A stretch of DNA of 64,000 bases, from NCBI RefSeq assembly GCF_900046455.1, contig NZ_FCOT01000013.1:248001-312000 (forward strand). Reading direction: 5' to 3'. Positions 1-64,000 of the stretch are shown in pieces; position 1 is the stretch's first letter; each line of letters starts with the position of its first letter. The notes under the pieces are model-generated. The model was not told where the DNA came from. It saw only the letters and a program-made list of their open reading frames with translations, and ran no database searches. The position numbers and the translations under genes were made by a program. Origin of the DNA: Cellulomonas timonensis. GTDB taxonomy: Bacteria; Actinomycetota; Actinomycetes; Actinomycetales; Cellulomonadaceae.

Positions 1-1
1 C

Positions 2-889
2 CGCGAGGACGTCCCGGCGTCGCTGCAGGCCGTCCTGGCTCGCGCGATGGCCAAGGACCCTGACCAGCGCTTCGCCACGGCGGCCGCGTTCGCGCGTGCC
101 CTCCAGCAGATCGAGGCGGCCCTCGGCTTCGCGGTGACGCCGCTCGACCTGCCGGACGACGCGCGCCTCAACCCGCCGATGTCCGCCGCCCAGCTCCTCG
201 CCTCGTCGGCCCCGGCCAGCGACGACGCGACCCGGTTGCGCCCCGTGATCAGCATCGACGCGACGGGCCTGCCCGCGCAGATGTCCGCGCGCACCCACGC
301 CGGCGCTCCGCCTCCGCCTGTCGAGCAGTCACAGCCCGAGTCGACGGTGGACCCGTCGCCCGTCGCCCATCCGGCTCCCGCGCTGGGCCTTCCGGCGGGC
401 GTGCAGTCGGCGCGGCCGGTGGCCCCGCTGGGGAAAGCGGTCCGGGAGCGGGGAGCAGACTCCCGCCGGGGCATGCGCCGGGCGATCGGCTCGGTGTCGG
501 CGGTGCTCGTCGTCGCGGTGCTCGCCGGGGTCGCCGCGCTGACCCTGGGCGGCCGTGGCGATGCGCCGCTCGGGCCGGGGTCCACCGCCACCGAGCTGGT
601 CGCGCCCACAGTCGGGGGCGTGTCGGCGGTGGTGCCCGCGCCGTCGGACCTCGTCGGGCGCCGGACCGCGGACGGAGTCGAGTTCACCTGGGCCAACCCC
701 GACCCCGCCGACGGCGACCAGTACCTGTGGGGTGTGCGCACCGCGACCGGCGGCACGGAGCTGGAGCTCGTCGCCGAGCGCCGGGTGTCCGTCCCCGCCG
801 CGCCTGACGAGCCCGTGTGCGTGGAGGTCTCCATCGTCCGGGCGAACCGCGCGTCGTCGTCCCAGCCCGCGGAGGCCTGCGCGCCATGA
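2..889 (+). CDS. Serine/threonine protein kinase, C-terminal part (cut by window start)
   Basis: The gene is open from the first bases, so its start and most of the kinase domain lie outside the window. The first visible residues (LARAMAKDPDQRF) match the last helix of a Hanks-type kinase domain. A Pro/Ala-rich linker follows, then one membrane segment at about visible residues 160-183, and a C-terminal fibronectin-III-like domain (WANPDPADGDQY). This is the layout of actinobacterial receptor kinases, with the kinase inside and a sensor domain outside. Its stop overlaps the next start (ATGA), so it is translationally coupled to the giant Ig/FN3 protein. An FHA protein in the same operon is a plausible phospho-Thr reader. 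Kinase identity rests on a short segment and is inferred. Confidence 0.75.
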   Translation, partial: REDVPASLQAVLARAMAKDPDQRFATAAAFARALQQIEAALGFAVTPLDLPDDARLNPPMSAAQLLASSAPASDDATRLRPVISIDATGLPAQMSARTHAGAPPPPVEQSQPESTVDPSPVAHPAPALGLPAGVQSARPVAPLGKAVRERGADSRRGMRRAIGSVSAVLVVAVLAGVAALTLGGRGDAPLGPGSTATELVAPTVGGVSAVVPAPSDLVGRRTADGVEFTWANPDPADGDQYLWGVRTATGGTELELVAERRVSVPAAPDEPVCVEVSIVRANRASSSQPAEACAP

Positions 890-3800
890 GCCTCGTCTCC
901 GTCCGTCGTCGCACGGCCCAGGTCGCCGCAGTCGTCACCGTGCCAGCCGTGCTCGCCGTGCTGGCCCTGGTGAACCCGGGCTTCCCGCTCGCGCGCGTCG
1001 ACCTCAACGACTCCGGCGTGTGGCTGACCGCCACCGAGTCGCTGCGGCTCGGGCGGCTGAACGCGCAGGTGGAGGAGCTCAACGCGGGGCTGGTGACCAC
1101 GGGCAGCAGGTTCGACGTGCTGCAGGATGGCGCCGACGTGCTGCTGGTCGAGCCCCTCACGGTGGCCGTCGTCGACCCGGCGTCGGTGACGCTCACCGCG
1201 CAGGTCGCGACGCCCTCGGGCGCCGAGGTGTCGATGGGCGGCGGCGCCGTGGCCGTCGTCGCGCCCAACGGCGACGCCTGGGTGCGCCCGTTCGCCCAGC
1301 TCGGGTCGTTGGCGCCCAGCTCGGACACCCCGGACATGGCCCTCGGCGAGGGTGGCAGGGTCGTCGTCACCGACGCGGGTGTGGCGTACGGCGTGGCGGG
1401 GGAGACGGGCGACGTCACCCGTGTGGCGCTGGTCGACGGGCAGCCGCAGGCCGAGCCCGCGGGGACGCTCGGCGCCGGGGTCGAGCAACTGACGGCGGTC
1501 GGCGACGAGCCGGTGGGGCTCAGCGAGGGCACGGTGCGCACGCGCCAGGCGGTGATCGACGTCGGCGGCGGTCGTGACCTGGTGCTGCAGCAGCCCGGGC
1601 CTGCGGACGACTCTGTGCTGGTGGCGACGCGCGACGCCCTGGTCGAGGCGCCGCTGGGTGGCGGCGAGGCCGTGCGCCACGCGACGGCCGGGCAGGGCGT
1701 GCCCGCGGCGCCCGTGCGGCTGGACGGCTGCGCCCACGGGGCATGGGCCACCGGCTCGGGCTCTTACCTGCGCCGATGCGGCGACGGCACGGCCGAGGTG
1801 CTCGACCTGGAGGGCATGTCCACGAGCGACGAGCTCGCGTTCCGGGTCAACCGCGGCGTCGTGGTGCTGAACGACACCCTGCGGGGGCGGCTGTGGATGC
1901 CCCTGGAGGACACCGAGCTCCGGAAGCCCAACTGGCAGGACATCGTCCCCGAGGACGAGCCGGAGGACAGCGAGGAGGACGCCGAGGGCGCGGCGACGAC
2001 CCAGGACCTGCTCGCGGAATGCGGCGCCGAGGCGACTGTCCCGCAGGCCTCCGACGACGAGTTCGGCGTGCGCCCGGGCCGGACCATGATCCTGCCGGTC
2101 ATCGACAACGACTCGTCCTCCGACTGCGGGATCCTCGCGGTGAGCGAGTTCGACTCGCTGCCGGAGGACTTCGGCACGCTGCAGGCCATCTACGGGGGGC
2201 GCGCGCTGCAGGTGCGGGTCAACCCGGAGGCCAGCGGTTCCGCGGTGTTCACGTACACGATCTCGGACGGCCGCGGCACTGGCGCGCCGTCGACGGCCAG
2301 CGTGCAGCTCACGGTGCGCGACCCGGGCGTCAACGAGGCCCCGACGCAGATCCGCGTCGGCTCGTTGAGCGTCGAGCAGGACGCGCAGGCCCAGTACAGC
2401 GCGCTGGCCGACTTCAACGACCCGGACGGCGACGACCTCACGCTCGTCGACGCCACGGCGGACTCCGGCACTGTCCGCTTCCGGCAGGACGGCACCGTCA
2501 CGTACCAAGCCGACGGCGGCGCCCTGGGCCGCGCCCAGGTCCGGCTGCTCGTCTCCGACGGGCAGGAGACCGCCGAGGGCACCCTCCTTGTGGACGTGCG
2601 GGCCGCGGGGTCGCTGGCCCCGCAGATCGACCCCGTGCACGCCGTGACGTATGTGGACCAGCCCGTGCGGCTCCAGCCGCTCGACGCCGTGCGCACCAGC
2701 GGCAAGGAGCCGGTGCGCCTCGCCGGGGTCGACGAGCTCGCGGGCGCGAAGATCACCACCGACTTGGCCGCCGGCACGTTCACGTTCAGCGCCCCACGGC
2801 CCGGCACGTACTACGTGAGTTTCGTGGTGGCGGCGGCGCCCCAGCAGGCCACCGGCCTGGCGCGGATCGACGTGCTCGAGTGGCCGTCGCAGGTCGAGCC
2901 TCCCGTGGCCGTCCGCGACCGGGTCTACCTCGCCCCCGGGCGCGAGGTGACGGTGGCGCCGCTCGCGAACGACTCCGACCCCGCCGGTGGGGTGCTGGTG
3001 CTGCAGTCCGTCGACGTCCCCGCCGACTCCGGGCTGCGCGTGGCGATCCTCAACCACGAGCTGGTGCAGATCTCCGCGACGCGCACCCTCACCGGGCCCG
3101 TGTCCTTGGCGTACACGGTGTCCAACGGGCCCGCATCGTCGGTGGGGGAGATCTCCGTCCACCCGGTGCCGGCCTCCGCCGTCGCGCAGCCGCCGGTGGT
3201 GGAGAACATCGAGGTCAGCGTCCGCACGGGCGGCGTCGTCACGGTGCCGGTGCTGGACCACGCCTACGACCCCGACGGCGACGCCCTCAGCGTGGTGCCC
3301 GAGCTCGCCGAGCCGCTCGGCGAGGGCGAGGGCCTGCTCTTCGTCTCCGGCGACGTGCTCCGCTACCAGGCGCCGGCCAAGGCGCTGACCGCGCATGCGA
3401 CGTTCATCGTCCGCGACGAGACCGGCAACGAGACAGCGGCGACCCTCACCGTGCGCGTGCACGCCTCGGACGCCACGGCCAAGGCTCCGCCGCGCCCCCG
3501 CGACCTCACCGCGCGGGTGTTCGAGGGGGAGACCGTCCGCATCGCCGTGCCGCTGGTGGGCATCGACGACGACGGCGACGGGGTCACGCTGCTCGGCGTG
3601 GCCGTCGCTCCCGCCAAGGGGCGCGTCGTCGCGTCGGGCGCCGACTGGCTGGAGTACGAGGCGCTGCCCGGCGAGTCCGGCACCGACTCGTTCACCTATG
3701 CCGTGGAGGACTGGACCGGGCAGCGCGCCGTCGCGACGATCCGCGTCGGCATCAGCCCCCGGCCCGCCGCGTCCGCGCAGATCACGGCGCGCAACGACGA

Positions 3801-6800
3801 CGTGACGGTGCGCCCCGGGCAGCGGGTCGAGGTCCGCGTGCTCGCCAACGACATCGACGCCAGCGGCGGCGAGCTCCTGCTCTCGGAGACCCTGGAGAAG
3901 GCCGATGGGATCGACGCGCGCGTCGAGGGGCGCCGCATCATCGTCCAGGCGCCGTCGAATCCGGGTGTGCTGCAGATCGCGTACACCGTGACGAACGCCC
4001 GAGGCGGGCGGGACTCCGCGGTGCTGACCGTCACGGTGCTCGAGGACGCGCCCGTGCTGCCGCCGGTCGCCCGCGACGTCGTGGTGCCCGCCATCGACAC
4101 CCTCGGGCGGGAGAGCGTCGAGGTGGACGTCCTCGCGGTGGCGCAGAACCCCAGCGGCCCGCTGAGCGACCTCGCGGTGTCAGTGCCCGCGTCGGCGGCC
4201 GACGTCGCGACGGTGACCCCCACGGGCAGCGTCGTCATCACGCTGGTGGACCACGCGCAGACAGTGCCCTATCAGCTGACCAACACGACCTCCCGCACCG
4301 CCAGCACCTACGCCTTCATCACGGTGCCCGCGCTCGGCTTCTTCCCCCCGACGCCGCGGCCCAAGGCCCCCGAGCTGCGCGTCGCCTCCGGCGAGCAGAT
4401 CGTCATCCCGCTCGACGAGCAGGTGCAGGTCGCGCCGGGGCGCACCGCGACGATCGCCGACCCGGACGCGGTGCAGGCCACGAAGTCCGATGGCTCCGAC
4501 CTGGTGCGGGACCCGACGACGCTCGTGTTCACGTCGGCGTCGGGCTACGCCGGGCCGGCGTCCATCACGGTCCCCGTGACCGACCGGACGAGCGCCTCCG
4601 ACACGACGGGCCGCGCCTCTGTCATCACGCTGTCGATCACGGTGTACGCGGTGGACGACTACCCCCCGACATTCGTCGCGTCGCCGATCGCCGTGGCGCC
4701 GGGCGAGGACCCCACAGTCGTCGACCTGCGCACGTTCACCACCGGGCCCGAGGGCGCCACGGGCGCCGCCGACGTGTACTCCTACCAGCTCCGCTCCGCC
4801 GTGCCCGCCGGCTTCACCGCGACGCTGGACGGCTCCGTGCTGCGCGTCGCGGCGGGGCGCACCACGTCGAAGGGCACCACCGGCTCACTCGACCTCACCC
4901 TCGGCTACGGCAAGGCCGGGTCGATGACGGTGCAGGTGGACCTGCGGGCCACGGCCAGCACGCGGGCGATGCCCCGGGTGGTGGACCGGCTCGTCTCGGA
5001 CGGGGTGCAGGGGCGCGACACCACAGTGGACGCCCTGGCAGGAGCCCACAACCCGTTCCCCGACACCCCGCTGACCATCGTCGAGGCCGTGGTGGAGACG
5101 CCCGGGGCGGGCTCGGCGTCCGTGTCCGGGGGCACGGTGGTCGTGCGGCCCGGCGCGGAGTTCGTCGGCGCGATGGTCGTCCGCTTCGCGGTGCGCGACG
5201 CCACCGGCGACCCGGACCGGCAGGTCGAGGGACGCATCACCGTCGTCGTGCGCGGCAAACCGGCCACCCCGAAGGCGCCGCGCGTCGTCGAGGTGCGCGA
5301 CCGCACGGTGGTGCTGAGCTGGGACGCCCCCGATGACAGGGGCGAGCGGATCACGGGTTATCGGGTCACGGTGCCGGGCAGCCCCGAGCGGCAGTGCGCC
5401 AGCACTACCTGCACGATCGACAACCTCACGAATGACGTCGAGTACACGTTCACCGTCGCCGCGAAGAACGCCGTCGACTGGTCCGACCCGAGCCCTGCCT
5501 CGGCGACGGCGCGGCCCGACGCGGTGCCGGACAAGCCTGAGCCGCCGATCCTCAAGTTCGGCGATGGTCAGATCACGGCGACATGGAGTGCCCCATCTAG
5601 TCCTGGATCGCCCGTGACGAGGTATGAGGTGCAGATTTCGCCAGCGCCCTCCGCCGGCAGCGCGACGCAGTCGACCTCGTCTCTCCAGGCAACTTTCACT
5701 GGGCTGCGGAACGGGACCGGCTACACCGTGAGGGTGCGTGCGTTCAACAAGCTGCCGGATCCCGGTGCCTGGAGCGACTTTCAGCTCGAAGGGATGGTCC
5801 CGGCGAAGGCTCCGGACGCCCCGGTGCTCAGGGCCACGGGCACGGTCACGGGCTGGTTCGGCACCACCGGCCGCATCGACGTCGACTGGGACGCTCCTGC
5901 TGAGAACGGCGCCGCGATCTCCGAGTACCTGGTCTCGGTGGACGGGGCCGCAGAGGTGTCGAACGGGACCTCGACCCGCTTCGTCATCGCCGAGGCCGAG
6001 CGTGGCAAGACGTACGACATCCGCGTGCGCGCCGTGAACAAGGCCGGCACGTCCGCGTGGGGCTCCGTCACCGGCACCACGTACAGCGCCCCCGACACCC
6101 CCAAGGGGCTGTCGGCGACAGTCTCCGGCAACGCCGCGTTCGGGGCCGGCTCCGTGGTGCTGACGTGGACCCCGCCGAGCGACGCCGGGGGGCGCGGCGT
6201 GTCGATCAGCCGGTACGAGATCGAGGGGTACGAGTCCACGTCGTCCACATCCCACACGATCTCGGGCATTGCCGGTGGCACCACGCTGACGCCGCGGATT
6301 CGCGCGATCAACTCACGGGACCTGGCGAGCGAGTGGATCGCCTTCCCGCCCGTCACCGTCAGGACCGTCCCCCAGGAGCCACAGCTCACGGTGGCGTCCG
6401 GGGCGGTCGACCACGTGACGATCGCCTATGCCGCCGGGTCGGACGGCGGCTCGCCGATCACCCGGACGCAGCATCGCATCAACAGCACGTCGGAGCGGGA
6501 TTGGGTCAATGGCCCGCCGCCAGCGCAGCACCAGCACACCGGTGCGAGCGTCACTGTCGATGTGCGCGTCGAGAACGCGGTGGGGTGGTCCCAGGTGGTC
6601 ACCCAGTCCGCGGCGCCCGGCCAGCCGGCCGTCCCCGGCGCGCCGACGGCACTCACCGCCACCTCTCCGCGCGCGGAGGTGGTGGACTTCAGCTGGGTGG
6701 CGGCCGTGGCGAACGGACGGCCTGTCACCGGGTATGAGTGGCAGATCGTGCAGGACGGAACGGCCCTGAAGACCGCCAGCGTCAACGCGAACACCCTGAG

Positions 6801-6924
6801 CGTGGCGGGCGAGACCGTCGCAGGCGGCGGCGCCGTGATCGTCCGCGTCCGGGCTCAGAACTCCGTGGGGTGGGGGCCGTGGGCCACCTCGTCCGAGGTC
6901 ACCGTCCCGGCCACGAGCGGATGA
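886..6924 (+). CDS. Giant membrane-anchored Ig-like/fibronectin type III repeat protein
   Basis: A protein of 2012 residues. The ATG at 886 overlaps the kinase stop by four bases and is preferred over the GTG at 817. Residues about 10-33 form an uncleaved signal anchor or signal peptide. Residues about 40-350 look like a beta-rich propeller-type region, followed by an acidic linker near 355-367. A long series of Ig/cadherin-like modules comes next, with acidic turns such as NDSDPAGG, DPDGDALS and NDIDASGG that could bind calcium. Six FN3 modules from about residue 1455 to the end carry the usual VxLSWxAP start and TxYxVRVRAxN end. There is no LPxTG sorting signal. The operon with kinase, MoxR, DUF58 and FHA genes suggests a surface or adhesion role whose assembly is regulated; that role is inferred. 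Confidence 0.85.
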   Translation: MSLVSVRRRTAQVAAVVTVPAVLAVLALVNPGFPLARVDLNDSGVWLTATESLRLGRLNAQVEELNAGLVTTGSRFDVLQDGADVLLVEPLTVAVVDPASVTLTAQVATPSGAEVSMGGGAVAVVAPNGDAWVRPFAQLGSLAPSSDTPDMALGEGGRVVVTDAGVAYGVAGETGDVTRVALVDGQPQAEPAGTLGAGVEQLTAVGDEPVGLSEGTVRTRQAVIDVGGGRDLVLQQPGPADDSVLVATRDALVEAPLGGGEAVRHATAGQGVPAAPVRLDGCAHGAWATGSGSYLRRCGDGTAEVLDLEGMSTSDELAFRVNRGVVVLNDTLRGRLWMPLEDTELRKPNWQDIVPEDEPEDSEEDAEGAATTQDLLAECGAEATVPQASDDEFGVRPGRTMILPVIDNDSSSDCGILAVSEFDSLPEDFGTLQAIYGGRALQVRVNPEASGSAVFTYTISDGRGTGAPSTASVQLTVRDPGVNEAPTQIRVGSLSVEQDAQAQYSALADFNDPDGDDLTLVDATADSGTVRFRQDGTVTYQADGGALGRAQVRLLVSDGQETAEGTLLVDVRAAGSLAPQIDPVHAVTYVDQPVRLQPLDAVRTSGKEPVRLAGVDELAGAKITTDLAAGTFTFSAPRPGTYYVSFVVAAAPQQATGLARIDVLEWPSQVEPPVAVRDRVYLAPGREVTVAPLANDSDPAGGVLVLQSVDVPADSGLRVAILNHELVQISATRTLTGPVSLAYTVSNGPASSVGEISVHPVPASAVAQPPVVENIEVSVRTGGVVTVPVLDHAYDPDGDALSVVPELAEPLGEGEGLLFVSGDVLRYQAPAKALTAHATFIVRDETGNETAATLTVRVHASDATAKAPPRPRDLTARVFEGETVRIAVPLVGIDDDGDGVTLLGVAVAPAKGRVVASGADWLEYEALPGESGTDSFTYAVEDWTGQRAVATIRVGISPRPAASAQITARNDDVTVRPGQRVEVRVLANDIDASGGELLLSETLEKADGIDARVEGRRIIVQAPSNPGVLQIAYTVTNARGGRDSAVLTVTVLEDAPVLPPVARDVVVPAIDTLGRESVEVDVLAVAQNPSGPLSDLAVSVPASAADVATVTPTGSVVITLVDHAQTVPYQLTNTTSRTASTYAFITVPALGFFPPTPRPKAPELRVASGEQIVIPLDEQVQVAPGRTATIADPDAVQATKSDGSDLVRDPTTLVFTSASGYAGPASITVPVTDRTSASDTTGRASVITLSITVYAVDDYPPTFVASPIAVAPGEDPTVVDLRTFTTGPEGATGAADVYSYQLRSAVPAGFTATLDGSVLRVAAGRTTSKGTTGSLDLTLGYGKAGSMTVQVDLRATASTRAMPRVVDRLVSDGVQGRDTTVDALAGAHNPFPDTPLTIVEAVVETPGAGSASVSGGTVVVRPGAEFVGAMVVRFAVRDATGDPDRQVEGRITVVVRGKPATPKAPRVVEVRDRTVVLSWDAPDDRGERITGYRVTVPGSPERQCASTTCTIDNLTNDVEYTFTVAAKNAVDWSDPSPASATARPDAVPDKPEPPILKFGDGQITATWSAPSSPGSPVTRYEVQISPAPSAGSATQSTSSLQATFTGLRNGTGYTVRVRAFNKLPDPGAWSDFQLEGMVPAKAPDAPVLRATGTVTGWFGTTGRIDVDWDAPAENGAAISEYLVSVDGAAEVSNGTSTRFVIAEAERGKTYDIRVRAVNKAGTSAWGSVTGTTYSAPDTPKGLSATVSGNAAFGAGSVVLTWTPPSDAGGRGVSISRYEIEGYESTSSTSHTISGIAGGTTLTPRIRAINSRDLASEWIAFPPVTVRTVPQEPQLTVASGAVDHVTIAYAAGSDGGSPITRTQHRINSTSERDWVNGPPPAQHQHTGASVTVDVRVENAVGWSQVVTQSAAPGQPAVPGAPTALTATSPRAEVVDFSWVAAVANGRPVTGYEWQIVQDGTALKTASVNANTLSVAGETVAGGGAVIVRVRAQNSVGWGPWATSSEVTVPATSG

Positions 6925-6994
6925 GCCGTCCCCGACACGGCCCGCGCCACGTCGCCCCGCCCTTGAACCCGCCCCACCCAGAGAGAGCACCCCG

Positions 6995-7951
6995 ATGACA
7001 CCTGAGCAAGCGACGTGGTTCGCCGAGACCTTCGGCGCGCTCGTGGACAACGTGGGCCGGGCGCTGCTCGGCAAGGAGCACGCCGTGCGCCTCGCCATGA
7101 CGGCGATGATCGCCGAGGGGCACCTGCTGCTGGAGGACGCGCCGGGCACCGGCAAGACATCGCTGGCCAAGGCCATCGCGGCGACGGTGCAGGGCACCCA
7201 CCACCGCATCCAGTTCACCCCCGACCTGCTGCCCAGCGACGTGACCGGCGTGACCATCTACGACCAGGGGTCGGGCCGGTTCGAGTTCCACCCCGGCCCG
7301 ATCTTCGCCTCGGTGGTGCTGGCCGACGAGATCAACCGGGCCTCGCCCAAGACGCAGTCCGCGCTGCTCGAGGTCATGGAGGAGGCGCAGATCACCGTCG
7401 ACGGGGTGACCCACCCGGTGGGGCGCCCGTTCATGGTGATCGCCACGCAGAACCCGATCGAGCAGGCGGGCACCTACCGGCTGCCCGAGGCGCAGCTCGA
7501 CCGGTTCCTCATCAAGACGTCCCTGGGCTACCCGGACCGCGCGTCGGCGGTGGAGATCCTGGCGGGCGCGAAGGACCGCACGACGAGCCTCAAGCCGAAG
7601 ATCACCACGCATGCCGTGGGCGACATGGCGCAGCTCGCGACGACCGTGCACATCGACGCCGCCGTGCTCGACTACGTGGCGCGCCTGCTGGAGGCCACAC
7701 GCGAGGACGCGCAGACGTCGCTCGGCGCCAGTGTGCGCGGCGGCCTGGCGCTGGTGCGCTGCGCGAAGGTCTGGGCGGCCTCCGAGGGCAGGTCCTACGT
7801 GGTTCCCGACGACGTGAAGTCGCTCGCCTCCCCGGTGCTCGCGCACCGCCTCATGCTCGACACCGAGGCCGAGTTCGCCGGTGTGACCACCACGCATGTG
7901 CTCGACCGCATCGTCGCCGACACCCAGCCCCCGGCCCTGCGGGCGGTCTGA
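6995..7951 (+). CDS. MoxR-family AAA+ ATPase
   Basis: A protein of 318 residues with Walker A (APGTGKT, residues 49-55) and Walker B (VVLADEINRASPKTQ), typical of the MoxR AAA+ group. A purine-rich SD (GAGAGAG) precedes the ATG. MoxR ATPases act as chaperone-like factors that mature or activate partner proteins, usually with a DUF58/VWA partner encoded next door. Here the DUF58 gene begins 2 bases after the stop and a TgpA-like gene follows, the standard MoxR-DUF58-transglutaminase trio. The likely client is a product of this operon, perhaps the giant surface protein; that is inference. Confidence 0.93.
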   Translation: MTPEQATWFAETFGALVDNVGRALLGKEHAVRLAMTAMIAEGHLLLEDAPGTGKTSLAKAIAATVQGTHHRIQFTPDLLPSDVTGVTIYDQGSGRFEFHPGPIFASVVLADEINRASPKTQSALLEVMEEAQITVDGVTHPVGRPFMVIATQNPIEQAGTYRLPEAQLDRFLIKTSLGYPDRASAVEILAGAKDRTTSLKPKITTHAVGDMAQLATTVHIDAAVLDYVARLLEATREDAQTSLGASVRGGLALVRCAKVWAASEGRSYVVPDDVKSLASPVLAHRLMLDTEAEFAGVTTTHVLDRIVADTQPPALRAV

Positions 7952-7953
7952 CG

Positions 7954-9099
7954 GTGCCACGGATCAGCCCCGTCGGCTGGGGCGCCCTCGCCGGCGCCCT
8001 GGCCGGCCTCGTGCTCGGCCGGTGGCTCGGCTGGCTCGAGCTCGCGGGCGTCGGGGCGGCGCTGGGCGTGGCTGTCGTGGTGTCGCTGTTGATGACCATC
8101 GGGCGCGACAGGTACATCGTGGACCTGTACCTGGCCGATCACCGGGTGCGGGTGGGGGAGCGGGCCGTCGGGCGGCTCACCGTGCGCAACACCGCCCGGC
8201 ACCGATCGCTGCCGGCCCGGATCGAGCTGCCGGTGGGGACGGGCGCGGCGGAGCTGGCGCTGCCGTCGCTGGCCAGCGGCGAGGAGCATGAGGACCTGTT
8301 CGCGATCCCCACGACGCGGCGCGCGGTCGTCGTGGTGGGGCCGGTGCGCTCGGTGCGCGGCGACCCGTTGGGCCTGGCCCGCAGGCGGCTGCGGTGGACC
8401 GAGCCCGTCGAGCTGTTCGTGCACCCCGAGATCGTCTCGCTCGCGGGCGCGAGCTCTGGCCTGCTGCGCGACCTCGAAGGGCAGTCCACGCGCGACCTGT
8501 CCGACAGCGACCTGTCCTTCCATGCGCTGCGCGACTACGTGGCCGGTGACGATCGCAGGTACATCCACTGGCGCACGACTGCCCGACGCGGCGCGCTGAT
8601 GGTCAAGCAGTTCGAGGACACCCGCCGCACCCAGACGGTCGTGGCGTTGTCCACCGACCCGCGTGACTACGCCGACGTGGACGAGTTCGAGCTGGCGGTG
8701 TCCGCCGCCGCGTCGCTCGGCGTCCAGGTGCTGCGCGAGGAGCGCGACCTCGCGGTGCTCGCGGGGCCGGGACGGCTGCGGGTCGAGACCCCGCCGCGCC
8801 TGCTCGACGACTGCGCGGCGCTGGCCCTGGCACTGGGCACCGCGGGCGCGGGGGACCTCGGCCGGCGGATCGCCCGCGACACGCCCGAGGCGTCGGTGGC
8901 CCTGCTGGTCGCGGGCTCGGAGCCCACGGTGGCGCAGCTCCGCGCCGGGGTGCGGCACGTGCCGGTCGGCACCCGCACGGTGATGATCACCTGCGCGCTG
9001 GGCGCCGAGGTGGAGGTGCGGACGCAGGGCTCGCTGACCCTCGCGACGCTCGGCCGGCTCGACGATCTGCCGCGAGTGCTGCGCAGGGCGCTCGGATGA
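7954..9099 (+). CDS. DUF58 domain protein
   Basis: A protein of 381 residues starting at GTG 7954, two bases after the moxR stop. Two hydrophobic segments lie in the first 50 residues (GWGALAGALAGLVLGRWLGWL and the following stretch). The conserved DUF58 block is present around residues 170-215 (LRDYVAGDDRRYIHWRTTAR, then VKQFEDTRR). DUF58 proteins are the usual partners of MoxR ATPases and resemble VWA domains, but their biochemical role is unknown. The stop overlaps the next start by four bases, so the trio is translationally coupled. Confidence 0.9.
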   Translation: MPRISPVGWGALAGALAGLVLGRWLGWLELAGVGAALGVAVVVSLLMTIGRDRYIVDLYLADHRVRVGERAVGRLTVRNTARHRSLPARIELPVGTGAAELALPSLASGEEHEDLFAIPTTRRAVVVVGPVRSVRGDPLGLARRRLRWTEPVELFVHPEIVSLAGASSGLLRDLEGQSTRDLSDSDLSFHALRDYVAGDDRRYIHWRTTARRGALMVKQFEDTRRTQTVVALSTDPRDYADVDEFELAVSAAASLGVQVLREERDLAVLAGPGRLRVETPPRLLDDCAALALALGTAGAGDLGRRIARDTPEASVALLVAGSEPTVAQLRAGVRHVPVGTRTVMITCALGAEVEVRTQGSLTLATLGRLDDLPRVLRRALG

Positions 9100-11495
9100 G
9101 CGCCGTGGTCGCGCGCACGGGCTGGCGGGCCGCCGTGGACGTGCTGGTTCTTATGGCCGCCCTGGCCGTGGCGCTGATCCCGGTCATCCCCGTGTATGGC
9201 GCCGCAGCCGCGGCGCCGGCCATCGCGGGCGGCCTGGTGCTGGGCGCCGGAGTGGCCGTGCTGGGCGCCCTGCGGCGCTGGTCGGCGGTGACCGTCGTGG
9301 CGGGCCTGGTGCTCGCGTACCTGCTGTGCGGTGGCGCGTTCGCCGCGCCGTCGACCACGGTCGCGGGGGTGCTGCCGACCCTCGACACCCTGCTCTCGCT
9401 GGTGGCGGGGGCGGCGACGTCGTGGAAGCAGGTGCTGACGCTGCAGCCGCCACTGGGCGCGGCCGCGAACTTCCTCGTCGTGCCGTTCCTCACGGCCCTC
9501 GTCGCCTCGGCCGCTGCCACGGCGACGACGCTGCGGACGCGCCGCCCGGCGGTCGCCGCCACGGCGGCCGCCATGCCCCTGGTCGTGCTGGTCCTCGCGG
9601 TGCTGCTCGGCACCCGGCAGACGCTCGCGCCGGTCGTCTCCGGTGTGGCGCTGGGCCTGGTCCTGCTGGGCTGGGCGTCATGGCGCGCGGGCCTGCTGCG
9701 GGCCCGGCGGATCGTGGCAGTGGTCGCGCTCACGGGGCTGGCCGTCGCCGGGGGCATGGCCGGCGCCCCGCTGGTCGTGGGCGACACCCCTCGATACGTG
9801 CTCCGTGAGGAGCTGGCGCCGCCGTTCGACCCGAGCGCGTATCCCAGCCCGCTGTCCGCGTTCCGCAAGTTCGTCAAGGACGAGGACGTCGAGCTGTTCA
9901 CCGCGCGTGGCCTCCCCGCCGGGGCGCGCGTGCGGCTGGCCACCATGGACCGCTTCGACGGCGTGGTGTGGAACGTCGCGGGGGATGGCTCGGCTGCGGC
10001 CTCCGGTGAGTTCCGGCGGGTCGGCGAGACGATCGACACCTCGGCCAGCGGCGAGCGGGCCCGCGTCGAGATCGAGGTGCGCGAGCTCACCGGCGTGTGG
10101 CTGCCGACCGTCGGCCAGGCGCGTGCTGTGGAGGTCGAGGGCACGGCCGCCGCCGATCTTCGGTACAACGACGCCACCGGCTCGGCGGTGCTCACCAGCG
10201 GGATGCGCTCCGGCCTGGCATACACGCTCGACGTGGTGCTCCCGGACGAGCCCTCGGACGAGGCGATCGGCGACGCCGCCGGGGCGCCCGTGGTCGTCCC
10301 GGCCGTCACCTCCGTCCCGGACGCCGTCGCCGTCGCGGCCACCTCGGTGGCCCGAGACGCCGGAACCCCCGTGCAGATCGCCCGCAGCCTGGAGAAGGCG
10401 CTCGCCGAGGACGGCTACTTCAGCCACGGCCTCAGTGGCGACTACCCGTCCCTGTCGGGCCACGGCGCCGACCGGCTCACGTCGCTGCTGGGCGGCGACC
10501 TGATGGTGGGCGACGGTGAGCAGTACGCGTCGGCAATGGCCCTGATGGCCCGCCAGATGGGGTTGCCCTCGCGCGTCGTGATCGGGTTCGTGGCCTCGGA
10601 GGACGGCGAGCCGGACGACGCCGCGACGGACGGCGCCCCGACCGACGACGCCGAGGACGGCGTCGTCACGTTCACCGGCGACGACGTCGAGGCCTGGGTG
10701 GAGATCGCGTTCGCCGGGCACGGCTGGGTCGCGTTCGACCCGACGCCGCCGCGCTCGCAGACCCCGCAGGAGGACGCGACCACCAAGCCATCCGACCCGG
10801 AGCCGCAGGTTGTGCAGCCGCCGCCGGCCGTGCCGGAGCCGGACTCGCCGCCGGAGGACGACACCGAGCAGCCGCAGGCCCAGGACCCCGAGCCCGAGCC
10901 GGACAACCGGCCGCTGTGGTGGCGGGTGCTCCTGGTCACCGGCGCGGCCGCCGTGCCCTTGCTGCTGCTGGCCAGCCCGTTCGTGGTGGTCCTCGCCCTG
11001 AAGCTGCGCCGCCGCAGGCGTCGTCGGCGGGACCCCGACGTGGTGGCCCGGGTCGCAGGCGGGTGGGACGAGGGGCTCGACGCGGTGCACGACCTCGGCC
11101 GGCCCACGTCGCCGTTGGCGACCCGTCGCGAGACGGCGCACGCCTTGGCGGGCGCGGTCGACGACCGTGCGCCGGGGGCCGGGGCCCCGGGCGCCGCGAT
11201 CGTGCGCGTCCTCGCCGAGGAGGCGGACGCCGTCGTCTTCGGGCCCGACAAGCCGGGCGACCACGTCGCCACCGCCTACTGGTCGCGTGTCGACGCCGCA
11301 CTCGCCCGGCTGCGGGCCAGCGTCTCGCGCCGGCGCTGGTGGCGGTCCCGGGTCTCGCTCGCCTCGGGCCGTGAGCGCCGACGCCGGGCCCGACGGGACC
11401 GGGCGGGTGGCCGGCCGATGCCGGGCGGCCGCGGCGCCGCACAGCATCAGGCCCAGCGCAGCGCGCATGTCGACCAGGAGGTACGCATCCCATGA
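9096..11495 (+). CDS. TgpA-like membrane protein with degenerate transglutaminase core
   Basis: A protein of 799 residues. About six membrane segments fill the first 230 residues, a periplasmic transglutaminase-like domain follows (about 290-550), then a Pro/Glu-rich linker, a last membrane segment near 607-635 and a basic cytosolic tail. This is the TgpA/DUF3488 layout. The catalytic signature is altered. Where active members have GxCxxY with the nucleophilic Cys, this protein reads GDGEQYASAMALMARQMG (Gly474). Where the catalytic His precedes AWVEV, it has Glu532 (DVEAWVEI). The third site, WVAFDPTP, is kept. It is therefore probably not a transglutaminase or protease and may be a structural partner of the MoxR/DUF58 pair. 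Confidence 0.85.
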   Translation: MSAVVARTGWRAAVDVLVLMAALAVALIPVIPVYGAAAAAPAIAGGLVLGAGVAVLGALRRWSAVTVVAGLVLAYLLCGGAFAAPSTTVAGVLPTLDTLLSLVAGAATSWKQVLTLQPPLGAAANFLVVPFLTALVASAAATATTLRTRRPAVAATAAAMPLVVLVLAVLLGTRQTLAPVVSGVALGLVLLGWASWRAGLLRARRIVAVVALTGLAVAGGMAGAPLVVGDTPRYVLREELAPPFDPSAYPSPLSAFRKFVKDEDVELFTARGLPAGARVRLATMDRFDGVVWNVAGDGSAAASGEFRRVGETIDTSASGERARVEIEVRELTGVWLPTVGQARAVEVEGTAAADLRYNDATGSAVLTSGMRSGLAYTLDVVLPDEPSDEAIGDAAGAPVVVPAVTSVPDAVAVAATSVARDAGTPVQIARSLEKALAEDGYFSHGLSGDYPSLSGHGADRLTSLLGGDLMVGDGEQYASAMALMARQMGLPSRVVIGFVASEDGEPDDAATDGAPTDDAEDGVVTFTGDDVEAWVEIAFAGHGWVAFDPTPPRSQTPQEDATTKPSDPEPQVVQPPPAVPEPDSPPEDDTEQPQAQDPEPEPDNRPLWWRVLLVTGAAAVPLLLLASPFVVVLALKLRRRRRRRRDPDVVARVAGGWDEGLDAVHDLGRPTSPLATRRETAHALAGAVDDRAPGAGAPGAAIVRVLAEEADAVVFGPDKPGDHVATAYWSRVDAALARLRASVSRRRWWRSRVSLASGRERRRRARRDRAGGRPMPGGRGAAQHQAQRSAHVDQEVRIP

Positions 11496-12844
11496 CCGCC
11501 GCTTCGCCGCGTTACCTGGTGCCGGCGCCGTCCGCGCCTCTCGGCAGGCGCTTCCTCGCGGGCGTGGTGGACGCCGCGCTCCTCGCCCCGGTGGCCCTCG
11601 TGCCGCTCACGTCGGTGGTCTCGGCCTGGGCGCAGCAGCTCACTGACTCGGGGTGGGACGGGCTCGACACGTCCTCGCGCATGCTCGGCGCGCTGGGCGG
11701 GGCGACGGTCGTGGGACTCCTGCTCCTCACCGCGCAGTGGTGGGCGCATGGCGTGCTCGGCTGGACGATCGGCCGCCGCCTGCTGGGGCTGCGCACCGTC
11801 GACGTGCGCACGGGCGACCCGATCGGCATGTGGCGGGCCCTGCAGCGCTCGGTGCTCATCGCGGGCGCGGCCCTGGCCTGCCTGGTGGGGCAGTTCGTGA
11901 TGCTGGCCTCGCCCGTGTTCGACGGCTCGGGCCGCCATCGCGGCTGGCACGACAAGCTCACGGGCACGGAGGTGGTGGACGTCCGCGGTCGCGCGGCGAC
12001 GCGGCGGCCGGCCTCCCGCGGTGGAGGCGCGCCGGGCCGTCAACGGCCCGAGCGCGTGGAGCTGCTGCCGGTCGAGTCGGCGCCGCCGGGGGCGGGCGGC
12101 CCTCCGGCCGTCCTGCCGGCGGAGCCGGACCCCTGGGCGGCGCTCGGCCTCGCCGGGTCGTCGCGGGCGTCACGTGAGGAGGACGCGCATGCCGCTGCCG
12201 GGCGGCGGCTCAGCGCGCTGCTGGCCGATCGGCACAGCCCGGCCGCCTCTGGGCTCGTCCTGCCCCCGCTCCGGGAGCCGGGCGTCGCCCCGGACGTCGA
12301 CACCCGCCTGATGCAGGTGGTCCGCCCGGTGCAGTTCGCCGCGGACGCCGGCGACGTCCGCGCCGTGCGGCCAGAGTTTCGAGCCGGATCACCGGCCGGC
12401 GATCCGGTGGACGACGCCCTGGACCCGGAGCTCGAGATGACCCGCCGGTCGCCGGTCCGGGCACAGGAGGCGCTCGACGCGCCGGAGCCCGAAGCCGACC
12501 TGCCCGGCGCCGAGATCGAGCTGCATGACGGCCGGCTGGTGCAGGTGGTCGGCACCGCGTTGTTCGGCCGCAACCCGGTCGCCGTCGACGGTGCGCAGGT
12601 GGTCCGGGTCGTGGATCCGGGCAGGTCAGTGTCGAAGACCCACCTGCAGATCGGCATCGAGGGCGGCGCCGTCTGGGTGGCCGATCGCGGCTCGACGAAT
12701 GGCACCCTCGTGACCCTGACGGATGGCCAGCAGATCGTCTGCGGCCCCGAGCAGCAGGTGCGGCTGCCGGTGGGGGCGACCGTCTCGTTCGGCAACTGCG
12801 GGCTGCGCCTGGTCCGGGCCCCACGGGTGCGCCTGCAGGCCTAA
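11492..12844 (+). CDS. RDD-family membrane protein with C-terminal FHA domain
   Basis: A protein of 450 residues overlapping the previous stop by four bases. The N-terminal RDD domain (about residues 10-165) has membrane segments and the motif GRRLLGLRTVDVRTG. A long Pro/Ala/Glu-rich linker leads to an FHA domain at about 345-440 with the binding residues in place: FGRNP, SVSKTHL and DRGSTNGT. FHA domains bind phosphothreonine, so this protein could link the upstream kinase to the membrane complex. The C-terminal stop overlaps the -10 box of the next gene. Confidence 0.9.
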   Translation: MTAASPRYLVPAPSAPLGRRFLAGVVDAALLAPVALVPLTSVVSAWAQQLTDSGWDGLDTSSRMLGALGGATVVGLLLLTAQWWAHGVLGWTIGRRLLGLRTVDVRTGDPIGMWRALQRSVLIAGAALACLVGQFVMLASPVFDGSGRHRGWHDKLTGTEVVDVRGRAATRRPASRGGGAPGRQRPERVELLPVESAPPGAGGPPAVLPAEPDPWAALGLAGSSRASREEDAHAAAGRRLSALLADRHSPAASGLVLPPLREPGVAPDVDTRLMQVVRPVQFAADAGDVRAVRPEFRAGSPAGDPVDDALDPELEMTRRSPVRAQEALDAPEPEADLPGAEIELHDGRLVQVVGTALFGRNPVAVDGAQVVRVVDPGRSVSKTHLQIGIEGGAVWVADRGSTNGTLVTLTDGQQIVCGPEQQVRLPVGATVSFGNCGLRLVRAPRVRLQA

Positions 12845-12847
12845 GAT
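12842..12847 (+). promoter_or_regulatory. -10 box TAAGAT of a leaderless gene
   Basis: TAAGAT ends six bases before the ATG at 12854, placing transcription start on the start codon. It overlaps the TAA stop of the RDD-FHA gene, so the next gene may have its own promoter inside the operon. Confidence 0.5.
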
Positions 12848-12853
12848 CGCGCC

Positions 12854-16233
<3,380 letters not shown>

Positions 16234-16252
16234 CCCGCACCACCTCGGCCCA

Positions 16253-16283
16253 GGCCGCCGGACGCCACGTGCGCCCGGCGGCC
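16253..16283 (+). terminator. Terminator hairpin after leuA
   Basis: GGCCGCCGG (16253-16261) pairs with CCGGCGGCC (16275-16283) around a 13-base loop, 20 bases after the leuA stop. It has no long U-run, as is common in GC-rich actinobacteria. Confidence 0.55.
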
Positions 16284-16412
16284 TTCGCTGTCGGGCGTAC
16301 CGCGGCACTCATTCGGGTGACGTTCCGCCGAGTCTCTGCAGTGCGGCCCCCGCACGCCGATGAGCACCTGGGAACAACGTGCGCGACGCGTCGGGTGACG
16401 CGGGGAGACGGG

Positions 16413-18008
16413 GTGGGCACCATCGGCGCAGAGGTGGTGGCGACCTCCGAGTTCGGCGTGTTCGACCTCGTGGCCGACCGCGCCTTCTGGGAGTTCCAGC
16501 ATGGCGACCTGCCCGCGGCGCTGCTGCTGTGCGCCCACGGGATCGCGCTCGCCGAGCTGGCGGGCGATGAGGCGACGGTCAGGTACCTGCTGTTCACGCG
16601 TGGGCAGTGCCTGATCGAGCTGGACGAGGTCGACGCCGCCGTCGCCTGCGCCGATGACCTGCTGGCCCGCACGGAGCACGACGAGGAGCCGTACTGGCAG
16701 GCGAAGGCACTGGCTGTCCGGGCCCTGGCCCGTATCCGGGCCGGTGCGGCGATCGAGGTCATGGACCTGTTGGCCCGCGTGTGGAGCCTGGTGGGCGTGC
16801 CCGACGGCCGCCGGTACAACCAGGCGTCGGCCGTCGCGGTGCTGGCGAACGGCCTGCGGACCGCCGAGCTCTACGAGCAGAGCCATGCGCTGCTGCGCCG
16901 CCTGCACCGCCTGGTGCCGTCGGGCTTCGACGCCAACGTGGTGGCCCAGTCGACGCGGAACCTCGCCGAGTGGGGCGCGCGGCTGCTGGTCCTCGGCTAT
17001 GACCGCGAGGCGTCGGCGACGTTCGCCCAGCTCGCGTCACGGGTGCTCCTGCTGCGCCGGCTGGCCGAGGGCGACGGCGGCTCCGGGCCCGTGGACCATG
17101 CGGTCTCCGCAGACGCCGCGGAGATCGTCGCGATGGTCGGACTGGGTGAGCACCGGAGGGCGCTGGCCCTCGCCGAACGCGCCGGGCCGGCCCTCGAGCA
17201 GTACCGGGGGCGGCCCGAGTGGGTGGCCGCGATGTGCGCGATCGGCCTGGCCCTGACGACGGTGGGGCGCTACGCCGAGGCGGAGGCCGCTGTCGCGAGG
17301 GTCCGTCCCGAGGTCGAGACAAGGGACCGGGAGGTGTGGCTGACAGCCGTCGACGCGGTGCTCCTGGAGGCGGCGCGTGGACGGCACGGCGACCACCCCG
17401 CCGCAGTGCAGGCCACTGTGATGTTCCGGCGGGTCGCGCGCCGCACCTGGAGTGACCGCGAGCAGCGCTTCGAGGCCCTGCTCAGCAAGGTCCGCATCCA
17501 GGAGCTGGTCGAGCAGAGCGCCCGTGCCACTGCCCTGAGCGCGCTCGACGAGCTCACCGGGATCGGCAACCGGCGCGCCATCCAGGAGTTCGTCGCCGGT
17601 GGCGAGGGGCCGATGGCCGGCGTCTTCATCGATGTCGACGACTTCAAGTGCGTCAACGACCAGCACTCCTACGTGATCGGCGATGCGGTGCTGGTGCAGA
17701 TCGCGGAGTTGCTGAGCGGGCTCGCCCGGGACGAGGACCTGGTGGCGCGATTCGGCGGCGACGAGTTCGTGATCTTGCCGCCGCCCGGCGCGGCAATGAG
17801 CGCCGCGCGGCTGGAGCGGCTGGGGCGCCGCATCCTGGCGGGCGCGCACGCCGCGAACTGGGACGCGATCGCGCCAGGGCTCACGGTGACCCTCTCGGTG
17901 GGCGTCGCGCAGGTGGGCAGCGGCGACGACCTGTTCGACGGCCTGGGCCAGGCCGTGCGGGAGGCCAAGCGTGGCGGACGTGACCAGGTGGTCGTGCTCG
18001 GCGGATAA
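16413..18008 (+). CDS. Diguanylate cyclase: TPR-like region plus GGDEF domain
   Basis: A protein of 531 residues without membrane segments. The first 350 residues are helical and TPR-like (repeated Ala/Leu/Tyr patterns, e.g. [21 protein letters not shown]). The C-terminal GGDEF domain starts at [11 protein letters not shown]. The active-site motif GGDEF is at 448-452 and the inhibitory I-site R439-D442 (RDED) lies exactly five residues before it, so both synthesis of c-di-GMP from GTP and product inhibition should be intact. GTG 16413 is chosen because GGGGAGA sits just upstream; longer in-frame starts run into leuA. A c-di-GMP riboswitch lies at about 48.1 kb in this window. Confidence 0.9.
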
Positions 18009-18015
18009 TGTCCGG

Positions 18016-18747
18016 GTGAGCCTCTACCGCGACGAGGCCATCGTCCTCCGCACCCACAAGCTGGGCGAGGCCGATCGCATCGTGACCCTGCTGACCCGCA
18101 CCCACGGGAAGGTCCGAGCGGTCGGCAAGGGCGTGCGCCGCACCACCTCCCGATTCGGCTCCCGGCTCGAGCCGTTCATGCACATCGACGTGCAGCTCAA
18201 CACCGGCCGCTCGCTGGACCTGGTCACCCAGGTGGAGACCATCGGCGCGTACGGCCGGCCCATCTGCGAGGACTACGCGCTCTACACCGCCGGGACGGTG
18301 ATGCTCGAGACCGCGGAACGGCTCGTCGAGGACGAGCACGACCCCTCGGTGCAGCAGTACTGGCTGCTGGTGGGAGCGGTGCGCGCGCTGTCGGCGCGCG
18401 ACCACGCCCCCGGCTTGGTGCTCAACTCCTACCTGCTGCGCGCGCTGGCGATCGCGGGCTGGGCGCCGAGCTTCGCGGACTGCGCGCGCTGCGGCCGGCC
18501 CGGCCCGCACACGTCATTCGCCGTCGCGCAGGGCGGCGCCGTCTGCCAGGCCTGTCGTCCACCTGGCGCCACCTCGCCCGCGCAGGAGACGTTCGCGCTG
18601 CTCGCCGCGCTGCTCGCCGGGCACTGGGATGTCGCGGAGGCCAGCGCCGAACGGCACCGGCGTGAGGCGGACGGCCTCGTCGCGGCATACTGCCAGTTCC
18701 ACCTCGAGCGCCAGCTGCGCTCGTTGCCCATGGTCGAGAGGGTCTGA
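18016..18747 (+). CDS. recO: DNA repair protein RecO
   Basis: A protein of 243 residues, the usual length. The N-terminal OB-fold begins [20 protein letters not shown], followed by [22 protein letters not shown], a RecO hallmark. A zinc site CARC...CQAC lies at about 165-190. RecO loads RecA onto SSB-coated DNA with RecR in the RecFOR pathway. GTG 18016 is used because it gives the family N-terminus; it lies 7 bases after the GGDEF stop. The stop overlaps the uppS start (TGATG); recO-uppS pairing is usual in actinobacteria. Confidence 0.95.
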
Positions 18748-19520
18748 TGCCGATCGCTCCGCCGCCGCACCCCAGCGGCGCCCGTCCCCCTGCCATCCCC
18801 GCGGAGCTCATCCCGCAGCACGTCGCAATTGTCATGGACGGCAATGGCCGCTGGGCGAACGCCCGCGGGCTGCCGCGCACCGCGGGCCACGCGGCCGGCG
18901 AGGCGTCGCTGCTCGACGTCGTCGCGGGCGCCATCGAGATCGGCGTGAAGCACATCTCGGCGTACGCGTTCTCCACCGAGAACTGGAAGCGCTCACCCGA
19001 CGAGGTGCGCTATCTCATGGGCTTCAACCGGGACGTGCTGCGCCGCCAGCGCGACACCATGAACGACTGGGGCGTGCGGGTGCGCTGGGCCGGACGGCGC
19101 CCGCGGCTGTGGCGCTCGGTCATCAAGGAGCTCGAGACCGCCGAGGAGCTCACGCGCGGCAACGACACGTGCACGTTGACGATGTGCGTCAACTACGGCG
19201 GCCGCGCCGAGATCGCCGACGCCGTGCAGGCCATCGGCCGCGAGGTCGCCGCCGGGCGGCTCGACCCGTCGAAGATCACCGAGAAGACCATCGCGCGGCA
19301 CCTCGACGAGCCCGACCTGCCGGACGTGGACCTGTTCCTGCGCACGTCGGGGGAGCAGCGCACCTCCAACTTCATGATCTGGCAGTCCGCCTACGCCGAG
19401 CTCGTGTTCCTCGACGAGCCCTGGCCGGATGTGGACCGCCGGCACCTGTGGCGCGCTGTCGAGACGTATGCGCGGCGCGACCGGCGCTACGGGGGAGCCG
19501 TCGACCAGCCTGTCGCGTAG
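18747..19520 (+). CDS. uppS: Isoprenyl transferase (polyprenyl diphosphate synthase)
   Basis: A protein of 257 residues. The cis-prenyltransferase signatures are clear: [19 protein letters not shown] with the catalytic Asp and diphosphate-binding Arg, AFSTENWKR, and near the C-terminus [19 protein letters not shown] and YAELVF. It makes the long-chain polyprenyl diphosphate lipid carrier for peptidoglycan. Chain length (C50 or C55) cannot be told from the sequence. It is coupled to recO through a TGATG overlap. Confidence 0.96.
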
Positions 19521-19573
19521 CCGATTGCGGCGATTGCGCCGGGAGGGCTGGACAGGGTGTCGGGGGTGGCCGC

Positions 19574-19579
19574 TAGCGT
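19574..19579 (+). promoter_or_regulatory. -10 box TAGCGT ahead of the VOC gene
   Basis: TAGCGT ends seven bases before ATG 19587. The bases between (GCGGAGG) resemble an SD but lie too close to the ATG, so a leaderless start is favoured. Confidence 0.45.
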
Positions 19580-19586
19580 GCGGAGG

Positions 19587-19943
19587 ATGACACTCACAGT
19601 GGAGATGATCACCTTCGACGCTCTCGACGCCCCGACGCTGGCCCGGTGGTGGGCGGCGCAGACGGGCGGCGTCGTCCAGGGGGCGCCCGACGCGCCCTTC
19701 ATCGTGGTCGCCCCCGGGCCGTCGGGCGGGCCGAATCTGGGGTTCCAGCAGGTGGCGGTCCCGACGCGTGGGAAGAACCGCGTGCACGTCGATCTGACGA
19801 CCGCGGACCGTGCGGCGGAGGTGGCCCGGCTCACCGGGGATGGCGCGAAGTTCGTCGCCGAGCACCGGGAGGACGGGCTCGCGTGGACGGTGCTCGCGGA
19901 CCCGGAGGGCAACCAGTTCTGCGTCTCCGGCTCACACGGCTGA
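19587..19943 (+). CDS. VOC (glyoxalase-like) family protein
   Basis: A protein of 118 residues with the fold pattern of single-domain VOC proteins: DALDAPTLARWWAAQTGG at the start, VPTRGKNRVHVDLTT in the middle and WTVLADPEGNQFCV at the end. It lacks the full set of His/Glu metal ligands seen in true glyoxalases, so it is probably a binding or resistance-like VOC protein of unknown substrate. Confidence 0.85.
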   Translation: MTLTVEMITFDALDAPTLARWWAAQTGGVVQGAPDAPFIVVAPGPSGGPNLGFQQVAVPTRGKNRVHVDLTTADRAAEVARLTGDGAKFVAEHREDGLAWTVLADPEGNQFCVSGSHG

Positions 19944-19988
19944 GCCGTCAGACGCCTGAGCCGTCAGGCGCCTGAGCCGTCAGGCGCC
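19941..19988. repeat. Three tandem 16-bp repeats at a convergent gene junction
   Basis: Three copies of TGAGCCGTCAGGCGCC (first copy has A for G at position 12). The first begins with the stop codon of the VOC gene, and the last carries the TGA of the dedA-like gene on the other strand, so both reading frames end inside the array. Confidence 0.9.
19967..19988. terminator. Bidirectional terminator hairpin
   Basis: A 9-bp stem, GGCGCCTGA against TCAGGCGCC, with loop GCCG. An overlapping copy with one mismatch spans 19951-19972. Both arise from the tandem repeat and separate convergent genes. Confidence 0.65.
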
Positions 19989-20570
19989 TGGGTGGGCTCC
20001 CGTGGCCACGGTGTCATGCGTGCGCTCGACGCCCTCATGGCGTGCGCGGCGGGAGGCTCGGCGGCGCCTGGCCCACCAGGCGAGGGCGGCTGCGATCAGG
20101 ACGCCTGCGGCGGCGAGGCCCCAGGGGGACTCGGCAGCGAGCGCGGCGGCCGCCCACACGGCGCCGAGGCCGACGGTGCCCCAGATGAAGGCCCAGGCGA
20201 TGGCCCCGGGGATCGACGCGAGCGTGAAGCGCAGGTACGGCATGCGGGCGACGCCCGCGGCGACGAGCACGGCAGTCTGCGCCCCGACGGTGAGGTAGGC
20301 GAAGGTCACGGCCAGCGGGCCCCAACGGTGCACGGCGGCGGCGGCGCGCTTCGCGGGCACCGTCGAGCCCCAGGCGGCGGCGCGTGCCCGGGTGGCCGTC
20401 CACCAGCGGGGGCCTCGGCCGGTGGCGGCAAGGCGGCCGGCGCCCACGGAGGCGGCCCGGCCCACCCAGTAGGTCATGTGCGAGCGCGCGAGGACGATGA
20501 CCACGAGGGCGATGATGACGAACCAGAAGGGGCGGCCACCCAGTCCGTACGCTGCGGCGGGGTCGTTCAC
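19980..20570 (-). CDS. DedA-family membrane protein
   Basis: A protein of 196 residues from GTG 20570. It is mostly hydrophobic, with an N-terminal membrane segment (FWFVIIALVVIVLARS), the segment RWGPLAVTFAYLTVGAQTAVLVAAG containing the reentrant-helix region, then AGVARMPYLRFTLASIPGAIAWAFIWG, which matches the second conserved DedA block. It ends in a basic tail. DedA proteins are linked to lipid-carrier and phospholipid flipping. It lies 44 bases after znuB and may share its transcript. The short N-terminus makes the start uncertain. Confidence 0.7.
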   Translation of the reverse strand: MNDPAAAYGLGGRPFWFVIIALVVIVLARSHMTYWVGRAASVGAGRLAATGRGPRWWTATRARAAAWGSTVPAKRAAAAVHRWGPLAVTFAYLTVGAQTAVLVAAGVARMPYLRFTLASIPGAIAWAFIWGTVGLGAVWAAAALAAESPWGLAAAGVLIAAALAWWARRRRASRRARHEGVERTHDTVATGAHPGA

Positions 20571-20614
20571 GAGGGTCCAGTCTACGAGCGGTCGATGGAC
20601 GTGGCGCCGGGCCG

Positions 20615-21535
20615 TCAGTCCCTGGCGCTGGTCGCCAGGAGCACGTCGTCCGGCACGTCGGGGTGGGGGTCGCGGTGCGGCGTGGGCCGGTGGATCAGGG
20701 GCCGCAGCGTCACCGCGATGGCGTACACCAGGATCGCGAGCACGACGATCGTCGCGCCTGGCGGGTAGTCCTGCCAGTACGTGACGGACAGGCCGACCAC
20801 GCTCACCGCGACGCCGATCGCGCTCGCCAGCGCCATCGTGCGGCCGAAGGAGCGCGCGAAAACCTGCGCGATGGCCACCGGGACGATCATCAGGGCGCTG
20901 ACGAGCAGCAGCCCGACGACGCGCATCGCGATGGTGACCGTCAGGGCGGCGACGGTGGCGATCAGCATGTTGAGGAAGCGGACCGGCAGCCCTGAGCCGC
21001 GCGCGAACTCCTCGTCGTAGCTCACCGAGAACAGCGCGGTGCGCAGCCCGACCCCGGCGCCCAGCACGACGACGGCCAGCGCGGCGGTCCACCACAGGTC
21101 CCCGCCCGAGACCGTCGAGATCGACCCGAACAGGTAGGCCATGAGGTTGGCGTTGGTGCCGCCCGCGACCTTGATCAGCAGGACGCCGCCCGCGATGCCG
21201 CCGTAGAACATGATCGCCAGGGCCAGGTCGCCGCTGGTGCGGCCACGCTCCCGGACGAGCTCGATGACCACTGAGCCCACGATGGCCGCGACCACGGCGC
21301 CCGGCACCGCCAGTGTGTCGTGCTGGGCGAGGTTCGCCCAGTTGCCCACGAGCCAGCCGAGCGCGACGCCGGTGAGGGCGACGTGGCCGATGCCGTCGCC
21401 CATCAGCGCGAGCCGCCGCTGCACGAGGAATGTCCCCACCACGGGGGCCGCGGCCCCGACGAGGAGCGCGGCGAGGAGCGCGCGCTGCATCAGCGGCCAC
21501 TCCAGCATGGTGATGATCTGGTCGAGCCAGGTCAT
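20615..21535 (-). CDS. znuB: Zinc/manganese ABC transporter permease (ZnuB type)
   Basis: A protein of 306 residues with about eight membrane segments and the ABC-3 family pattern (VGTFLVQRRLALMGDGIGHVALTGVALG; LLVSALMIVPVAIAQVFARSF). It forms the membrane channel for the ZnuA-ZnuC system. Its start overlaps the end of the ATPase gene by four bases. Metal choice (zinc) is inferred from the Zur-type boxes and the His-rich binding protein. Confidence 0.93.
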   Translation of the reverse strand: MTWLDQIITMLEWPLMQRALLAALLVGAAAPVVGTFLVQRRLALMGDGIGHVALTGVALGWLVGNWANLAQHDTLAVPGAVVAAIVGSVVIELVRERGRTSGDLALAIMFYGGIAGGVLLIKVAGGTNANLMAYLFGSISTVSGGDLWWTAALAVVVLGAGVGLRTALFSVSYDEEFARGSGLPVRFLNMLIATVAALTVTIAMRVVGLLLVSALMIVPVAIAQVFARSFGRTMALASAIGVAVSVVGLSVTYWQDYPPGATIVVLAILVYAIAVTLRPLIHRPTPHRDPHPDVPDDVLLATSARD

Positions 21536-22350
21536 GGGGTGACCTCGATGGTGATCGTGGGACCGGCGCCGGGCGGCTCCGGGTCTGCGTGTGGGTGGGT
21601 GTGCTGGTGCCCGGGCTCGGCGTGCTCGTCGCGGGCGTGCGGCGGGGCGCCGTCGTGCACCAGCCGGCCGTGCCGCAGCACGAGGGCGCGCTGGATCAGG
21701 GGGGTGAACGGCCCGAGCTCGTGCAGGATGACCAGGATCGTCGCGCCGTCCGCGTGGAGCCGCTGGACGGTGTCGACGAATGTCTGCTGGGTGGGGATGT
21801 CGATGCCTGACGTGGGCTCGTCGAGCACGAGCAGGTCGGGGTCGCGCACCAGGGCGCGCGCGATGAGGACGCGCTGCTGCTGCCCGCCGGAGAGCTCGTG
21901 CACGGGCCGTCGGGCCTTGTCGGCGAGGCCGACCTGCTCGAGGGCGGCGCGGGCCCGGTCCCGGGCGTCACGCGGGGGGCGAAGCCGCCGGCCGGTGAGT
22001 AGGCCCGAGGTGACGACCTCGAGGGCGTTCGCCGGCACGCCTGTCGCGGCGGGCAGCCGCTGCGGGACGTAGCCGACGCGGTTCCACGGGACGCCGTTCC
22101 CCAGTGGCCGGCCGAAGAGGCGCACCGTGCCCGCGTCGGTGGGCACGATGCCCAGCAGCGCGCGCACGAGCGTCGACTTGCCGGAGCCGTTCGCGCCGAG
22201 CAGCGCGACGACCTCGCCAGGCCGCACGGTGAAGTCGATCCCGCTGAGGATCTGCTGGCCGCCGAGCGCGACGCCGAGGCCCTCGGCCTCGAGGACCGCT
22301 GGGCCGTCAGCCGGCGCCGGGGCGGCCGGGGTGGGCTGTGCGGCGCTCAT
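21532..22350 (-). CDS. znuC: Zinc/manganese ABC transporter ATP-binding protein (ZnuC type)
   Basis: A protein of 272 residues with Walker A (GANGSGKST), Q-loop, signature LSGGQQQRVLIARAL and Walker B (LLVLDEPTSG). The C-terminal tail is rich in His, Asp and Glu (HARDEHAEPGHQHTHPHADPE), fitting zinc handling. Four-base overlaps tie it to both znuA and znuB. Confidence 0.95.
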   Translation of the reverse strand: MSAAQPTPAAPAPADGPAVLEAEGLGVALGGQQILSGIDFTVRPGEVVALLGANGSGKSTLVRALLGIVPTDAGTVRLFGRPLGNGVPWNRVGYVPQRLPAATGVPANALEVVTSGLLTGRRLRPPRDARDRARAALEQVGLADKARRPVHELSGGQQQRVLIARALVRDPDLLVLDEPTSGIDIPTQQTFVDTVQRLHADGATILVILHELGPFTPLIQRALVLRHGRLVHDGAPPHARDEHAEPGHQHTHPHADPEPPGAGPTITIEVTP

Positions 22351-23315
22351 GCGCAGGCCAGCGCCGTCTGCAGGGCCTGGAGGTTGTCCTCGGCCACGGA
22401 GAAGTACGTCTGCGAGCCGCTGACGCCCTCGAGCGGGTCGAGGACGGCGGACTCGATGCCGAGGTCGGCGGCCAGCGTCTGGGCGACCTTGGGGCTGACC
22501 AGCGCCTCGAAGAAGATCGTGGTCACCCCTTCACGCTCGACCACGTCGCGGATCTCCACCAGTCGAGCGGGGGACGGCTCCGCGTCGGGGTCGATGCCGG
22601 AGATCCCGACCTCTTCGAGGCCGTAGCGGTCGGCGAGGTATCCGAAGGCGGTGTGCGTGGTGACGAAGACGTGGCGCTCGCAGGAGGCGAGGCCTTGCTC
22701 GTATTGGCTGTCGAGCTCGCCGAGCCGTGCGGTGAGCGCTGCGGCATTCGCCTCGAACTCCTGGGCGCCGTCGGGGTCGAGCTCGCCGAGCTGGGCGGCG
22801 ACGGCCTCGGCCACCGGGGCCAGCAGCGTGGGGTCGAGCCAGAAGTGCGGGTCGAGGTCGCCGTGGTCGTGTCCGTCGTCCGCGTGGTGGTGCTCCTCGC
22901 CGGCGTGCTCCTCGTGGCCGTGCTCGTCGGCCTCCTCGACGTCCTCTGCGGAGAACGGCACGAGCGTGGTGACGTCGGCGGCATTGACGATGTGCGCGGG
23001 GTCGGCGGTGGCGACGGCCTCGTCGACGGCGGGCTGGAAGCCGGAGAGGTAGACGACCAGATCGGCCGAGCGGAGGCTGTTGACCTGGCTGGGGGAGAGC
23101 TCGAGGTCGTGCGGCTCGGCGCCGGGCGGGGTCAGGGAGGTCACGTCGACGCGGTCGCCGCCGACCTCCTGGGCGACGAACTGCAGCGGGTAGAACGAGG
23201 CGGACACGGCGAGCGGGGCGTCTGCGGCGGTTTCGGAGGCGGCGCAGCCGGTGAGGGCGAGCGCCGCGAGGGACAGGCCGCAGGTGGGGCCCAGGAGGCC
23301 GCGTCGGAGTTGCAT
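22347..23315 (-). CDS. znuA: Zinc ABC transporter substrate-binding lipoprotein (ZnuA type)
   Basis: About 322 residues from ATG 23315. The lipobox LALTGC near residue 22 marks a lipoprotein. Cluster A-I binding-protein features include SFYPLQFVAQEVGGDRVDV, PHDLELSP with a metal-ligand His, the His/Asp/Glu-rich loop (HGHEEHAGEEHHHADDGHDHGD in two parts) typical of zinc rather than manganese proteins, and HTAFGYLADRYGL. Longer in-frame starts exist (23324, 23330, 23345), but none has an SD and the promoter and Zur-type boxes lie over them. ATG 23315 falls exactly at the predicted transcription start. Confidence 0.92.
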   Translation of the reverse strand: MQLRRGLLGPTCGLSLAALALTGCAASETAADAPLAVSASFYPLQFVAQEVGGDRVDVTSLTPPGAEPHDLELSPSQVNSLRSADLVVYLSGFQPAVDEAVATADPAHIVNAADVTTLVPFSAEDVEEADEHGHEEHAGEEHHHADDGHDHGDLDPHFWLDPTLLAPVAEAVAAQLGELDPDGAQEFEANAAALTARLGELDSQYEQGLASCERHVFVTTHTAFGYLADRYGLEEVGISGIDPDAEPSPARLVEIRDVVEREGVTTIFFEALVSPKVAQTLAADLGIESAVLDPLEGVSGSQTYFSVAEDNLQALQTALACA

Positions 23316-23350
23316 GATGATCATTCTCATTAGAGTGAGAATCATTGTCA
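23315..23350 (-). promoter_or_regulatory. Tandem Zur-type operators of znuABC
   Basis: Two 7-1-7 palindromes with centres 21 bp (two helix turns) apart: TGATGATCATTCTCA (23315-23329, 5 of 7 positions paired) and TGAGAATCATTGTCA (23336-23350, 6 of 7). They resemble actinobacterial Zur boxes and cover the whole znuA core promoter, so zinc-loaded Zur would shut it. A Fur-family relative could bind instead. Confidence 0.75.
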
Positions 23351-23351
23351 A
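23323..23351 (-). promoter_or_regulatory. znuA promoter (-35 TTGACA, -10 GAGAAT)
   Basis: On the minus strand a perfect TTGACA (23351-23346), a 17-bp spacer and GAGAAT (23328-23323) are followed by seven bases and then ATG 23315. This predicts a leaderless znuA mRNA. Confidence 0.6.
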
Positions 23352-23454
23352 TCTGATGACCGCCCGCGACGCGGTCCCACGCCGCCCCGGTAACCTCGTC
23401 CCGGAGCCTCCACCAGCCAGGCGGGGGCACGCGAGAACAAAGTGAGTGTGAGCT

Positions 23455-24837
23455 GTGGCCCCGTCCCGTCTTGACGCCGTCACCTCCCTGGCCAAGCGCC
23501 GGGGCTTCGTCTTCCCGTCCGGAGAGATCTACGGAGGCACGCGCTCCGCCTGGGACTACGGGCCACTGGGCGTCGAGCTCAAGGAGAACATCAAGAAGCA
23601 GTGGTGGCGCTCCATGGTCACCAGCCGCGAGGACGTCGTCGGCCTCGACTCGTCGGTCATCCTGCCGCGCAAGGTGTGGGTCGCCTCCGGCCACGTCGGG
23701 GTGTTCACCGACCCCCTGGTCGAGTGCCTGAGCTGCCACAAGCGCTTCCGCGAGGACCACCTGCTCGAGGAGTTCGAGGAGAAGAAGGGCCGCGCGCCCG
23801 AGAACGGCCTCGGCGACATCGCCTGCCCGAACTGCGGCACGCGCGGCCAGTGGACCGAGCCCCGTGACTTCAACATGATGCTCAAGACGTACCTCGGCCC
23901 CGTCGAGGACGAGTCCGGGCTGCACTACCTGCGCCCCGAGACCGCGCAGGGCATCTTCGTGAACTTCGCCAACGTGGTGACGACCAGCCGCAAGAAGCCG
24001 CCGTTCGGCATCGGCCAGATCGGCAAGTCGTTCCGCAACGAGATCACCCCGGGCAACTTCATCTTCCGGACGCGCGAGTTCGAGCAGATGGAGATGGAGT
24101 ACTTCGTCGAGCCCGGCACCGACGAGCAGTGGCACCAGTACTGGATCGACGCGCGCACCGACTGGTACGTCGACCTGGGCCTGCAGCGCGACAACCTGCG
24201 CCTGTACGAGCACCCGCAGGAGAAGCTCTCGCACTACTCCAAGCGGACCGTCGACATCGAGTACCGCTTCGGCTTCCAGGGCAGCGAGTGGGGCGAGCTC
24301 GAGGGCATCGCGAACCGCACCGACTTCGACCTGAAGACCCACACCGAGCACTCGGGCCAGGACCTGTCGTACTTCGACCAGGCCAAGAACGAGCGCTGGG
24401 TGCCGTACGTGATCGAGCCCGCAGCCGGCCTGACGCGCTCGCTCATGGCGTTCCTCGTCGAGGCGTACACCGAGGACGAGGCGCCCAACACCAAGGGCGG
24501 CGTCGACACCCGCACGGTGCTCAAGCTCGACCCGCGCCTCGCGCCGGTCAAGGCCGCCGTGCTGCCGCTCAGCCGTAACGAGGCGCTCTCGCCCAAGGCC
24601 CGCGACCTCGCCGCCGAGCTGCGCCGCAGCTGGAACGTGGAGTTCGACGACGCCGGGGCCATCGGCCGCCGGTACCGCCGCCAGGACGAGATCGGCACGC
24701 CGTTCTGCATCACTGTCGACTTCGACACGCTCGACGACCAGGCCGTGACGATCCGCCACCGCGACGACATGACGCAGGAGCGGGTCTCCCTCGACCAGGT
24801 CACCCCGTACCTGGCCACGCGCCTCGTCGGAGCCTGA
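23455..24837 (+). CDS. glyS: Glycyl-tRNA synthetase (dimeric, alpha2 type)
   Basis: A protein of 460 residues, class II synthetase of the single-chain type. Landmarks are [26 protein letters not shown], a zinc-like CLSCHKRF...CPNCGTR pair, the [14 protein letters not shown] stretch, [27 protein letters not shown], and a C-terminal anticodon-binding domain. Start GTG 23455; no SD is evident. The gene is divergent from znuA and their control regions share about 140 bp. Confidence 0.97.
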
Positions 24838-24845
24838 CGCCAGCG

Positions 24846-24877
24846 GCGGGGGCGCGCCTGAGTGGGCGCGCCCCCGC
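24846..24877 (+). terminator. Terminator after glyS
   Basis: A 13-bp perfect GC stem (GCGGGGGCGCGCC against GGCGCGCCCCCGC) with a six-base loop, nine bases after the glyS stop. Confidence 0.7.
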
Positions 24878-24895
24878 CCGCGCGATCGGCTGGGG

Positions 24896-24901
24896 TAGTT
24901 T
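24896..24901 (+). promoter_or_regulatory. -10 box TAGTTT of a leaderless gene
   Basis: TAGTTT ends seven bases before ATG 24909; there is no SD between. Confidence 0.45.
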
Positions 24902-24908
24902 CGCGCGC

Positions 24909-25448
24909 ATGGCAGTGGATGAGCAGGGACGCGTCGAGCCACCGGTGGCGGCCGACGAGACGGCGACCCTGCTCGGATTCCTGGACTTCCACCGCGACAC
25001 GCTCGCGTGGAAGTGCGCGGGGCTCGACGCGCAGGCCCTGCGCGCCACGGCGGGCGCCTCGTCGATGACGTTGGGCGGCCTGCTCAAGCACCTGGCCTAC
25101 GTCGAGGACCACTGGTTCTCGCGGTCCCTGCACGGCCACGAGCGCAGCACGCCGTGGGACGAGGTGGACTGGGGCGCCGACCCCGACTGGGAGTGGCACT
25201 CCGCCGCCGAGGACACCCCCGAGCAGCTCCTGGCGTTGTGGCAGGGGGCGGTGGGCAGGTCCCGCGAGCTCGTCGCGCTGGCGCTGGCCGACGGCGGCGG
25301 CCTGGACACCCCCGCCCGACGTGCCTGGGCGGACGGGCGGACGCCGAGCCTGCGCTGGATCCTGGTCCACATGGTCGAGGAGTACTCCCGCCACAACGGC
25401 CACGCGGACCTGCTGCGGGAGTCCGTCGACGGACTCGTCGGCGAGTAG
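24909..25448 (+). CDS. DinB/DUF664 family protein
   Basis: A protein of 179 residues. The mini-DinB pattern is clear: MTLGGLLKHLAYVEDHWFSR carries the first metal His, and WILVHMVEEYSRHNGHADLLRE the other two. These four-helix proteins bind a divalent metal and often use low-molecular-weight thiols in transferase reactions; the substrate here is unknown. The next gene begins six bases after the stop. Confidence 0.88.
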   Translation: MAVDEQGRVEPPVAADETATLLGFLDFHRDTLAWKCAGLDAQALRATAGASSMTLGGLLKHLAYVEDHWFSRSLHGHERSTPWDEVDWGADPDWEWHSAAEDTPEQLLALWQGAVGRSRELVALALADGGGLDTPARRAWADGRTPSLRWILVHMVEEYSRHNGHADLLRESVDGLVGE

Positions 25449-25454
25449 GCCACG

Positions 25455-26714
25455 TTGCCGCACGAGCCGGGCGCCCACCCCCACACGCATGCCCACGTCC
25501 GTGTCGACGGCCGCGTCCGCGCGGTGCTGACCGCTGTGCTGGCGCCAGCCCTGGCCGCCACGCTCCTCGGGGCTTGGCTGCTCTGGCCCGACGCCGAATC
25601 GCCCAGCCTGACCACCCTCGCGCCCGGGTCCAGCTATGGCCGTGTCGAGGTCCTCGCGGTGGACCTCGACGCCGCGGCGGAGGACCAGGTCGAGGCCCGC
25701 ACCGCCGAGGGCGAGACGACCCATGTGCTCGTGCCGCCGGAGCACCTGCCGGAGGTGGAGCCCGGCGACCAGCTCGTGGTGATGCGGCTCCCCGGCGCCA
25801 CCGCAGACGGCATTCCCGCCACCACGCACGTCTTCGTGGACTTCGTGCGCGGGCCCCCGATGGCCCTGCTCGCCGCGGTGTTCGCGGTGCTGGTGGTGGC
25901 CGTGGCGCGCTGGCGGGGAGTGGCCGCGCTCGCGGGGCTCGGCATCTCGCTGGCCGGCATCGGCGTGTTCATGCTCCCGGCGCTGCTCCAGGGCCGTCCC
26001 GCCGTGCCGGTGGCGCTGGTCACCGCCACCGGGCTCATGTTCGTGCTGTTGTACCTCGCGCACGGGTTCTCGGCGCGCACGTCCACGGCGCTGGTGGGCA
26101 CGCTCGGCGGCCTCGTCGCCACCTCGGCGCTCGCCGCCTGGGCCACCGGCGCCGCGCAGCTCACGGGCATCGTCGGGCAGGACGCCCTCGATCTGCAGCA
26201 CTACGCCCCGCTGGTCACGCTGCGCGACGTGCTGCTGTGCGGCATCGTCCTCGCCGGGCTGGGCGTGCTCAACGACGTGACGATCACCCAGGCGTCGGCC
26301 GTGTGGGAGTTGCACGCCGGGGCGCCGGCGATGTCCCGCGTCGAGCTGTTCCGCCGGGGCATGCGGATCGGCCGCGACCACATCGCGTCCACCGTCTACA
26401 CCGTGGCCTTCGCCTACCTCGGGGCGTCGCTGCCGCTGATCCTGCTGGTGAGCATGTCCGATCGGCCGCTGCTCGCGTCGCTGACCAGCGGCGAGATCGC
26501 CGAGGAGGTGGTCCGCACCCTCGTCGGCTCGATCGGCCTGGTGCTGGCCATCCCGCTGACCACGGCCGTGGCGGCCCTGGTGGTCAGCGCTCGCCGCTCA
26601 GTGCCCGAGTCCGCCGTGCCCGTGCCCATGTCCGCTGTGGATGTGCCCGTGGCTGTGCCCGCCGGCCCGGCGACGGAGCCGGCGCCCGGCGTCCTCCGCG
26701 ACGTCGACGGGTGA
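25455..26714 (+). CDS. YibE/F family membrane protein (copy 1)
   Basis: A protein of 419 residues from TTG 25455. An N-terminal membrane segment is followed by a soluble segment (about 60-130) and then seven to eight membrane helices carrying the family blocks LYLAHGFSARTSTALVGT, GLGVLNDVTITQASAVWEL, RRGMRIGRDHIASTVYTVAFAYLG and EVVRTLVGSIGLVLAIPLTT. Function is unknown. The last 117 bases overlap the 3' end of the paralogous gene on the other strand, giving the two proteins unrelated C-terminal tails. Confidence 0.9.
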   Translation: MPHEPGAHPHTHAHVRVDGRVRAVLTAVLAPALAATLLGAWLLWPDAESPSLTTLAPGSSYGRVEVLAVDLDAAAEDQVEARTAEGETTHVLVPPEHLPEVEPGDQLVVMRLPGATADGIPATTHVFVDFVRGPPMALLAAVFAVLVVAVARWRGVAALAGLGISLAGIGVFMLPALLQGRPAVPVALVTATGLMFVLLYLAHGFSARTSTALVGTLGGLVATSALAAWATGAAQLTGIVGQDALDLQHYAPLVTLRDVLLCGIVLAGLGVLNDVTITQASAVWELHAGAPAMSRVELFRRGMRIGRDHIASTVYTVAFAYLGASLPLILLVSMSDRPLLASLTSGEIAEEVVRTLVGSIGLVLAIPLTTAVAALVVSARRSVPESAVPVPMSAVDVPVAVPAGPATEPAPGVLRDVDG

Positions 26715-27887
26715 GGCGCTCACCACCAGCGCCGCCACGGCGGTGGTGAGGGGGATCGCGAGCACCAGCCCGATGGATCCGACCAGCGTCCGCACGATCT
26801 CCTCGGCGAAGGAGCCGCTGGTCAGGGTCTGGCCGAGCGAGAGCTGGTAGACCTGCACGAGCAGCAGCACCGGCAGCGCGGCCCCGGCGTAGGCGAAGGC
26901 GATCGTGTAGACGGTGGACGCGATGTGGTCGCGGCCGATGCGCATCCCGCGCCGGAACAGCTCCTGCCGGCTGGCGTCCGGCATCGTGGCGCGCAGCTCC
27001 CACACCGCCGACGCCTGCGTGATGGTCACGTCGTTCAGCACGCCGAGGCCCGCGAGCACGACCCCGCACAGGAACACTCCGCGCAGCGCGCTGGCGCCCT
27101 GGTCGCCGAGCAGCCCCGCGAGTTGGTACGTGTCCTCGCTGATGACGCCCGACAGGTGCGCCCAACGCGCCCCGACGATCCCGAGCCCTGCGGTGACCAG
27201 CAGCCCGATGACCGTGCCGAGCAGCGCCGTCGACGTCCGCTCGGAGAACCCGTGGGCCAGGTACAGGACGACGTACATGATCACGCCGGACCCGCACAGC
27301 CCCACGACCAGGGCGTCGGATCCGGCGAGCAGCGCGGGCAGCACATACGCGCCCAGCACCGCGAAGCCCAAGGCCAGCCCGACGATGGCCCGCAGCCCGC
27401 GCATCCCGGCCACCAGCACCGTGACCAGCGCGAACACCAGTGCCAAGGTCATCAGCGGCAGCGCCCGCTCGAAGTCGTGCCACGCCCACACATCCGGCTC
27501 CCCGTCGGCGCCGGGGTAGCGCTGCACCACGATCCGCGTCCCGGCGGGGACGTCGTCGGGAGTCAGCGTGGCGGCGGCCCACACCTCGATCTCGGCGCCG
27601 CGCTCGGGTCCGCTGGCCACTGTGGCGCGCACCTTGAGGCAGCTCACCGAGGCCGGCACGGACCCGCCGGGCCGGATGTCCTCGACGGTGCCCTCGCACT
27701 GGGCGGTGACGGCCGAGGCCACCGTGGCGGTGGGGTGCTCGACCTCCACGTCGACGACCGACCCGTGCGTGGTACGCGCCTCGCCCGGCCAGGTGAGCAG
27801 CATGCCCACCAGTGCGGCGAGGCCGACGGGGACGAGGATGCCGAGGAGGACCAGGGTCGTGCGGCGAGGGCTGCGGAGGGCGGGCAC
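26598..27887 (-). CDS. YibE/F family membrane protein (copy 2)
   Basis: A protein of 429 residues, paralogous to its convergent neighbour with the same blocks (LYLAHGFSERTSTALLGT, GLGVLNDVTITQASAVWEL, RRGMRIGRDHIASTVYTIAF). The extracellular segment after the first membrane helix is longer and contains a Cys pair (CEGTVE...SCLK). The C-terminus is His/Gly-rich (GGHSHGHIHSGHGHGHGG), suggesting metal binding, and is encoded within the overlap with the other gene. GTG 27887 follows a CACAAT -10 box by six bases. Confidence 0.9.
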   Translation of the reverse strand: MPALRSPRRTTLVLLGILVPVGLAALVGMLLTWPGEARTTHGSVVDVEVEHPTATVASAVTAQCEGTVEDIRPGGSVPASVSCLKVRATVASGPERGAEIEVWAAATLTPDDVPAGTRIVVQRYPGADGEPDVWAWHDFERALPLMTLALVFALVTVLVAGMRGLRAIVGLALGFAVLGAYVLPALLAGSDALVVGLCGSGVIMYVVLYLAHGFSERTSTALLGTVIGLLVTAGLGIVGARWAHLSGVISEDTYQLAGLLGDQGASALRGVFLCGVVLAGLGVLNDVTITQASAVWELRATMPDASRQELFRRGMRIGRDHIASTVYTIAFAYAGAALPVLLLVQVYQLSLGQTLTSGSFAEEIVRTLVGSIGLVLAIPLTTAVAALVVSASPVDVAEDAGRRLRRRAGGHSHGHIHSGHGHGHGGLGH

Positions 27888-27893
27888 CGGGGA

Positions 27894-27899
27894 ATTGTG
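27894..27899 (-). promoter_or_regulatory. -10 box CACAAT of the yibE/F copy 2 gene
   Basis: On the minus strand CACAAT ends six bases before GTG 27887. It is arranged divergently with the dusB promoter 42 bp away. Confidence 0.5.
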
Positions 27900-27940
27900 G
27901 CGGACCGGCGACCCGCTTCGACCGCCGCCGCGCGGTGGGG

Positions 27941-27946
27941 GACAAT
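27941..27946 (+). promoter_or_regulatory. -10 box GACAAT of dusB
   Basis: GACAAT ends six bases before GTG 27953, predicting a leaderless dusB mRNA. Confidence 0.5.
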
Positions 27947-27952
27947 CGTCCA

Positions 27953-29161
27953 GTGCCTTCTGTGACTGAGAACCTCCCGGACGCCGCCGCCGCGGCGCCC
28001 GCCGCCCAAGCGGGCCAGGTGCTGCCCCCGCTGCGCATCGGGCCGCTGACGATCGACACCCCCGTGGTGCTGGCTCCCATGGCTGGCGTCACCAACGCGG
28101 CGTTCCGTCGGCTGTGCCGCGAGTCCGGCGCTGGGCTGTACGTCGCGGAGATGGTGACGTCCCGGGCGCTGGTGGAGCGCGGCGAGGAGTCGATGCGGAT
28201 CATCTCCCACGAGCCCGATGAGAAGCCCCGCTCGGTGCAGGTGTACGGAGTCGACCCCGGGACCGTGGGCGCCGCGGTGCGGATGATCGCCTCGGAGGAC
28301 CGCGCCGACCACATCGACCTGAACTTCGGGTGCCCGGTGCCGAAGGTCACCCGTCGCGGCGGGGGAGCGGTGCTGCCGTGGAAGCGGGACCTGTTCCGCT
28401 CGATCGTCAGCGCGGCCGTCGACGCCGCCAGCCCGCATGGCGTCCCGGTGACGGTGAAGATGCGCAAGGGCATCGACGACGAGCACCTGACCTACTTGGA
28501 GGCGGGCCTGGTCGCGCAGGAGGTGGGCGCCGCCGCAGTGGCCCTGCATGCGCGGACGGCCGCCGACTACTACTCCGGCACGGCCGACTGGGAGTCGATC
28601 GCGCGCCTCAAGGAGGCCGTCACCGACATCCCGGTGCTGGGCAACGGCGACATCTGGTCCGCCGAGGACGCGCTGGCGATGGTCCAGCAGACCGGGTGCG
28701 ACGGGGTGGTCGTGGGGCGCGGCTGCCAGGGCCGCCCGTGGCTGTTCGCGGACCTCGCCGCAGCCTTCGCCGGCTCGGACGTGCGGGTGCGGCCCGGGCT
28801 CGGGGAGGTGGCGGCTGTGGTGCGCCGCCACGGCGAGCTGATGATCGAGCACTTCGGCGAGGAGCAGAAGGCACTGCGCGAGATGCGCAAGCACATGGCC
28901 TGGTACTTCAAGGGCTACGTGGTGGGCGGCGAGCAGCGCGCCGCGCTGGGCCTGGTGTCGACGCTCGCCGAGCTCGATGACAGGCTGGCGGCGCTCGACC
29001 TCGACCAGCCGTACCCGGGCGAGGCGGCCGAGGGCCAGCGCGGGCGGGCGGGCTCGCCCAAGCGGCCGATCCTCCCCGAGGGCTGGCTCGACTCACGCGA
29101 CCTGTCGGAGGACTTCCGCCGCGCGCTGCACGAGGCCGAGCTGAGCATCTCCGGCGGCTGA
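27953..29161 (+). CDS. dusB: tRNA-dihydrouridine synthase
   Basis: A protein of 402 residues. FMN-dependent Dus family signatures are VVLAPMAGVTNAAFRRLCRE, IDLNFGCPVPKVTRRGGGA with the catalytic Cys, VTVKMRKGIDD, VALHARTAADYYSG and VLGNGDIW. It reduces uridines in tRNA to dihydrouridine. GTG 27953 is chosen from the promoter geometry; the frame stays open upstream but would enter the divergent gene. Subfamily DusB is the usual actinobacterial form. Confidence 0.94.
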   Translation: MPSVTENLPDAAAAAPAAQAGQVLPPLRIGPLTIDTPVVLAPMAGVTNAAFRRLCRESGAGLYVAEMVTSRALVERGEESMRIISHEPDEKPRSVQVYGVDPGTVGAAVRMIASEDRADHIDLNFGCPVPKVTRRGGGAVLPWKRDLFRSIVSAAVDAASPHGVPVTVKMRKGIDDEHLTYLEAGLVAQEVGAAAVALHARTAADYYSGTADWESIARLKEAVTDIPVLGNGDIWSAEDALAMVQQTGCDGVVVGRGCQGRPWLFADLAAAFAGSDVRVRPGLGEVAAVVRRHGELMIEHFGEEQKALREMRKHMAWYFKGYVVGGEQRAALGLVSTLAELDDRLAALDLDQPYPGEAAEGQRGRAGSPKRPILPEGWLDSRDLSEDFRRALHEAELSISGG

Positions 29162-29173
29162 CGCGCCGCTCTG

Positions 29174-29211
29174 CTCACGGCGTCCTCACGGCGTCCAGTT
29201 CTCACGGCGCC
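29174..29211. repeat. Short tandem repeats at a convergent junction
   Basis: CTCACGGCGTC occurs twice head to tail (29174-29195), then CTCACGGCGCC after a five-base gap. The stop codon of the LacI gene (29202-29204) lies in the last copy. Confidence 0.8.
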
Positions 29212-30197
29212 GGGGCGCTGCTCCCTCGCACGACGATCCGCGGCCGCAGTCGCAGGTCCGCGGGCACAGGCGAGCCATCGAGCAGCGAGCGGACCCGCAC
29301 CCACGCGTGCTCCCCGATCTCGTCGGCGGGCACGGTGGCGGTGGTGAGCGTGGGGGTGGCGTACCCGCTGAAGGGGATGTCGTCGAAGCCCACCACCGAC
29401 ATCTGCTCGGGCACTCGGACGCCCAGCTCGTGGAGCCCGGACAGCACGCCGAGCGCCACCAGGTCGTTGTAGGCCACCACGGCGGTGCTCCCGCTCTCCC
29501 GGGCGGCGCCCGCGGCCGCGTGGCCGTCGGCGAACGACGGGCCGCAGGGCAGCACGTCGAGCTGGATGCGCCCGCCGTCCGCGAGCTCGAGCAGCGCGTT
29601 CAGCCGCAGCGCGTTGGAGGCGCTGGTCGCCGGGCCGGAGAGGTAGGCGAGCCGGGAGTGGCCCAGGCCCTCCAGGTGGGAGACCAGGTCGCGGATGCCG
29701 GCTGCGTAGTCGACGGTGACCTGGGGTGAGCGGACCTCGGGCACGGCCCGGTTGAGCAGCACCAGCGGCTCGAGCTCGGGCGCGAGCTGGGCCAGCACCT
29801 CGGCGGGCATGCGGGGGGCGCACAGGACCAGCGCGTCGCACCGGTGCCGGGCCTCGCGGGCGACCTCGATCTCGGCGGCGACGTCCTCATTGGACTCCGC
29901 CACCAGCAGGCGGTGGGAGGCGCGTCCGGCGGCCTGGCCCAGGCTCCGCAGAATCCCCTGGAAGAGGGGGTTGGCCAGATCGGGCACGACGAGCGCCACA
30001 GTGGACGTCCGGCCACCCGCGAGGCCCCGCGCGACGATGCTGGGGCGGTACTCGAGGGCCGCCGCCGCCGCGTGGACGCGTGCGGCGAGCTCGGGGGCGA
30101 CGGAGGCCTTGCCGTTCATCACGCGGGAGACGGTGGCGCGGGACACCCCTGCGCGTGCCGCGACCAGGTTGATCGTCGCGGGTCGCCACGATCCCAC
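29202..30197 (-). CDS. LacI-family transcriptional regulator (1)
   Basis: A protein of 331 residues. The N-terminal helix-turn-helix with hinge reads VAARAGVSRATVSRVMNGKASVAPE; the C-terminal part is a periplasmic-binding-protein-like sugar sensor (TSTVALVVPDLANPLFQ, VVGFDDIPFSGYATPTLTT). The GTG start has a strong AAAGGAGG SD. It lies downstream of the alpha-glucosidase gene on the same strand and may respond to a related sugar; no operator was found for it. Confidence 0.92.
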   Translation of the reverse strand: MGSWRPATINLVAARAGVSRATVSRVMNGKASVAPELAARVHAAAAALEYRPSIVARGLAGGRTSTVALVVPDLANPLFQGILRSLGQAAGRASHRLLVAESNEDVAAEIEVAREARHRCDALVLCAPRMPAEVLAQLAPELEPLVLLNRAVPEVRSPQVTVDYAAGIRDLVSHLEGLGHSRLAYLSGPATSASNALRLNALLELADGGRIQLDVLPCGPSFADGHAAAGAARESGSTAVVAYNDLVALGVLSGLHELGVRVPEQMSVVGFDDIPFSGYATPTLTTATVPADEIGEHAWVRVRSLLDGSPVPADLRLRPRIVVRGSSAPAP

Positions 30198-30230
30198 GTC
30201 CGCCTCCTTTGGCCTGGTGCTGGTGCCGCG

Positions 30231-30281
30231 AGTGCGACCGGCGCCCGGATCATATCGGGACGATCCCTCGCCGGTCGCACT
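30231..30281 (-). terminator. Hairpin between the alpha-glucosidase and LacI (1) genes
   Basis: AGTGCGACCGGCG (30231-30243) pairs perfectly with CGCCGGTCGCACT (30269-30281), with a smaller CCCG/CGGG hairpin inside the 25-base loop. It lies 68 bases after the GH13 stop on the minus strand and just before the LacI SD, so it could end the upstream transcript or control the LacI gene. Confidence 0.5.
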
Positions 30282-30348
30282 CTCGCACGCACCCAGGCCC
30301 CATGGGGGCGGTTCACGCCTCAGCTGGCCTGGCGTGTCGTGACGCAGG

Positions 30349-32088
30349 TCAGGACAGGCGCGCCCACACGGTCACGTCGGTCGGCACGACAGTGCGGCCG
30401 TCCTCGGTCGCCACGTCGCCGCTGGCGAGCAGCACGGTGGCGCCCGCGGGCAGCTCGACGGGCTCGTCGCCCAGGTTCGCCACCACCAGGACGTCACGGT
30501 TCACGAAGGACACCGCGGAGCCCTCGTCGCCGACGCCCTCGACCCAGGCGAGCGAGCCGGTGCCCAGGTGGAACTCGCGGCGGACCCGCAGCGCCTCCCG
30601 GTACATCTCGTACGTCGAGCCGTGCTGGCCCTTCTGCGCGTCCAGCGCGTATGCGGCCCACGAGTCGGGCTGCGGCAGCCAGGTGGCGCCGGTCGGCGAG
30701 AAGCCGAAGCCCGGCGCGTCCGACTCCCACGGCAGCGGGACGCGGCAGCCGTCGCGGCCACGCTCGGTGTGGCCTGAGCGCCACCACGCCGGGTCCTGGC
30801 GCAGGTCGTCGTCGAGGGCGGTGTGCTCGGGCAGGCCGAGCTCCTCGCCCTGGTACATGTAGGCCGAGCCGGGCAGGCCCAGCATCATCAGGCTCGCGGC
30901 GCGGGCACGGCGCAGGCCGAGCTCCTCGTCGGGCTGCTCGTCGCCGTCGCCGATGCCGTTGGGCCGCGAGTTCGGCACCAGGAGCCCGAGCCGCGACGCG
31001 TGGCGCACGGTGTCGTGGTTGGACATCACCCAGGTGGTCGGCGCGCCGACCGCGTCGTTGGCGGCGAGCGACGCCGTCACGACGGTGCGCAGCGCTGCGG
31101 CATCCCAGGGCGTGCTGAGGAAGGAGAAGTTGAAGGCCTGGTGCATCTCGTCGGGTCGGACGTAGCGCGCGAGCCGGGAGAGGGGCTCCACCCAGGCCTC
31201 GGCGACGAGGGCGCGGTCGCCGTCGTACTCGGCGAGGACCTTGTGCCAGGCGCGGTAGATGTCGTGCACACCGTCCTGGTCGAACATCGGGCCGGAGTTG
31301 CCCGCGCCGGTGGAGCCCGCGTCATCGGTCGAGCCCTCGATCATGGAGACCGAGCCGTCCCAGTCGGGCAGCCCAGGCGCCTTGACCATGCCGTGCGCCA
31401 CGTCGATGCGGAAGCCGTCGACGCCGCGGTCCAGCCAGAACCGCAGCACGTCCTCGAACTCCGCGCGGACCTCGGGGTGGTCCCAGTTCAGGTCGGGCTG
31501 ACGGGTGTCGAACATGTGCAGGTACCACTGGCCGGGCTCGCCCGACGGGTCCGTGGTGCGGGTCCAGGCCGGGCCGCCGAAGATCGACTCCCAGTTGTTG
31601 GGGGGCAGCTCGCCGTTCTCGCCCTTGCCCTCGCGGAAGATGTAGCGCTCGCGCTCGGGACTGCCGGGCCCGGCGGCGAGGGCCGCCGTGAACCACTCGT
31701 GCTCGTCGGAGGTGTGGTTGGGCACCAGGTCGACGATGATCCGCATCCCGCGCAGGTGGGCCCGCTCGAGCAGCTCGTCGAAGTCGGCGAGCGTGCCGAA
31801 CAGCGGGTCGATCTGGCGGTAGTCCGCCACGTCGTACCCGGCGTCGGCCTGCGGCGACCGGTAGAACGGCGAGAGCCAGATGGCGTCGACGCCGAGCCGG
31901 GCCAGGTGGTCGAGCCGCGAGGTGACGCCCGGCAGGTCGCCGATGCCGTCGCCCGACGCGTCTGCGAAGGACCGCGGGTAGACCTGGTAGATCACGGCCT
32001 GCCGCCACCACTCGCCGGCTGTCGAGCTGGGCGCGTGGACGAGCGTGGTCGTGGTGGTGATCGTGCCGTGGGGGTCGGCGATTGTCAC
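30349..32088 (-). CDS. GH13 alpha-glucosidase (oligo-1,6-glucosidase type)
   Basis: A protein of 579 residues from GTG 32088. Catalytic residues of the alpha-amylase clan are visible: DGFRIDVAHGM with the nucleophile Asp, LVAEAWVEP with the acid/base Glu, and VMSNHDTVRH with the transition-state Asp. The start WWRQAVIYQVYPRSFADASGDGIGDLPG and the LVPNHTSDEHEWF block point to intracellular alpha-glucosidases. There is no signal peptide, so it should cleave imported maltodextrins in the cytosol. It follows the malR-like gene by 88 bases and probably shares its transcript. Confidence 0.93.
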   Translation of the reverse strand: MTIADPHGTITTTTTLVHAPSSTAGEWWRQAVIYQVYPRSFADASGDGIGDLPGVTSRLDHLARLGVDAIWLSPFYRSPQADAGYDVADYRQIDPLFGTLADFDELLERAHLRGMRIIVDLVPNHTSDEHEWFTAALAAGPGSPERERYIFREGKGENGELPPNNWESIFGGPAWTRTTDPSGEPGQWYLHMFDTRQPDLNWDHPEVRAEFEDVLRFWLDRGVDGFRIDVAHGMVKAPGLPDWDGSVSMIEGSTDDAGSTGAGNSGPMFDQDGVHDIYRAWHKVLAEYDGDRALVAEAWVEPLSRLARYVRPDEMHQAFNFSFLSTPWDAAALRTVVTASLAANDAVGAPTTWVMSNHDTVRHASRLGLLVPNSRPNGIGDGDEQPDEELGLRRARAASLMMLGLPGSAYMYQGEELGLPEHTALDDDLRQDPAWWRSGHTERGRDGCRVPLPWESDAPGFGFSPTGATWLPQPDSWAAYALDAQKGQHGSTYEMYREALRVRREFHLGTGSLAWVEGVGDEGSAVSFVNRDVLVVANLGDEPVELPAGATVLLASGDVATEDGRTVVPTDVTVWARLS

Positions 32089-32176
32089 GTGGGTGCCTCG
32101 TTTCAGGACGGGTGGGCTGCCTAGCCCCGGGGGTGCGGGCGCATGCCGATGGGGGCCGTGCGCGGTGCGTGCTGGA

Positions 32177-33259
32177 TCACGTGGTGATGGTGGCGGTGTT
32201 GGCTGAGCGTCCAAGGGGGACGAGCGACGCTGCCGGCGCCGCGCCGGTTGAGGAGCGCACGATCAGTTCCGGGTGGAAGAGCAGCTCGGTGCGTGGCGCG
32301 TGGACGCCGTTGATCTCGGACACGAGAGCGCTCACGGCCGCATGCCCCATGGCCTGCACGGGCTGCCGCACAGTGGTCAGGGGAGGGTCGGTGAACGCGA
32401 TCAGGGGGGAGTCGTCGTAGCCCACGATCGACAGGTCGTCCGGCACTGAGAGGCCGCGCTGCCGGGCTGCGCGCACGGCGCCCAGGGCCATCAGGTCGGA
32501 GCCGCAGATGATCGCGGTGTGCCCGGAATCGATGAGCTCGCCGGCTGCGGCCTGGCCGCCCTCGACGGTGAAGAGCGTCGTGACGACGTGCGACGTGGGG
32601 TCGACCTCGCCGAAGTGGCGTTCGAGGTTCCGCGTGAAGCCCTCGACCTTGCGCTGGGCGGGGACGAACCTGTCGGGGCCGATCGCCAGGCCGATGCGCT
32701 TGTGGCCGAGCGAGACGAGGTGGCGGAAGGCCAGCTCCATCGAGGCGAGGTCGTCGTTGGACACGGCGGGGGCGTCGACGCCGTCGGAGTACCCGTTGAC
32801 CAGCACGATCGGCATGCCCCGGCTGCGCAACCGGTGGTAGCGCTCGGGGCTGGCCGAGGTGTCGGCGTGCAGGCCGGACACGAAGACGATGCCCGCGACC
32901 TCGTGCTCGAGGAGCATCTCGACGTACTGGTCCTCCGTGGTGCCGCCGGGGGACTGCGTGCACAGCAGCGGGGTGTAGCCGCGTTGCGACAGCATCGTCT
33001 CGATGACCTGCGCGAACGCGGGGAAGACCGGGTTGGACAGCTCGGGGACCACGAGGCCGACAAGGCCTGCGGACCGGGTGCGCAGCTTCTCGGGGCGCTC
33101 GTATCCGAGCATGTCGAGGGCGGCGAGCACCGCTTGCCGCGTCTGCGCGGAGACTCCGTGCTTGCCATTGAGCACGCGGGAGACGGTCGCGGTGCTGACG
33201 CCTGCTTGCTCTGCCAGGTCAGTCAGACGGGTGCGCACGTGGGGCAGCGTAAGCGACAT
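32177..33259 (-). CDS. malR: LacI-family regulator (2), likely maltose/maltodextrin repressor
   Basis: A protein of 360 residues. The DNA-binding region is LTDLAEQAGVSTATVSRVLNGKHGVSAQTR; the sensor part has GLVVPELSNPVFPAFAQ and DDLSIVGYDDSPLIAFTDPPLTTV. ATG 33259 has an excellent GAGGAGG SD; a longer reading frame without SD is rejected. It is divergent from the malE-type operon, and inverted repeats typical of LacI operators lie between them. Repressor of both directions is inferred from position. Confidence 0.85.
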   Translation of the reverse strand: MSLTLPHVRTRLTDLAEQAGVSTATVSRVLNGKHGVSAQTRQAVLAALDMLGYERPEKLRTRSAGLVGLVVPELSNPVFPAFAQVIETMLSQRGYTPLLCTQSPGGTTEDQYVEMLLEHEVAGIVFVSGLHADTSASPERYHRLRSRGMPIVLVNGYSDGVDAPAVSNDDLASMELAFRHLVSLGHKRIGLAIGPDRFVPAQRKVEGFTRNLERHFGEVDPTSHVVTTLFTVEGGQAAAGELIDSGHTAIICGSDLMALGAVRAARQRGLSVPDDLSIVGYDDSPLIAFTDPPLTTVRQPVQAMGHAAVSALVSEINGVHAPRTELLFHPELIVRSSTGAAPAASLVPLGRSANTATITT

Positions 33260-33309
33260 AGGACCTCCTCGTCCGGGTATGAGCCCACGGAGGTGCCCGC
33301 GTAGCCGAC

Positions 33310-33361
33310 CTTGCAACTGTTGCCTGAAAGTTACCGTAACGGTTTGCAAGGTGGCTTGCAA
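33310..33361. promoter_or_regulatory. LacI-type operator cluster between malR and malE
   Basis: A perfect 7-4-7 inverted repeat, TTGCAAG-GTGG-CTTGCAA (33344-33361), a third CTTGCAA at 33310-33316, and an ACCGTAACGGT palindrome at 33333-33343. CTTGCAA-type half sites are known for maltose repressors in actinobacteria. Three half sites could let repressor dimers choose between the two divergent genes. Confidence 0.7.
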
Positions 33362-33444
33362 AAGCGTTAGCGTCACGCCACACCAGGCCAGCGTCGGTGG
33401 GAGATCCCTCCGATGCGGCATCTCCCCTGTCGATATGGAGAACG

Positions 33445-34665
33445 ATGATGCGACGGAGCATCCCTGTAGTCGCTGCGACGCTCGGCCTCACGCTGACGCT
33501 TGCGGCGTGCTCGGGCTCGGCCGAGCCCGCAGCCGACACGACCGCCGGGTCGGGCGAGGACACCCTGACGATCTGGGTCGACGAGACCCGCCAGGACGCA
33601 GTGGCCGAGGCGGCGAAGGCCTTCGAGGCGGAGACCGACCTCAAGGTCGAGCTCGTCCTCAAGAACTACGGCGACATCCAGGCCGACTTCATCGCGCAGG
33701 TCCCGACGGGCAAGGGCCCCGACATCACCGTCGGCGGCCACGACTGGCTCGGCGCCTTCCTGCAGAACGGCGTCGTGGCCCCCGTGGAGCTCGGCGACAA
33801 GACCGAGGAGTTCATCGCGACCTCCACCGAGGCCTTCTCGCAGGACGGCCAGGTCTACGGCGTCCCGTACGCGGTGGAGAACATCGCCCTCATCCGCAAC
33901 ACGGCCCTGGCCGCGACCGCCCCCACGACCTGGGACGAGGCGATCGCCGCCGGCCAGGCCGCGGGCACCCGGTACCCGATCCTCGTCCAGACCGGTGTGG
34001 AGGGCGACCCCTACACCTACTACCCGCTGCAGACGTCCTTCGGGGCGCCCGTGTTCGCGCAGAACGCTGACGGCTCCTACACCGACGAGCTGACGCTCGG
34101 CGGCGAGGCCGGGGTCGCGTACGCGACGTGGCTCCAGGCCCAGGGCGCCGCAGGCGTGCTGAGCACGGACATCACCTACGACATCGCCGTGGAGGCGTTC
34201 TCCAACGGCGAGTCGCCGTTCATCATCGGCGGCCCCTGGATGATCGAGTCCTTCGAGGGCCTGGACCTGGCCATCGACCCCATCCCGTCGGCCGGCGGCC
34301 AGCCCGCCGAGATGTTCGCCGGCGTGCAGGGCTTCTACGTCAGCGCGCAGAGCGACAACGCGCTGCTCGCGAACGACTTCCTCGTCAACTACATCGCGAC
34401 GACCGACGCCCAGGTGACCCTCGCCGAGGCCGGCAACCGCCCGCCGGCGCTCCTGTCGGCCGCCGAGAAGTTCGCCGACGACGCGATCATGACGGGCTTC
34501 GCGGCCGTGGGCGCCACCGCTGCGCCGATGCCGTCGATCCCCGCCATGAACTCGGTCTGGGAGTTCTGGGGCGTCACCGAGGCCAACATCATCTCGGGCG
34601 CAGCGGCTCCGGCCGACGCCTGGAACAAGATGGTCTCGGACATCGAGGGCGCGATCAGCAAGTGA
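33445..34665 (+). CDS. malE: Maltose/maltodextrin ABC transporter substrate-binding lipoprotein
   Basis: About 406 residues. A signal peptide ends in the lipobox LTLAAC, so it is a lipoprotein. The body matches maltose-type family 1 binding proteins (LTIWVDETRQDAVAEAAKAFE, DIQADFIAQVPTGKGPDI, NGESPFIIGGPWMIE, ATDAQVTLAEAGNRPPA). Start is ATG 33445 or the adjacent ATG 33448; GGAG at 33437-33440 suits the second slightly better. It is first in the importer operon. Maltodextrin is inferred from the GH13 neighbours and MalF P2 domain. Confidence 0.9.
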   Translation: MMRRSIPVVAATLGLTLTLAACSGSAEPAADTTAGSGEDTLTIWVDETRQDAVAEAAKAFEAETDLKVELVLKNYGDIQADFIAQVPTGKGPDITVGGHDWLGAFLQNGVVAPVELGDKTEEFIATSTEAFSQDGQVYGVPYAVENIALIRNTALAATAPTTWDEAIAAGQAAGTRYPILVQTGVEGDPYTYYPLQTSFGAPVFAQNADGSYTDELTLGGEAGVAYATWLQAQGAAGVLSTDITYDIAVEAFSNGESPFIIGGPWMIESFEGLDLAIDPIPSAGGQPAEMFAGVQGFYVSAQSDNALLANDFLVNYIATTDAQVTLAEAGNRPPALLSAAEKFADDAIMTGFAAVGATAAPMPSIPAMNSVWEFWGVTEANIISGAAAPADAWNKMVSDIEGAISK

Positions 34666-34693
34666 GCAGTACCCCGCGGTCGTAGCACCGCAG

Positions 34694-34730
34694 GAGCCGG
34701 TGGCGTGCGCCAGCCGCACGCCACCGGCTC
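34694..34730 (+). promoter_or_regulatory. Intercistronic hairpin between malE and malF
   Basis: A perfect 16-bp stem (34694-34709 with 34715-34730) around a five-base loop, 28 bases after the malE stop and 59 bases before malF. Such structures after binding-protein genes protect the upstream mRNA or partly stop transcription, giving more binding protein than membrane subunits. Confidence 0.65.
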
Positions 34731-34789
34731 ACCCGCGAGGGAGGCCCCCCGCCCTCGCCCGTCTGAGCACCTGAGCCCCGGAGGCACTG

Positions 34790-36433
34790 ATGTCCACCCC
34801 CCAGCCTGCGGTCGTCGAGCCGGCGAACCCCGGAACCCGTGACGGCGGTGGCACGCCCACGAAGCGACGCCCCCGCCCGATCGACAGGTCCCACGCACGC
34901 GAGTTCACCCGGGGCTTCTTCGCCAAGCTCGTGCTCATGGCCGTCATCGACGCGCTCGGGGTCTACGCGCTCTTCGCGGCGTGGAACGCCGAGGCCTGGG
35001 GCATCTTCGCCGCGATGGCGGCACTCGTGGTCGTCGCGAACTGGGTGTACTTCTCCCGTCGCGCGCTTCCGCTCAAGTACATCCTTCCCGGGCTGGCGTT
35101 CCTGCTGGTCTTCCAGATCTATGTGGTCGCCTACACGGGCTACGTCGCCTTCACCAACTATGGGGACGGCCACAACTCGACCAAGGAGCAGGCCATCGAG
35201 GCCCTGCTCATCCAGAACGAGCGCCGCGTCGAGGGCTCGGCGTCCTACCCGCTGACGGTGCTCGCCGACGGTGACGAGCTCGCGTTCGGCGTCCTCACCG
35301 ACGACGGCGACGTGCGCGTCGGCCGCGCCGACCAGCCGCTCGAGACTGTGGACGACGCGGTCGTCGAGGGCAGCGTGGTGACGGAGGTCCCCGGATACGA
35401 GGTGCTCGACCGGCAGGGCGTCCTGGCCCGCCAGTCCGAGGTGACGACCCTGCGGGTCCCGTTCTCCGACGACCCGGAGGACGGCTCGATCCGCACGCAG
35501 GACGCCCGCACCGGGTACGCCTACACGTCGACCCTCGTCTACGACGAGGCCGCCGACACGATGACCGACACCACCACCGGCGCCGTGTACTCGCCGAACG
35601 ACCGGGGTGAGTTCGAGGACGCGTTCGGCAACAAGCTCAATGTCGGCTGGCGTGTCGGCGTCGGCTTCGAGAACTTCACCACCGCGTTCTCCGACAGCCG
35701 TTACTCCCAGCCGTTCGTCAAGATCTTGGCCTGGACGTTCGCCTTCGCGATCCTGTCCGTGGTGTCGACGTTCGCCCTCGGCCTGTTCCTCGCCATCGTG
35801 TTCAACGACGAGCGGCTGCGCGGGCGCAAGGTCTACCGGACGCTGATGATCCTGCCGTACGCGATCCCCGGGTTCCTGGCCGCGCTGCTCTGGTCCGGGA
35901 TGCTCAATCGCAGTTACGGGTTCGTCAACCAGGTGCTGCTCGGCGGCGCGCAGATCGGCTGGCTCACCGACCCGGTGCTGGCCAAGGTGGCAGTGCTCGG
36001 CGTCAACTTGTGGCTCGGCTTCCCCTACATGTTCCTCATCTGCACCGGCGCGTTGCAGTCGCTGCCAGGGGACGTGCTCGAGGCCGCGAAGATCGACGGC
36101 GCGGGCAAGTGGCGGACGCTGCGCTCGGTGACGCTGCCGCTGCTCCTGGTCTCCACGGCACCGCTGCTCATCTCGTCGTTCGCGTTCAACTTCAACAACT
36201 TCACTCTCATCTACATGCTCACCGGCGGCGGGCCGCGCTTCGCGGACGCGTCAGTGCCACTGGGGCACACCGACATCTTGATCTCGATGGTCTACTCCGT
36301 CTCCGGCATCGACGGGTCGGCGCCGAAGGACTTCGGGCTGGCCAGCGCGCTGTCGATCATCATCTTCATCATCGTCGGCACGGTCTCCGCCATCGCGTTC
36401 CGTCGGACCCGCTCGCTCGAGGAGATCAGCTGA
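34790..36433 (+). CDS. malF: Maltose ABC transporter permease MalF type
   Basis: A protein of 547 residues. Three membrane segments at about 45-115 are followed by a large extracellular insert (about 125-290), matching the MalF P2 loop that contacts the binding protein, then five more segments. The coupling EAA loop reads EAAKIDGAGKWRTLRSVTLPLL. ATG 34790 has a CCGGAGG SD. No ATPase gene is in the operon, so a shared MsmK/MalK-type ATPase elsewhere must energise it. Confidence 0.92.
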   Translation: MSTPQPAVVEPANPGTRDGGGTPTKRRPRPIDRSHAREFTRGFFAKLVLMAVIDALGVYALFAAWNAEAWGIFAAMAALVVVANWVYFSRRALPLKYILPGLAFLLVFQIYVVAYTGYVAFTNYGDGHNSTKEQAIEALLIQNERRVEGSASYPLTVLADGDELAFGVLTDDGDVRVGRADQPLETVDDAVVEGSVVTEVPGYEVLDRQGVLARQSEVTTLRVPFSDDPEDGSIRTQDARTGYAYTSTLVYDEAADTMTDTTTGAVYSPNDRGEFEDAFGNKLNVGWRVGVGFENFTTAFSDSRYSQPFVKILAWTFAFAILSVVSTFALGLFLAIVFNDERLRGRKVYRTLMILPYAIPGFLAALLWSGMLNRSYGFVNQVLLGGAQIGWLTDPVLAKVAVLGVNLWLGFPYMFLICTGALQSLPGDVLEAAKIDGAGKWRTLRSVTLPLLLVSTAPLLISSFAFNFNNFTLIYMLTGGGPRFADASVPLGHTDILISMVYSVSGIDGSAPKDFGLASALSIIIFIIVGTVSAIAFRRTRSLEEIS

Positions 36434-36434
36434 C

Positions 36435-37346
36435 ATGGCCACCGACATCCTCCCCACCCGCGCCTCGGGCGCCCAGCAGGCCGAGGTCACGCAGCGCATG
36501 GGCTTCAAGCGCTGGGCCCGCGAGCTCGGCTGGCGCCACCTCATCGGCGTCGTCGCCGTGGTCTACGCCGGCTTCCCGATCCTGTACATCATCTCCTCCT
36601 CGCTGAGCGAGAAGGGGACGCTGACGGGTTCCAACAAGCTGTTCGCGCAGGTGAGCTTCGCCAACTACGGGAAGCTCGGCGAGACCCGCTTCTGGGAGTG
36701 GGTCGGCAACACGCTGGTGATCGCCAGCATCACGGCGATCGGCACGGTGCTCATGGGCGCCGCCGCGGCCTACGCGTTCTCCCGGTTCCGGTTCTCGGGG
36801 CGCCGGGTGGGGCTGACCACGCTGCTCATCATCCAGATGTTCCCGCAGATGCTCGCCTTCGTCGCGATCTTCCTGCTGCTCATCGCCCTGGGCAACGTGA
36901 TCCCGGGCCTGGGCCTGAACAGCCGGCTCGCGCTGATCTGCATCTACCTGGGCGGCTCGCTCGGCGTCAACACGTTCCTCATGTACGGGTTCTTCAACAC
37001 GATCCCGCGCGAGCTGGACGAGGCCGCGAAGATCGACGGCGCCACCCACGCGCAGATCTACTGGACGATCATCCTGCGGCTCGTCGCGCCGATCCTGGCC
37101 GTCGTGGGGCTGCTGTCCTTCATCAGCACCTTCGGCGAGTTCATCATCGCCCGCACGGTGCTGCAGTCGGAGGGCAACTGGACCTTGGCCGTGGGCCTCT
37201 ACAACTGGGTCTCGGACCTGCTCGAGGCCAACTGGGGCCTGTTCGCGGCGGGCGCGGTGATCTCCGCGATCCCGGTGCTGGCGCTGTTCCTCTTCCTGCA
37301 GAAGTACATCGTCGGCGGCCTGACCGCAGGCTCTGTGAAGGGCTGA
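36435..37346 (+). CDS. malG: Maltose ABC transporter permease MalG type
   Basis: A protein of 303 residues with six membrane segments and the EAA coupling loop ELDEAAKIDGATHAQIYWTIILRLVAP. The C-terminal KYIVGGLTAGSVKG is the usual MalG ending that reaches the ATPase dimer. It begins one base after the malF stop. Confidence 0.94.
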   Translation: MATDILPTRASGAQQAEVTQRMGFKRWARELGWRHLIGVVAVVYAGFPILYIISSSLSEKGTLTGSNKLFAQVSFANYGKLGETRFWEWVGNTLVIASITAIGTVLMGAAAAYAFSRFRFSGRRVGLTTLLIIQMFPQMLAFVAIFLLLIALGNVIPGLGLNSRLALICIYLGGSLGVNTFLMYGFFNTIPRELDEAAKIDGATHAQIYWTIILRLVAPILAVVGLLSFISTFGEFIIARTVLQSEGNWTLAVGLYNWVSDLLEANWGLFAAGAVISAIPVLALFLFLQKYIVGGLTAGSVKG

Positions 37347-37349
37347 CGC

Positions 37350-39203
37350 GTGGCGGGCCACCTCCTCGACCAGCCGCATCACGACGGGTCGGAGCTGTAC
37401 GTCCCGCAGGGCGCCCCGCAGCTCGGCGACGTGGTCCCGGTGCGCTTCCGCGTGCCGGCCACGGGCTCCGAGCGGGCGCTGTGGGTGCGGACCGTCCGCG
37501 ACGCCGAGCCGCGCATGGAGCCCGCCCGGCTCGAGCACGCGGACGAGCATGAGCGCTGGTACGTCGCCGACCTCCCGATGCACAACCCGGTGACGGGCTA
37601 CCGGGCGCTGCTCGACGAGCCGGGCGGCTACCGCTGGCTCAACGGCGCCGGGACGCATGCGCGGGACGTGGCCGACACGCATGACTTCCGGCTCTCCGTC
37701 CATGAGCCGGCGCCGGGGTGGCTGGACGACGCGGTGGTCTACCAGATCTTCCCGGACCGCTTCGCGCGCTCGAGCGGGCACACCGGCCCCCCTCTGGGCG
37801 ACCTGCCCGACTGGGCCCAGCCCGCGGACTGGTCGGACGAGTCGATCGGCGCGGGACCCGGTGTCGCGACGCAGTTCTATGGCGGCGACCTGCCCGGCGT
37901 CGAGCAGCGGCTGGACCACCTGCAGCGGCTCGGCGTGGACACCGTCTACCTGACGCCGATCTTCCCGGCGCGCTCCAACCACCGCTACGACGCGAGCACC
38001 TTCGACCATGTCGACCCGCTGCTCGGCGGGGACCAGGCGCTCGCGTCGCTGAGCCGCGCGCTGCACGGCCGCGGCATGCGGCTGATCGGCGACCTCACCA
38101 CCAACCACACGGGCGCCGGGCACGAGTGGTTCGCGCGGGCGCAGGCCGACCGCGCGAGCGAGGAGGCGTCCTTCTACTACTGGCAGCAGCAGGATCCCGG
38201 CTATGTGGCCTGGCTGGGCCACGCCTCGCTGCCCAAGCTCAACTACAACGCCCCCGCGCTGGCGGAGCGCTTGATCGAGGGTCCCGACTCGGTCATCGGG
38301 CGATGGCTCCGGGAGCCCGTGAGCCTCGACGGCTGGCGGATCGACGTCGCCAACATGACGGGCCGCCACGGCGCCGACGACTTCACGCATGAGGTGGCCC
38401 GCACGATTCGCGCCACGATGCGCGACCTCAACCCGGAGGCCGTGCTCGCCGCCGAGCACTTCCACGACGCGGGCCTGGACCTGCGGGCCGGCGGGTGGCA
38501 CACCAACATGAACTACTCGGCGTTCACCCGCCCGCTGTGGACGTGGCTCGTGGACCCCGACAACCAGCTCGGCTTCTTGGGGCTGCCGACGTCGATCCCG
38601 CGCCGCGACGGTGCCCAGATGGTCGCCACCATGCGGGAGTTCGACGCCGCGGTGCCGTGGTCGATCACCATGCGGCAATGGAACATGCTCGGCTCGCATG
38701 ACACCCCCCGGCTGCGGACGGTGGTGAAGTCCCGTGAGATGGTCGAGGTCGCCGCGGGGCTGCTGTTCACCTACCCCGGCACGCCCGTGATGTTCGCGGG
38801 CGACGAGGGCGGGCTGACCGGGGTCAACGGCGAGCACGCCCGCGTCCCGATGCCCTGGCCGCAGATCGACGCCGGCGGCGGCCCCGGCTGGGACGCCGCG
38901 ACGTTCGACCTCTACCGCTCGCTCATCGCGTTGCGCCGCTCGTCGCGGGCACTGCGCCTGGGCGGGATGCGGTGGGCCGTCGTGGAGCCCGACGCTGTGG
39001 CGTACCTGCGGGAGACCGCCGACGAGCGGGTGCTCGTGCTGGCCTCCCGGGCGCCGTGGGGCGGGGCGACGCTGCCGCGGCATCTGGTGCCACCGGGCGG
39101 CGCCGTCGAGAACCTCTACGGCGGCGCGGAGCTGCGCCTGCGCCCGGACGGCGTCGAGCTGCCCGGGGACGGGCCGGGCGTGCAGGTGTGGCGCCTGGCG
39201 TGA
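37350..39203 (+). CDS. GH13 cyclomaltodextrinase/neopullulanase-type enzyme
   Basis: A protein of 617 residues from GTG 37350, three bases after malG. An N-terminal beta domain (1-120) like that of maltogenic amylases precedes the barrel, which starts DDAVVYQIFPDRFARS. Catalytic residues are in DGWRIDVANMTG (nucleophile), VLAAEHFHDAG (acid/base) and NMLGSHDTPRLRT. No signal peptide, so it works on imported oligosaccharides in the cytosol. Exact substrate (cyclodextrin, pullulan or maltodextrin fragments) cannot be told. Confidence 0.9.
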   Translation: MAGHLLDQPHHDGSELYVPQGAPQLGDVVPVRFRVPATGSERALWVRTVRDAEPRMEPARLEHADEHERWYVADLPMHNPVTGYRALLDEPGGYRWLNGAGTHARDVADTHDFRLSVHEPAPGWLDDAVVYQIFPDRFARSSGHTGPPLGDLPDWAQPADWSDESIGAGPGVATQFYGGDLPGVEQRLDHLQRLGVDTVYLTPIFPARSNHRYDASTFDHVDPLLGGDQALASLSRALHGRGMRLIGDLTTNHTGAGHEWFARAQADRASEEASFYYWQQQDPGYVAWLGHASLPKLNYNAPALAERLIEGPDSVIGRWLREPVSLDGWRIDVANMTGRHGADDFTHEVARTIRATMRDLNPEAVLAAEHFHDAGLDLRAGGWHTNMNYSAFTRPLWTWLVDPDNQLGFLGLPTSIPRRDGAQMVATMREFDAAVPWSITMRQWNMLGSHDTPRLRTVVKSREMVEVAAGLLFTYPGTPVMFAGDEGGLTGVNGEHARVPMPWPQIDAGGGPGWDAATFDLYRSLIALRRSSRALRLGGMRWAVVEPDAVAYLRETADERVLVLASRAPWGGATLPRHLVPPGGAVENLYGGAELRLRPDGVELPGDGPGVQVWRLA

Positions 39204-39266
39204 GCCCGCCGTCGGCTGGTCCGACCCGGCCTGTGGAGCGCATCCGGCCCCGTCAGCCCGGCCAAC

Positions 39267-39272
39267 TAGGGT
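39267..39272 (+). promoter_or_regulatory. -10 box TAGGGT of dgt
   Basis: TAGGGT ends seven bases before GTG 39280, arguing for that start rather than GTG 39271, which overlaps the box. Confidence 0.5.
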
Positions 39273-39279
39273 GAGGCCC

Positions 39280-40554
39280 GTGACAGCGCAGACCCTGATC
39301 GACGGATACACCGAGGTGGACCGCGCGCGCTGGGTCGCCGAGGCGCCCAAGTCGCGTGCCCGCTCCCCGTTCGAGCGGGACCGCGCGCGCCTCGTGCACT
39401 CCTCGGCGCTGCGGCGGCTGGGCGCCAAGACGCAGGTCCTCGGCCCGGGCTCGGACGACTTCGTCCGCACCCGCCTGACGCACACCCTCGAGGTGGCGCA
39501 GGTGGGCCGGGAGATCGGCAAGGCCCTGGGCTGCGACCCCGACGTCGTGGACACCGCGTGCCTCGCCCACGACCTGGGCCACCCGCCGTTCGGCCACAAC
39601 GGCGAGCGCGCGCTCGCCCAGATCGCGCGCGGCATCGGCGGCCTCGAGGGCAACGCCCAGACCCGGCGCCTGCTGACCCGCCTCGAGCCGAAGGTCGTCG
39701 GGCCGGACGGCCGCGCCGTCGGGCTCAACCTGACCCGCGCGAGCCTGGACGCGGCCACCAAGTACCCCTGGCCGGCGGGGGCGGGGCCGCTCATGCCCGA
39801 CGGGCGGCCCACCCACAAGTTCGGCGTCTACAGCGACGACGCCCCGGTGTTCGCCTGGCTCCGCGAGGGCGCCCCGGCGGGCCGCAAGTGCCTCGAGGCG
39901 CAGGTCATGGACCTGGCGGACGACATCTCGTACTCCGTGCACGATGTGGAGGACGCCGTGGTCGGAGGGCGGCTCGACCTCGTGGTGCTCACCCAGGCCG
40001 AGGAGCGCGCCCGCGTCGTCGAGGGCGTGCAGGCCTGGTACGGCGACGACATCGACGGCGACGGGCTGCTCGACGCGATGGACCGCCTCAACGCCGAGCG
40101 GCTGTGGGAGCACGGCTTCGATGGCTCACGGGGCGCCCTCGCGATGCTGAAGGACGCCACGAGCCAGCTCATCGGGCGGTTCGCGGGCGCCGCCCAGGCC
40201 GCCACCCGCGAGCTCTACGGCGAGGGGCCGCTCACGCGCTACGCCGCCAACCTCGTGGTGCCTGCCGAGACGATGGCCGAGATCCTCGTCCTCAAGGGAC
40301 TCGCCGTGGCCTACGTGATGGCGCCCCGGGAGCTCGAGCCGCTCTACCACCGCCAGCGCGAGATCCTCGCGGACCTGGTGCACGTCATGGCGGACCGCGC
40401 CCCCGTGAGCCTCGAGCCCCCGTTCGCCGCCGACTGGGCGGCCGCTGCCGACGACGGCGCCCGGCTCCGTGTGGTCATCGACCAGGTGGCCTCGCTCACC
40501 GACGTCTCCGCCGCCGAGCTGCACGGCCGCCTGGTGCGCCCGCCGCGCCGCTGA
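39280..40554 (+). CDS. dgt: Deoxyguanosinetriphosphate triphosphohydrolase-like protein
   Basis: About 424 residues. The HD-domain metal site is DTACLAHDLGHPPFGHNGE, preceded by VHSSALRRLGAKTQV and RTRLTHTLEVAQVGR, the dGTPase family pattern; further landmarks are MDLADDISYSVHDVEDA. It hydrolyses dNTPs to nucleosides and triphosphate. It lies 53 bases before dnaG, the usual actinobacterial order. Confidence 0.94.
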   Translation: MTAQTLIDGYTEVDRARWVAEAPKSRARSPFERDRARLVHSSALRRLGAKTQVLGPGSDDFVRTRLTHTLEVAQVGREIGKALGCDPDVVDTACLAHDLGHPPFGHNGERALAQIARGIGGLEGNAQTRRLLTRLEPKVVGPDGRAVGLNLTRASLDAATKYPWPAGAGPLMPDGRPTHKFGVYSDDAPVFAWLREGAPAGRKCLEAQVMDLADDISYSVHDVEDAVVGGRLDLVVLTQAEERARVVEGVQAWYGDDIDGDGLLDAMDRLNAERLWEHGFDGSRGALAMLKDATSQLIGRFAGAAQAATRELYGEGPLTRYAANLVVPAETMAEILVLKGLAVAYVMAPRELEPLYHRQREILADLVHVMADRAPVSLEPPFAADWAAAADDGARLRVVIDQVASLTDVSAAELHGRLVRPPRR

Positions 40555-40595
40555 CAGCCCGGTCGCGGGTGGGCCTGGTGACCAGCCCGCTCGCC

Positions 40596-40601
40596 TAGAC
40601 T
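40596..40601 (+). promoter_or_regulatory. -10 box TAGACT of dnaG
   Basis: TAGACT ends six bases before GTG 40608, predicting a leaderless dnaG transcript separate from dgt. Confidence 0.5.
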
Positions 40602-40607
40602 GCGGGC

Positions 40608-42596
40608 GTGGCAGGACGGATCCGGCGGGAGGACGTGCAGGCGGGTCGCGAGCGCGCCCACATCGAGGAGATCGTCGGCCAGCACGCGACGCTCAAGTCG
40701 GCGGGGGTCGGCTCCGCGAAGGGGCTGTGCCCGTTCCACGACGAGCGCTCCCCGTCGTTCCACGTCCGCCCCCAGGTCGGGCTGTGGCACTGCTTCGGCT
40801 GCGGCGAGGGCGGCGACGTCATCTCGTTCGTGCAGAAGATCGACGGGCTGCCCTTCGCCGACGCCGTGGAGTACCTGGCCGGCAAGGTCGGGCTCCAGCT
40901 GCGCTACGAGGAGGGCGGCGCCCCCCGCCCCGGCGAGGAGCCCGGGCGCCGGCAGCGGCTGCTCGAGGCGCACCGAGTCGCCGCCGCCTACTTCACCGAG
41001 CAGCTCACCACGCCCGGCGCCGCCACCGCGCGACAGTTCCTCTCCGAGCGCGGCTTCGGCCGCGACGCCGCGGAGCAGTTCGGGGTGGGCTACGCGCCGC
41101 AGGGATTCGACTCGCTGCTCCGGCACCTGCGCGGGCGCGGCTTCACCGAGGCGGAGCTGACGGCCTCGGGCCTCGTCAGCCAGAACAACCGCGGGCTCTA
41201 CGACCGGTTCCGCGGGCGGCTCGTGTGGCCCATCCGCGAGGTCACCGGCGACACGATCGGCTTCGGGGCGCGCAAGCTCTACGAGGAGGACCAGGGCCCC
41301 AAGTACCTCAACACCCCCGAGACGCCGCTCTACCGCAAGTCGCAGGTGCTCTACGGCATCGACCTCGCGAAGCGGGAGATCGCGAAGGAGAAGCGGGTCG
41401 TGGTCGTCGAGGGGTACACCGACGTCATGGCCATGCACCTGTCGGGGGAGGGCACCGCCGTCGCGACCTGTGGCACCGCCTTCGGCCCGGACCACGCCCG
41501 GATCGTGCGCCGCCTCGTCGGGGACGCCGGCTCCAGCGGCGGGGTGCAGCTCTCGTCCGGCGCATCCGTCGGCGGCGAGATCATCTTCACGTTCGACGGG
41601 GACGCCGCCGGGCAGAAGGCCGCGCTGCGCGCCTTCGGCGAGGACCAGACGTTCACCGCGCAGACCTTCGTCGCCGTCGAGCGCAGCGGCATGGACCCGT
41701 GCGAGCTGCGCCAGGCCCAAGGTCCGGAGGCGGTGCGGGCCCTCGTCGCCGGACGCCAGCCGCTCTTCGAGTTCGTGATCCGCGCGACGCTGCGCGCCTA
41801 CGACCTCGGCACCGCGGAGGGCCGGGTCGGCGCGCTGCGGGCTGCCGCGCCCGTCGTCGCCGGCATCCGCGACACCGCCCTGCGGCCCGAGTACACGCGG
41901 CTGCTCGCCGGCTGGCTCGGCATGGACCAGGGATCCGTGAACGACGCCGTGCGGTCCGCCGGACGCCAAGGCCCGGCCCAGCGAGGCCACGACCCCCGCT
42001 CCGCCCGGCCCGACGGCAGGCAGCAGCGCGGCGATCAGGCCTCGCCCGGCGCCTCCGAGGGCCAGCATGTGCCCGTCGCCCCGATGCGGCAGCCCGACCA
42101 GCGCGACCCCGTGGCCCGCACCGAGCGCACAGTGCTCGAGGTCGTGCTCCAGCACCCCCAACTCGTGCCCGACGAGTTCGACCACCTGCAGGCCGACGCG
42201 TTCACCGCGCCCGCCTACCGTGCCATCCACGAGGCGATCAGGGCTGCTGGCGGCCTCCAGGGGGCCCGCGAGGCGCTTGCCAGCTCGGGCTCGGGGAACG
42301 CCGCCTCCTGGGTCGCCCGGGTCCAGGAGGAGGCAGCCCAGCCGGTCGCCGGGCTCGTCACCGAGCTGGCCGTGGCTCCGCTGCCCGAGGACCGCCCCGC
42401 CGCGCTCGCGGACTACGTGCGCGGTGTGGTGCTCGCCCTCGTCGAGATCGGCTTCACCCGGCACATCGCCGACCTGCGCGGCCGGCTGCAGCGGATGGAC
42501 GGCGCCCAGGACCCTGCGGGTTACCAGGCCGCCTTCGCCGAGCTCGTCGCCGTCGAGGCCCGGCGCCGCACGCTGCGCGACAGCGCCAACGCCTGA
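40608..42596 (+). CDS. dnaG: DNA primase
   Basis: A protein of 662 residues. The N-terminal zinc ribbon is visible as CPFHDERSPSFHV...HCFGCGEGGD. The catalytic core carries the TOPRIM block VVVEGYTDVMAMH and the acidic FTFDGDAAG. The C-terminal helicase-interaction domain follows a low-complexity linker (about 455-490). It makes RNA primers for replication forks. Confidence 0.97.
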   Translation: MAGRIRREDVQAGRERAHIEEIVGQHATLKSAGVGSAKGLCPFHDERSPSFHVRPQVGLWHCFGCGEGGDVISFVQKIDGLPFADAVEYLAGKVGLQLRYEEGGAPRPGEEPGRRQRLLEAHRVAAAYFTEQLTTPGAATARQFLSERGFGRDAAEQFGVGYAPQGFDSLLRHLRGRGFTEAELTASGLVSQNNRGLYDRFRGRLVWPIREVTGDTIGFGARKLYEEDQGPKYLNTPETPLYRKSQVLYGIDLAKREIAKEKRVVVVEGYTDVMAMHLSGEGTAVATCGTAFGPDHARIVRRLVGDAGSSGGVQLSSGASVGGEIIFTFDGDAAGQKAALRAFGEDQTFTAQTFVAVERSGMDPCELRQAQGPEAVRALVAGRQPLFEFVIRATLRAYDLGTAEGRVGALRAAAPVVAGIRDTALRPEYTRLLAGWLGMDQGSVNDAVRSAGRQGPAQRGHDPRSARPDGRQQRGDQASPGASEGQHVPVAPMRQPDQRDPVARTERTVLEVVLQHPQLVPDEFDHLQADAFTAPAYRAIHEAIRAAGGLQGAREALASSGSGNAASWVARVQEEAAQPVAGLVTELAVAPLPEDRPAALADYVRGVVLALVEIGFTRHIADLRGRLQRMDGAQDPAGYQAAFAELVAVEARRRTLRDSANA

Positions 42597-42626
42597 CGGG
42601 CGGCACGTCCAGCCCTCGCGAGGTCG

Positions 42627-42655
42627 GCGCAGCGTCGTGTCAGCGCAGCGTCGTG
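42627..42655. repeat. Direct repeat at a convergent junction
   Basis: GCGCAGCGTCGTG occurs twice with TCA between them; that TCA is the stop codon (minus strand) of the transglutaminase-like gene. Confidence 0.75.
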
Positions 42656-43470
42656 GGGGAGACCCCGTCGTCGGACGGCAGATCGCCGTGGGTCGTGGCC
42701 GTCACGGTGAACGCCCGGAGCGTGATCTGCCCGCCGTAGTTCGACAGGAACGCCGTGTCGGCGGCGTCCCGCCCGGTCGCGATGCGGAGCATCGCCGTGC
42801 GCGGCGCGAGGCCTGTCGCGTCGACCACAGCCCAGCCGCCGTCCACATAGGCCTCCACGACCGCGTGGAAGTCCATGGGACTGAGCCCGGGGGCGTAGAC
42901 GGACACGAGCCGCGCCGGCACGTCACGGGCCCGCAGGAGGGCGATGACGAGGTGTGCGAAGTCGCGGCAGACCCCGCGCCGGTTCAGGAGCGTGTCGGTG
43001 GCCCCGTCGGTGGGGGCGCTCGACCCCGACTGGTACGACACGTGCCCCTTCACCCACCCCACGATCGTGCCGAGCAGCGCCCTGCCCTCCAGGGGTCCGA
43101 ACTGGTCCTGCGCGAACGCCAGCAGCCGATCGGACTGCGCGTACCGGCTCGGCCGCAGCGACTCCAGCAGGTCGCCGTCCTCGACGGCGGGCGGATCGGC
43201 GAGGCCCGAGACCTGCGCCCGGTAGTCGACCACGACGCGCCCCGGGGGAGCGGTCGCCCGATGCACGCGTGAGCCGTTCGGCCCCTTCATCTCCTCCACG
43301 TCGAGCTGCCCGCGCGCATGGGAGACGGTCAGGTGCTCCTGCCGGTCATAGGCGCCGTCGGCCACCGCCACCGCCAAGTACAGGTCGGTGGGGCCGAGCA
43401 CGTCGAACGAGAGATGGGAGGTGACGGTCCGCAGCACCGACGTCGCGACCTTTCGGGAGGGCCTGGGCAT
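42640..43470 (-). CDS. Transglutaminase-like family protein
   Basis: A protein of 276 residues from ATG 43470. The N-terminal beta domain resembles bacterial transglutaminase N-terminal regions (RTVTSHLSFDVLGPTDLYLAVAV). The Cys-His-Asp core is intact: LNRRGVCRDFAHLVIALLRA, DFHAVVEAYVDGGW and VVDATG. This contrasts with the degenerate core at about 10.5 kb. Likely a cytosolic cysteine protease or transglutaminase of unknown substrate. Confidence 0.88.
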   Translation of the reverse strand: MPRPSRKVATSVLRTVTSHLSFDVLGPTDLYLAVAVADGAYDRQEHLTVSHARGQLDVEEMKGPNGSRVHRATAPPGRVVVDYRAQVSGLADPPAVEDGDLLESLRPSRYAQSDRLLAFAQDQFGPLEGRALLGTIVGWVKGHVSYQSGSSAPTDGATDTLLNRRGVCRDFAHLVIALLRARDVPARLVSVYAPGLSPMDFHAVVEAYVDGGWAVVDATGLAPRTAMLRIATGRDAADTAFLSNYGGQITLRAFTVTATTHGDLPSDDGVSPTTLR

Positions 43471-43584
43471 GAGGGGCGACGGGTGAGCTCCCCGCGCAGA
43501 TGCAGTGTGAGGCCGTGCCCGGGCGCGCGCCAGAGGCCGACGCATACGCCTGGCGCCGGGCCTGGCGGAAGGCGAGGCGGGTCG

Positions 43585-43950
43585 TCAGGGGAACACTGGG
43601 CCGTCGAACACTCCCTCGGCGACGTCGGACCAGAACTCGACCCGGGGTGCCGCGCCGCCTTCGGCGGCTGAGCGGCTGTTGGCGAGGTTGGGCCGTCGAG
43701 CGCTGAACTCGTGGAGCGCCCAGTCCGCCAGGCTGCCGCCGTAGGAGATGACGTCGGTCTGGTGCACCGAGAAGACAGGGCTGCTCGCCGGGGATGGCGC
43801 TGCGGGAAGGCAGCGATGCCGGTACAGCGGCAGCATCCGCGGAACGCCGGCCATCCGCCAGCGGGCCTCACGCTCGGCGGCGTCAGCGGCATGGGGCCGC
43901 GGACCCCAGGACGCTGGCCAGAACGCGTTGTGGAGAACGTCGAAGACGAC
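43585..43950 (-). pseudogene. 5'-truncated SMI1/KNR4-like gene
   Basis: The open frame encodes 121 residues starting abruptly at the tRNA-Asn fragment: VVFDVLHNAFWPASWGPRP, then VPRMLPLYRHRCLPAAP and VFSVHQTDVISYGGSLADW. These match, from memory, the C-terminal two thirds of SMI1/KNR4-like proteins (the PxYxHRYLPA and SVxQTDxIxYGxDLADY pattern). The N-terminal part and start are missing; the frame merely runs on through the tRNA fragment. It is a remnant cut by the integration event. Family members include immunity proteins of toxin systems. Confidence 0.6.
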
Positions 43951-43951
43951 C

Positions 43952-43971
43952 CCCTCGACTGGACTCGAACC
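43952..43971. repeat. tRNA-Asn 3'-end fragment A (outer attachment-site copy)
   Basis: Twenty bases identical to the 3' end of the tRNA-Asn gene (46893-46912), covering the acceptor 3' strand and T arm. Similarity fades beyond that. It marks the left end of the first islet. Confidence 0.75.
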
Positions 43972-43988
43972 GGTGGGCGCCCGAATGG

Positions 43989-44270
43989 CTAGAGGTAAAG
44001 CGACCAGATACTTGCGGCCGCACCCGCGGCGAGGCCACCCCCGACAAGGGAGATGTCCCAGACCAAGTCATCTCGCAATCTGGCGAACGGGCGGCGGATG
44101 TCTGCGTATTGCTCGTTAAAGTCGTCATAGGTGGCACTCGTACTCCTGCGCTCGTCCACGAGCGCGCTCGCCTTGCGAAGATCGTTCTCAGCGCGAGTCA
44201 GTAGTCGGGCGAACCCGGCGAACGGAAGGATGGCGGCCAATATGTAAAGCAGGGCGATAACCGGGACCAT
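43989..44270 (-). CDS. Small two-TM membrane protein of the tRNA-Asn islet
   Basis: A protein of 93 residues, not recognised. The first 24 residues form a membrane segment (VPVIALLYILAAILPFAGF), a charged helical middle follows (ENDLRKASALVDERR...RLRDDLVWD), and residues about 72-91 form a second segment (LVGGGLAAGAAASIWS). ATG 44270 is six bases after a TAGATT -10 box, the same spacing as its islet neighbours, which supports a real gene. Base composition is less GC-rich than the core genome. Confidence 0.6.
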   Translation of the reverse strand: MVPVIALLYILAAILPFAGFARLLTRAENDLRKASALVDERRSTSATYDDFNEQYADIRRPFARLRDDLVWDISLVGGGLAAGAAASIWSLYL

Positions 44271-44276
44271 GTAAGA

Positions 44277-44282
44277 AATCTA
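44277..44282 (-). promoter_or_regulatory. -10 box TAGATT of the 93-residue islet gene
   Basis: On the minus strand TAGATT ends six bases before ATG 44270. Confidence 0.45.
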
Positions 44283-44640
44283 GCCCCTCCTCCCATCCGA
44301 GGCCTCTGATCCATCCCCCGAATCATCTTCTAGACAGCGCGGATAGAATGGAAGGGGTCGCAGTTCATGGCGCGACCGATGTTTAGGGCCGCCAGGCATG
44401 GCGACATTGCCATCACGGCGCAGGTTTGTGGGGAGGCCGGTAAACGGTAAGGGCAACGGTCGGAGCGCTGGCATGCTCGGGCCAAGTAACGCGACGCACA
44501 CAGCGAGGTGCGCGACGCGGAGCGGTTTGCCACGGCCGAAGCCAAGGCGGTGAGGTTGCGGGGAGTGCCTCGCCGAGCGACTGTGCTCGACAGCCGGCAT
44601 TGCGTTCCCCAGTTCTCGCGGGATGGTCTGAGACCAGAGC
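44283..44640. other. Stretch without a convincing gene
   Basis: Open frames here have the composition of chance reading and match nothing recognised. The part nearest 44640 may hold the worn-out upstream portion of the integrase remnant. Confidence 0.5.
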
Positions 44641-44856
44641 GAGATGAGCGGCGCGATGTGGCGCATCCTGGCGGTGCTGGACTTGTCTGGGCTACGTCAC
44701 ACACGCTCCGCCGTTACGGCGGCAACGCTTTGAAATCAGGCGGGCATGAGCGCTCGTGCTATCGCCACCGCGTCGGGCAGTATTAATCCCAGCATGACGA
44801 TGAACGAGTTCATAGCCCGTGACCTAGGCGACCATAGGACAGCCGCGATGCTCTGA
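44641..44856 (+). pseudogene. Tyrosine recombinase C-terminal remnant 1 (frameshifted)
   Basis: Pieces of a tyrosine-recombinase C-terminus in shifting frames: LVWATSHTLRRYGGNALKSGG corresponds to LSWVTSHTFRRTAAMVKDQAG of remnant 2 (catalytic box II, HxxR), and the DNA then matches remnant 2 through ATGAACG, GCCCGTGACCT and the terminal GCTCTGA. Stops and indels make it dead. It is the integrase trace of the first islet. Confidence 0.7.
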
Positions 44857-44911
44857 GCGGTCGGGCCATAGGCCCGGTGGCGAGCAGGCCTGCTGATCGA
44901 AGTGTGCGCCT

Positions 44912-45580
44912 CTACGGGTGCCGCTGCGTGAGGAAGAGCGTCACAACGGCAAGAACTAGGCCGACCCCGACTTCAACGATGATCGTGTCGCGGTTTCGAG
45001 CCAGCCAACTGGGTCGCTGTGCTCGATCGACAAGCAGCAGCTCACCCCGAGCGGTCCACCCGATTCCGAGCAGTATCCAGGTAATGACCGCATTGATGCC
45101 GATCGCCCACATGAGTGGCTCGGGCAAGGGTGACAGAAGCAGCAGAATAGCGGTTGCCACGATGCAAAGGATGCCAAACGGGAGCGAAAGCCAAGAGCGG
45201 CAGGCCCAGGCGAACTTGCGACAGTCGGCGTCGATCAGTCGCAAGAGGCGCTCACGAACACCGAGCGCGAGTGCATCTGTTGTCGCACTTACGGCAACAT
45301 GAGCCGGCCGCAGCGCTATGTAGATGGAACTGCCCGTGTCGCCATTGCGAACGTAGTAGGTCATCTGACTTAGCGAGCGCGCGCCCGCTGTCACAAAGTC
45401 ATCGACGGTGGTGGCGTCACCTTCAAAGTCCTCGCTTGAGATGCTGACTTGTCCCACCGCGCTGAGTTCATCTTCGATCCGCCGAAGGTCCTCGAGGTCG
45501 ATGCGAGGGAGGTACCGGATCGTGCTCACCTCTCGGCCGGGCACGGGGCGGCGTCGCAAGGGTCGAGGCTGTGCGGTCAC
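44912..45580 (-). CDS. Islet membrane protein, paralogue 1 (3 TM)
   Basis: A protein of 222 residues, family unknown. A soluble N-terminal domain (about 30-130: IDLEDLRRIEDELSAVGQV, EGDATTVDDFVTAGARSLSQM) precedes two membrane helices (about 140-180), a charged loop GELLLVDRAQRPSWLARNRDT, and a third helix ending in LTQRHP. It aligns along its whole length with the 220-residue protein at 46154 (shared DLxxIxxELxAxGxVxI, EGxAxxxDDxVxxGxxSL, PSWLARNRD). GTG 45580 lies six bases after TACGCT, the same -10 box and spacing as the paralogue; longer in-frame starts run into the next islet. Confidence 0.75.
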   Translation of the reverse strand: MTAQPRPLRRRPVPGREVSTIRYLPRIDLEDLRRIEDELSAVGQVSISSEDFEGDATTVDDFVTAGARSLSQMTYYVRNGDTGSSIYIALRPAHVAVSATTDALALGVRERLLRLIDADCRKFAWACRSWLSLPFGILCIVATAILLLLSPLPEPLMWAIGINAVITWILLGIGWTARGELLLVDRAQRPSWLARNRDTIIVEVGVGLVLAVVTLFLTQRHP

Positions 45581-45586
45581 GCGGTT

Positions 45587-45592
45587 AGCGTA
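45587..45592 (-). promoter_or_regulatory. -10 box TACGCT of islet paralogue 1
   Basis: On the minus strand TACGCT ends six bases before GTG 45580, identical to the box before paralogue 2. Confidence 0.5.
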
Positions 45593-45720
45593 GGGGGTCT
45601 CGACTTGCTGCCCACAGTCCGCCTCGCGCGTCGCGTCGCGCGTCGCGCCGATCTCAATGACGGGGCACGAGAGGGCGGCATCCTTGCGCGATGCCGCCCA
45701 ACGCCCTGACTTGATCGAAA

Positions 45721-45752
45721 GCTCCCTCGACTGGACTTGAACCAGTAGCCGT
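45721..45752. repeat. tRNA-Asn 3'-end fragment B (middle attachment-site copy)
   Basis: Thirty of 32 bases match the 3' part of tRNA-Asn at 46890-46921, including the T arm and acceptor strand; similarity then stops before the anticodon arm. It separates the two islets. Confidence 0.85.
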
Positions 45753-45856
45753 TCGAGGCAAGGGAGCCTGTCATTCATTGGTGCTGGGCGTCGACGGGGG
45801 CGAGCATCCATGCAGGTCCTGGCCCTGACACACGTCAGGATCGTCATGGCGAGTGG

Positions 45857-46102
45857 GGGTGTCGTTCTCAAAGTGGAGATCTGAGCGGCACGAGCGCCGC
45901 CGCGCGGCGCATCATGGACGATGCGGGACTGAGCTGGGTGACCTCGCACACGTTTCGCCGGACGGCCGCGATGGTCAAGGATCAGGCAGGTATGAGCGCG
46001 CGTGCTATCGCCACGGGCCATCGGCATACCAACCCCACGACGACGATGAACGTCTACATGGCCCGTGACCTGGGCGACCAGCAGGTAGCGGCCGTGCTCT
46101 GA
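45857..46102 (+). pseudogene. Tyrosine recombinase C-terminal remnant 2
   Basis: An open frame of 81 residues covering only the C-terminus of a phage-type integrase: SAARRIMDDAGLSWVTSHTF with the box II HxxR motif, then RRTAAMVKDQAGMSARAIATG and NVYMARD with the candidate nucleophile Tyr. The N-terminal arm-binding and core domains, including the first catalytic Arg, are absent, so it cannot recombine alone. Related to the more decayed remnant at 44641. Confidence 0.75.
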
Positions 46103-46141
46103 GTCTTCGGCGTTTCTTGCCGAGAGGCATGAGCGCCCCCA

Positions 46142-46147
46142 TACGCT
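46142..46147 (+). promoter_or_regulatory. -10 box TACGCT of islet paralogue 2
   Basis: TACGCT ends six bases before ATG 46154. Confidence 0.5.
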
Positions 46148-46153
46148 TGATCC

Positions 46154-46816
46154 ATGACGGCAAACACCGGGGGACTCCGGCTTAGGGCGGAGTCGTCGCG
46201 CGCACCAGTCGTTCGGCGTCCGCGCCCTGACATCTTGGACCTGCGGGCGATCCAGACGGAGCTGAGGGCTCTCGGTGAAGTCACGATCACCAGTTCAGCC
46301 ATAGAGGGGGAGGCTGGCGACATCGATGATGTCGTCGCGCTCGGCATCCAGTCTCTCAATGACTTGAGGATGGTCGGATCCACGTTGGCGCCTCATCGGT
46401 GGCTCACCGTCAGTCTTGACCGCGACGTGGCTCGTACCTCCGGGCCCGAGCACGACAGCCTCGTTGCTGGCGTCGAGTTGCGTGTGCTCGGAATCCTCCG
46501 TCCTCATCGCAACCGAGTTGCGCAGTGGTGCGACACGTGGGCTCCCCTTGCGGTGATCGGGGTCTCGGTGCTGGCGAGCATCCTGGCTGACCTGGCGTCG
46601 GACGGGACGTCTGTGGGGCTCCAGATCACGGCGGTTGGCGTCGTGGTCGCTGTGGCAATGATGATGTTTGGATGGCGGTCCAAGGGCCGGATCATGCTGG
46701 TTCGGCGCGACGACGCGCCTTCGTGGCTCGCCCGCAACCGGGACAGTCTGATCGTCGACTCCCTCGTCGGCGTGCTGCTGCTCGTCGGAGGATTCGTACT
46801 GGGCAAGGCTGCGTAG
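46154..46816 (+). CDS. Islet membrane protein, paralogue 2 (3 TM)
   Basis: A protein of 220 residues, paralogous to the product of 44912-45580. Soluble N-terminal domain (ILDLRAIQTELRALGEVTI, IEGEAGDIDDVVALGIQSLNDL), then two membrane helices (about 130-175), the loop GRIMLVRRDDAPSWLARNRDS, and a third helix (LIVDSLVGVLLLVGGFVLG). No catalytic motif was recognised. It lies between an integrase remnant and tRNA-Asn, where cargo genes of integrative elements sit. A defence, toxin or superinfection role is possible but unsupported. Confidence 0.75.
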   Translation: MTANTGGLRLRAESSRAPVVRRPRPDILDLRAIQTELRALGEVTITSSAIEGEAGDIDDVVALGIQSLNDLRMVGSTLAPHRWLTVSLDRDVARTSGPEHDSLVAGVELRVLGILRPHRNRVAQWCDTWAPLAVIGVSVLASILADLASDGTSVGLQITAVGVVVAVAMMMFGWRSKGRIMLVRRDDAPSWLARNRDSLIVDSLVGVLLLVGGFVLGKAA

Positions 46817-46890
46817 CGCCCTGAGCCCGGGGTAAACGGGGAACGGCACCCCTGCCGGGATGCCGTCCACCGCGCTGACCTGCTGTTTTG

Positions 46891-46963
<73 letters not shown>

Positions 46964-47054
46964 TCGTGGCGGACAAGACTGTAGCAGTCACGTGAGGGTG
47001 ACTCGAAATCGGCCGCCGTCCGTGGGACCCGCGCGCGGGAGCGCGCCGCCGGCT

Positions 47055-47564
47055 CTAGTCGGGAAGCCCTGCGGCTCGCCGGACGCGCAGCTCCGCCGCG
47101 TCCACGAGCGCCCCGACGCGAGGCTGTGACAGGTCCACGGAGCCGTCGCCGATCACCTGGGACACCAGGTCGCCCTGCTCGTCGCGGCGCAACGCCACCC
47201 GGACCGTCGCCCCGCCGGGCAGCACCACCGTCTCGGAGTGCACCACCGACGACTGGACGCGCTCGCGGAGGGTCTGGGCGAACGCCGGCGCCCCCCGCTC
47301 GGTGAGCGGGAGGTCCTCGGTGGTCCCGTCGACCCAGTGCACGGTGATGGTGGAGGTCTCGACGGTGAGCTGTGCGCGGTCCACGTCGATCCACGGGCGC
47401 CGCTGCACGGCGTCGGGGCCAGCCAGGCACAGCGCGCGCCGGGTCGCCACGGCCCACCGGCCGTCAGCGAGCTCGACCACGGCGAGGATGCGGTCGCCGG
47501 GCGGCAGGGCCAGCTGGGCGCGAACCGGGGCGGGCAGGGACGGGCGGCGCGAGAACAGGGGCAC
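47055..47564 (-). CDS. Conserved actinobacterial hypothetical protein
   Basis: A protein of 169 residues from GTG 47564. A beta-rich first half (GDRILAVVELADGRWAVATRRALCLAG, RRPWIDVDRAQL, ITVHWVDGTTEDLPL) looks like a PH-like fold; the second half is helical (FAQTLRERVQSSVVHSE). No membrane segment or catalytic motif. The family is commonly seen in actinobacteria without known function. Confidence 0.75.
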   Translation of the reverse strand: MPLFSRRPSLPAPVRAQLALPPGDRILAVVELADGRWAVATRRALCLAGPDAVQRRPWIDVDRAQLTVETSTITVHWVDGTTEDLPLTERGAPAFAQTLRERVQSSVVHSETVVLPGGATVRVALRRDEQGDLVSQVIGDGSVDLSQPRVGALVDAAELRVRRAAGLPD

Positions 47565-47570
47565 AGGCCC

Positions 47571-47576
47571 ACGGTA
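47571..47576 (-). promoter_or_regulatory. -10 box TACCGT of the hypothetical gene
   Basis: On the minus strand TACCGT ends six bases before GTG 47564. Confidence 0.45.
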
Positions 47577-47653
47577 GCCGGGTCGAGCCGCTGGGCTGCG
47601 TCAAGGCCGGGATCACCAGCCCGACGGCCGGAACCGGTAACCTGTCCCGTCGC

Positions 47654-47727
47654 GGGCCAGTAGCTCAGCCGGTCAGAGCAGCGGACTCATAATCCGTCGG
47701 TCGTGGGTTCAAGCCCCACCTGGCCCA
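47654..47727 (+). tRNA. tRNA with CAU anticodon (elongator Met or Ile2)
   Basis: A 74-base cloverleaf: acceptor GGGCCAG/CTGGCCC with A73, D arm GCTCAGCCGGTCAGAGC, anticodon stem CGGAC/GTCCG type with loop containing CAT, T loop TTCAAGC. The GGGCC acceptor start resembles isoleucine tRNAs, so it may be the Ile2 tRNA whose C34 is changed to lysidine by TilS; sequence alone does not settle it. CCA is not encoded. Confidence 0.93.
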
Positions 47728-47800
47728 CCGTCGCACGGGTGCGTCCATGTGCCCGGCAGCACGAGCCGCCACGAGGCGCCTGACGGGCCTCAAGCGAGAC

Positions 47801-47833
47801 AGGGCGCCTCATCCGCACAGGATGAGGCGCCCT
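47801..47833. terminator. Terminator hairpin downstream of the CAU tRNA
   Basis: A 14-bp perfect stem (AGGGCGCCTCATCC against GGATGAGGCGCCCT) around loop GCACA. The stretch from here to 48015 shows no gene. Confidence 0.7.
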
Positions 47834-48015
47834 CGCCTGCCGTGGACATCTCGCCACCACGTCCCGCTCGCGCCTGGACGTTGCGCCGAGCATAGAGGGG
47901 ACTTTGGTCCCGCGCATCGGGGCGTCGCCGATGTCTGCATTCCTCCTGTCTTCGCGCGGAGGACGCCATTACAGACGGATGTTCAGGACACCGCCCGATT
48001 TCACCCGGTGGTTTC

Positions 48016-48044
48016 TTGCACGCTTGTCCAGTTTCCTGCATAGT
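48016..48044 (+). promoter_or_regulatory. Promoter of the riboswitch-bldC transcript
   Basis: -35 TTGCAC (48016-48021), 17-bp spacer, -10 CATAGT (48039-48044). Transcription would start near 48051, directly at the 5' edge of the riboswitch. Confidence 0.6.
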
Positions 48045-48051
48045 TCAGGGC

Positions 48052-48129
48052 GTCAGCGAGAACGGCAAACCCGCCGCGAGGTGGGGACGCAAAGCCACGG
48101 GGCCTACACGGTTAGCCGAGCTACCGAAC
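48052..48129 (+). promoter_or_regulatory. Class I cyclic-di-GMP riboswitch (GEMM-I)
   Basis: The conserved core is nearly complete. GGCAAAC (48064-48070) opens the first helix; a hairpin of six pairs (48070-48075 with 48080-48085) is capped by the GNRA loop GCGA; then GGGACGCAAAGCC (48084-48096) matches the family consensus exactly; GGGGCCTA follows; and a second hairpin, CGGTTAGC/GCTACCG around CGA (48109-48126), has the AGCC...TACCGA receptor-arm pattern. It lies in the 5' leader of the bldC-type gene, ending a few bases before its SD (AGGAG at 48133-48137). No terminator lies between, so control of translation is the likely mode. Confidence 0.9.
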
Positions 48130-48145
48130 GACAGGAGTCAGAGTC

Positions 48146-48376
48146 ATGGCCATTACCACCCCCAACCGCAACGAGTCCGCCACGCAGATGCCGGGTGCGC
48201 TGCTCACGCCCGGTGAGGTGGCAGTCCTGTTCCGCGTCGACCCGAAGACGGTCACGCGCTGGGCCCAGGCGGGCAAGCTCTCGGCAGTGCGGACCCTCGG
48301 TGGGCACCGTCGCTTCCACGAGGCCGAGGTCCGCGAGCTGCTGACGGGCGTCCCGCAGCAGCGCACCGAGGGCTGA
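48146..48376 (+). CDS. bldC: BldC-type small MerR-like DNA-binding regulator
   Basis: A protein of 76 residues consisting of one MerR-type winged helix-turn-helix: LLTPGEVAVLFRVDPKTVTR, WAQAGKLSAVRTLGGHRRFHEAEVRELL, GVPQQRTEG. This matches Streptomyces BldC closely, which binds direct repeats cooperatively and controls the timing of development. It lacks the dimerisation helix and effector domain of classical MerR proteins. The organism group does not sporulate, so the role here differs. ATG 48146 follows an AGGAG SD, and the leader holds a c-di-GMP riboswitch. Confidence 0.92.
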   Translation: MAITTPNRNESATQMPGALLTPGEVAVLFRVDPKTVTRWAQAGKLSAVRTLGGHRRFHEAEVRELLTGVPQQRTEG

Positions 48377-48392
48377 TTCCACAGCACACGTC

Positions 48393-48428
48393 GACGAAGG
48401 CCCCGGGGATGAACCCGGGGCCTTCGTC
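48393..48428. terminator. Bidirectional terminator between bldC and the TetR gene
   Basis: A 15-bp perfect stem (GACGAAGGCCCCGGG against CCCGGGGCCTTCGTC) with a six-base loop, between convergent genes. Confidence 0.85.
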
Positions 48429-48451
48429 ATGTGCGTGGTGGGTGGGCGTGA

Positions 48452-49057
48452 TCAGTACGCGTCGAGCACCGTCGCGAGGACCGACTGCCGCACGTCGGCC
48501 ACGGGCCGGTGCGGCTGGAATGCGAGCCATTCGAGGCCGGTGACGAGCGTGGCGCCGAAGATCGCCGCGGCCGTCAGACTCGGGTCCAGGTCGGGGCGGC
48601 TCGCGGCGACGGCGTCGGCGAAGATGCCCATGGACTCCTCGCGCACCAGTCGGATCGACTCCTGCCAGTCGCGCCCGGTGCGGAAGATCTCGGCGACCAT
48701 GAGCTTCGCGAAGTCGGGGTGCGTCCGCACCTGGTCGAGCAGCTCGGACACGAGGGCCTCGATCGCCGCACGGCCCTCGAGGCCGTCGGCGGCGGCCCGC
48801 AGGGCGGTCGTGAGGCGGCCCACGCCCTCGACGATCACGGCCTCGAACAGCGCCGTCTTCGAGCCGAAGTTGTAGTAAATGCTGCCCTTGGCCACTCCGG
48901 CCTCCGACGCGATGTCGTCGACAGACGTCGCCGAGAAGCCACGGTCGGCGATGAGCGAGACGGCCGCGTCCACGATGACGGCACGGGTCCCGGCCCCGCG
49001 GTCGCCGCGTCCGGATCGACGCGGGGGTGCTGCGGGGCCGGGAGGCGTGCTGGTCAT
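48452..49057 (-). CDS. TetR-family transcriptional regulator
   Basis: A protein of 201 residues from ATG 49057. The helix-turn-helix region is AAVSLIADRGFSATSVDDIASEAGVAKGSIYYNFGSKTALFEAV. The C-terminal ligand domain is helical. It is the last gene of an operon, 13 bases after the YhgE/Pip gene, and a 14-bp palindrome at the head of that operon is its likely operator. The ligand is unknown, probably a membrane-active or lipophilic compound. Confidence 0.92.
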   Translation of the reverse strand: MTSTPPGPAAPPRRSGRGDRGAGTRAVIVDAAVSLIADRGFSATSVDDIASEAGVAKGSIYYNFGSKTALFEAVIVEGVGRLTTALRAAADGLEGRAAIEALVSELLDQVRTHPDFAKLMVAEIFRTGRDWQESIRLVREESMGIFADAVAASRPDLDPSLTAAAIFGATLVTGLEWLAFQPHRPVADVRQSVLATVLDAY

Positions 49058-49070
49058 GGAGGGCAGCCTG

Positions 49071-51206
49071 TCAGATCTCGAGGGCGGGGTGCAGCCGCGA
49101 CAGGCTCCAGGTCCGGAGCCGGCCGGCACGCCACGCGGTCACGGCGAGCGAGCCGATCAGCACCGCGACGAGGTAGGCCACCGCGCCCCAGAGCCGCGCG
49201 TCCACCCCGCCCGTGATGACCTCGCGCAGGCCGGTCACGGCGTAGCTCATGGGCAGCAGCGGGTGCACGGCCCGGAAGAACAGCGGAGTGGTCTCCACGG
49301 GGTAGGTGCCGCCCGAGGACGCCAGCTGCAGCATCAGCAGCGCGAGGATCGCGACCTTGCCCGCCGCGGGGCCGAGCACCGTCGTGAGCATCTGCTGGAG
49401 TGCGAGGAACGCGGCGACGATCAGCAGCGTGAACGCGACGGTCCCCGCGGCGCTGTGCATCTCGAGCCCGACACCCCAGTGGGTGACGCCCAGCATGACG
49501 GCGACCTGGCCGACGCCGATGATCATCGCGGGCATGAACCCTGCCAGGGCCACCCGCAGCCCGGACGCACGCGTCGCGAGGGCGCGGGTGGGCAGCGGGC
49601 GCAGCAGCAGCCAGGTGATGAGCGACCCGACGAACAGCGCGAGCGGGAGGAAGAAGGGCGCGAAGCCCTCACCGAAGCCCTCGGCGGTCGCGAGGTCGGC
49701 CTCCGTGACCGACACGGGCGAGCTGATCATCTCCGCGCGGTCGGTGCGCAGGCTGGCGTCGTCGTGGGGGATCGCGTCCGCGCCGCTGGCCAGTGCGTCG
49801 GCGAGCGTCTGTGTGCCCTCGCCCAACTGGTCGCTGCCGTCGGCGACCTGGCCGGCGCCGTCCGCGAGCTCGCTTGTCCCCGCCGCGAGCTCGCCTGCGC
49901 CGGAGGCGAGGGTGGAGGCGCCCGTGGCGAGCGTCGAGGACCCGGTGGCGAGCGCCTGGGACCCCGAGGCGAGGGACTGGGCGCCGTCGGCGACCTGAGC
50001 GGCGCCGTCGGCGAGGGACCCGGCGCCTGTGGCGAGCTCGTTGGCGCCGCTCGAGAGGGAGCCGAGCCCGCTGCTGAGCGCCGAGGCGCCCTGGGCGACC
50101 TGTGCCGCTCCTGCGTCCAGCTGGGCGAGCTGCCCCGACATGGCTGTGAGGGTGGCGCTGCTGGGCAGCTGGGACTGGGCCTTCTGGAGGCCGGTGAGGA
50201 GCTGGGACGCCGTGGCGTCACCGGCCGTGGCGCGGGCTCCCAGGTAGCTGCCGATCTGCGTCAGGCCGGACTGGAGCTCGGGGAGGGTCGACGTGAGCGC
50301 GCCCACTTGCGTGACGGTGCTGTGCACGCCCGCGGCGACGTCGCCCGCGCCGCTGGCGAGGGTCGTCGAGGAGGAGGCCGCGGTCGCGGCGCCGTCGGCC
50401 AGGGATGTGGCTCCGGCGGACAGGCTCGCTGCGCCGTCGGCTGCCGAGGCGGCCCCGGTGGCGAGCGTGCCCGCGCCCGTGGCGACCTGTTGCGAGCCCG
50501 AGACGAGGGCCTGCGAGCCGGAGACGAGCTGCTGCGACCCGTCCGCCAAGGCCGCTGCGCCTGCGGCGGCGCTCGACGCGCCGTCCGCCACCTCATGGGC
50601 GCCGTCGGAGAGCTGTCCGCCCGCCGCGCGCAGGGTCAAGGCGCCATCGGAGGCCTGGGCGAACCCGTCGCGCGCCGACCCGAGGCCCACGAGCACCTGG
50701 TCGACGACCTGCTCGCCGATCGTCGCCGAGACGGCGGACTGGATCTGCGTCATCGCGGACCGGCCGAGCGTCGAGGCGAGGAACGAGTTCGCGTCGTTGT
50801 ACGTCACGAGCAGCTGCGCGGTGGTGGGCGAGTCGCCCGCCGCCGACGCGATGTCGGCGGAGAAGTCGGCGGGCACGGTGACCGCGAAGTAGTACGTGCC
50901 GTCGGAGACGCCGTCGGCGGCCTCGTCGGCGTCGACCTCGACCCAGCCCAGGTCGCCCGACTCGAGCAGTCGGTCGGTCACGTCGGCGCCGGCGTCGAGC
51001 CGTTCGCCGTCGACCTCTGTGCCCTGGTCGGCGTTGACGAGGGCGACGGGCAGCCGGTCCATGTTGCCGGTCGGGTCCCAGAAGGCCCAGAGGTAGAGCG
51101 CCCCGTAGAGCAGGGGGACGAGGATCATCGCGGCGACGGCGAGCCGGGGGAGCCGGCCGCGGCGGAACCGGCGGAGCTCGGTTCCGGTCGAGGTGAGGGA
51201 GAGCAT
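49071..51206 (-). CDS. YhgE/Pip-family membrane protein
   Basis: A protein of 711 residues. One N-terminal membrane segment (LAVAAMILVPLLYGALYLWAF, about 22-42) leads into the YhgE domain (LPVALVNADQGTEVDGERLDAG). The middle (about 200-480) is a long alanine/glycine/serine-rich array with an approximate seven-residue period (repeats such as GAQSLASGSQALATG), likely a helical rod. Five to six membrane segments follow (ABC-2-like domain). It pairs with an ABC-type ATPase-like gene 50 bases upstream and a TetR regulator. The family includes phage infection protein and transporters of siderophores or lipids. Confidence 0.9.
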   Translation of the reverse strand: MLSLTSTGTELRRFRRGRLPRLAVAAMILVPLLYGALYLWAFWDPTGNMDRLPVALVNADQGTEVDGERLDAGADVTDRLLESGDLGWVEVDADEAADGVSDGTYYFAVTVPADFSADIASAAGDSPTTAQLLVTYNDANSFLASTLGRSAMTQIQSAVSATIGEQVVDQVLVGLGSARDGFAQASDGALTLRAAGGQLSDGAHEVADGASSAAAGAAALADGSQQLVSGSQALVSGSQQVATGAGTLATGAASAADGAASLSAGATSLADGAATAASSSTTLASGAGDVAAGVHSTVTQVGALTSTLPELQSGLTQIGSYLGARATAGDATASQLLTGLQKAQSQLPSSATLTAMSGQLAQLDAGAAQVAQGASALSSGLGSLSSGANELATGAGSLADGAAQVADGAQSLASGSQALATGSSTLATGASTLASGAGELAAGTSELADGAGQVADGSDQLGEGTQTLADALASGADAIPHDDASLRTDRAEMISSPVSVTEADLATAEGFGEGFAPFFLPLALFVGSLITWLLLRPLPTRALATRASGLRVALAGFMPAMIIGVGQVAVMLGVTHWGVGLEMHSAAGTVAFTLLIVAAFLALQQMLTTVLGPAAGKVAILALLMLQLASSGGTYPVETTPLFFRAVHPLLPMSYAVTGLREVITGGVDARLWGAVAYLVAVLIGSLAVTAWRAGRLRTWSLSRLHPALEI

Positions 51207-51255
51207 CGGGGTCCTTCGAGGCGGGGGCTGCGCGCGGGCGCGGCGGGGAGGAGGA

Positions 51256-52053
51256 TCAGTCGGCGTGCAGGGCGCGCGGCCCCGTCGCGAGGGTGAGTTG
51301 CTCGGGTCGGCGGTTCCAGCGCATGCGCGCGACCTCGTCGAGCGAGGCGACGGAGGCGATGACCGTGACGCCGCCCAGGGCGAGCGCCTCGAGCCGGGTC
51401 CAGACGAACTGGCGGCGCACGGAGTCGTGCACCTGGTCGACGTCGTCGACGACGAGCAGATCGGGCTGCTGTGCCATGGCGAGGGTGACGCGCAGGAGCA
51501 TCACGTCGACCTCGTCGAGGTCCCACACGAGGCTGCCGACGCGCGGCAGCGGTCGCTCGCCGAACACGGGCCGGATGAGGCGCGCCAGCTCGCGCTGGTC
51601 CACGCGGGGTGTGCGGCGGTACCAGGGGGAGAGCCAGGCGAGGCGCTCGCGGACCGTCTCGCCGACGGTCACAGACTCGTCGAGCTCGTCGATGCCGTGG
51701 AACCCGGCGATGGCCGCGCGCCGCTGGACGGCGGTGCGCCGACTGGGCAGCGGCTCGCCGAGCACCGTCAGCGAGCTCGCCTTGTCGGGCAGCATGCGGC
51801 CCGCGAGGGTGAGTAGCAGGCTCGAGCGGCCGCCGCCCTGGGGGGCCTGCACCACCAGCAGCGCGCCGCGCGGGACCTCGAGGTCGAGGGGGCCGTAGAC
51901 GAGCCCGCGGCTGCCGTGCAGCGCGAGGCCGCGGGCCGTGACGGCGAGATCGGTGGCCTGGCGTGTGCTGGCCGGGGAGCCGGTGTCGGGGTCCAGCTGC
52001 TCGGTGGGGAGCGCGGTGGCGCCGTCGTGGCGACCCTGGATGGCGTGCTGCAC
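51256..52053 (-). CDS. Degenerate ABC ATPase-like protein
   Basis: A protein of 265 residues from GTG 52053 with a GAGAGG SD. The fold follows an ABC nucleotide-binding domain, but key residues differ: the Walker A reads APQGGGRSS with Arg for the invariant Lys, the LSGGQ signature is replaced by WDLDEVD, and Walker B ends VVDDVDQ with Asp for the catalytic Glu. ATP hydrolysis is therefore doubtful; it may bind nucleotide as a regulator of the YhgE/Pip protein encoded next. Confidence 0.8.
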   Translation of the reverse strand: MQHAIQGRHDGATALPTEQLDPDTGSPASTRQATDLAVTARGLALHGSRGLVYGPLDLEVPRGALLVVQAPQGGGRSSLLLTLAGRMLPDKASSLTVLGEPLPSRRTAVQRRAAIAGFHGIDELDESVTVGETVRERLAWLSPWYRRTPRVDQRELARLIRPVFGERPLPRVGSLVWDLDEVDVMLLRVTLAMAQQPDLLVVDDVDQVHDSVRRQFVWTRLEALALGGVTVIASVASLDEVARMRWNRRPEQLTLATGPRALHAD

Positions 52054-52073
52054 GGTGTGCCTCTCGCTGTTGG

Positions 52074-52087
52074 ACTGACCGGTCAGT
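52074..52087. promoter_or_regulatory. TetR-type palindromic operator
   Basis: ACTGACCGGTCAGT is a perfect 14-bp palindrome 21 bases upstream of the ATPase-like gene. On the minus strand a TACTTT -10-like box lies just before it, so repressor would sit on the transcription start. The operon's own TetR protein is the likely binder. Confidence 0.7.
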
Positions 52088-52233
52088 GCAAAAGTAGGAC
52101 GACTCGTGGCGCGCTGCAAGCGAGATGGCCCCGGCGCGGTGTTCGGTGAGTCACATGGCTCATGCCGGCTCCTGCGGAATCGGCGTTCGCCCCGCCACGC
52201 CTGGACCTCGAAACGCATGCCCTCCGCGCATGA

Positions 52234-52239
52234 AACAAT
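52234..52239 (+). promoter_or_regulatory. -10 box AACAAT of def
   Basis: AACAAT ends six bases before ATG 52246. Confidence 0.5.
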
Positions 52240-52245
52240 CCGGCC

Positions 52246-52734
52246 ATGGCGATGAGAGAGATCCGCACGGTCGGCGACCCGGTCCTGCGCACCCCCTGTG
52301 ACCCGATCACCACTGTTGACGAGCGCGTCCGCTCGCTTGTCGCGGACCTTGTCGAGACGGTCGACTACGAGGGCAGGGCGGGACTCGCCGCCAACCAGAT
52401 CGGTGTGAACCTGCGGGCGTTCTCCTGGAACATCGACGACGAGGTCGGCTACGTGCTGAACCCGACGATCGTGGAACTGTCCGACGACTACCAGGACGGC
52501 GACGAGGGCTGCCTGTCCGTGCCGGGCCTCTGGTACCCGACGCGCCGCGCGTGGTACGCCCGCGTGGTCGGCGTCGACCTTGACGGCAACGAGGTCGTCG
52601 TCGAGGGAACCGAGCTCATGGCCCGCTGCCTGCAGCACGAGGTCGACCACCTCGACGGGATGCTCTACCTGGACCGCCTCGACCGCGCGGTCCGCAAGAA
52701 GGCCATGCGGACCATCCGCGAGCAGCTCGCCTGA
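52246..52734 (+). CDS. def: Peptide deformylase
   Basis: A protein of 162 residues with the three metal/active-site motifs: [17 protein letters not shown] (Cys ligand) and [12 protein letters not shown] (two His ligands and catalytic Glu). It removes the formyl group from new proteins. Actinobacteria often carry several copies; this is a short standard form. Confidence 0.97.
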
Positions 52735-52897
52735 CCAGCGGTTCTCTCCGATAAATCGGGGCGATTCGCCCGACGGCTGGCGTCACGTCCCAGCCGTCGG
52801 GCATGCTGTCCCCAGCACGCCGCGAGACCGTGCGCTACTCCCGGGAACGGGCTGAGGTCGTTGGGGAAGACGAACCTCGATCCGTCAGGAGGGCGAC

Positions 52898-53398
52898 ATG
52901 GCAGGTGCGATCACCCGCGGTGTACTTTTCGTGCACTCAGCGCCGCGTGCGCTGTGCCCGCACTTGGAGTGGGCAGCAGGGAATCTTCTGGGGACCCGCG
53001 TGTCCTTGGACTGGACCCCGCAGCCGGCGGCGCGCGGCATGTACCGCGCTGAGCACTCGTGGCAGGGCGCCCCGGGAACCGGCGCCCGGCTCGCCTCCGC
53101 CCTCCGGGGCTGGACCCACCTGCGGTACGAGGTGACGGAGGAGGCCAGCCACGGCTCCGACGGCGCCCGGTGGAGCCACACTCCGGAGCTGGGCATCTTC
53201 CACGCGGCCACCGACGTGCACGGCAACGTCGTCGTGCCCGAGGACCGCATCCGCGCTGCGCTCACGCATGCGGCCGACCCGGCGCGGCTGCGCGCCGAGC
53301 TGGACCTTGCGCTGGGGCAGGCCTGGGACGACGAGCTCGAGTCGTTCCGCTACGCCGGCGCCGGCGCCCCCGTGCGCTGGCTGCACCGCGTCGGCTAG
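52898..53398 (+). CDS. DUF3145 family protein
   Basis: A protein of 166 residues of an actinobacteria-specific family: TRGVLFVHSAPRALCPHLEWAAG, DWTPQPAARGMYRAEHSWQG, RYEVTEEASHGSDG, and TPELGIFHAATDVHGNVVVPEDR. Function unknown. ATG 52898 has an AGGAGG SD. Confidence 0.93.
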   Translation: MAGAITRGVLFVHSAPRALCPHLEWAAGNLLGTRVSLDWTPQPAARGMYRAEHSWQGAPGTGARLASALRGWTHLRYEVTEEASHGSDGARWSHTPELGIFHAATDVHGNVVVPEDRIRAALTHAADPARLRAELDLALGQAWDDELESFRYAGAGAPVRWLHRVG

Positions 53399-53405
53399 AG
53401 CACAC

Positions 53406-53456
53406 GCACAGCAGAACGGCCCCGACGCGACGAGCGTCGGGGCCGTTCTGCTGTGC
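53406..53456. terminator. Strong bidirectional terminator
   Basis: A 23-bp perfect stem (53406-53428 with 53434-53456) around the loop GACGA, between the convergent DUF3145 and fabF genes. It begins eight bases after one stop and ends 12 bases before the other. Confidence 0.9.
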
Positions 53457-53467
53457 GCAGGGCGCGG

Positions 53468-54712
53468 TCAGGCGCTCGTGACGACCAATGCCACGTTGTG
53501 CCCGCCGAAGCCGAACGAGTTGTTGATCGCGGCCACCTGGCCGGTGCGGAGATCTCGCGGCTTGTCCCGCACGAGGTCCAGCACCAGCTCGGGGTCCGGG
53601 TCGGTGACGTTGATCGTCGGGGGCGCGGTGCGCTCCGAGATGGCGAGCACGGTGAAGATCGTCTCGAGCGCCCCGGCGCCGCCGAGCAGGTGCCCGGTCA
53701 TCGACTTGGTGGCGGAGAGCGCCACCTGGTCGGCGTCCGCGCCCAGCACCTCGCGGACGCCGCGCGCCTCGATGAGGTCGCCCACCACCGTCGAGGTGGC
53801 GTGGGCGTTGACGTGCACGACGTCGGAGGTGGTGACCTGGGCGTTCGTCAGCGCCTGGCGCATCGCCGCGATCTGGCCGCGGCCGTTCGGCTCCGGGGAG
53901 GTGATGTGGTAGCCGTCGCTGCTCAAACCGACGCCCGAGATCCGGGCGTACACGCGGGCGCCACGGGCGGCCGCATGCGCGGCGCTCTCGAGGACCACCA
54001 CGGCGGCGCCCTCGCCCAGCACGAAGCCGTCGCGGCTCACGTCGTAGGGCCGGGACGCGCCAGCGGGGTCGTCATTGCGCAATGACACGGTGCGCGAGGC
54101 GGCGAACGCGGCGATCGGCAGCGGGTGGATCGCCGCCTCGGTGCCGCCGGCCACCACCACGTCGGCCCTGCCGGAGCGGATCATCTCGACGGCGTAGCCG
54201 ATCGCCTCGGCGCCCGAGGCACAGGCGGAGACGAGGGCGTGGGCGCCCGCGCGGGCGCCGAGCTCCAGCTCGACGTAGGCGGCGGGGGAGTTGGGCATGA
54301 GCATGGGCACCGTCATCGGCAGGACACGCCGGGCGCCCTTCTCCCGGAGCGTGTCCCAGCCGTCGAGCGTGGTCCAGATGCCGCCGATGCCCGAGGACAC
54401 CACGGCGCCGAGCCGGTCCGGGTCGACCTCCGGCTTGCCGGCGTCTCCCCAGGCCTCGCGCGTCGCGATGATCGCGTACTGCGCAGAGGGGTCCATGCGC
54501 TTGATCTCCTGGCGCGGGAGCACCTCGGATGGGTGGACCTTGATCTGCGCCGCGAAGGTCACAGGGAGGTCATAGGTCTCGACCCAGTCGTTCTCGAAGG
54601 GCCGGGCTCCGGACTCGCCTGCGAGGGCAGCCCGCCAGGTGCTGGCCACATCCCCGCCCAGCGGGGTGGTGGCGCCCAGGCCGGTGACGACGACGTCGGT
54701 GACGGGGGTCAT
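53468..54712 (-). CDS. fabF: 3-oxoacyl-[acyl-carrier-protein] synthase II
   Basis: A protein of 414 residues with the Cys-His-His condensing-enzyme residues: VSACASGAEAIGYA (nucleophile Cys), VNAHATSTVVGD and NNSFGFGGHNV. It elongates acyl-ACP with malonyl-ACP. Last gene of the fabD-fabH-acpP-fabF operon. Confidence 0.96.
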   Translation of the reverse strand: MTPVTDVVVTGLGATTPLGGDVASTWRAALAGESGARPFENDWVETYDLPVTFAAQIKVHPSEVLPRQEIKRMDPSAQYAIIATREAWGDAGKPEVDPDRLGAVVSSGIGGIWTTLDGWDTLREKGARRVLPMTVPMLMPNSPAAYVELELGARAGAHALVSACASGAEAIGYAVEMIRSGRADVVVAGGTEAAIHPLPIAAFAASRTVSLRNDDPAGASRPYDVSRDGFVLGEGAAVVVLESAAHAAARGARVYARISGVGLSSDGYHITSPEPNGRGQIAAMRQALTNAQVTTSDVVHVNAHATSTVVGDLIEARGVREVLGADADQVALSATKSMTGHLLGGAGALETIFTVLAISERTAPPTINVTDPDPELVLDLVRDKPRDLRTGQVAAINNSFGFGGHNVALVVTSA

Positions 54713-54824
54713 GGCTGCTCCAGTTCGGTGGGGTGCGCGGCCAAGACCTGACCGTCAGGGCGCCGGTGGACGGCGCCGCGACGGCCAGGCCTGGACGCGG
54801 TCGAGCATGTGGGGCGGGCGAAGA

Positions 54825-55073
54825 TCAGGCCTGCGCCTTGGCGATGAAGGTCACGGCGTCGCCGACCGTCGCGAGGTTCTTGACCTCGTCGTCGGGGATC
54901 CGCACGTCGAACTTCTCCTCGGCGAGGGTCACGATCGTCATCATCGACAGCGAGTCGATGTCGAGGTCGTCGGTGAAGGACTTCTCGGGCAGGACGGAGT
55001 CGGTGGGAAGGCCGGTCTCCTCGCTGACGATCTCGGCCAGTCCGGCCAGGATCTCCTGCTCGCTGTGCGCCAT
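54825..55073 (-). CDS. acpP: Acyl carrier protein
   Basis: A protein of 82 residues. The phosphopantetheine site is the Ser of DLDIDSLSMM. ATG 55073 has an AAGGAG SD; a longer in-frame start is rejected. It carries growing acyl chains for the neighbouring Fab enzymes. Confidence 0.96.
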   Translation of the reverse strand: MAHSEQEILAGLAEIVSEETGLPTDSVLPEKSFTDDLDIDSLSMMTIVTLAEEKFDVRIPDDEVKNLATVGDAVTFIAKAQA

Positions 55074-55149
55074 CGGTGTTCTCCTTGGTTCGGTGATGTG
55101 GGGGTGAACGGGGCTGAACGCTACCGGGCGACGCACGCCGCCGGGGCGG

Positions 55150-56154
55150 TCAGGGCAGGACGACGACCTGGGCGGCGTAGACGAGGCCGGCGCCGAAGCC
55201 GATCTGCAGGGCCAGCGCTCCGCTCGACACCTGACCCTCGCGCAGCAGCCGCTCGGTCGCGAGCGGGATGGAGGCGGCCGACGTGTTGCCCGTGTCGGCG
55301 ATATCGCGCGCCACCGCCACCGACTCCGGCAGCTTCAGCTGCTTGATCATCTGGTCGATGATCCGCATGTTCGCCTGGTGGGGGATGAACGCGTCGATCT
55401 GGTCGGCCGTGACACCCGCGGCGTCCAGGGCCTTCTGCGCGACGGGGGCCATCTGCCACACCGCCCACTTGAAGACACTCTGGCCCTCCTGGCGCAGGGT
55501 GGGCCAGCCGGCGCCGTTGTCCCGGGTGTCGAGCCAGGAGTGGGTCTGGCGGATCGCCTGGGACTGCGAGCCGTCCGAGCCCCACACCGTGGGGCCGATG
55601 CCGGGGTAGTCCGACGCGCCGATGACCACGGCGCCCGCGCCGTCACCGAGCAGGAACGAGATGCTGCGGTCCGTCGGGTCGACGAAGTCGCTCATCTTCT
55701 CCGCGCCGATCACCAGCACGTTGCGGGCCGCGCCGGAGCGGACGAGCGCGTCGGCCTGCCCAATGCCGTAGCAGTAGCCCGCGCAGGCCGCCGAGATGTC
55801 GTAGGCAGCGGCGGGCGTGGCGCCGATCCGGTCGGCGAGGACCGCGGCGGCGGACGGCGTCTGGTGGAAGTAGGTGACGGTGGACACCAGCACCGCGTCG
55901 ATGTCGGCGCCGGTGAGGCCGGCGTCCTTGATCGCGGCGTTGGCGGCCTCCTCGGCGAGGTCGAGCACGCCGGTGCCCTCGGCGGCACGGCGTCGCGTGA
56001 CGATGCCGGTGCGCTGGCGGATCCACTCGTCGGAGGAGTCGATCGGGCCGGCCAGGTCGTCATTCGTCACGACGCGCTCGCCGCGCATGACACCCAGCCC
56101 GAGGATGCGGGAGTGCGCCGGTCCGGTGGACTGCGTGAGTGTGGGACGGGTCAC
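55150..56154 (-). CDS. fabH: 3-oxoacyl-[acyl-carrier-protein] synthase III
   Basis: A protein of 334 residues with catalytic Cys in ISAACAGYCYGI, His in FIPHQANMRII and Asn in DTGNTSAAS. It starts fatty acid synthesis by condensing acyl-CoA with malonyl-ACP. GTG 56154 overlaps the fabD stop by four bases (GTGA). Confidence 0.96.
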   Translation of the reverse strand: MTRPTLTQSTGPAHSRILGLGVMRGERVVTNDDLAGPIDSSDEWIRQRTGIVTRRRAAEGTGVLDLAEEAANAAIKDAGLTGADIDAVLVSTVTYFHQTPSAAAVLADRIGATPAAAYDISAACAGYCYGIGQADALVRSGAARNVLVIGAEKMSDFVDPTDRSISFLLGDGAGAVVIGASDYPGIGPTVWGSDGSQSQAIRQTHSWLDTRDNGAGWPTLRQEGQSVFKWAVWQMAPVAQKALDAAGVTADQIDAFIPHQANMRIIDQMIKQLKLPESVAVARDIADTGNTSAASIPLATERLLREGQVSSGALALQIGFGAGLVYAAQVVVLP

Positions 56155-57131
56155 GAGGAGGTCTCCTGGCTGATCGGGGCAGCGTGGCGGGCGATGAGGT
56201 CGCGGGCGGCCTCGAGATCGGTCGGGGACTTGAGCGCCACCGTCTCCACCCCGGGCAGCGTACGCCGGGCCAGCCCGGTGAGGACCCCACCGGGGGCGAG
56301 CTCGAGCAGTCCCGTGACGCCGAGCCGCAGTAGCGTCTCCTGGCACAGGTCCCAGCGCACCGGGGCGACGATCTGCTGCGCGATGCGGTGCAGCACGTCC
56401 GAGGCGGCGCCCAGCGGGCCGTGCTCGCCGGGGAGGTCGCCGTAGGCCGCGCCGTCGGCGTCGGAGAGCAGGACCGTCCGGGGGTCGCGCGCCGCGCGGG
56501 CGGCGGCCACCGGCGCGAAGCCGTCGAGCGCGGACTGCATGAACGGGGTGTGGAACGCGCCGGCGACCTGGAGCGGGATGACCCGGGCGCGGGCCGGCGG
56601 GTCCTCGGCGAGCGCGGCGAGCCCCTCCAGCGAGCCTGCCGCGACGACCTGGCCGCCGCCGTTCACATTCGCGGGCCACAGCCCCGCCGCGGCGATGGCC
56701 GCGAGCACCTGCTCCGGGTCGCCGCCGACCACGGCGCTCATGCCCGTGGCCTCCGCGGCCGCGGCCTGGGCCATCAGGGCGGCGCGCACGGTGACGAGGC
56801 TGACCGCGTCCTCGTCGGTGAGCACTCCGGCGACGGCGGCCGCGGTGAGCTCTCCGACGGAGTGGCCTGCGGTGACGCCAGCGACAGCCGAGGCGTCCTG
56901 GCCGTCGAGGACTGCGCGCAGGGCCACGAGGGACATGGTCACGATGAGCGGCTGCGCGACGGCGGTGTCCCGGATCGTCTCAGCGTCAGAGGTGACTCCG
57001 TGCGCCCTCAGGTCCACCCCGGCGGCCTCCGAGAAGGCAGCGACACGCCCGGCTGCGCCCTCGAGTTCGAGCCATGGGGCGAGCATTCCGGGGGACTGGG
57101 AGCCCTGACCTGGGCACACGATGGCAAGCAC
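56151..57131 (-). CDS. fabD: Malonyl-CoA:ACP transacylase
   Basis: A protein of 326 residues: VCPGQGSQSPGM at the start and the nucleophile Ser in AGHSVGELTAAA. It loads malonyl groups onto ACP. GTG 57131 lies six bases after a CATAGT -10 box, so the fab operon transcript may start at fabD without a leader. Confidence 0.95.
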   Translation of the reverse strand: MLAIVCPGQGSQSPGMLAPWLELEGAAGRVAAFSEAAGVDLRAHGVTSDAETIRDTAVAQPLIVTMSLVALRAVLDGQDASAVAGVTAGHSVGELTAAAVAGVLTDEDAVSLVTVRAALMAQAAAAEATGMSAVVGGDPEQVLAAIAAAGLWPANVNGGGQVVAAGSLEGLAALAEDPPARARVIPLQVAGAFHTPFMQSALDGFAPVAAARAARDPRTVLLSDADGAAYGDLPGEHGPLGAASDVLHRIAQQIVAPVRWDLCQETLLRLGVTGLLELAPGGVLTGLARRTLPGVETVALKSPTDLEAARDLIARHAAPISQETSS

Positions 57132-57137
57132 GTGTCG

Positions 57138-57143
57138 ACTATG
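57138..57143 (-). promoter_or_regulatory. -10 box CATAGT of the fab operon
   Basis: On the minus strand CATAGT ends six bases before GTG 57131. The 107-bp gap to fasR should hold the FasR binding site; none was pinpointed. Confidence 0.45.
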
Positions 57144-57238
57144 CCGTCCAGGGACCTTCGGGCGGTCCCCACGACGCGCACCAACCTTCGGTCAGGCCGT
57201 TGTGTCGACCCTACAAAGGCCCTGCGGGCTCGCGGTCC

Positions 57239-58501
57239 TCACCCGTCGGAGCCGAGCCGCCCGAGCGCGAGCGCGGTCTGCAGCACATAGGACTCTCGCG
57301 GGTCGAGCGGGTCCCAGCCAGTCACATCGGCGACCCGGCGCAGGCGGTAGCGGACGGTATTGGGGTGGACGTACAGGGTGCGCGCGGCGGCCTCGAGCGA
57401 GCGGCCCGCCCCGAGGTACGCCGAGAGCGTCTCCAGCAGCGATCCCGTGCTCGCGGCCAGTGGGACGTATGCCTGGGCCACCAGCATGCGGCGCGCGGTG
57501 GCATCGCCGATGAGCACCCGCTCGGGCAGCAGGTCGTCGGCCTGCACCGGGCGCGGCGCCTGCTCCCAGGCCGGAGCCGCGATCAGCCCAGAGAACGCGG
57601 CACGGGCCGAGCGGGCCGAGTCGACGACATGCTGCACCGTCGGGCCGATCACCACGGGCCCGGGCCCGAACTTGGGCAGCAGCGAGACCGCCGCCGCCGC
57701 GAGGTCCCCCTCGCCGCCCAGGAAGACGACCAGCCGATCGCCCTGTATCCCCACCAGGGCGTCCTCGGCGGCGCGGCGCGTGGCACGGCGCAGGTCGGCG
57801 GTGCGGACATCGTCCAGCGGAGACGTCGTGGTGCCCACCATCACCAGCGTCTGGCCGCGTCCCACCCAGCCGAGCGCCGCCACCCGGGAGCGCAACGAGT
57901 CGTCCACGTCGCCGCGCACCAGCGCGTCCACGACGAGCGCCTCGAGGCGCGCGTCCCAGGCGCCGCGGCTCTCGGCCGCGCGGGCGTAGACCTCGGCGGC
58001 GGAGAACGCGACCTCTCGGGAGTACCGCAGGACGGCCTCCCGCAGGTCGCGCTCGGCCCCCGGCGCCGCGAGCTGGTCGCTGTGCCCTTCGACGACGTCG
58101 ACCAGCACGCGCACGAGCTGAAGGGTGTGCTGCAGGGAGATGGAGCGCGTGAGCTCGGGCGGCGCCGCCGCGAAGATCTCCCCGACGCCGTGCGGCGGGC
58201 TCGACGGGTCGCTGAACCACGTGACGAACGCGGTGATCCCGGCCTGCGCCACGAGGCCCACCGAGGAGCGGTCCTCCGCCGGGAGCGCGCGGTACCAGTC
58301 GAGGTCCTCGTCGAGCCTGCGCATCGCTGCGGCCGGGAGGAGCCCGTTCCCATCGCGCACGCGCCGGAGCGTCTCGATGCCGGCCCGCTGCGCGGGCGCC
58401 GGACGCTTGCTCGCCGGGTTGTCCGAGACGTCCGAATCGTGATCGCGGGCGGGCGTCGACGCTCCGGCGGAGGGGGTGGGGTGGCGACGCTGCGAGACCA
58501 T
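57239..58501 (-). CDS. fasR: FasR-type (PucR-like) regulator of fatty acid synthesis
   Basis: A protein of 420 residues. The C-terminus carries the PucR-type helix-turn-helix: LETLSAYLGAGRSLEAAART, LYVHPNTVRYRLRRVADVTG, then LDPRESYVLQTALALGRL. The rest resembles the Streptomyces FasR regulator, whose gene also stands directly upstream of fabD-fabH-acpP-fabF and activates it. ATG 58501 follows a TATGCT -10 box by six bases. Confidence 0.88.
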   Translation of the reverse strand: MVSQRRHPTPSAGASTPARDHDSDVSDNPASKRPAPAQRAGIETLRRVRDGNGLLPAAAMRRLDEDLDWYRALPAEDRSSVGLVAQAGITAFVTWFSDPSSPPHGVGEIFAAAPPELTRSISLQHTLQLVRVLVDVVEGHSDQLAAPGAERDLREAVLRYSREVAFSAAEVYARAAESRGAWDARLEALVVDALVRGDVDDSLRSRVAALGWVGRGQTLVMVGTTTSPLDDVRTADLRRATRRAAEDALVGIQGDRLVVFLGGEGDLAAAAVSLLPKFGPGPVVIGPTVQHVVDSARSARAAFSGLIAAPAWEQAPRPVQADDLLPERVLIGDATARRMLVAQAYVPLAASTGSLLETLSAYLGAGRSLEAAARTLYVHPNTVRYRLRRVADVTGWDPLDPRESYVLQTALALGRLGSDG

Positions 58502-58507
58502 GGGCCG

Positions 58508-58513
58508 AGCATA
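58508..58513 (-). promoter_or_regulatory. -10 box TATGCT of fasR
   Basis: On the minus strand TATGCT ends six bases before ATG 58501. Confidence 0.5.
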
Positions 58514-58605
58514 AGGGCCGAGTTGTGGGAAGTCGACAAAAGCGTGGTGGGGTGCGAACGTGCGACAACCGGCGCGTGGGGGAGCGCGAGGCGGGGGTGA
58601 GCGAC

Positions 58606-58611
58606 TAAGGT
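58606..58611 (+). promoter_or_regulatory. -10 box TAAGGT of a leaderless gene
   Basis: TAAGGT ends six bases before ATG 58618. Confidence 0.5.
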
Positions 58612-58617
58612 CGCGTC

Positions 58618-59307
58618 ATGGCTCTCCTGCCGCGACTCCGTCAGCTCATGCGCCGCCCCTCGTCGGCGTCGCGGGTCGGTGCGCGGCGTCCGACCAAGAC
58701 TGCGCGCCGGGGGGACACCTTGCACGAGGACGCTCTGCGCTCTGTGCTGAGCGACGACCCGAACAACGAGCGGGCCTTCCGTGCTCTGGCGGAGATCGTC
58801 CGCCGTCGCGCGGCCGAGCCCGAGGGGTCCGAGCACGACCCGCTCACGCGGGCGCTGCCCGACGGGGAGCGCCAACGCGCCGCCGACCTGGCGGTCTGGT
58901 CCCTCGGCGAGGAGCTCGCCGGGAACCCCCGTGCCTGGTACCCGCTCGTCGAGGTGGCGCGCCTGTCGGTGCGCGACGACCACGAGGGCACCCTGCGCCG
59001 GCTGACCACGGCCGCCGAGCGCGACCCCACCGGCCGCGCGCTGGCGGAAGGGCTCAAGGTGCTGCGTGAGGCGGACAAGCCCGTGGACGCGCTCTGGCTC
59101 GGCGTCGGCCACTGGCGCCCGCGCGAGCACGACCTCGAGGTCGGCAGGCAGCTCGTCCTGGCCTCGCTCGAGGCGGGCCGCCCGCTCGAGGCCAAGCAGC
59201 ATCTCGCGTCGCTCGACATGTACCCCGATCCTGACGCCGCGGCCGGGCTCCGGCTCGAGCTCGGCGAGGCCATCGCACATGCGGAGCAGCACTCGCCCGA
59301 CGCCTGA
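58618..59307 (+). CDS. Actinobacterial hypothetical protein, TPR-like
   Basis: A protein of 229 residues. A basic start (RRPSSASRVGARRPTKTARRG) precedes helical repeats resembling TPR units (NPRAWYPLVEVARLSVRDDHEGTLRRL, REHDLEVGRQLVLASLEAGRPLEAKQHL). No catalytic motif. Function unknown; it may be a scaffold. Confidence 0.75.
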   Translation: MALLPRLRQLMRRPSSASRVGARRPTKTARRGDTLHEDALRSVLSDDPNNERAFRALAEIVRRRAAEPEGSEHDPLTRALPDGERQRAADLAVWSLGEELAGNPRAWYPLVEVARLSVRDDHEGTLRRLTTAAERDPTGRALAEGLKVLREADKPVDALWLGVGHWRPREHDLEVGRQLVLASLEAGRPLEAKQHLASLDMYPDPDAAAGLRLELGEAIAHAEQHSPDA

Positions 59308-59350
59308 GGCGCCTCGCCCCGCGAGGACGCCTGGACAACGCTCACAACAG

Positions 59351-59386
59351 GAAGGCCCCGGACCGCAGATGCGGTCCGGGGCCTTC
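59351..59386. terminator. Bidirectional terminator before aceE
   Basis: A 16-bp perfect stem (59351-59366 with 59371-59386) around loop AGAT, between convergent genes. Confidence 0.85.
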
Positions 59387-59405
59387 CCGTTGTCAGGTCA
59401 GCGAC

Positions 59406-62150
59406 TCAGGAGTCGCCACCCACGTTGCCGGAGGTGCCGGCGGTGACGTCGTGCAGGCGGTACTGCTCGATCGCCTTGGCGGGAGCGTCCGCGGGGACCT
59501 CACCCGTCCGAGCGAGCTGCTGCAGCACCCGGACCGCCACCGACGGACCGTCGATCTTGAAGTGCCGACGGGCAGCCGCACGCGTGTCGGAGAAGCCGAA
59601 GCCGTCCGCGCCGAGCGTGGCGTACGTGCCGGGGATCCACGCGCGCACCTGGTCGGGGACGAGGTGGTCGTAGTCCGTCGTCGCGACGAACGGGCCCTCG
59701 GCCCCGCGCAGCTTCTGCGTCAGGTACGCCTCGCGCGGCTCCTCGCCGGGCTGCAGGAACGCGTGCGCGTCCGCGGCCAGGCCGTCACGGCGCAGCTCGT
59801 TCCAGCTCGTCACAGACCACACCGCGGCGCGCACGCCCCAGTCGTCCGCGAGGAGCTGACGGGCCTCGAGCGCCCACGGCACCGCCACGCCCGACGCGAG
59901 GATCTGGGCGCGCGGCCCGTCGCCCTCGGCCGGGGCGATCAGGTGGATGCCCCGCAGGATGCCCTCGACGTCGACGTCCTCCGGCTCGGCCGGCTGGATC
60001 ATCGGCTCGTTGTACACCGTGAGGTAGTACATGACATCCGGGTCGCGCGGGTCGTCCTGGCCGTACATCCGCTGGATGCCGTCGCGCACGATGTGCCGGA
60101 TCTCGTACCCGTACGCCGGGTCGTAGTGCACGACGTGCGGCTGGGTGCCCGCGAGCAGCGGCGAGTGCCCGTCGGCGTGCTGCAGGCCCTCGCCCGTGAG
60201 CGTGGTGCGGCCTGCGGTGGCGCCGATGAGGAACCCGCGCGTCATCTGGTCGCCGGCGGCCCAGAACTGGTCGCCGGTGCGCTGGAACCCGAACATCGAG
60301 TAGTAGAAGTAGAACGGGATCAGCGGCTCGCCGTGCGTCGCATAGGACGTGCCGACCGCCTGGAACGCCGCCGCAGAACCGGCCTCGTTGATGCCGGTGT
60401 GCATGATCTGGCCGCTCTCGGACTCCTTGTAGGAGAGCATCAGGTCACGGTCCACCGCGAGGTAGTGCTGGCCGTTCGTGTTGAAGATCTTCGCCGAGGG
60501 GAAGATCGCGTCCAGGCCGAACGTGCGGGCCTCGTCCGGGATGATCGGGACGATCCGGTGGCCGAACTCCTTGTCCCGCACCAGGTCCTTGAACAGGCGC
60601 ACGAGCGCCATCGTGGTGGCGACCTCCTGCGTGCCGGAGCCCTTCTTCAGCAGGTCGTAGGTCTTGTCGTCGGGGAGCTTGACCTGGGTGTGCTTGCTGC
60701 GCCGCTCGGGGACGAATCCGCCCAGCGCCCGGCGCCGGTCCAGCATGTACTGGATCGCCGGGTCGTCCTGGCCGGGGTGGTAGTACGGCGGGACGTACGG
60801 GTTCTCGTCGATCTGCTCATCCGTGATCGGGATGTGCAGCGAGTCGCGCAGCGTCTTCAGGTCGTCCGACTTGAGCTTCTTCATCTGGTGCGTGGCGTTG
60901 CGCCCCGCGAAGCCCGAGCCCAGGCCGTAGCCCTTGATGGTGTGGGCGAGGATGACGGTCGGCTGGCCGGTGTGGGCCGTCGCCGCCGCGTAGGCCGCGT
61001 AGAGCTTGCGGTAGTCGTGGCCACCGCGCTTGAGCGCCCAGATCTCGTCGTCGGTCATCTTCTCCACGAGCGCCTTGGTGCGCGGGTCGCGGCCGAAGAA
61101 GTGCTCGCGGACGAAGGCGCCGTCGTTCGCCTTGAACGTCTGGTAGTCGCCGTCAGGCGTGACGTTCATGAGGTTGACCAGCGCGCGGTCCTTGTCGGCG
61201 TTGAGCAGGACGTCCCACTCGCGGCCCCAGATCACCTTGATGACGTTCCAGCCGGCGCCGCGGAACTGCGCCTCGAGCTCCTGGATGATCTTGCCGTTGC
61301 CGCGCACCGGGCCGTCCAGGCGCTGCAGGTTGCAGTTGACGACGAACGTCAGGTTGTCGAGGCCCTGCTGCGCCGCGAGCTGCAGCATGCCGCGGCTCTC
61401 GGGCTCGTCCATCTCGCCGTCGCCCAGGAACGCCCAGACGTTCTGCTGGCTGGTGTCCTTGATGCCGCGCTCGTGCAGGTAGCGGTTGGTCCACGCCTGG
61501 TAGATCGCGGACGCCGGGCCCAGGCCCATCGACACCGTGGGGAACTCCCACAGCTCCGGGGCCAGGCGCGGGTGCGGGTACGACGGCAGGCCGCCGCCCG
61601 GGTGCGAGAGCTCCTGGCGGAACCCGTCGAGCTGCTCGGCGGTGAGCCGGCCCTCGAGGAACCCGCGGGCGTACACGCCGGGGGAGGCGTGGCCCTGGAA
61701 GTAGACCTGGTCGCCGCCGCCCGGGTGGTCCTTGCCGCGGAAGAAGTGGTTCAGGCCCACCTCGTACAGCGTCGCCACGGAGGCGTACGACGAGATGTGC
61801 CCGCCGACCCCGATCCCGGGGCGCTGCGCGCGCGTGACCATGACGGCCGCGTTCCAGCGGATCCACGAGCGGTAACGCCGCTCGAGGACCTCGTCACCCG
61901 GGAAGTAGGGCTCCTCGTGGACACCGATGGTGTTCACGTACGGCGTGTTCAGCGACGTCGGGATCGCGACGTTGCGCTCGCGTGCCCGCTTCAGCAGGTT
62001 GAGCAGCACGTAGCGCGCGCGAGGCCCGCCCTTGTCGTCGATCAGGCCGTCGAGTGAGTCCACCCACTCGCCGGTCTCCTCGGGGTCGATGTCCGGTACC
62101 TGGCTCAGCAAGCCGTTGATGAGCGGACCTGTGTCCTCGGTCGAAGCCAC
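59406..62150 (-). CDS. aceE: Pyruvate dehydrogenase E1 component (homodimeric)
   Basis: A protein of 914 residues, the usual length for AceE. The thiamine diphosphate site is [20 protein letters not shown] with [42 protein letters not shown] is a family block. GTG 62150 has a GAGGAG SD; an in-frame extension upstream lacks one. It decarboxylates pyruvate and transfers the acetyl group to a lipoyl E2 encoded elsewhere. Confidence 0.96.
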
Positions 62151-62157
62151 CTGTGCT

Positions 62158-62181
62158 CCTCGCCTCTCGTTCGCGGCGAGG
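62158..62181 (-). promoter_or_regulatory. Hairpin overlapping the aceE ribosome binding site
   Basis: CCTCGCC and GGCGAGG pair across ten bases, seven bases from the start codon. On the mRNA the 3' arm includes part of the GAGGAG SD, so folding would hide it. The 62151-62451 gap otherwise holds only the divergent control regions. Confidence 0.4.
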
Positions 62182-62385
62182 CCATCAGCCTCAGCGCGCT
62201 CTCTTGGCCCGGCGCCGTCGCGGCACGCTGCTGCGGCTCGACAGGTTCGGGTAGTCGCAGCCATTCTCCGACCTCGCAGCCCACAAAGTCACACCGGACA
62301 CCGAAAATGGGACGTGACGTCCGCGACAGCGGACGCGGGAACGACACGACCAGCCCTTGCCAGAGCACCGTCCGGTGCGGTGGGC

Positions 62386-62391
62386 TACGGT
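62386..62391 (+). promoter_or_regulatory. Possible -10 box TACGGT of the DUF3052 operon
   Basis: TACGGT lies 60 bases before GTG 62452; no good -35 box was found. The leader contains a GAAGGGA stretch. Confidence 0.3.
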
Positions 62392-62451
62392 TTGCGAGCA
62401 TCAGCAGGTCGCCCTCCCGGGCGGTCGTGACGGAAGGGAACGGGTCAGGAC

Positions 62452-62874
62452 GTGGCATCCACCGCGGACAACGCGGCTGCACAGGCGGCGGGTCGTCTCG
62501 GAATCACCTCGGGTCAGGTGATCCAGGAGTTCGGATATGACGACGACGTCGACGGCGGCCTGCGGGGCGCGATCGAGGAGGCCACCGGGGCCGAACTCGT
62601 CGACGAGGACTACGACGACGTCACTGACGGCGTCATCATCTGGTGGCGGGACGGCGACGGTGACCTCACCGACATGCTGGTCGACGCGCAGACCGTGCTC
62701 GACGACGGGGGGACCATCTGGGTCTTCACGCCGAAGAAGGGCCGCACGGGGCACGTCGACCACGGCGAGCTCGAGGAGGCTGGCACCACAGCCGGCCTGC
62801 ACGTGACGAGCACCTTCTCCATCGCCGATGACTGGTCGGCCACCCGTCTGGGCTACCGCGGGCGCGGTCGTTGA
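62452..62874 (+). CDS. DUF3052 family protein
   Basis: A protein of 140 residues of an actinobacterial family: AAGRLGITSGQVIQEFGYDDDVD, GAELVDEDYDDVTDGVIIWWRDGDGDLTDML, IWVFTPKKGRTGHVDHGELEEAG. It is very acidic and of unknown function. The stop overlaps the possible TTG start of the peroxiredoxin gene, so the two are probably co-expressed. Confidence 0.92.
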   Translation: MASTADNAAAQAAGRLGITSGQVIQEFGYDDDVDGGLRGAIEEATGAELVDEDYDDVTDGVIIWWRDGDGDLTDMLVDAQTVLDDGGTIWVFTPKKGRTGHVDHGELEEAGTTAGLHVTSTFSIADDWSATRLGYRGRGR

Positions 62875-63350
62875 CGGTGACAGCACAGCCGGCGCCGCTC
62901 ATCGGCGCCCCGGCTCCAGACTTCACCCTCACCGACACCCACGGGACGCCGGTGACGCTCTCCGCGCTGCGGGGAGCCCCGGTCGTCCTCGTGTTCGTGC
63001 CGTTCGCGTTCTCGGGCATCTGCACCGGCGAGCTGTGCGAGCTGCGTGACAACATCGCGGCATTCGAGCAAGCGGGCGTCCGGCTCTTCGCGGTCTCCTG
63101 CGACCCGACGTTCTCCCAGCGGGCATGGGCCCAGCAGGAGGGCTACACGTTCGACCTGCTCTCCGACTTCTGGCCCCATGGGGAGGTCGCGCGCGCCTAT
63201 GGCGTGTTCGACGCCGAGCGGGGCCGGGCGCTGCGTGGCAGTTTCCTCATCGACGCCGACGGGGTACTGCGCTGGAGCGTCGTGAACCCCGCAGGGCAGG
63301 CGCGTGACCTGGCCGCCTACCGGGCCGCGCTCGACGGCCTGACAGCCTGA
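62871..63350 (+). CDS. ahpE: AhpE-like peroxiredoxin
   Basis: About 159 residues from TTG 62871, or 157 from GTG 62877. The peroxidatic Cys is in PFAFSGICTGELCELRDN, and LLSDFWPHGEVARAYGVF and FLIDADGVLRW match actinobacterial AhpE. A second Cys lies five residues after the first and another at VSCDP. It reduces hydroperoxides in the cytosol. Gene symbol by resemblance to the mycobacterial protein. Confidence 0.9.
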   Translation: MTVTAQPAPLIGAPAPDFTLTDTHGTPVTLSALRGAPVVLVFVPFAFSGICTGELCELRDNIAAFEQAGVRLFAVSCDPTFSQRAWAQQEGYTFDLLSDFWPHGEVARAYGVFDAERGRALRGSFLIDADGVLRWSVVNPAGQARDLAAYRAALDGLTA

Positions 63351-63411
63351 GGACGACGGCGCACACGCCTGCCGGGCCACGACCGGGCCGGTAGGCTGTG
63401 CGACCGTCGAG

Positions 63412-63485
63412 GGGCCTGTAGCTCAGCTGGTCAGAGCGCCGCGTTTACACCGCGGAGGTCGCCGGTTCGAAACCGGCCGGGCCCA
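63412..63485 (+). tRNA. tRNA-Val (TAC)
   Basis: A 74-base cloverleaf: acceptor GGGCCTG/CGGGCCC (one T-G pair), D arm GCTCAGCTGGTCAGAGC, anticodon loop TTTACAC with anticodon TAC, T loop TTCGAAA, A73. CCA is not encoded. Confidence 0.96.
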
Positions 63486-63534
63486 CCCCCAGGAGTCTGC
63501 GCGTCATGCGGCGGAGCGGGCGGCGGAGCCCTGC

Positions 63535-63540
63535 TAGCGT
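63535..63540 (+). promoter_or_regulatory. -10 box TAGCGT of the MOSC gene
   Basis: TAGCGT ends eight bases before GTG 63549. Confidence 0.4.
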
Positions 63541-63548
63541 CGGCGTCC

Positions 63549-64000
63549 GTGCACGTCGGCGAGTTGAACCTGTTCCCTGTGAAGTCCCTGCGTGGCGTCT
63601 CGGTCGAGTCCGCCGACGTCGAGCGTTTGGGCCTGGCCGGCGATCGGCGCTGGATGGTGGTGGACGAGCGCGGTGAGACGCTGACGGCGCGCAAGCTCCC
63701 TGCGATGCTCGCGATCACCGTCACCCTCGCGCCGCGGGGCATCGTGCTCCACACCGCCGGGCGCGCCCCGCTGAGCGTCCCCGAGCCCGCGGGCCGCGCT
63801 GACACGGCCGTCACCCTGTCGCGTCTCGAGGTGGCCACCGCTGCCGACGCCCGTGCGCATGCCTGGCTGTCCGAGGTGCTCGGCCGGCCTGTGCGCCTGG
63901 TGTGGCTTGACGACCCGTCCCGTCGGCCGATGTCGCAGGCGCACGGCGGCGGCCCGGGCGACCCGCTGAGCCTCGCCGATGCTGGGCCGCTGCTGCTCAC
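63549..64000 (+). CDS. MOSC domain-containing protein, N-terminal part (cut by window end)
   Basis: An open frame of 150 codons runs to the window edge. It begins VHVGELNLFPVKSLRGVSVESADVERLGLAGDRRWMVVD in segments that match the MOSC N-terminal beta-barrel domain, followed by the start of the MOSC region (VRLVWLDDPSRRPMSQAH, then DPLSLADAGPLLL). Such proteins are related to molybdenum cofactor sulfurases and mARC-type reductases. GTG 63549 is preferred from the -10 spacing. Confidence 0.85.
   Translation, partial: MHVGELNLFPVKSLRGVSVESADVERLGLAGDRRWMVVDERGETLTARKLPAMLAITVTLAPRGIVLHTAGRAPLSVPEPAGRADTAVTLSRLEVATAADARAHAWLSEVLGRPVRLVWLDDPSRRPMSQAHGGGPGDPLSLADAGPLLL

Follow-up and report, generated by a model that had tools for sequence, protein, structure and literature searches.

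Developmental and life-style regulators in Actinobacteria are steered by c-di-GMP, as described for BldD-(c-di-GMP)4 and RsiG-(c-di-GMP)2-WhiG (PMC7288161, PMC8325347). In both of these systems, a protein senses c-di-GMP. The locus described here, located in a 64,000-nucleotide stretch of Cellulomonas timonensis DNA (the window), would share with them the control of a developmental or life-style regulator by c-di-GMP, whereas its predicted sensor is the leader of an mRNA. To our knowledge, little is known about the action of c-di-GMP in non-sporulating actinobacteria.

Among RNA sensors, the class I c-di-GMP riboswitches of RF01051 (c-di-GMP-I, or GEMM-I), exemplified by Vc2 and Vc1 of Vibrio cholerae, have in common with the window RNA the Rfam match, the GNRA loop, the core GGGACGCAAAGCC, and the residues G20, A47, and C92. 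The window RNA differs from these examples in its target, a BldC-family regulator, and in its very short expression platform, in which the Shine-Dalgarno sequence abuts helix P1. The c-di-GMP-I-GGC family (RF03167) is the best-scoring Rfam family for the window aptamer, which is unlike it in having A, where the consensus has G, at the equivalent of A47. The protein, in turn, is to be compared with BldC of Streptomyces (NF033787; PDB entries 6ama and 6amk, which we take to be this protein). The two share a small MerR-type DNA-binding domain, but the window protein is a paralogue, with WAQAGKLSAVRTLGGHRRF where 6ama has WAKAGKLTSIRTLGGHRRY, and its gene has an aptamer in front.

The initial annotation of this locus knew of no description of such an arrangement, and no report of a c-di-GMP riboswitch before bldC, nor any paper treating c-di-GMP riboswitches in Streptomyces and Cellulomonas together, was found in the open-access literature searched, a search that left subscription papers mostly outside. 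Within the open literature, the BldC-family target and its conservation in this lineage thus appear to be new, while the riboswitch class is known. Judging from sequence, and with a probability of roughly 0.78, we propose that the c-di-GMP-bound aptamer in the leader would change the translation of the BldC paralogue via helix P1, which lies next to the Shine-Dalgarno sequence. The features of the locus are collected in Table 1.

Table 1. Positions of the features of the aptamer-bldC locus and of related loci (window coordinates unless a locus or contig is named).
Feature	Position	Strand	Basis or remark
Promoter-like region, TTGCAC - 17 nt - CATAGT	48016-48044 (TTGCAC 48016-48021; CATAGT 48039-48044)	+	Reading of the sequence and conservation
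Conserved TGTCC(A/G)GTTT in promoter spacer	48025-48034	+	
5′ strand of outer P1 (GUC), pairing with GAC 48130-48132	48052-48054	+	RNAalifold on 63 distinct leaders
c-di-GMP class I (GEMM-I) riboswitch aptamer	48055-48129	+	Matches to RF03167 (48055-48129) and RF01051 (48054-48128; C13:296054-296128)
G20 equivalent, ligand contact	48064	+	G in 61/63 leaders
A47 equivalent, ligand contact	48091	+	A in 63/63 leaders; RF03167 consensus is G
C92 equivalent, ligand contact	48124	+	C in 63/63 leaders
3′ strand of outer P1 (GAC), immediately before the Shine-Dalgarno sequence	48130-48132	+	
Shine-Dalgarno sequence, AGGAG	48133-48137	+	ATG at 48146
Gene for a BldC-family regulator of 76 aa; its more canonical BldC paralogue is at G000:C12:880248-880391	48146-48376	+	NF033787
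Hairpin of 15 bp downstream of the gene, lacking a T-run; may end a single-gene transcript	48393-48428	+	By eye; absent from the terminator scan list
Example of a small-ORF locus	L002:1590-1766 (G000:C11, aptamer 337446-337519)		16 further loci
Loci of the flagellar-promoter subgroup	L251, L257, L271, L272, L275, L276, L279, L285, L287		

The Aptamer and Its Predicted Ligand Contacts

The window aptamer was matched by RF03167 with 64.2 bits (E 1.4e-14; gathering score 59; cmscan), and by RF01051 with 60.4 bits, against a gathering score of 35. The initial annotation had described a GEMM-I aptamer with an exact core and a GNRA-capped hairpin, and had proposed a check against RF01051; the match proved significant, and both the core GGGGACGCAAAGCC and a GCGA tetraloop on P2 were found, the loop being GNRA in all 63 distinct leaders. 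In the Vc2 aptamer, the ligand is contacted by G20, A47, and C92 (PMC4744006). The equivalents of all three residues are present in the window. Their numbering was transferred to the window through our own alignment to Vc2, and we take the “GGC” of c-di-GMP-I-GGC to name the bases at the three contact positions (20, 47, and 92). The G that RF03167 has at the A47-equivalent position is absent from the window aptamer, which has A there. Judged by its contact residues, the window RNA is therefore an ordinary c-di-GMP aptamer, despite the higher score of the GGC model, because G20, A47, and C92 are all present. A plain RF03167 variant with a changed ligand was rejected on the presence of A47.

The BldC Paralogue behind the Aptamer

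The protein encoded directly behind the aptamer matches NF033787 (HTH_BldC) with 100.4-100.5 bits, against a curated cut-off of 77, and also matches Pfam HTH_17 and MerR. It aligns with the PDB chains 6ama (E 4.2e-27, residues 17-75) and 6amk (E 1.9e-26, residues 18-75), both titled “Putative DNA-binding protein”, and is 100% identical over 76 aa to a protein of Cellulomonas cellasea ET82. A second BldC gene in the same genome scores 106.7 bits, has no aptamer core upstream, and, as far as these scores and a tree of few columns can tell, is the closest counterpart of Streptomyces BldC in the genome, rather than the window gene. The same division recurs throughout the genus: all seven genomes have one gene with the aptamer and one higher-scoring, more canonical BldC without an aptamer core upstream, which identifies the window gene as a paralogue. 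The candidate in which canonical BldC itself is under the switch in Cellulomonas was ruled out by this higher-scoring gene without an aptamer core.

These results modify two earlier statements. The claim that the aptamer lies directly before bldC holds insofar as a BldC-family gene follows it (100.4 bits for NF033787, against 77), but this gene is a paralogue, and not bldC proper. The further claim, that c-di-GMP acts on bldC itself and thereby joins two arms of the Bld network, is too strong, because canonical BldC genes without an aptamer core are present in all seven genomes of the genus. It comes closer in g9 (probably Actinotalea), since in six g9 genomes every BldC-family gene found has the aptamer.

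Conservation and Origin of the Pairing

RF03167 was matched at E ≤ 0.001 in 50 of 150 sampled genomes of the family, from 7 of 25 genera, and in 49 of these the match was over the cut-off. Within the 50 aptamer-positive genomes, 60 of 113 BldC-family genes have the aptamer, distributed over 49 genomes and six genera, with G027 as the exception. Aptamer-bearing and aptamer-less genes occur together in 43 genomes, and the six genomes in which every BldC-family gene found (E ≤ 1e-15) has the aptamer all belong to g9. The 113 genes comprise hits over the cut-off in the seven genus genomes and hits at E ≤ 1e-15 in the 43 others; L278 and L289, with no parsed motif, and L253, cut by a contig end, were counted as lacking the aptamer. 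Aptamers were counted from the RF03167 matches listed plus a motif search, and some of those counted score below the RF03167 gathering score. The match at L247, 61 nt upstream of its gene, has 51.5 bits, which is below that score. Comparison of leaders drew on 130 loci, which gave 70 leaders, two loci with a core but no parsed start, 56 without a core, and two without a motif; the 70 leaders include 63 distinct ones, two of which have a misplaced start (L105, L230).

Among loci from named Cellulomonas, Actinotalea, and related organisms, the aptamer was found in 15 of 17 (absent from L131 and L143), and the element was thus present in close relatives, where the initial annotation had suggested looking for it, both here and in 49 of the 50 aptamer-positive genomes. 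The other 63 BldC loci of named organisms, mostly Streptomyces, all lacked the core motif, and the 18 of them scanned with Rfam gave no aptamer. The Rfam scan covered 35 of the 80 named-organism BldC loci, and the rest were searched by the core motif, which misses one known aptamer (L121). The 26 aptamer-negative family genomes examined (18 genera; part of 100 such genomes) have one high-scoring BldC each, with 103-108 bits, and two g23 genomes among them have extra BldC hits of 77-85 bits. RF01051 was matched in 31 of 297 genomes of the order and in 155 of 396 genomes of the phylum. Outside the family, none of the 51 aptamer loci examined had a BldC motif (the best match of each genome, with flanks of about 1.5 kb or less).

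The aptamer-bearing genes form one side of the best protein tree (112 distinct proteins, 60 columns). On this tree the aptamer label needs one change when L247 is treated as aptamer-bearing, and two when L247 is treated as aptamer-less, the latter compared with 37 in shuffles. The arrangement is consistent with a single origin of the aptamer-bearing BldC genes, but the support of the branch is negligible (10/0).

Promoters and Neighboring Genes

The promoter read earlier as TTGCAC, 17 bp, and CATAGT was found in place, and it is backed by conservation. A strict sigma-70 scan of 47900-48460 listed no promoter, and the promoter-like element takes its support from this conservation instead. Of 70 aptamer-bldC leaders, 54 have the pattern TTGC.{4,6}TG[TC]CC in front of the aptamer; the window has a single copy of it, at 48016. 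The 29-nt promoter pattern is matched without mismatches at this one site in the genome. The only other match of this pattern, with three mismatches (L351:1501-1529; G000:C9:172840-172868), lies before a surface-protein-like gene, the product of which ends in a sortase-like LAATGS and a membrane tail. About 330 nt upstream of the window aptamer lies a tRNA gene (47654-47727; 72.9 bits; anticodon loop CTCATAA), and tRNA genes occur within the same 8-kb locus in 10 of 15 aptamer-bearing named relatives. A GGDEF domain is encoded elsewhere in the window (17541-17987; 80.7 bits), and two genomes, G001 and G006, have a GGDEF match no more than 3 kb from the aptamer-bldC gene.

A subgroup of nine aptamer-bldC genes (eight from g9, one from g6) has a flagellar-looking promoter, TCAAG-n-TGTCCG-n-CCGAT(A/G), also written CTCAAG-n-CCGATA, of which a loose pattern matches eight. 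Above it stands TGTGA-n6-TCACA in eight of the nine genes, with TCACG in the ninth, a box that we read as CRP-like. The flagellar promoter consensus is given as TAAA / GCCGATAA (PMC8325347). Upstream sequences that look similar by eye precede two flagellin genes of the family, one of which is matched by the pattern. In G081, a flagellin-domain gene is found about 4 kb, and a stronger flagellin match 8 kb, from L279 and L285. Flagellin was found in 40 of the 50 aptamer-positive genomes and in 8 of the 26 aptamer-negative ones, a comparison confounded by kinship. A purely flagellar role is not claimed, because of this kinship and because ten aptamer-positive genomes gave no flagellin hit.

The aptamer also stands before other genes in the family. 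A second target that recurs is a set of small ORFs of 43-58 aa, which follow it in 17 of 50 aptamer rows (drawn from 55 loci with five repeats; three rows unparsed). Because these ORFs were selected for the motif W-[AS]-x-[ILMV]-A ... P-x-Q, its conservation among them reflects that choice. Two of them gave no match to Pfam or NCBIfam up to E 1. At L004, L006, L015, L016, L019, L025, L030, and L034, the aptamer precedes long ORFs with signal-peptide-like starts by eye, which perhaps encode secreted or surface proteins. By our own alignment, G20A occurs in a few aptamers: that of L275, before a BldC paralogue, and, by eye, those of L014 (the same place as L054) and L013, before a small ORF.

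Proposed Mode and Sign of Control

In the proposed mechanism, the transcript would begin just before the aptamer, which would bind c-di-GMP; binding would stabilize helix P1, the last base pair of which abuts the Shine-Dalgarno sequence of the BldC paralogue. The stabilized P1 would then alter translation, in a mode and with a sign that we infer, and the paralogue would pass the c-di-GMP level on to target genes, perhaps those for motility or the cell surface. The second messenger is likely made in this organism, because its genome has ten matches to the GGDEF (diguanylate cyclase) domain.

As described in the initial annotation, the Shine-Dalgarno sequence and the ATG follow at once behind the aptamer, only 16 nt separating the aptamer end from the ATG, and no terminator lies between aptamer and gene, a scan of 47900-48460 having found no terminator-like site. 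The distance from the end of P1 to the Shine-Dalgarno sequence is 0-2 nt in 56 of 63 leaders. Because P1 adjoins the Shine-Dalgarno sequence in this way, and no terminator-like site was found, control of translation is favored and likely. For outer P1, 52 of the 63 leaders have GUC/GAC, five UUG/CGA, and six another pair; the five UUG/CGA leaders, namely three from a single clade of g20 (probably Cellulomonas) and two from named Cellulomonas, provide most of the evidence for compensatory change in this part of the helix. Pairing of P1 continues toward the Shine-Dalgarno sequence slightly more than in permuted leaders (mean 1.24 vs. 0.95, with 21 of 5000 permutations as high), also when permuted within genera (mean 0.99, with 24 of 5000 reaching the observed value).

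Computed folds were searched for a secondary-structure ON/OFF switch in 60 leaders and the window, and no two folds with clearly different mean access to the Shine-Dalgarno sequence were found. Mean access is 0.43 with the aptamer fold enforced vs. 0.44 without it (60 of the 63 leaders), and stays at 0.81-0.83 in each fold of the window leader. When the Shine-Dalgarno sequence is paired in the free fold, it is most often with the 5′ P1 region (about 0.29 summed), compared with up to 0.07 for other leader bins. The earlier suggestion of translational control through Shine-Dalgarno access is thus plausible in its geometry and in the lack of a terminator, but the folds barely differ in that access. 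For the sign of control, we lean slightly toward repression at high c-di-GMP, because P1, once stabilized by the ligand, would press on the Shine-Dalgarno sequence or pair with part of it.

An ON switch is a less favored, though appreciable, possibility. Without ligand, the 5′ P1 strand GCGUC (48050-48054) would pair with the core GACGC (48086-48090) in an unproductive fold, and c-di-GMP would restore the aptamer and raise translation. In the window, this core pairing is favored over P1 by about 9 kcal/mol, so that the ligand would have to pay for P1, and the core-paired fold is the more stable one in 34 of the 54 leaders able to form it. Against this, core pairing does not lower mean Shine-Dalgarno access among these 54 leaders (0.48, vs. 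0.45 for the aptamer fold), 32 of which have the lower access in the aptamer fold, and in the free fold no leader region besides 5′ P1 pairs much with the Shine-Dalgarno sequence. Individual leaders do differ between the folds: for L268, L067, L273, and L226, the aptamer fold gives an access of 0.03-0.22, compared with 0.37-0.44 when the core is paired. Control at the level of transcription, by Rho or by early termination in the leader or gene, is quite unlikely: some class I riboswitches (Bc1) are reported to act on terminators, but the 16 nt behind the aptamer and the lack of any terminator-like site speak against it here, as does the preference for translational platforms reported for Actinomycetota (PMC12452182).

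About as improbable, or marginally less so, is a different ligand for the RNA, as a c-di-GMP-I-GGC variant with a changed preference. The RF03167 score exceeds that of RF01051, although the scores come from different models; position 20 is A in L275 and C in L234, and a G20A mutant reportedly binds cGAMP as well (PMC7288161). The window aptamer, however, has G20, A47, and C92, the latter two invariant across the 63 leaders, and lacks the RF03167 consensus G at 47. It is very improbable that the aptamer has no regulatory effect on the BldC paralogue, as a conserved relic or a chance match. Its role in regulation is predicted from sequence; 49 of the 50 aptamer-positive genomes have it in front of a BldC-family gene, with almost invariant contacts, and the E value of 1.4e-14, together with conservation, rules out a chance match. 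We retain control of the BldC paralogue by a c-di-GMP-bound aptamer as the preferred reading.

Implications for c-di-GMP Signaling

With a conserved aptamer before a duplicated BldC gene, both the RNA sensor and the regulator are specified, in a genus that is tractable, and the question of c-di-GMP action therefore becomes directly testable. More tentatively, BldC-type regulators in Cellulomonadaceae may form an RNA-gated c-di-GMP relay, in which a duplicated BldC lineage would have arisen with the aptamer, remained linked to it across six genera, and fed a motility or surface program, with a subgroup, mostly in g9, adding the flagellar-type promoter and the CRP-like box. If this were true, a single small regulator in that subgroup would receive input from cAMP, the flagellar sigma factor, and c-di-GMP. 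The pairing recurs across Cellulomonas and Actinotalea, and thus offers a testable c-di-GMP route in bacteria without sporulation.
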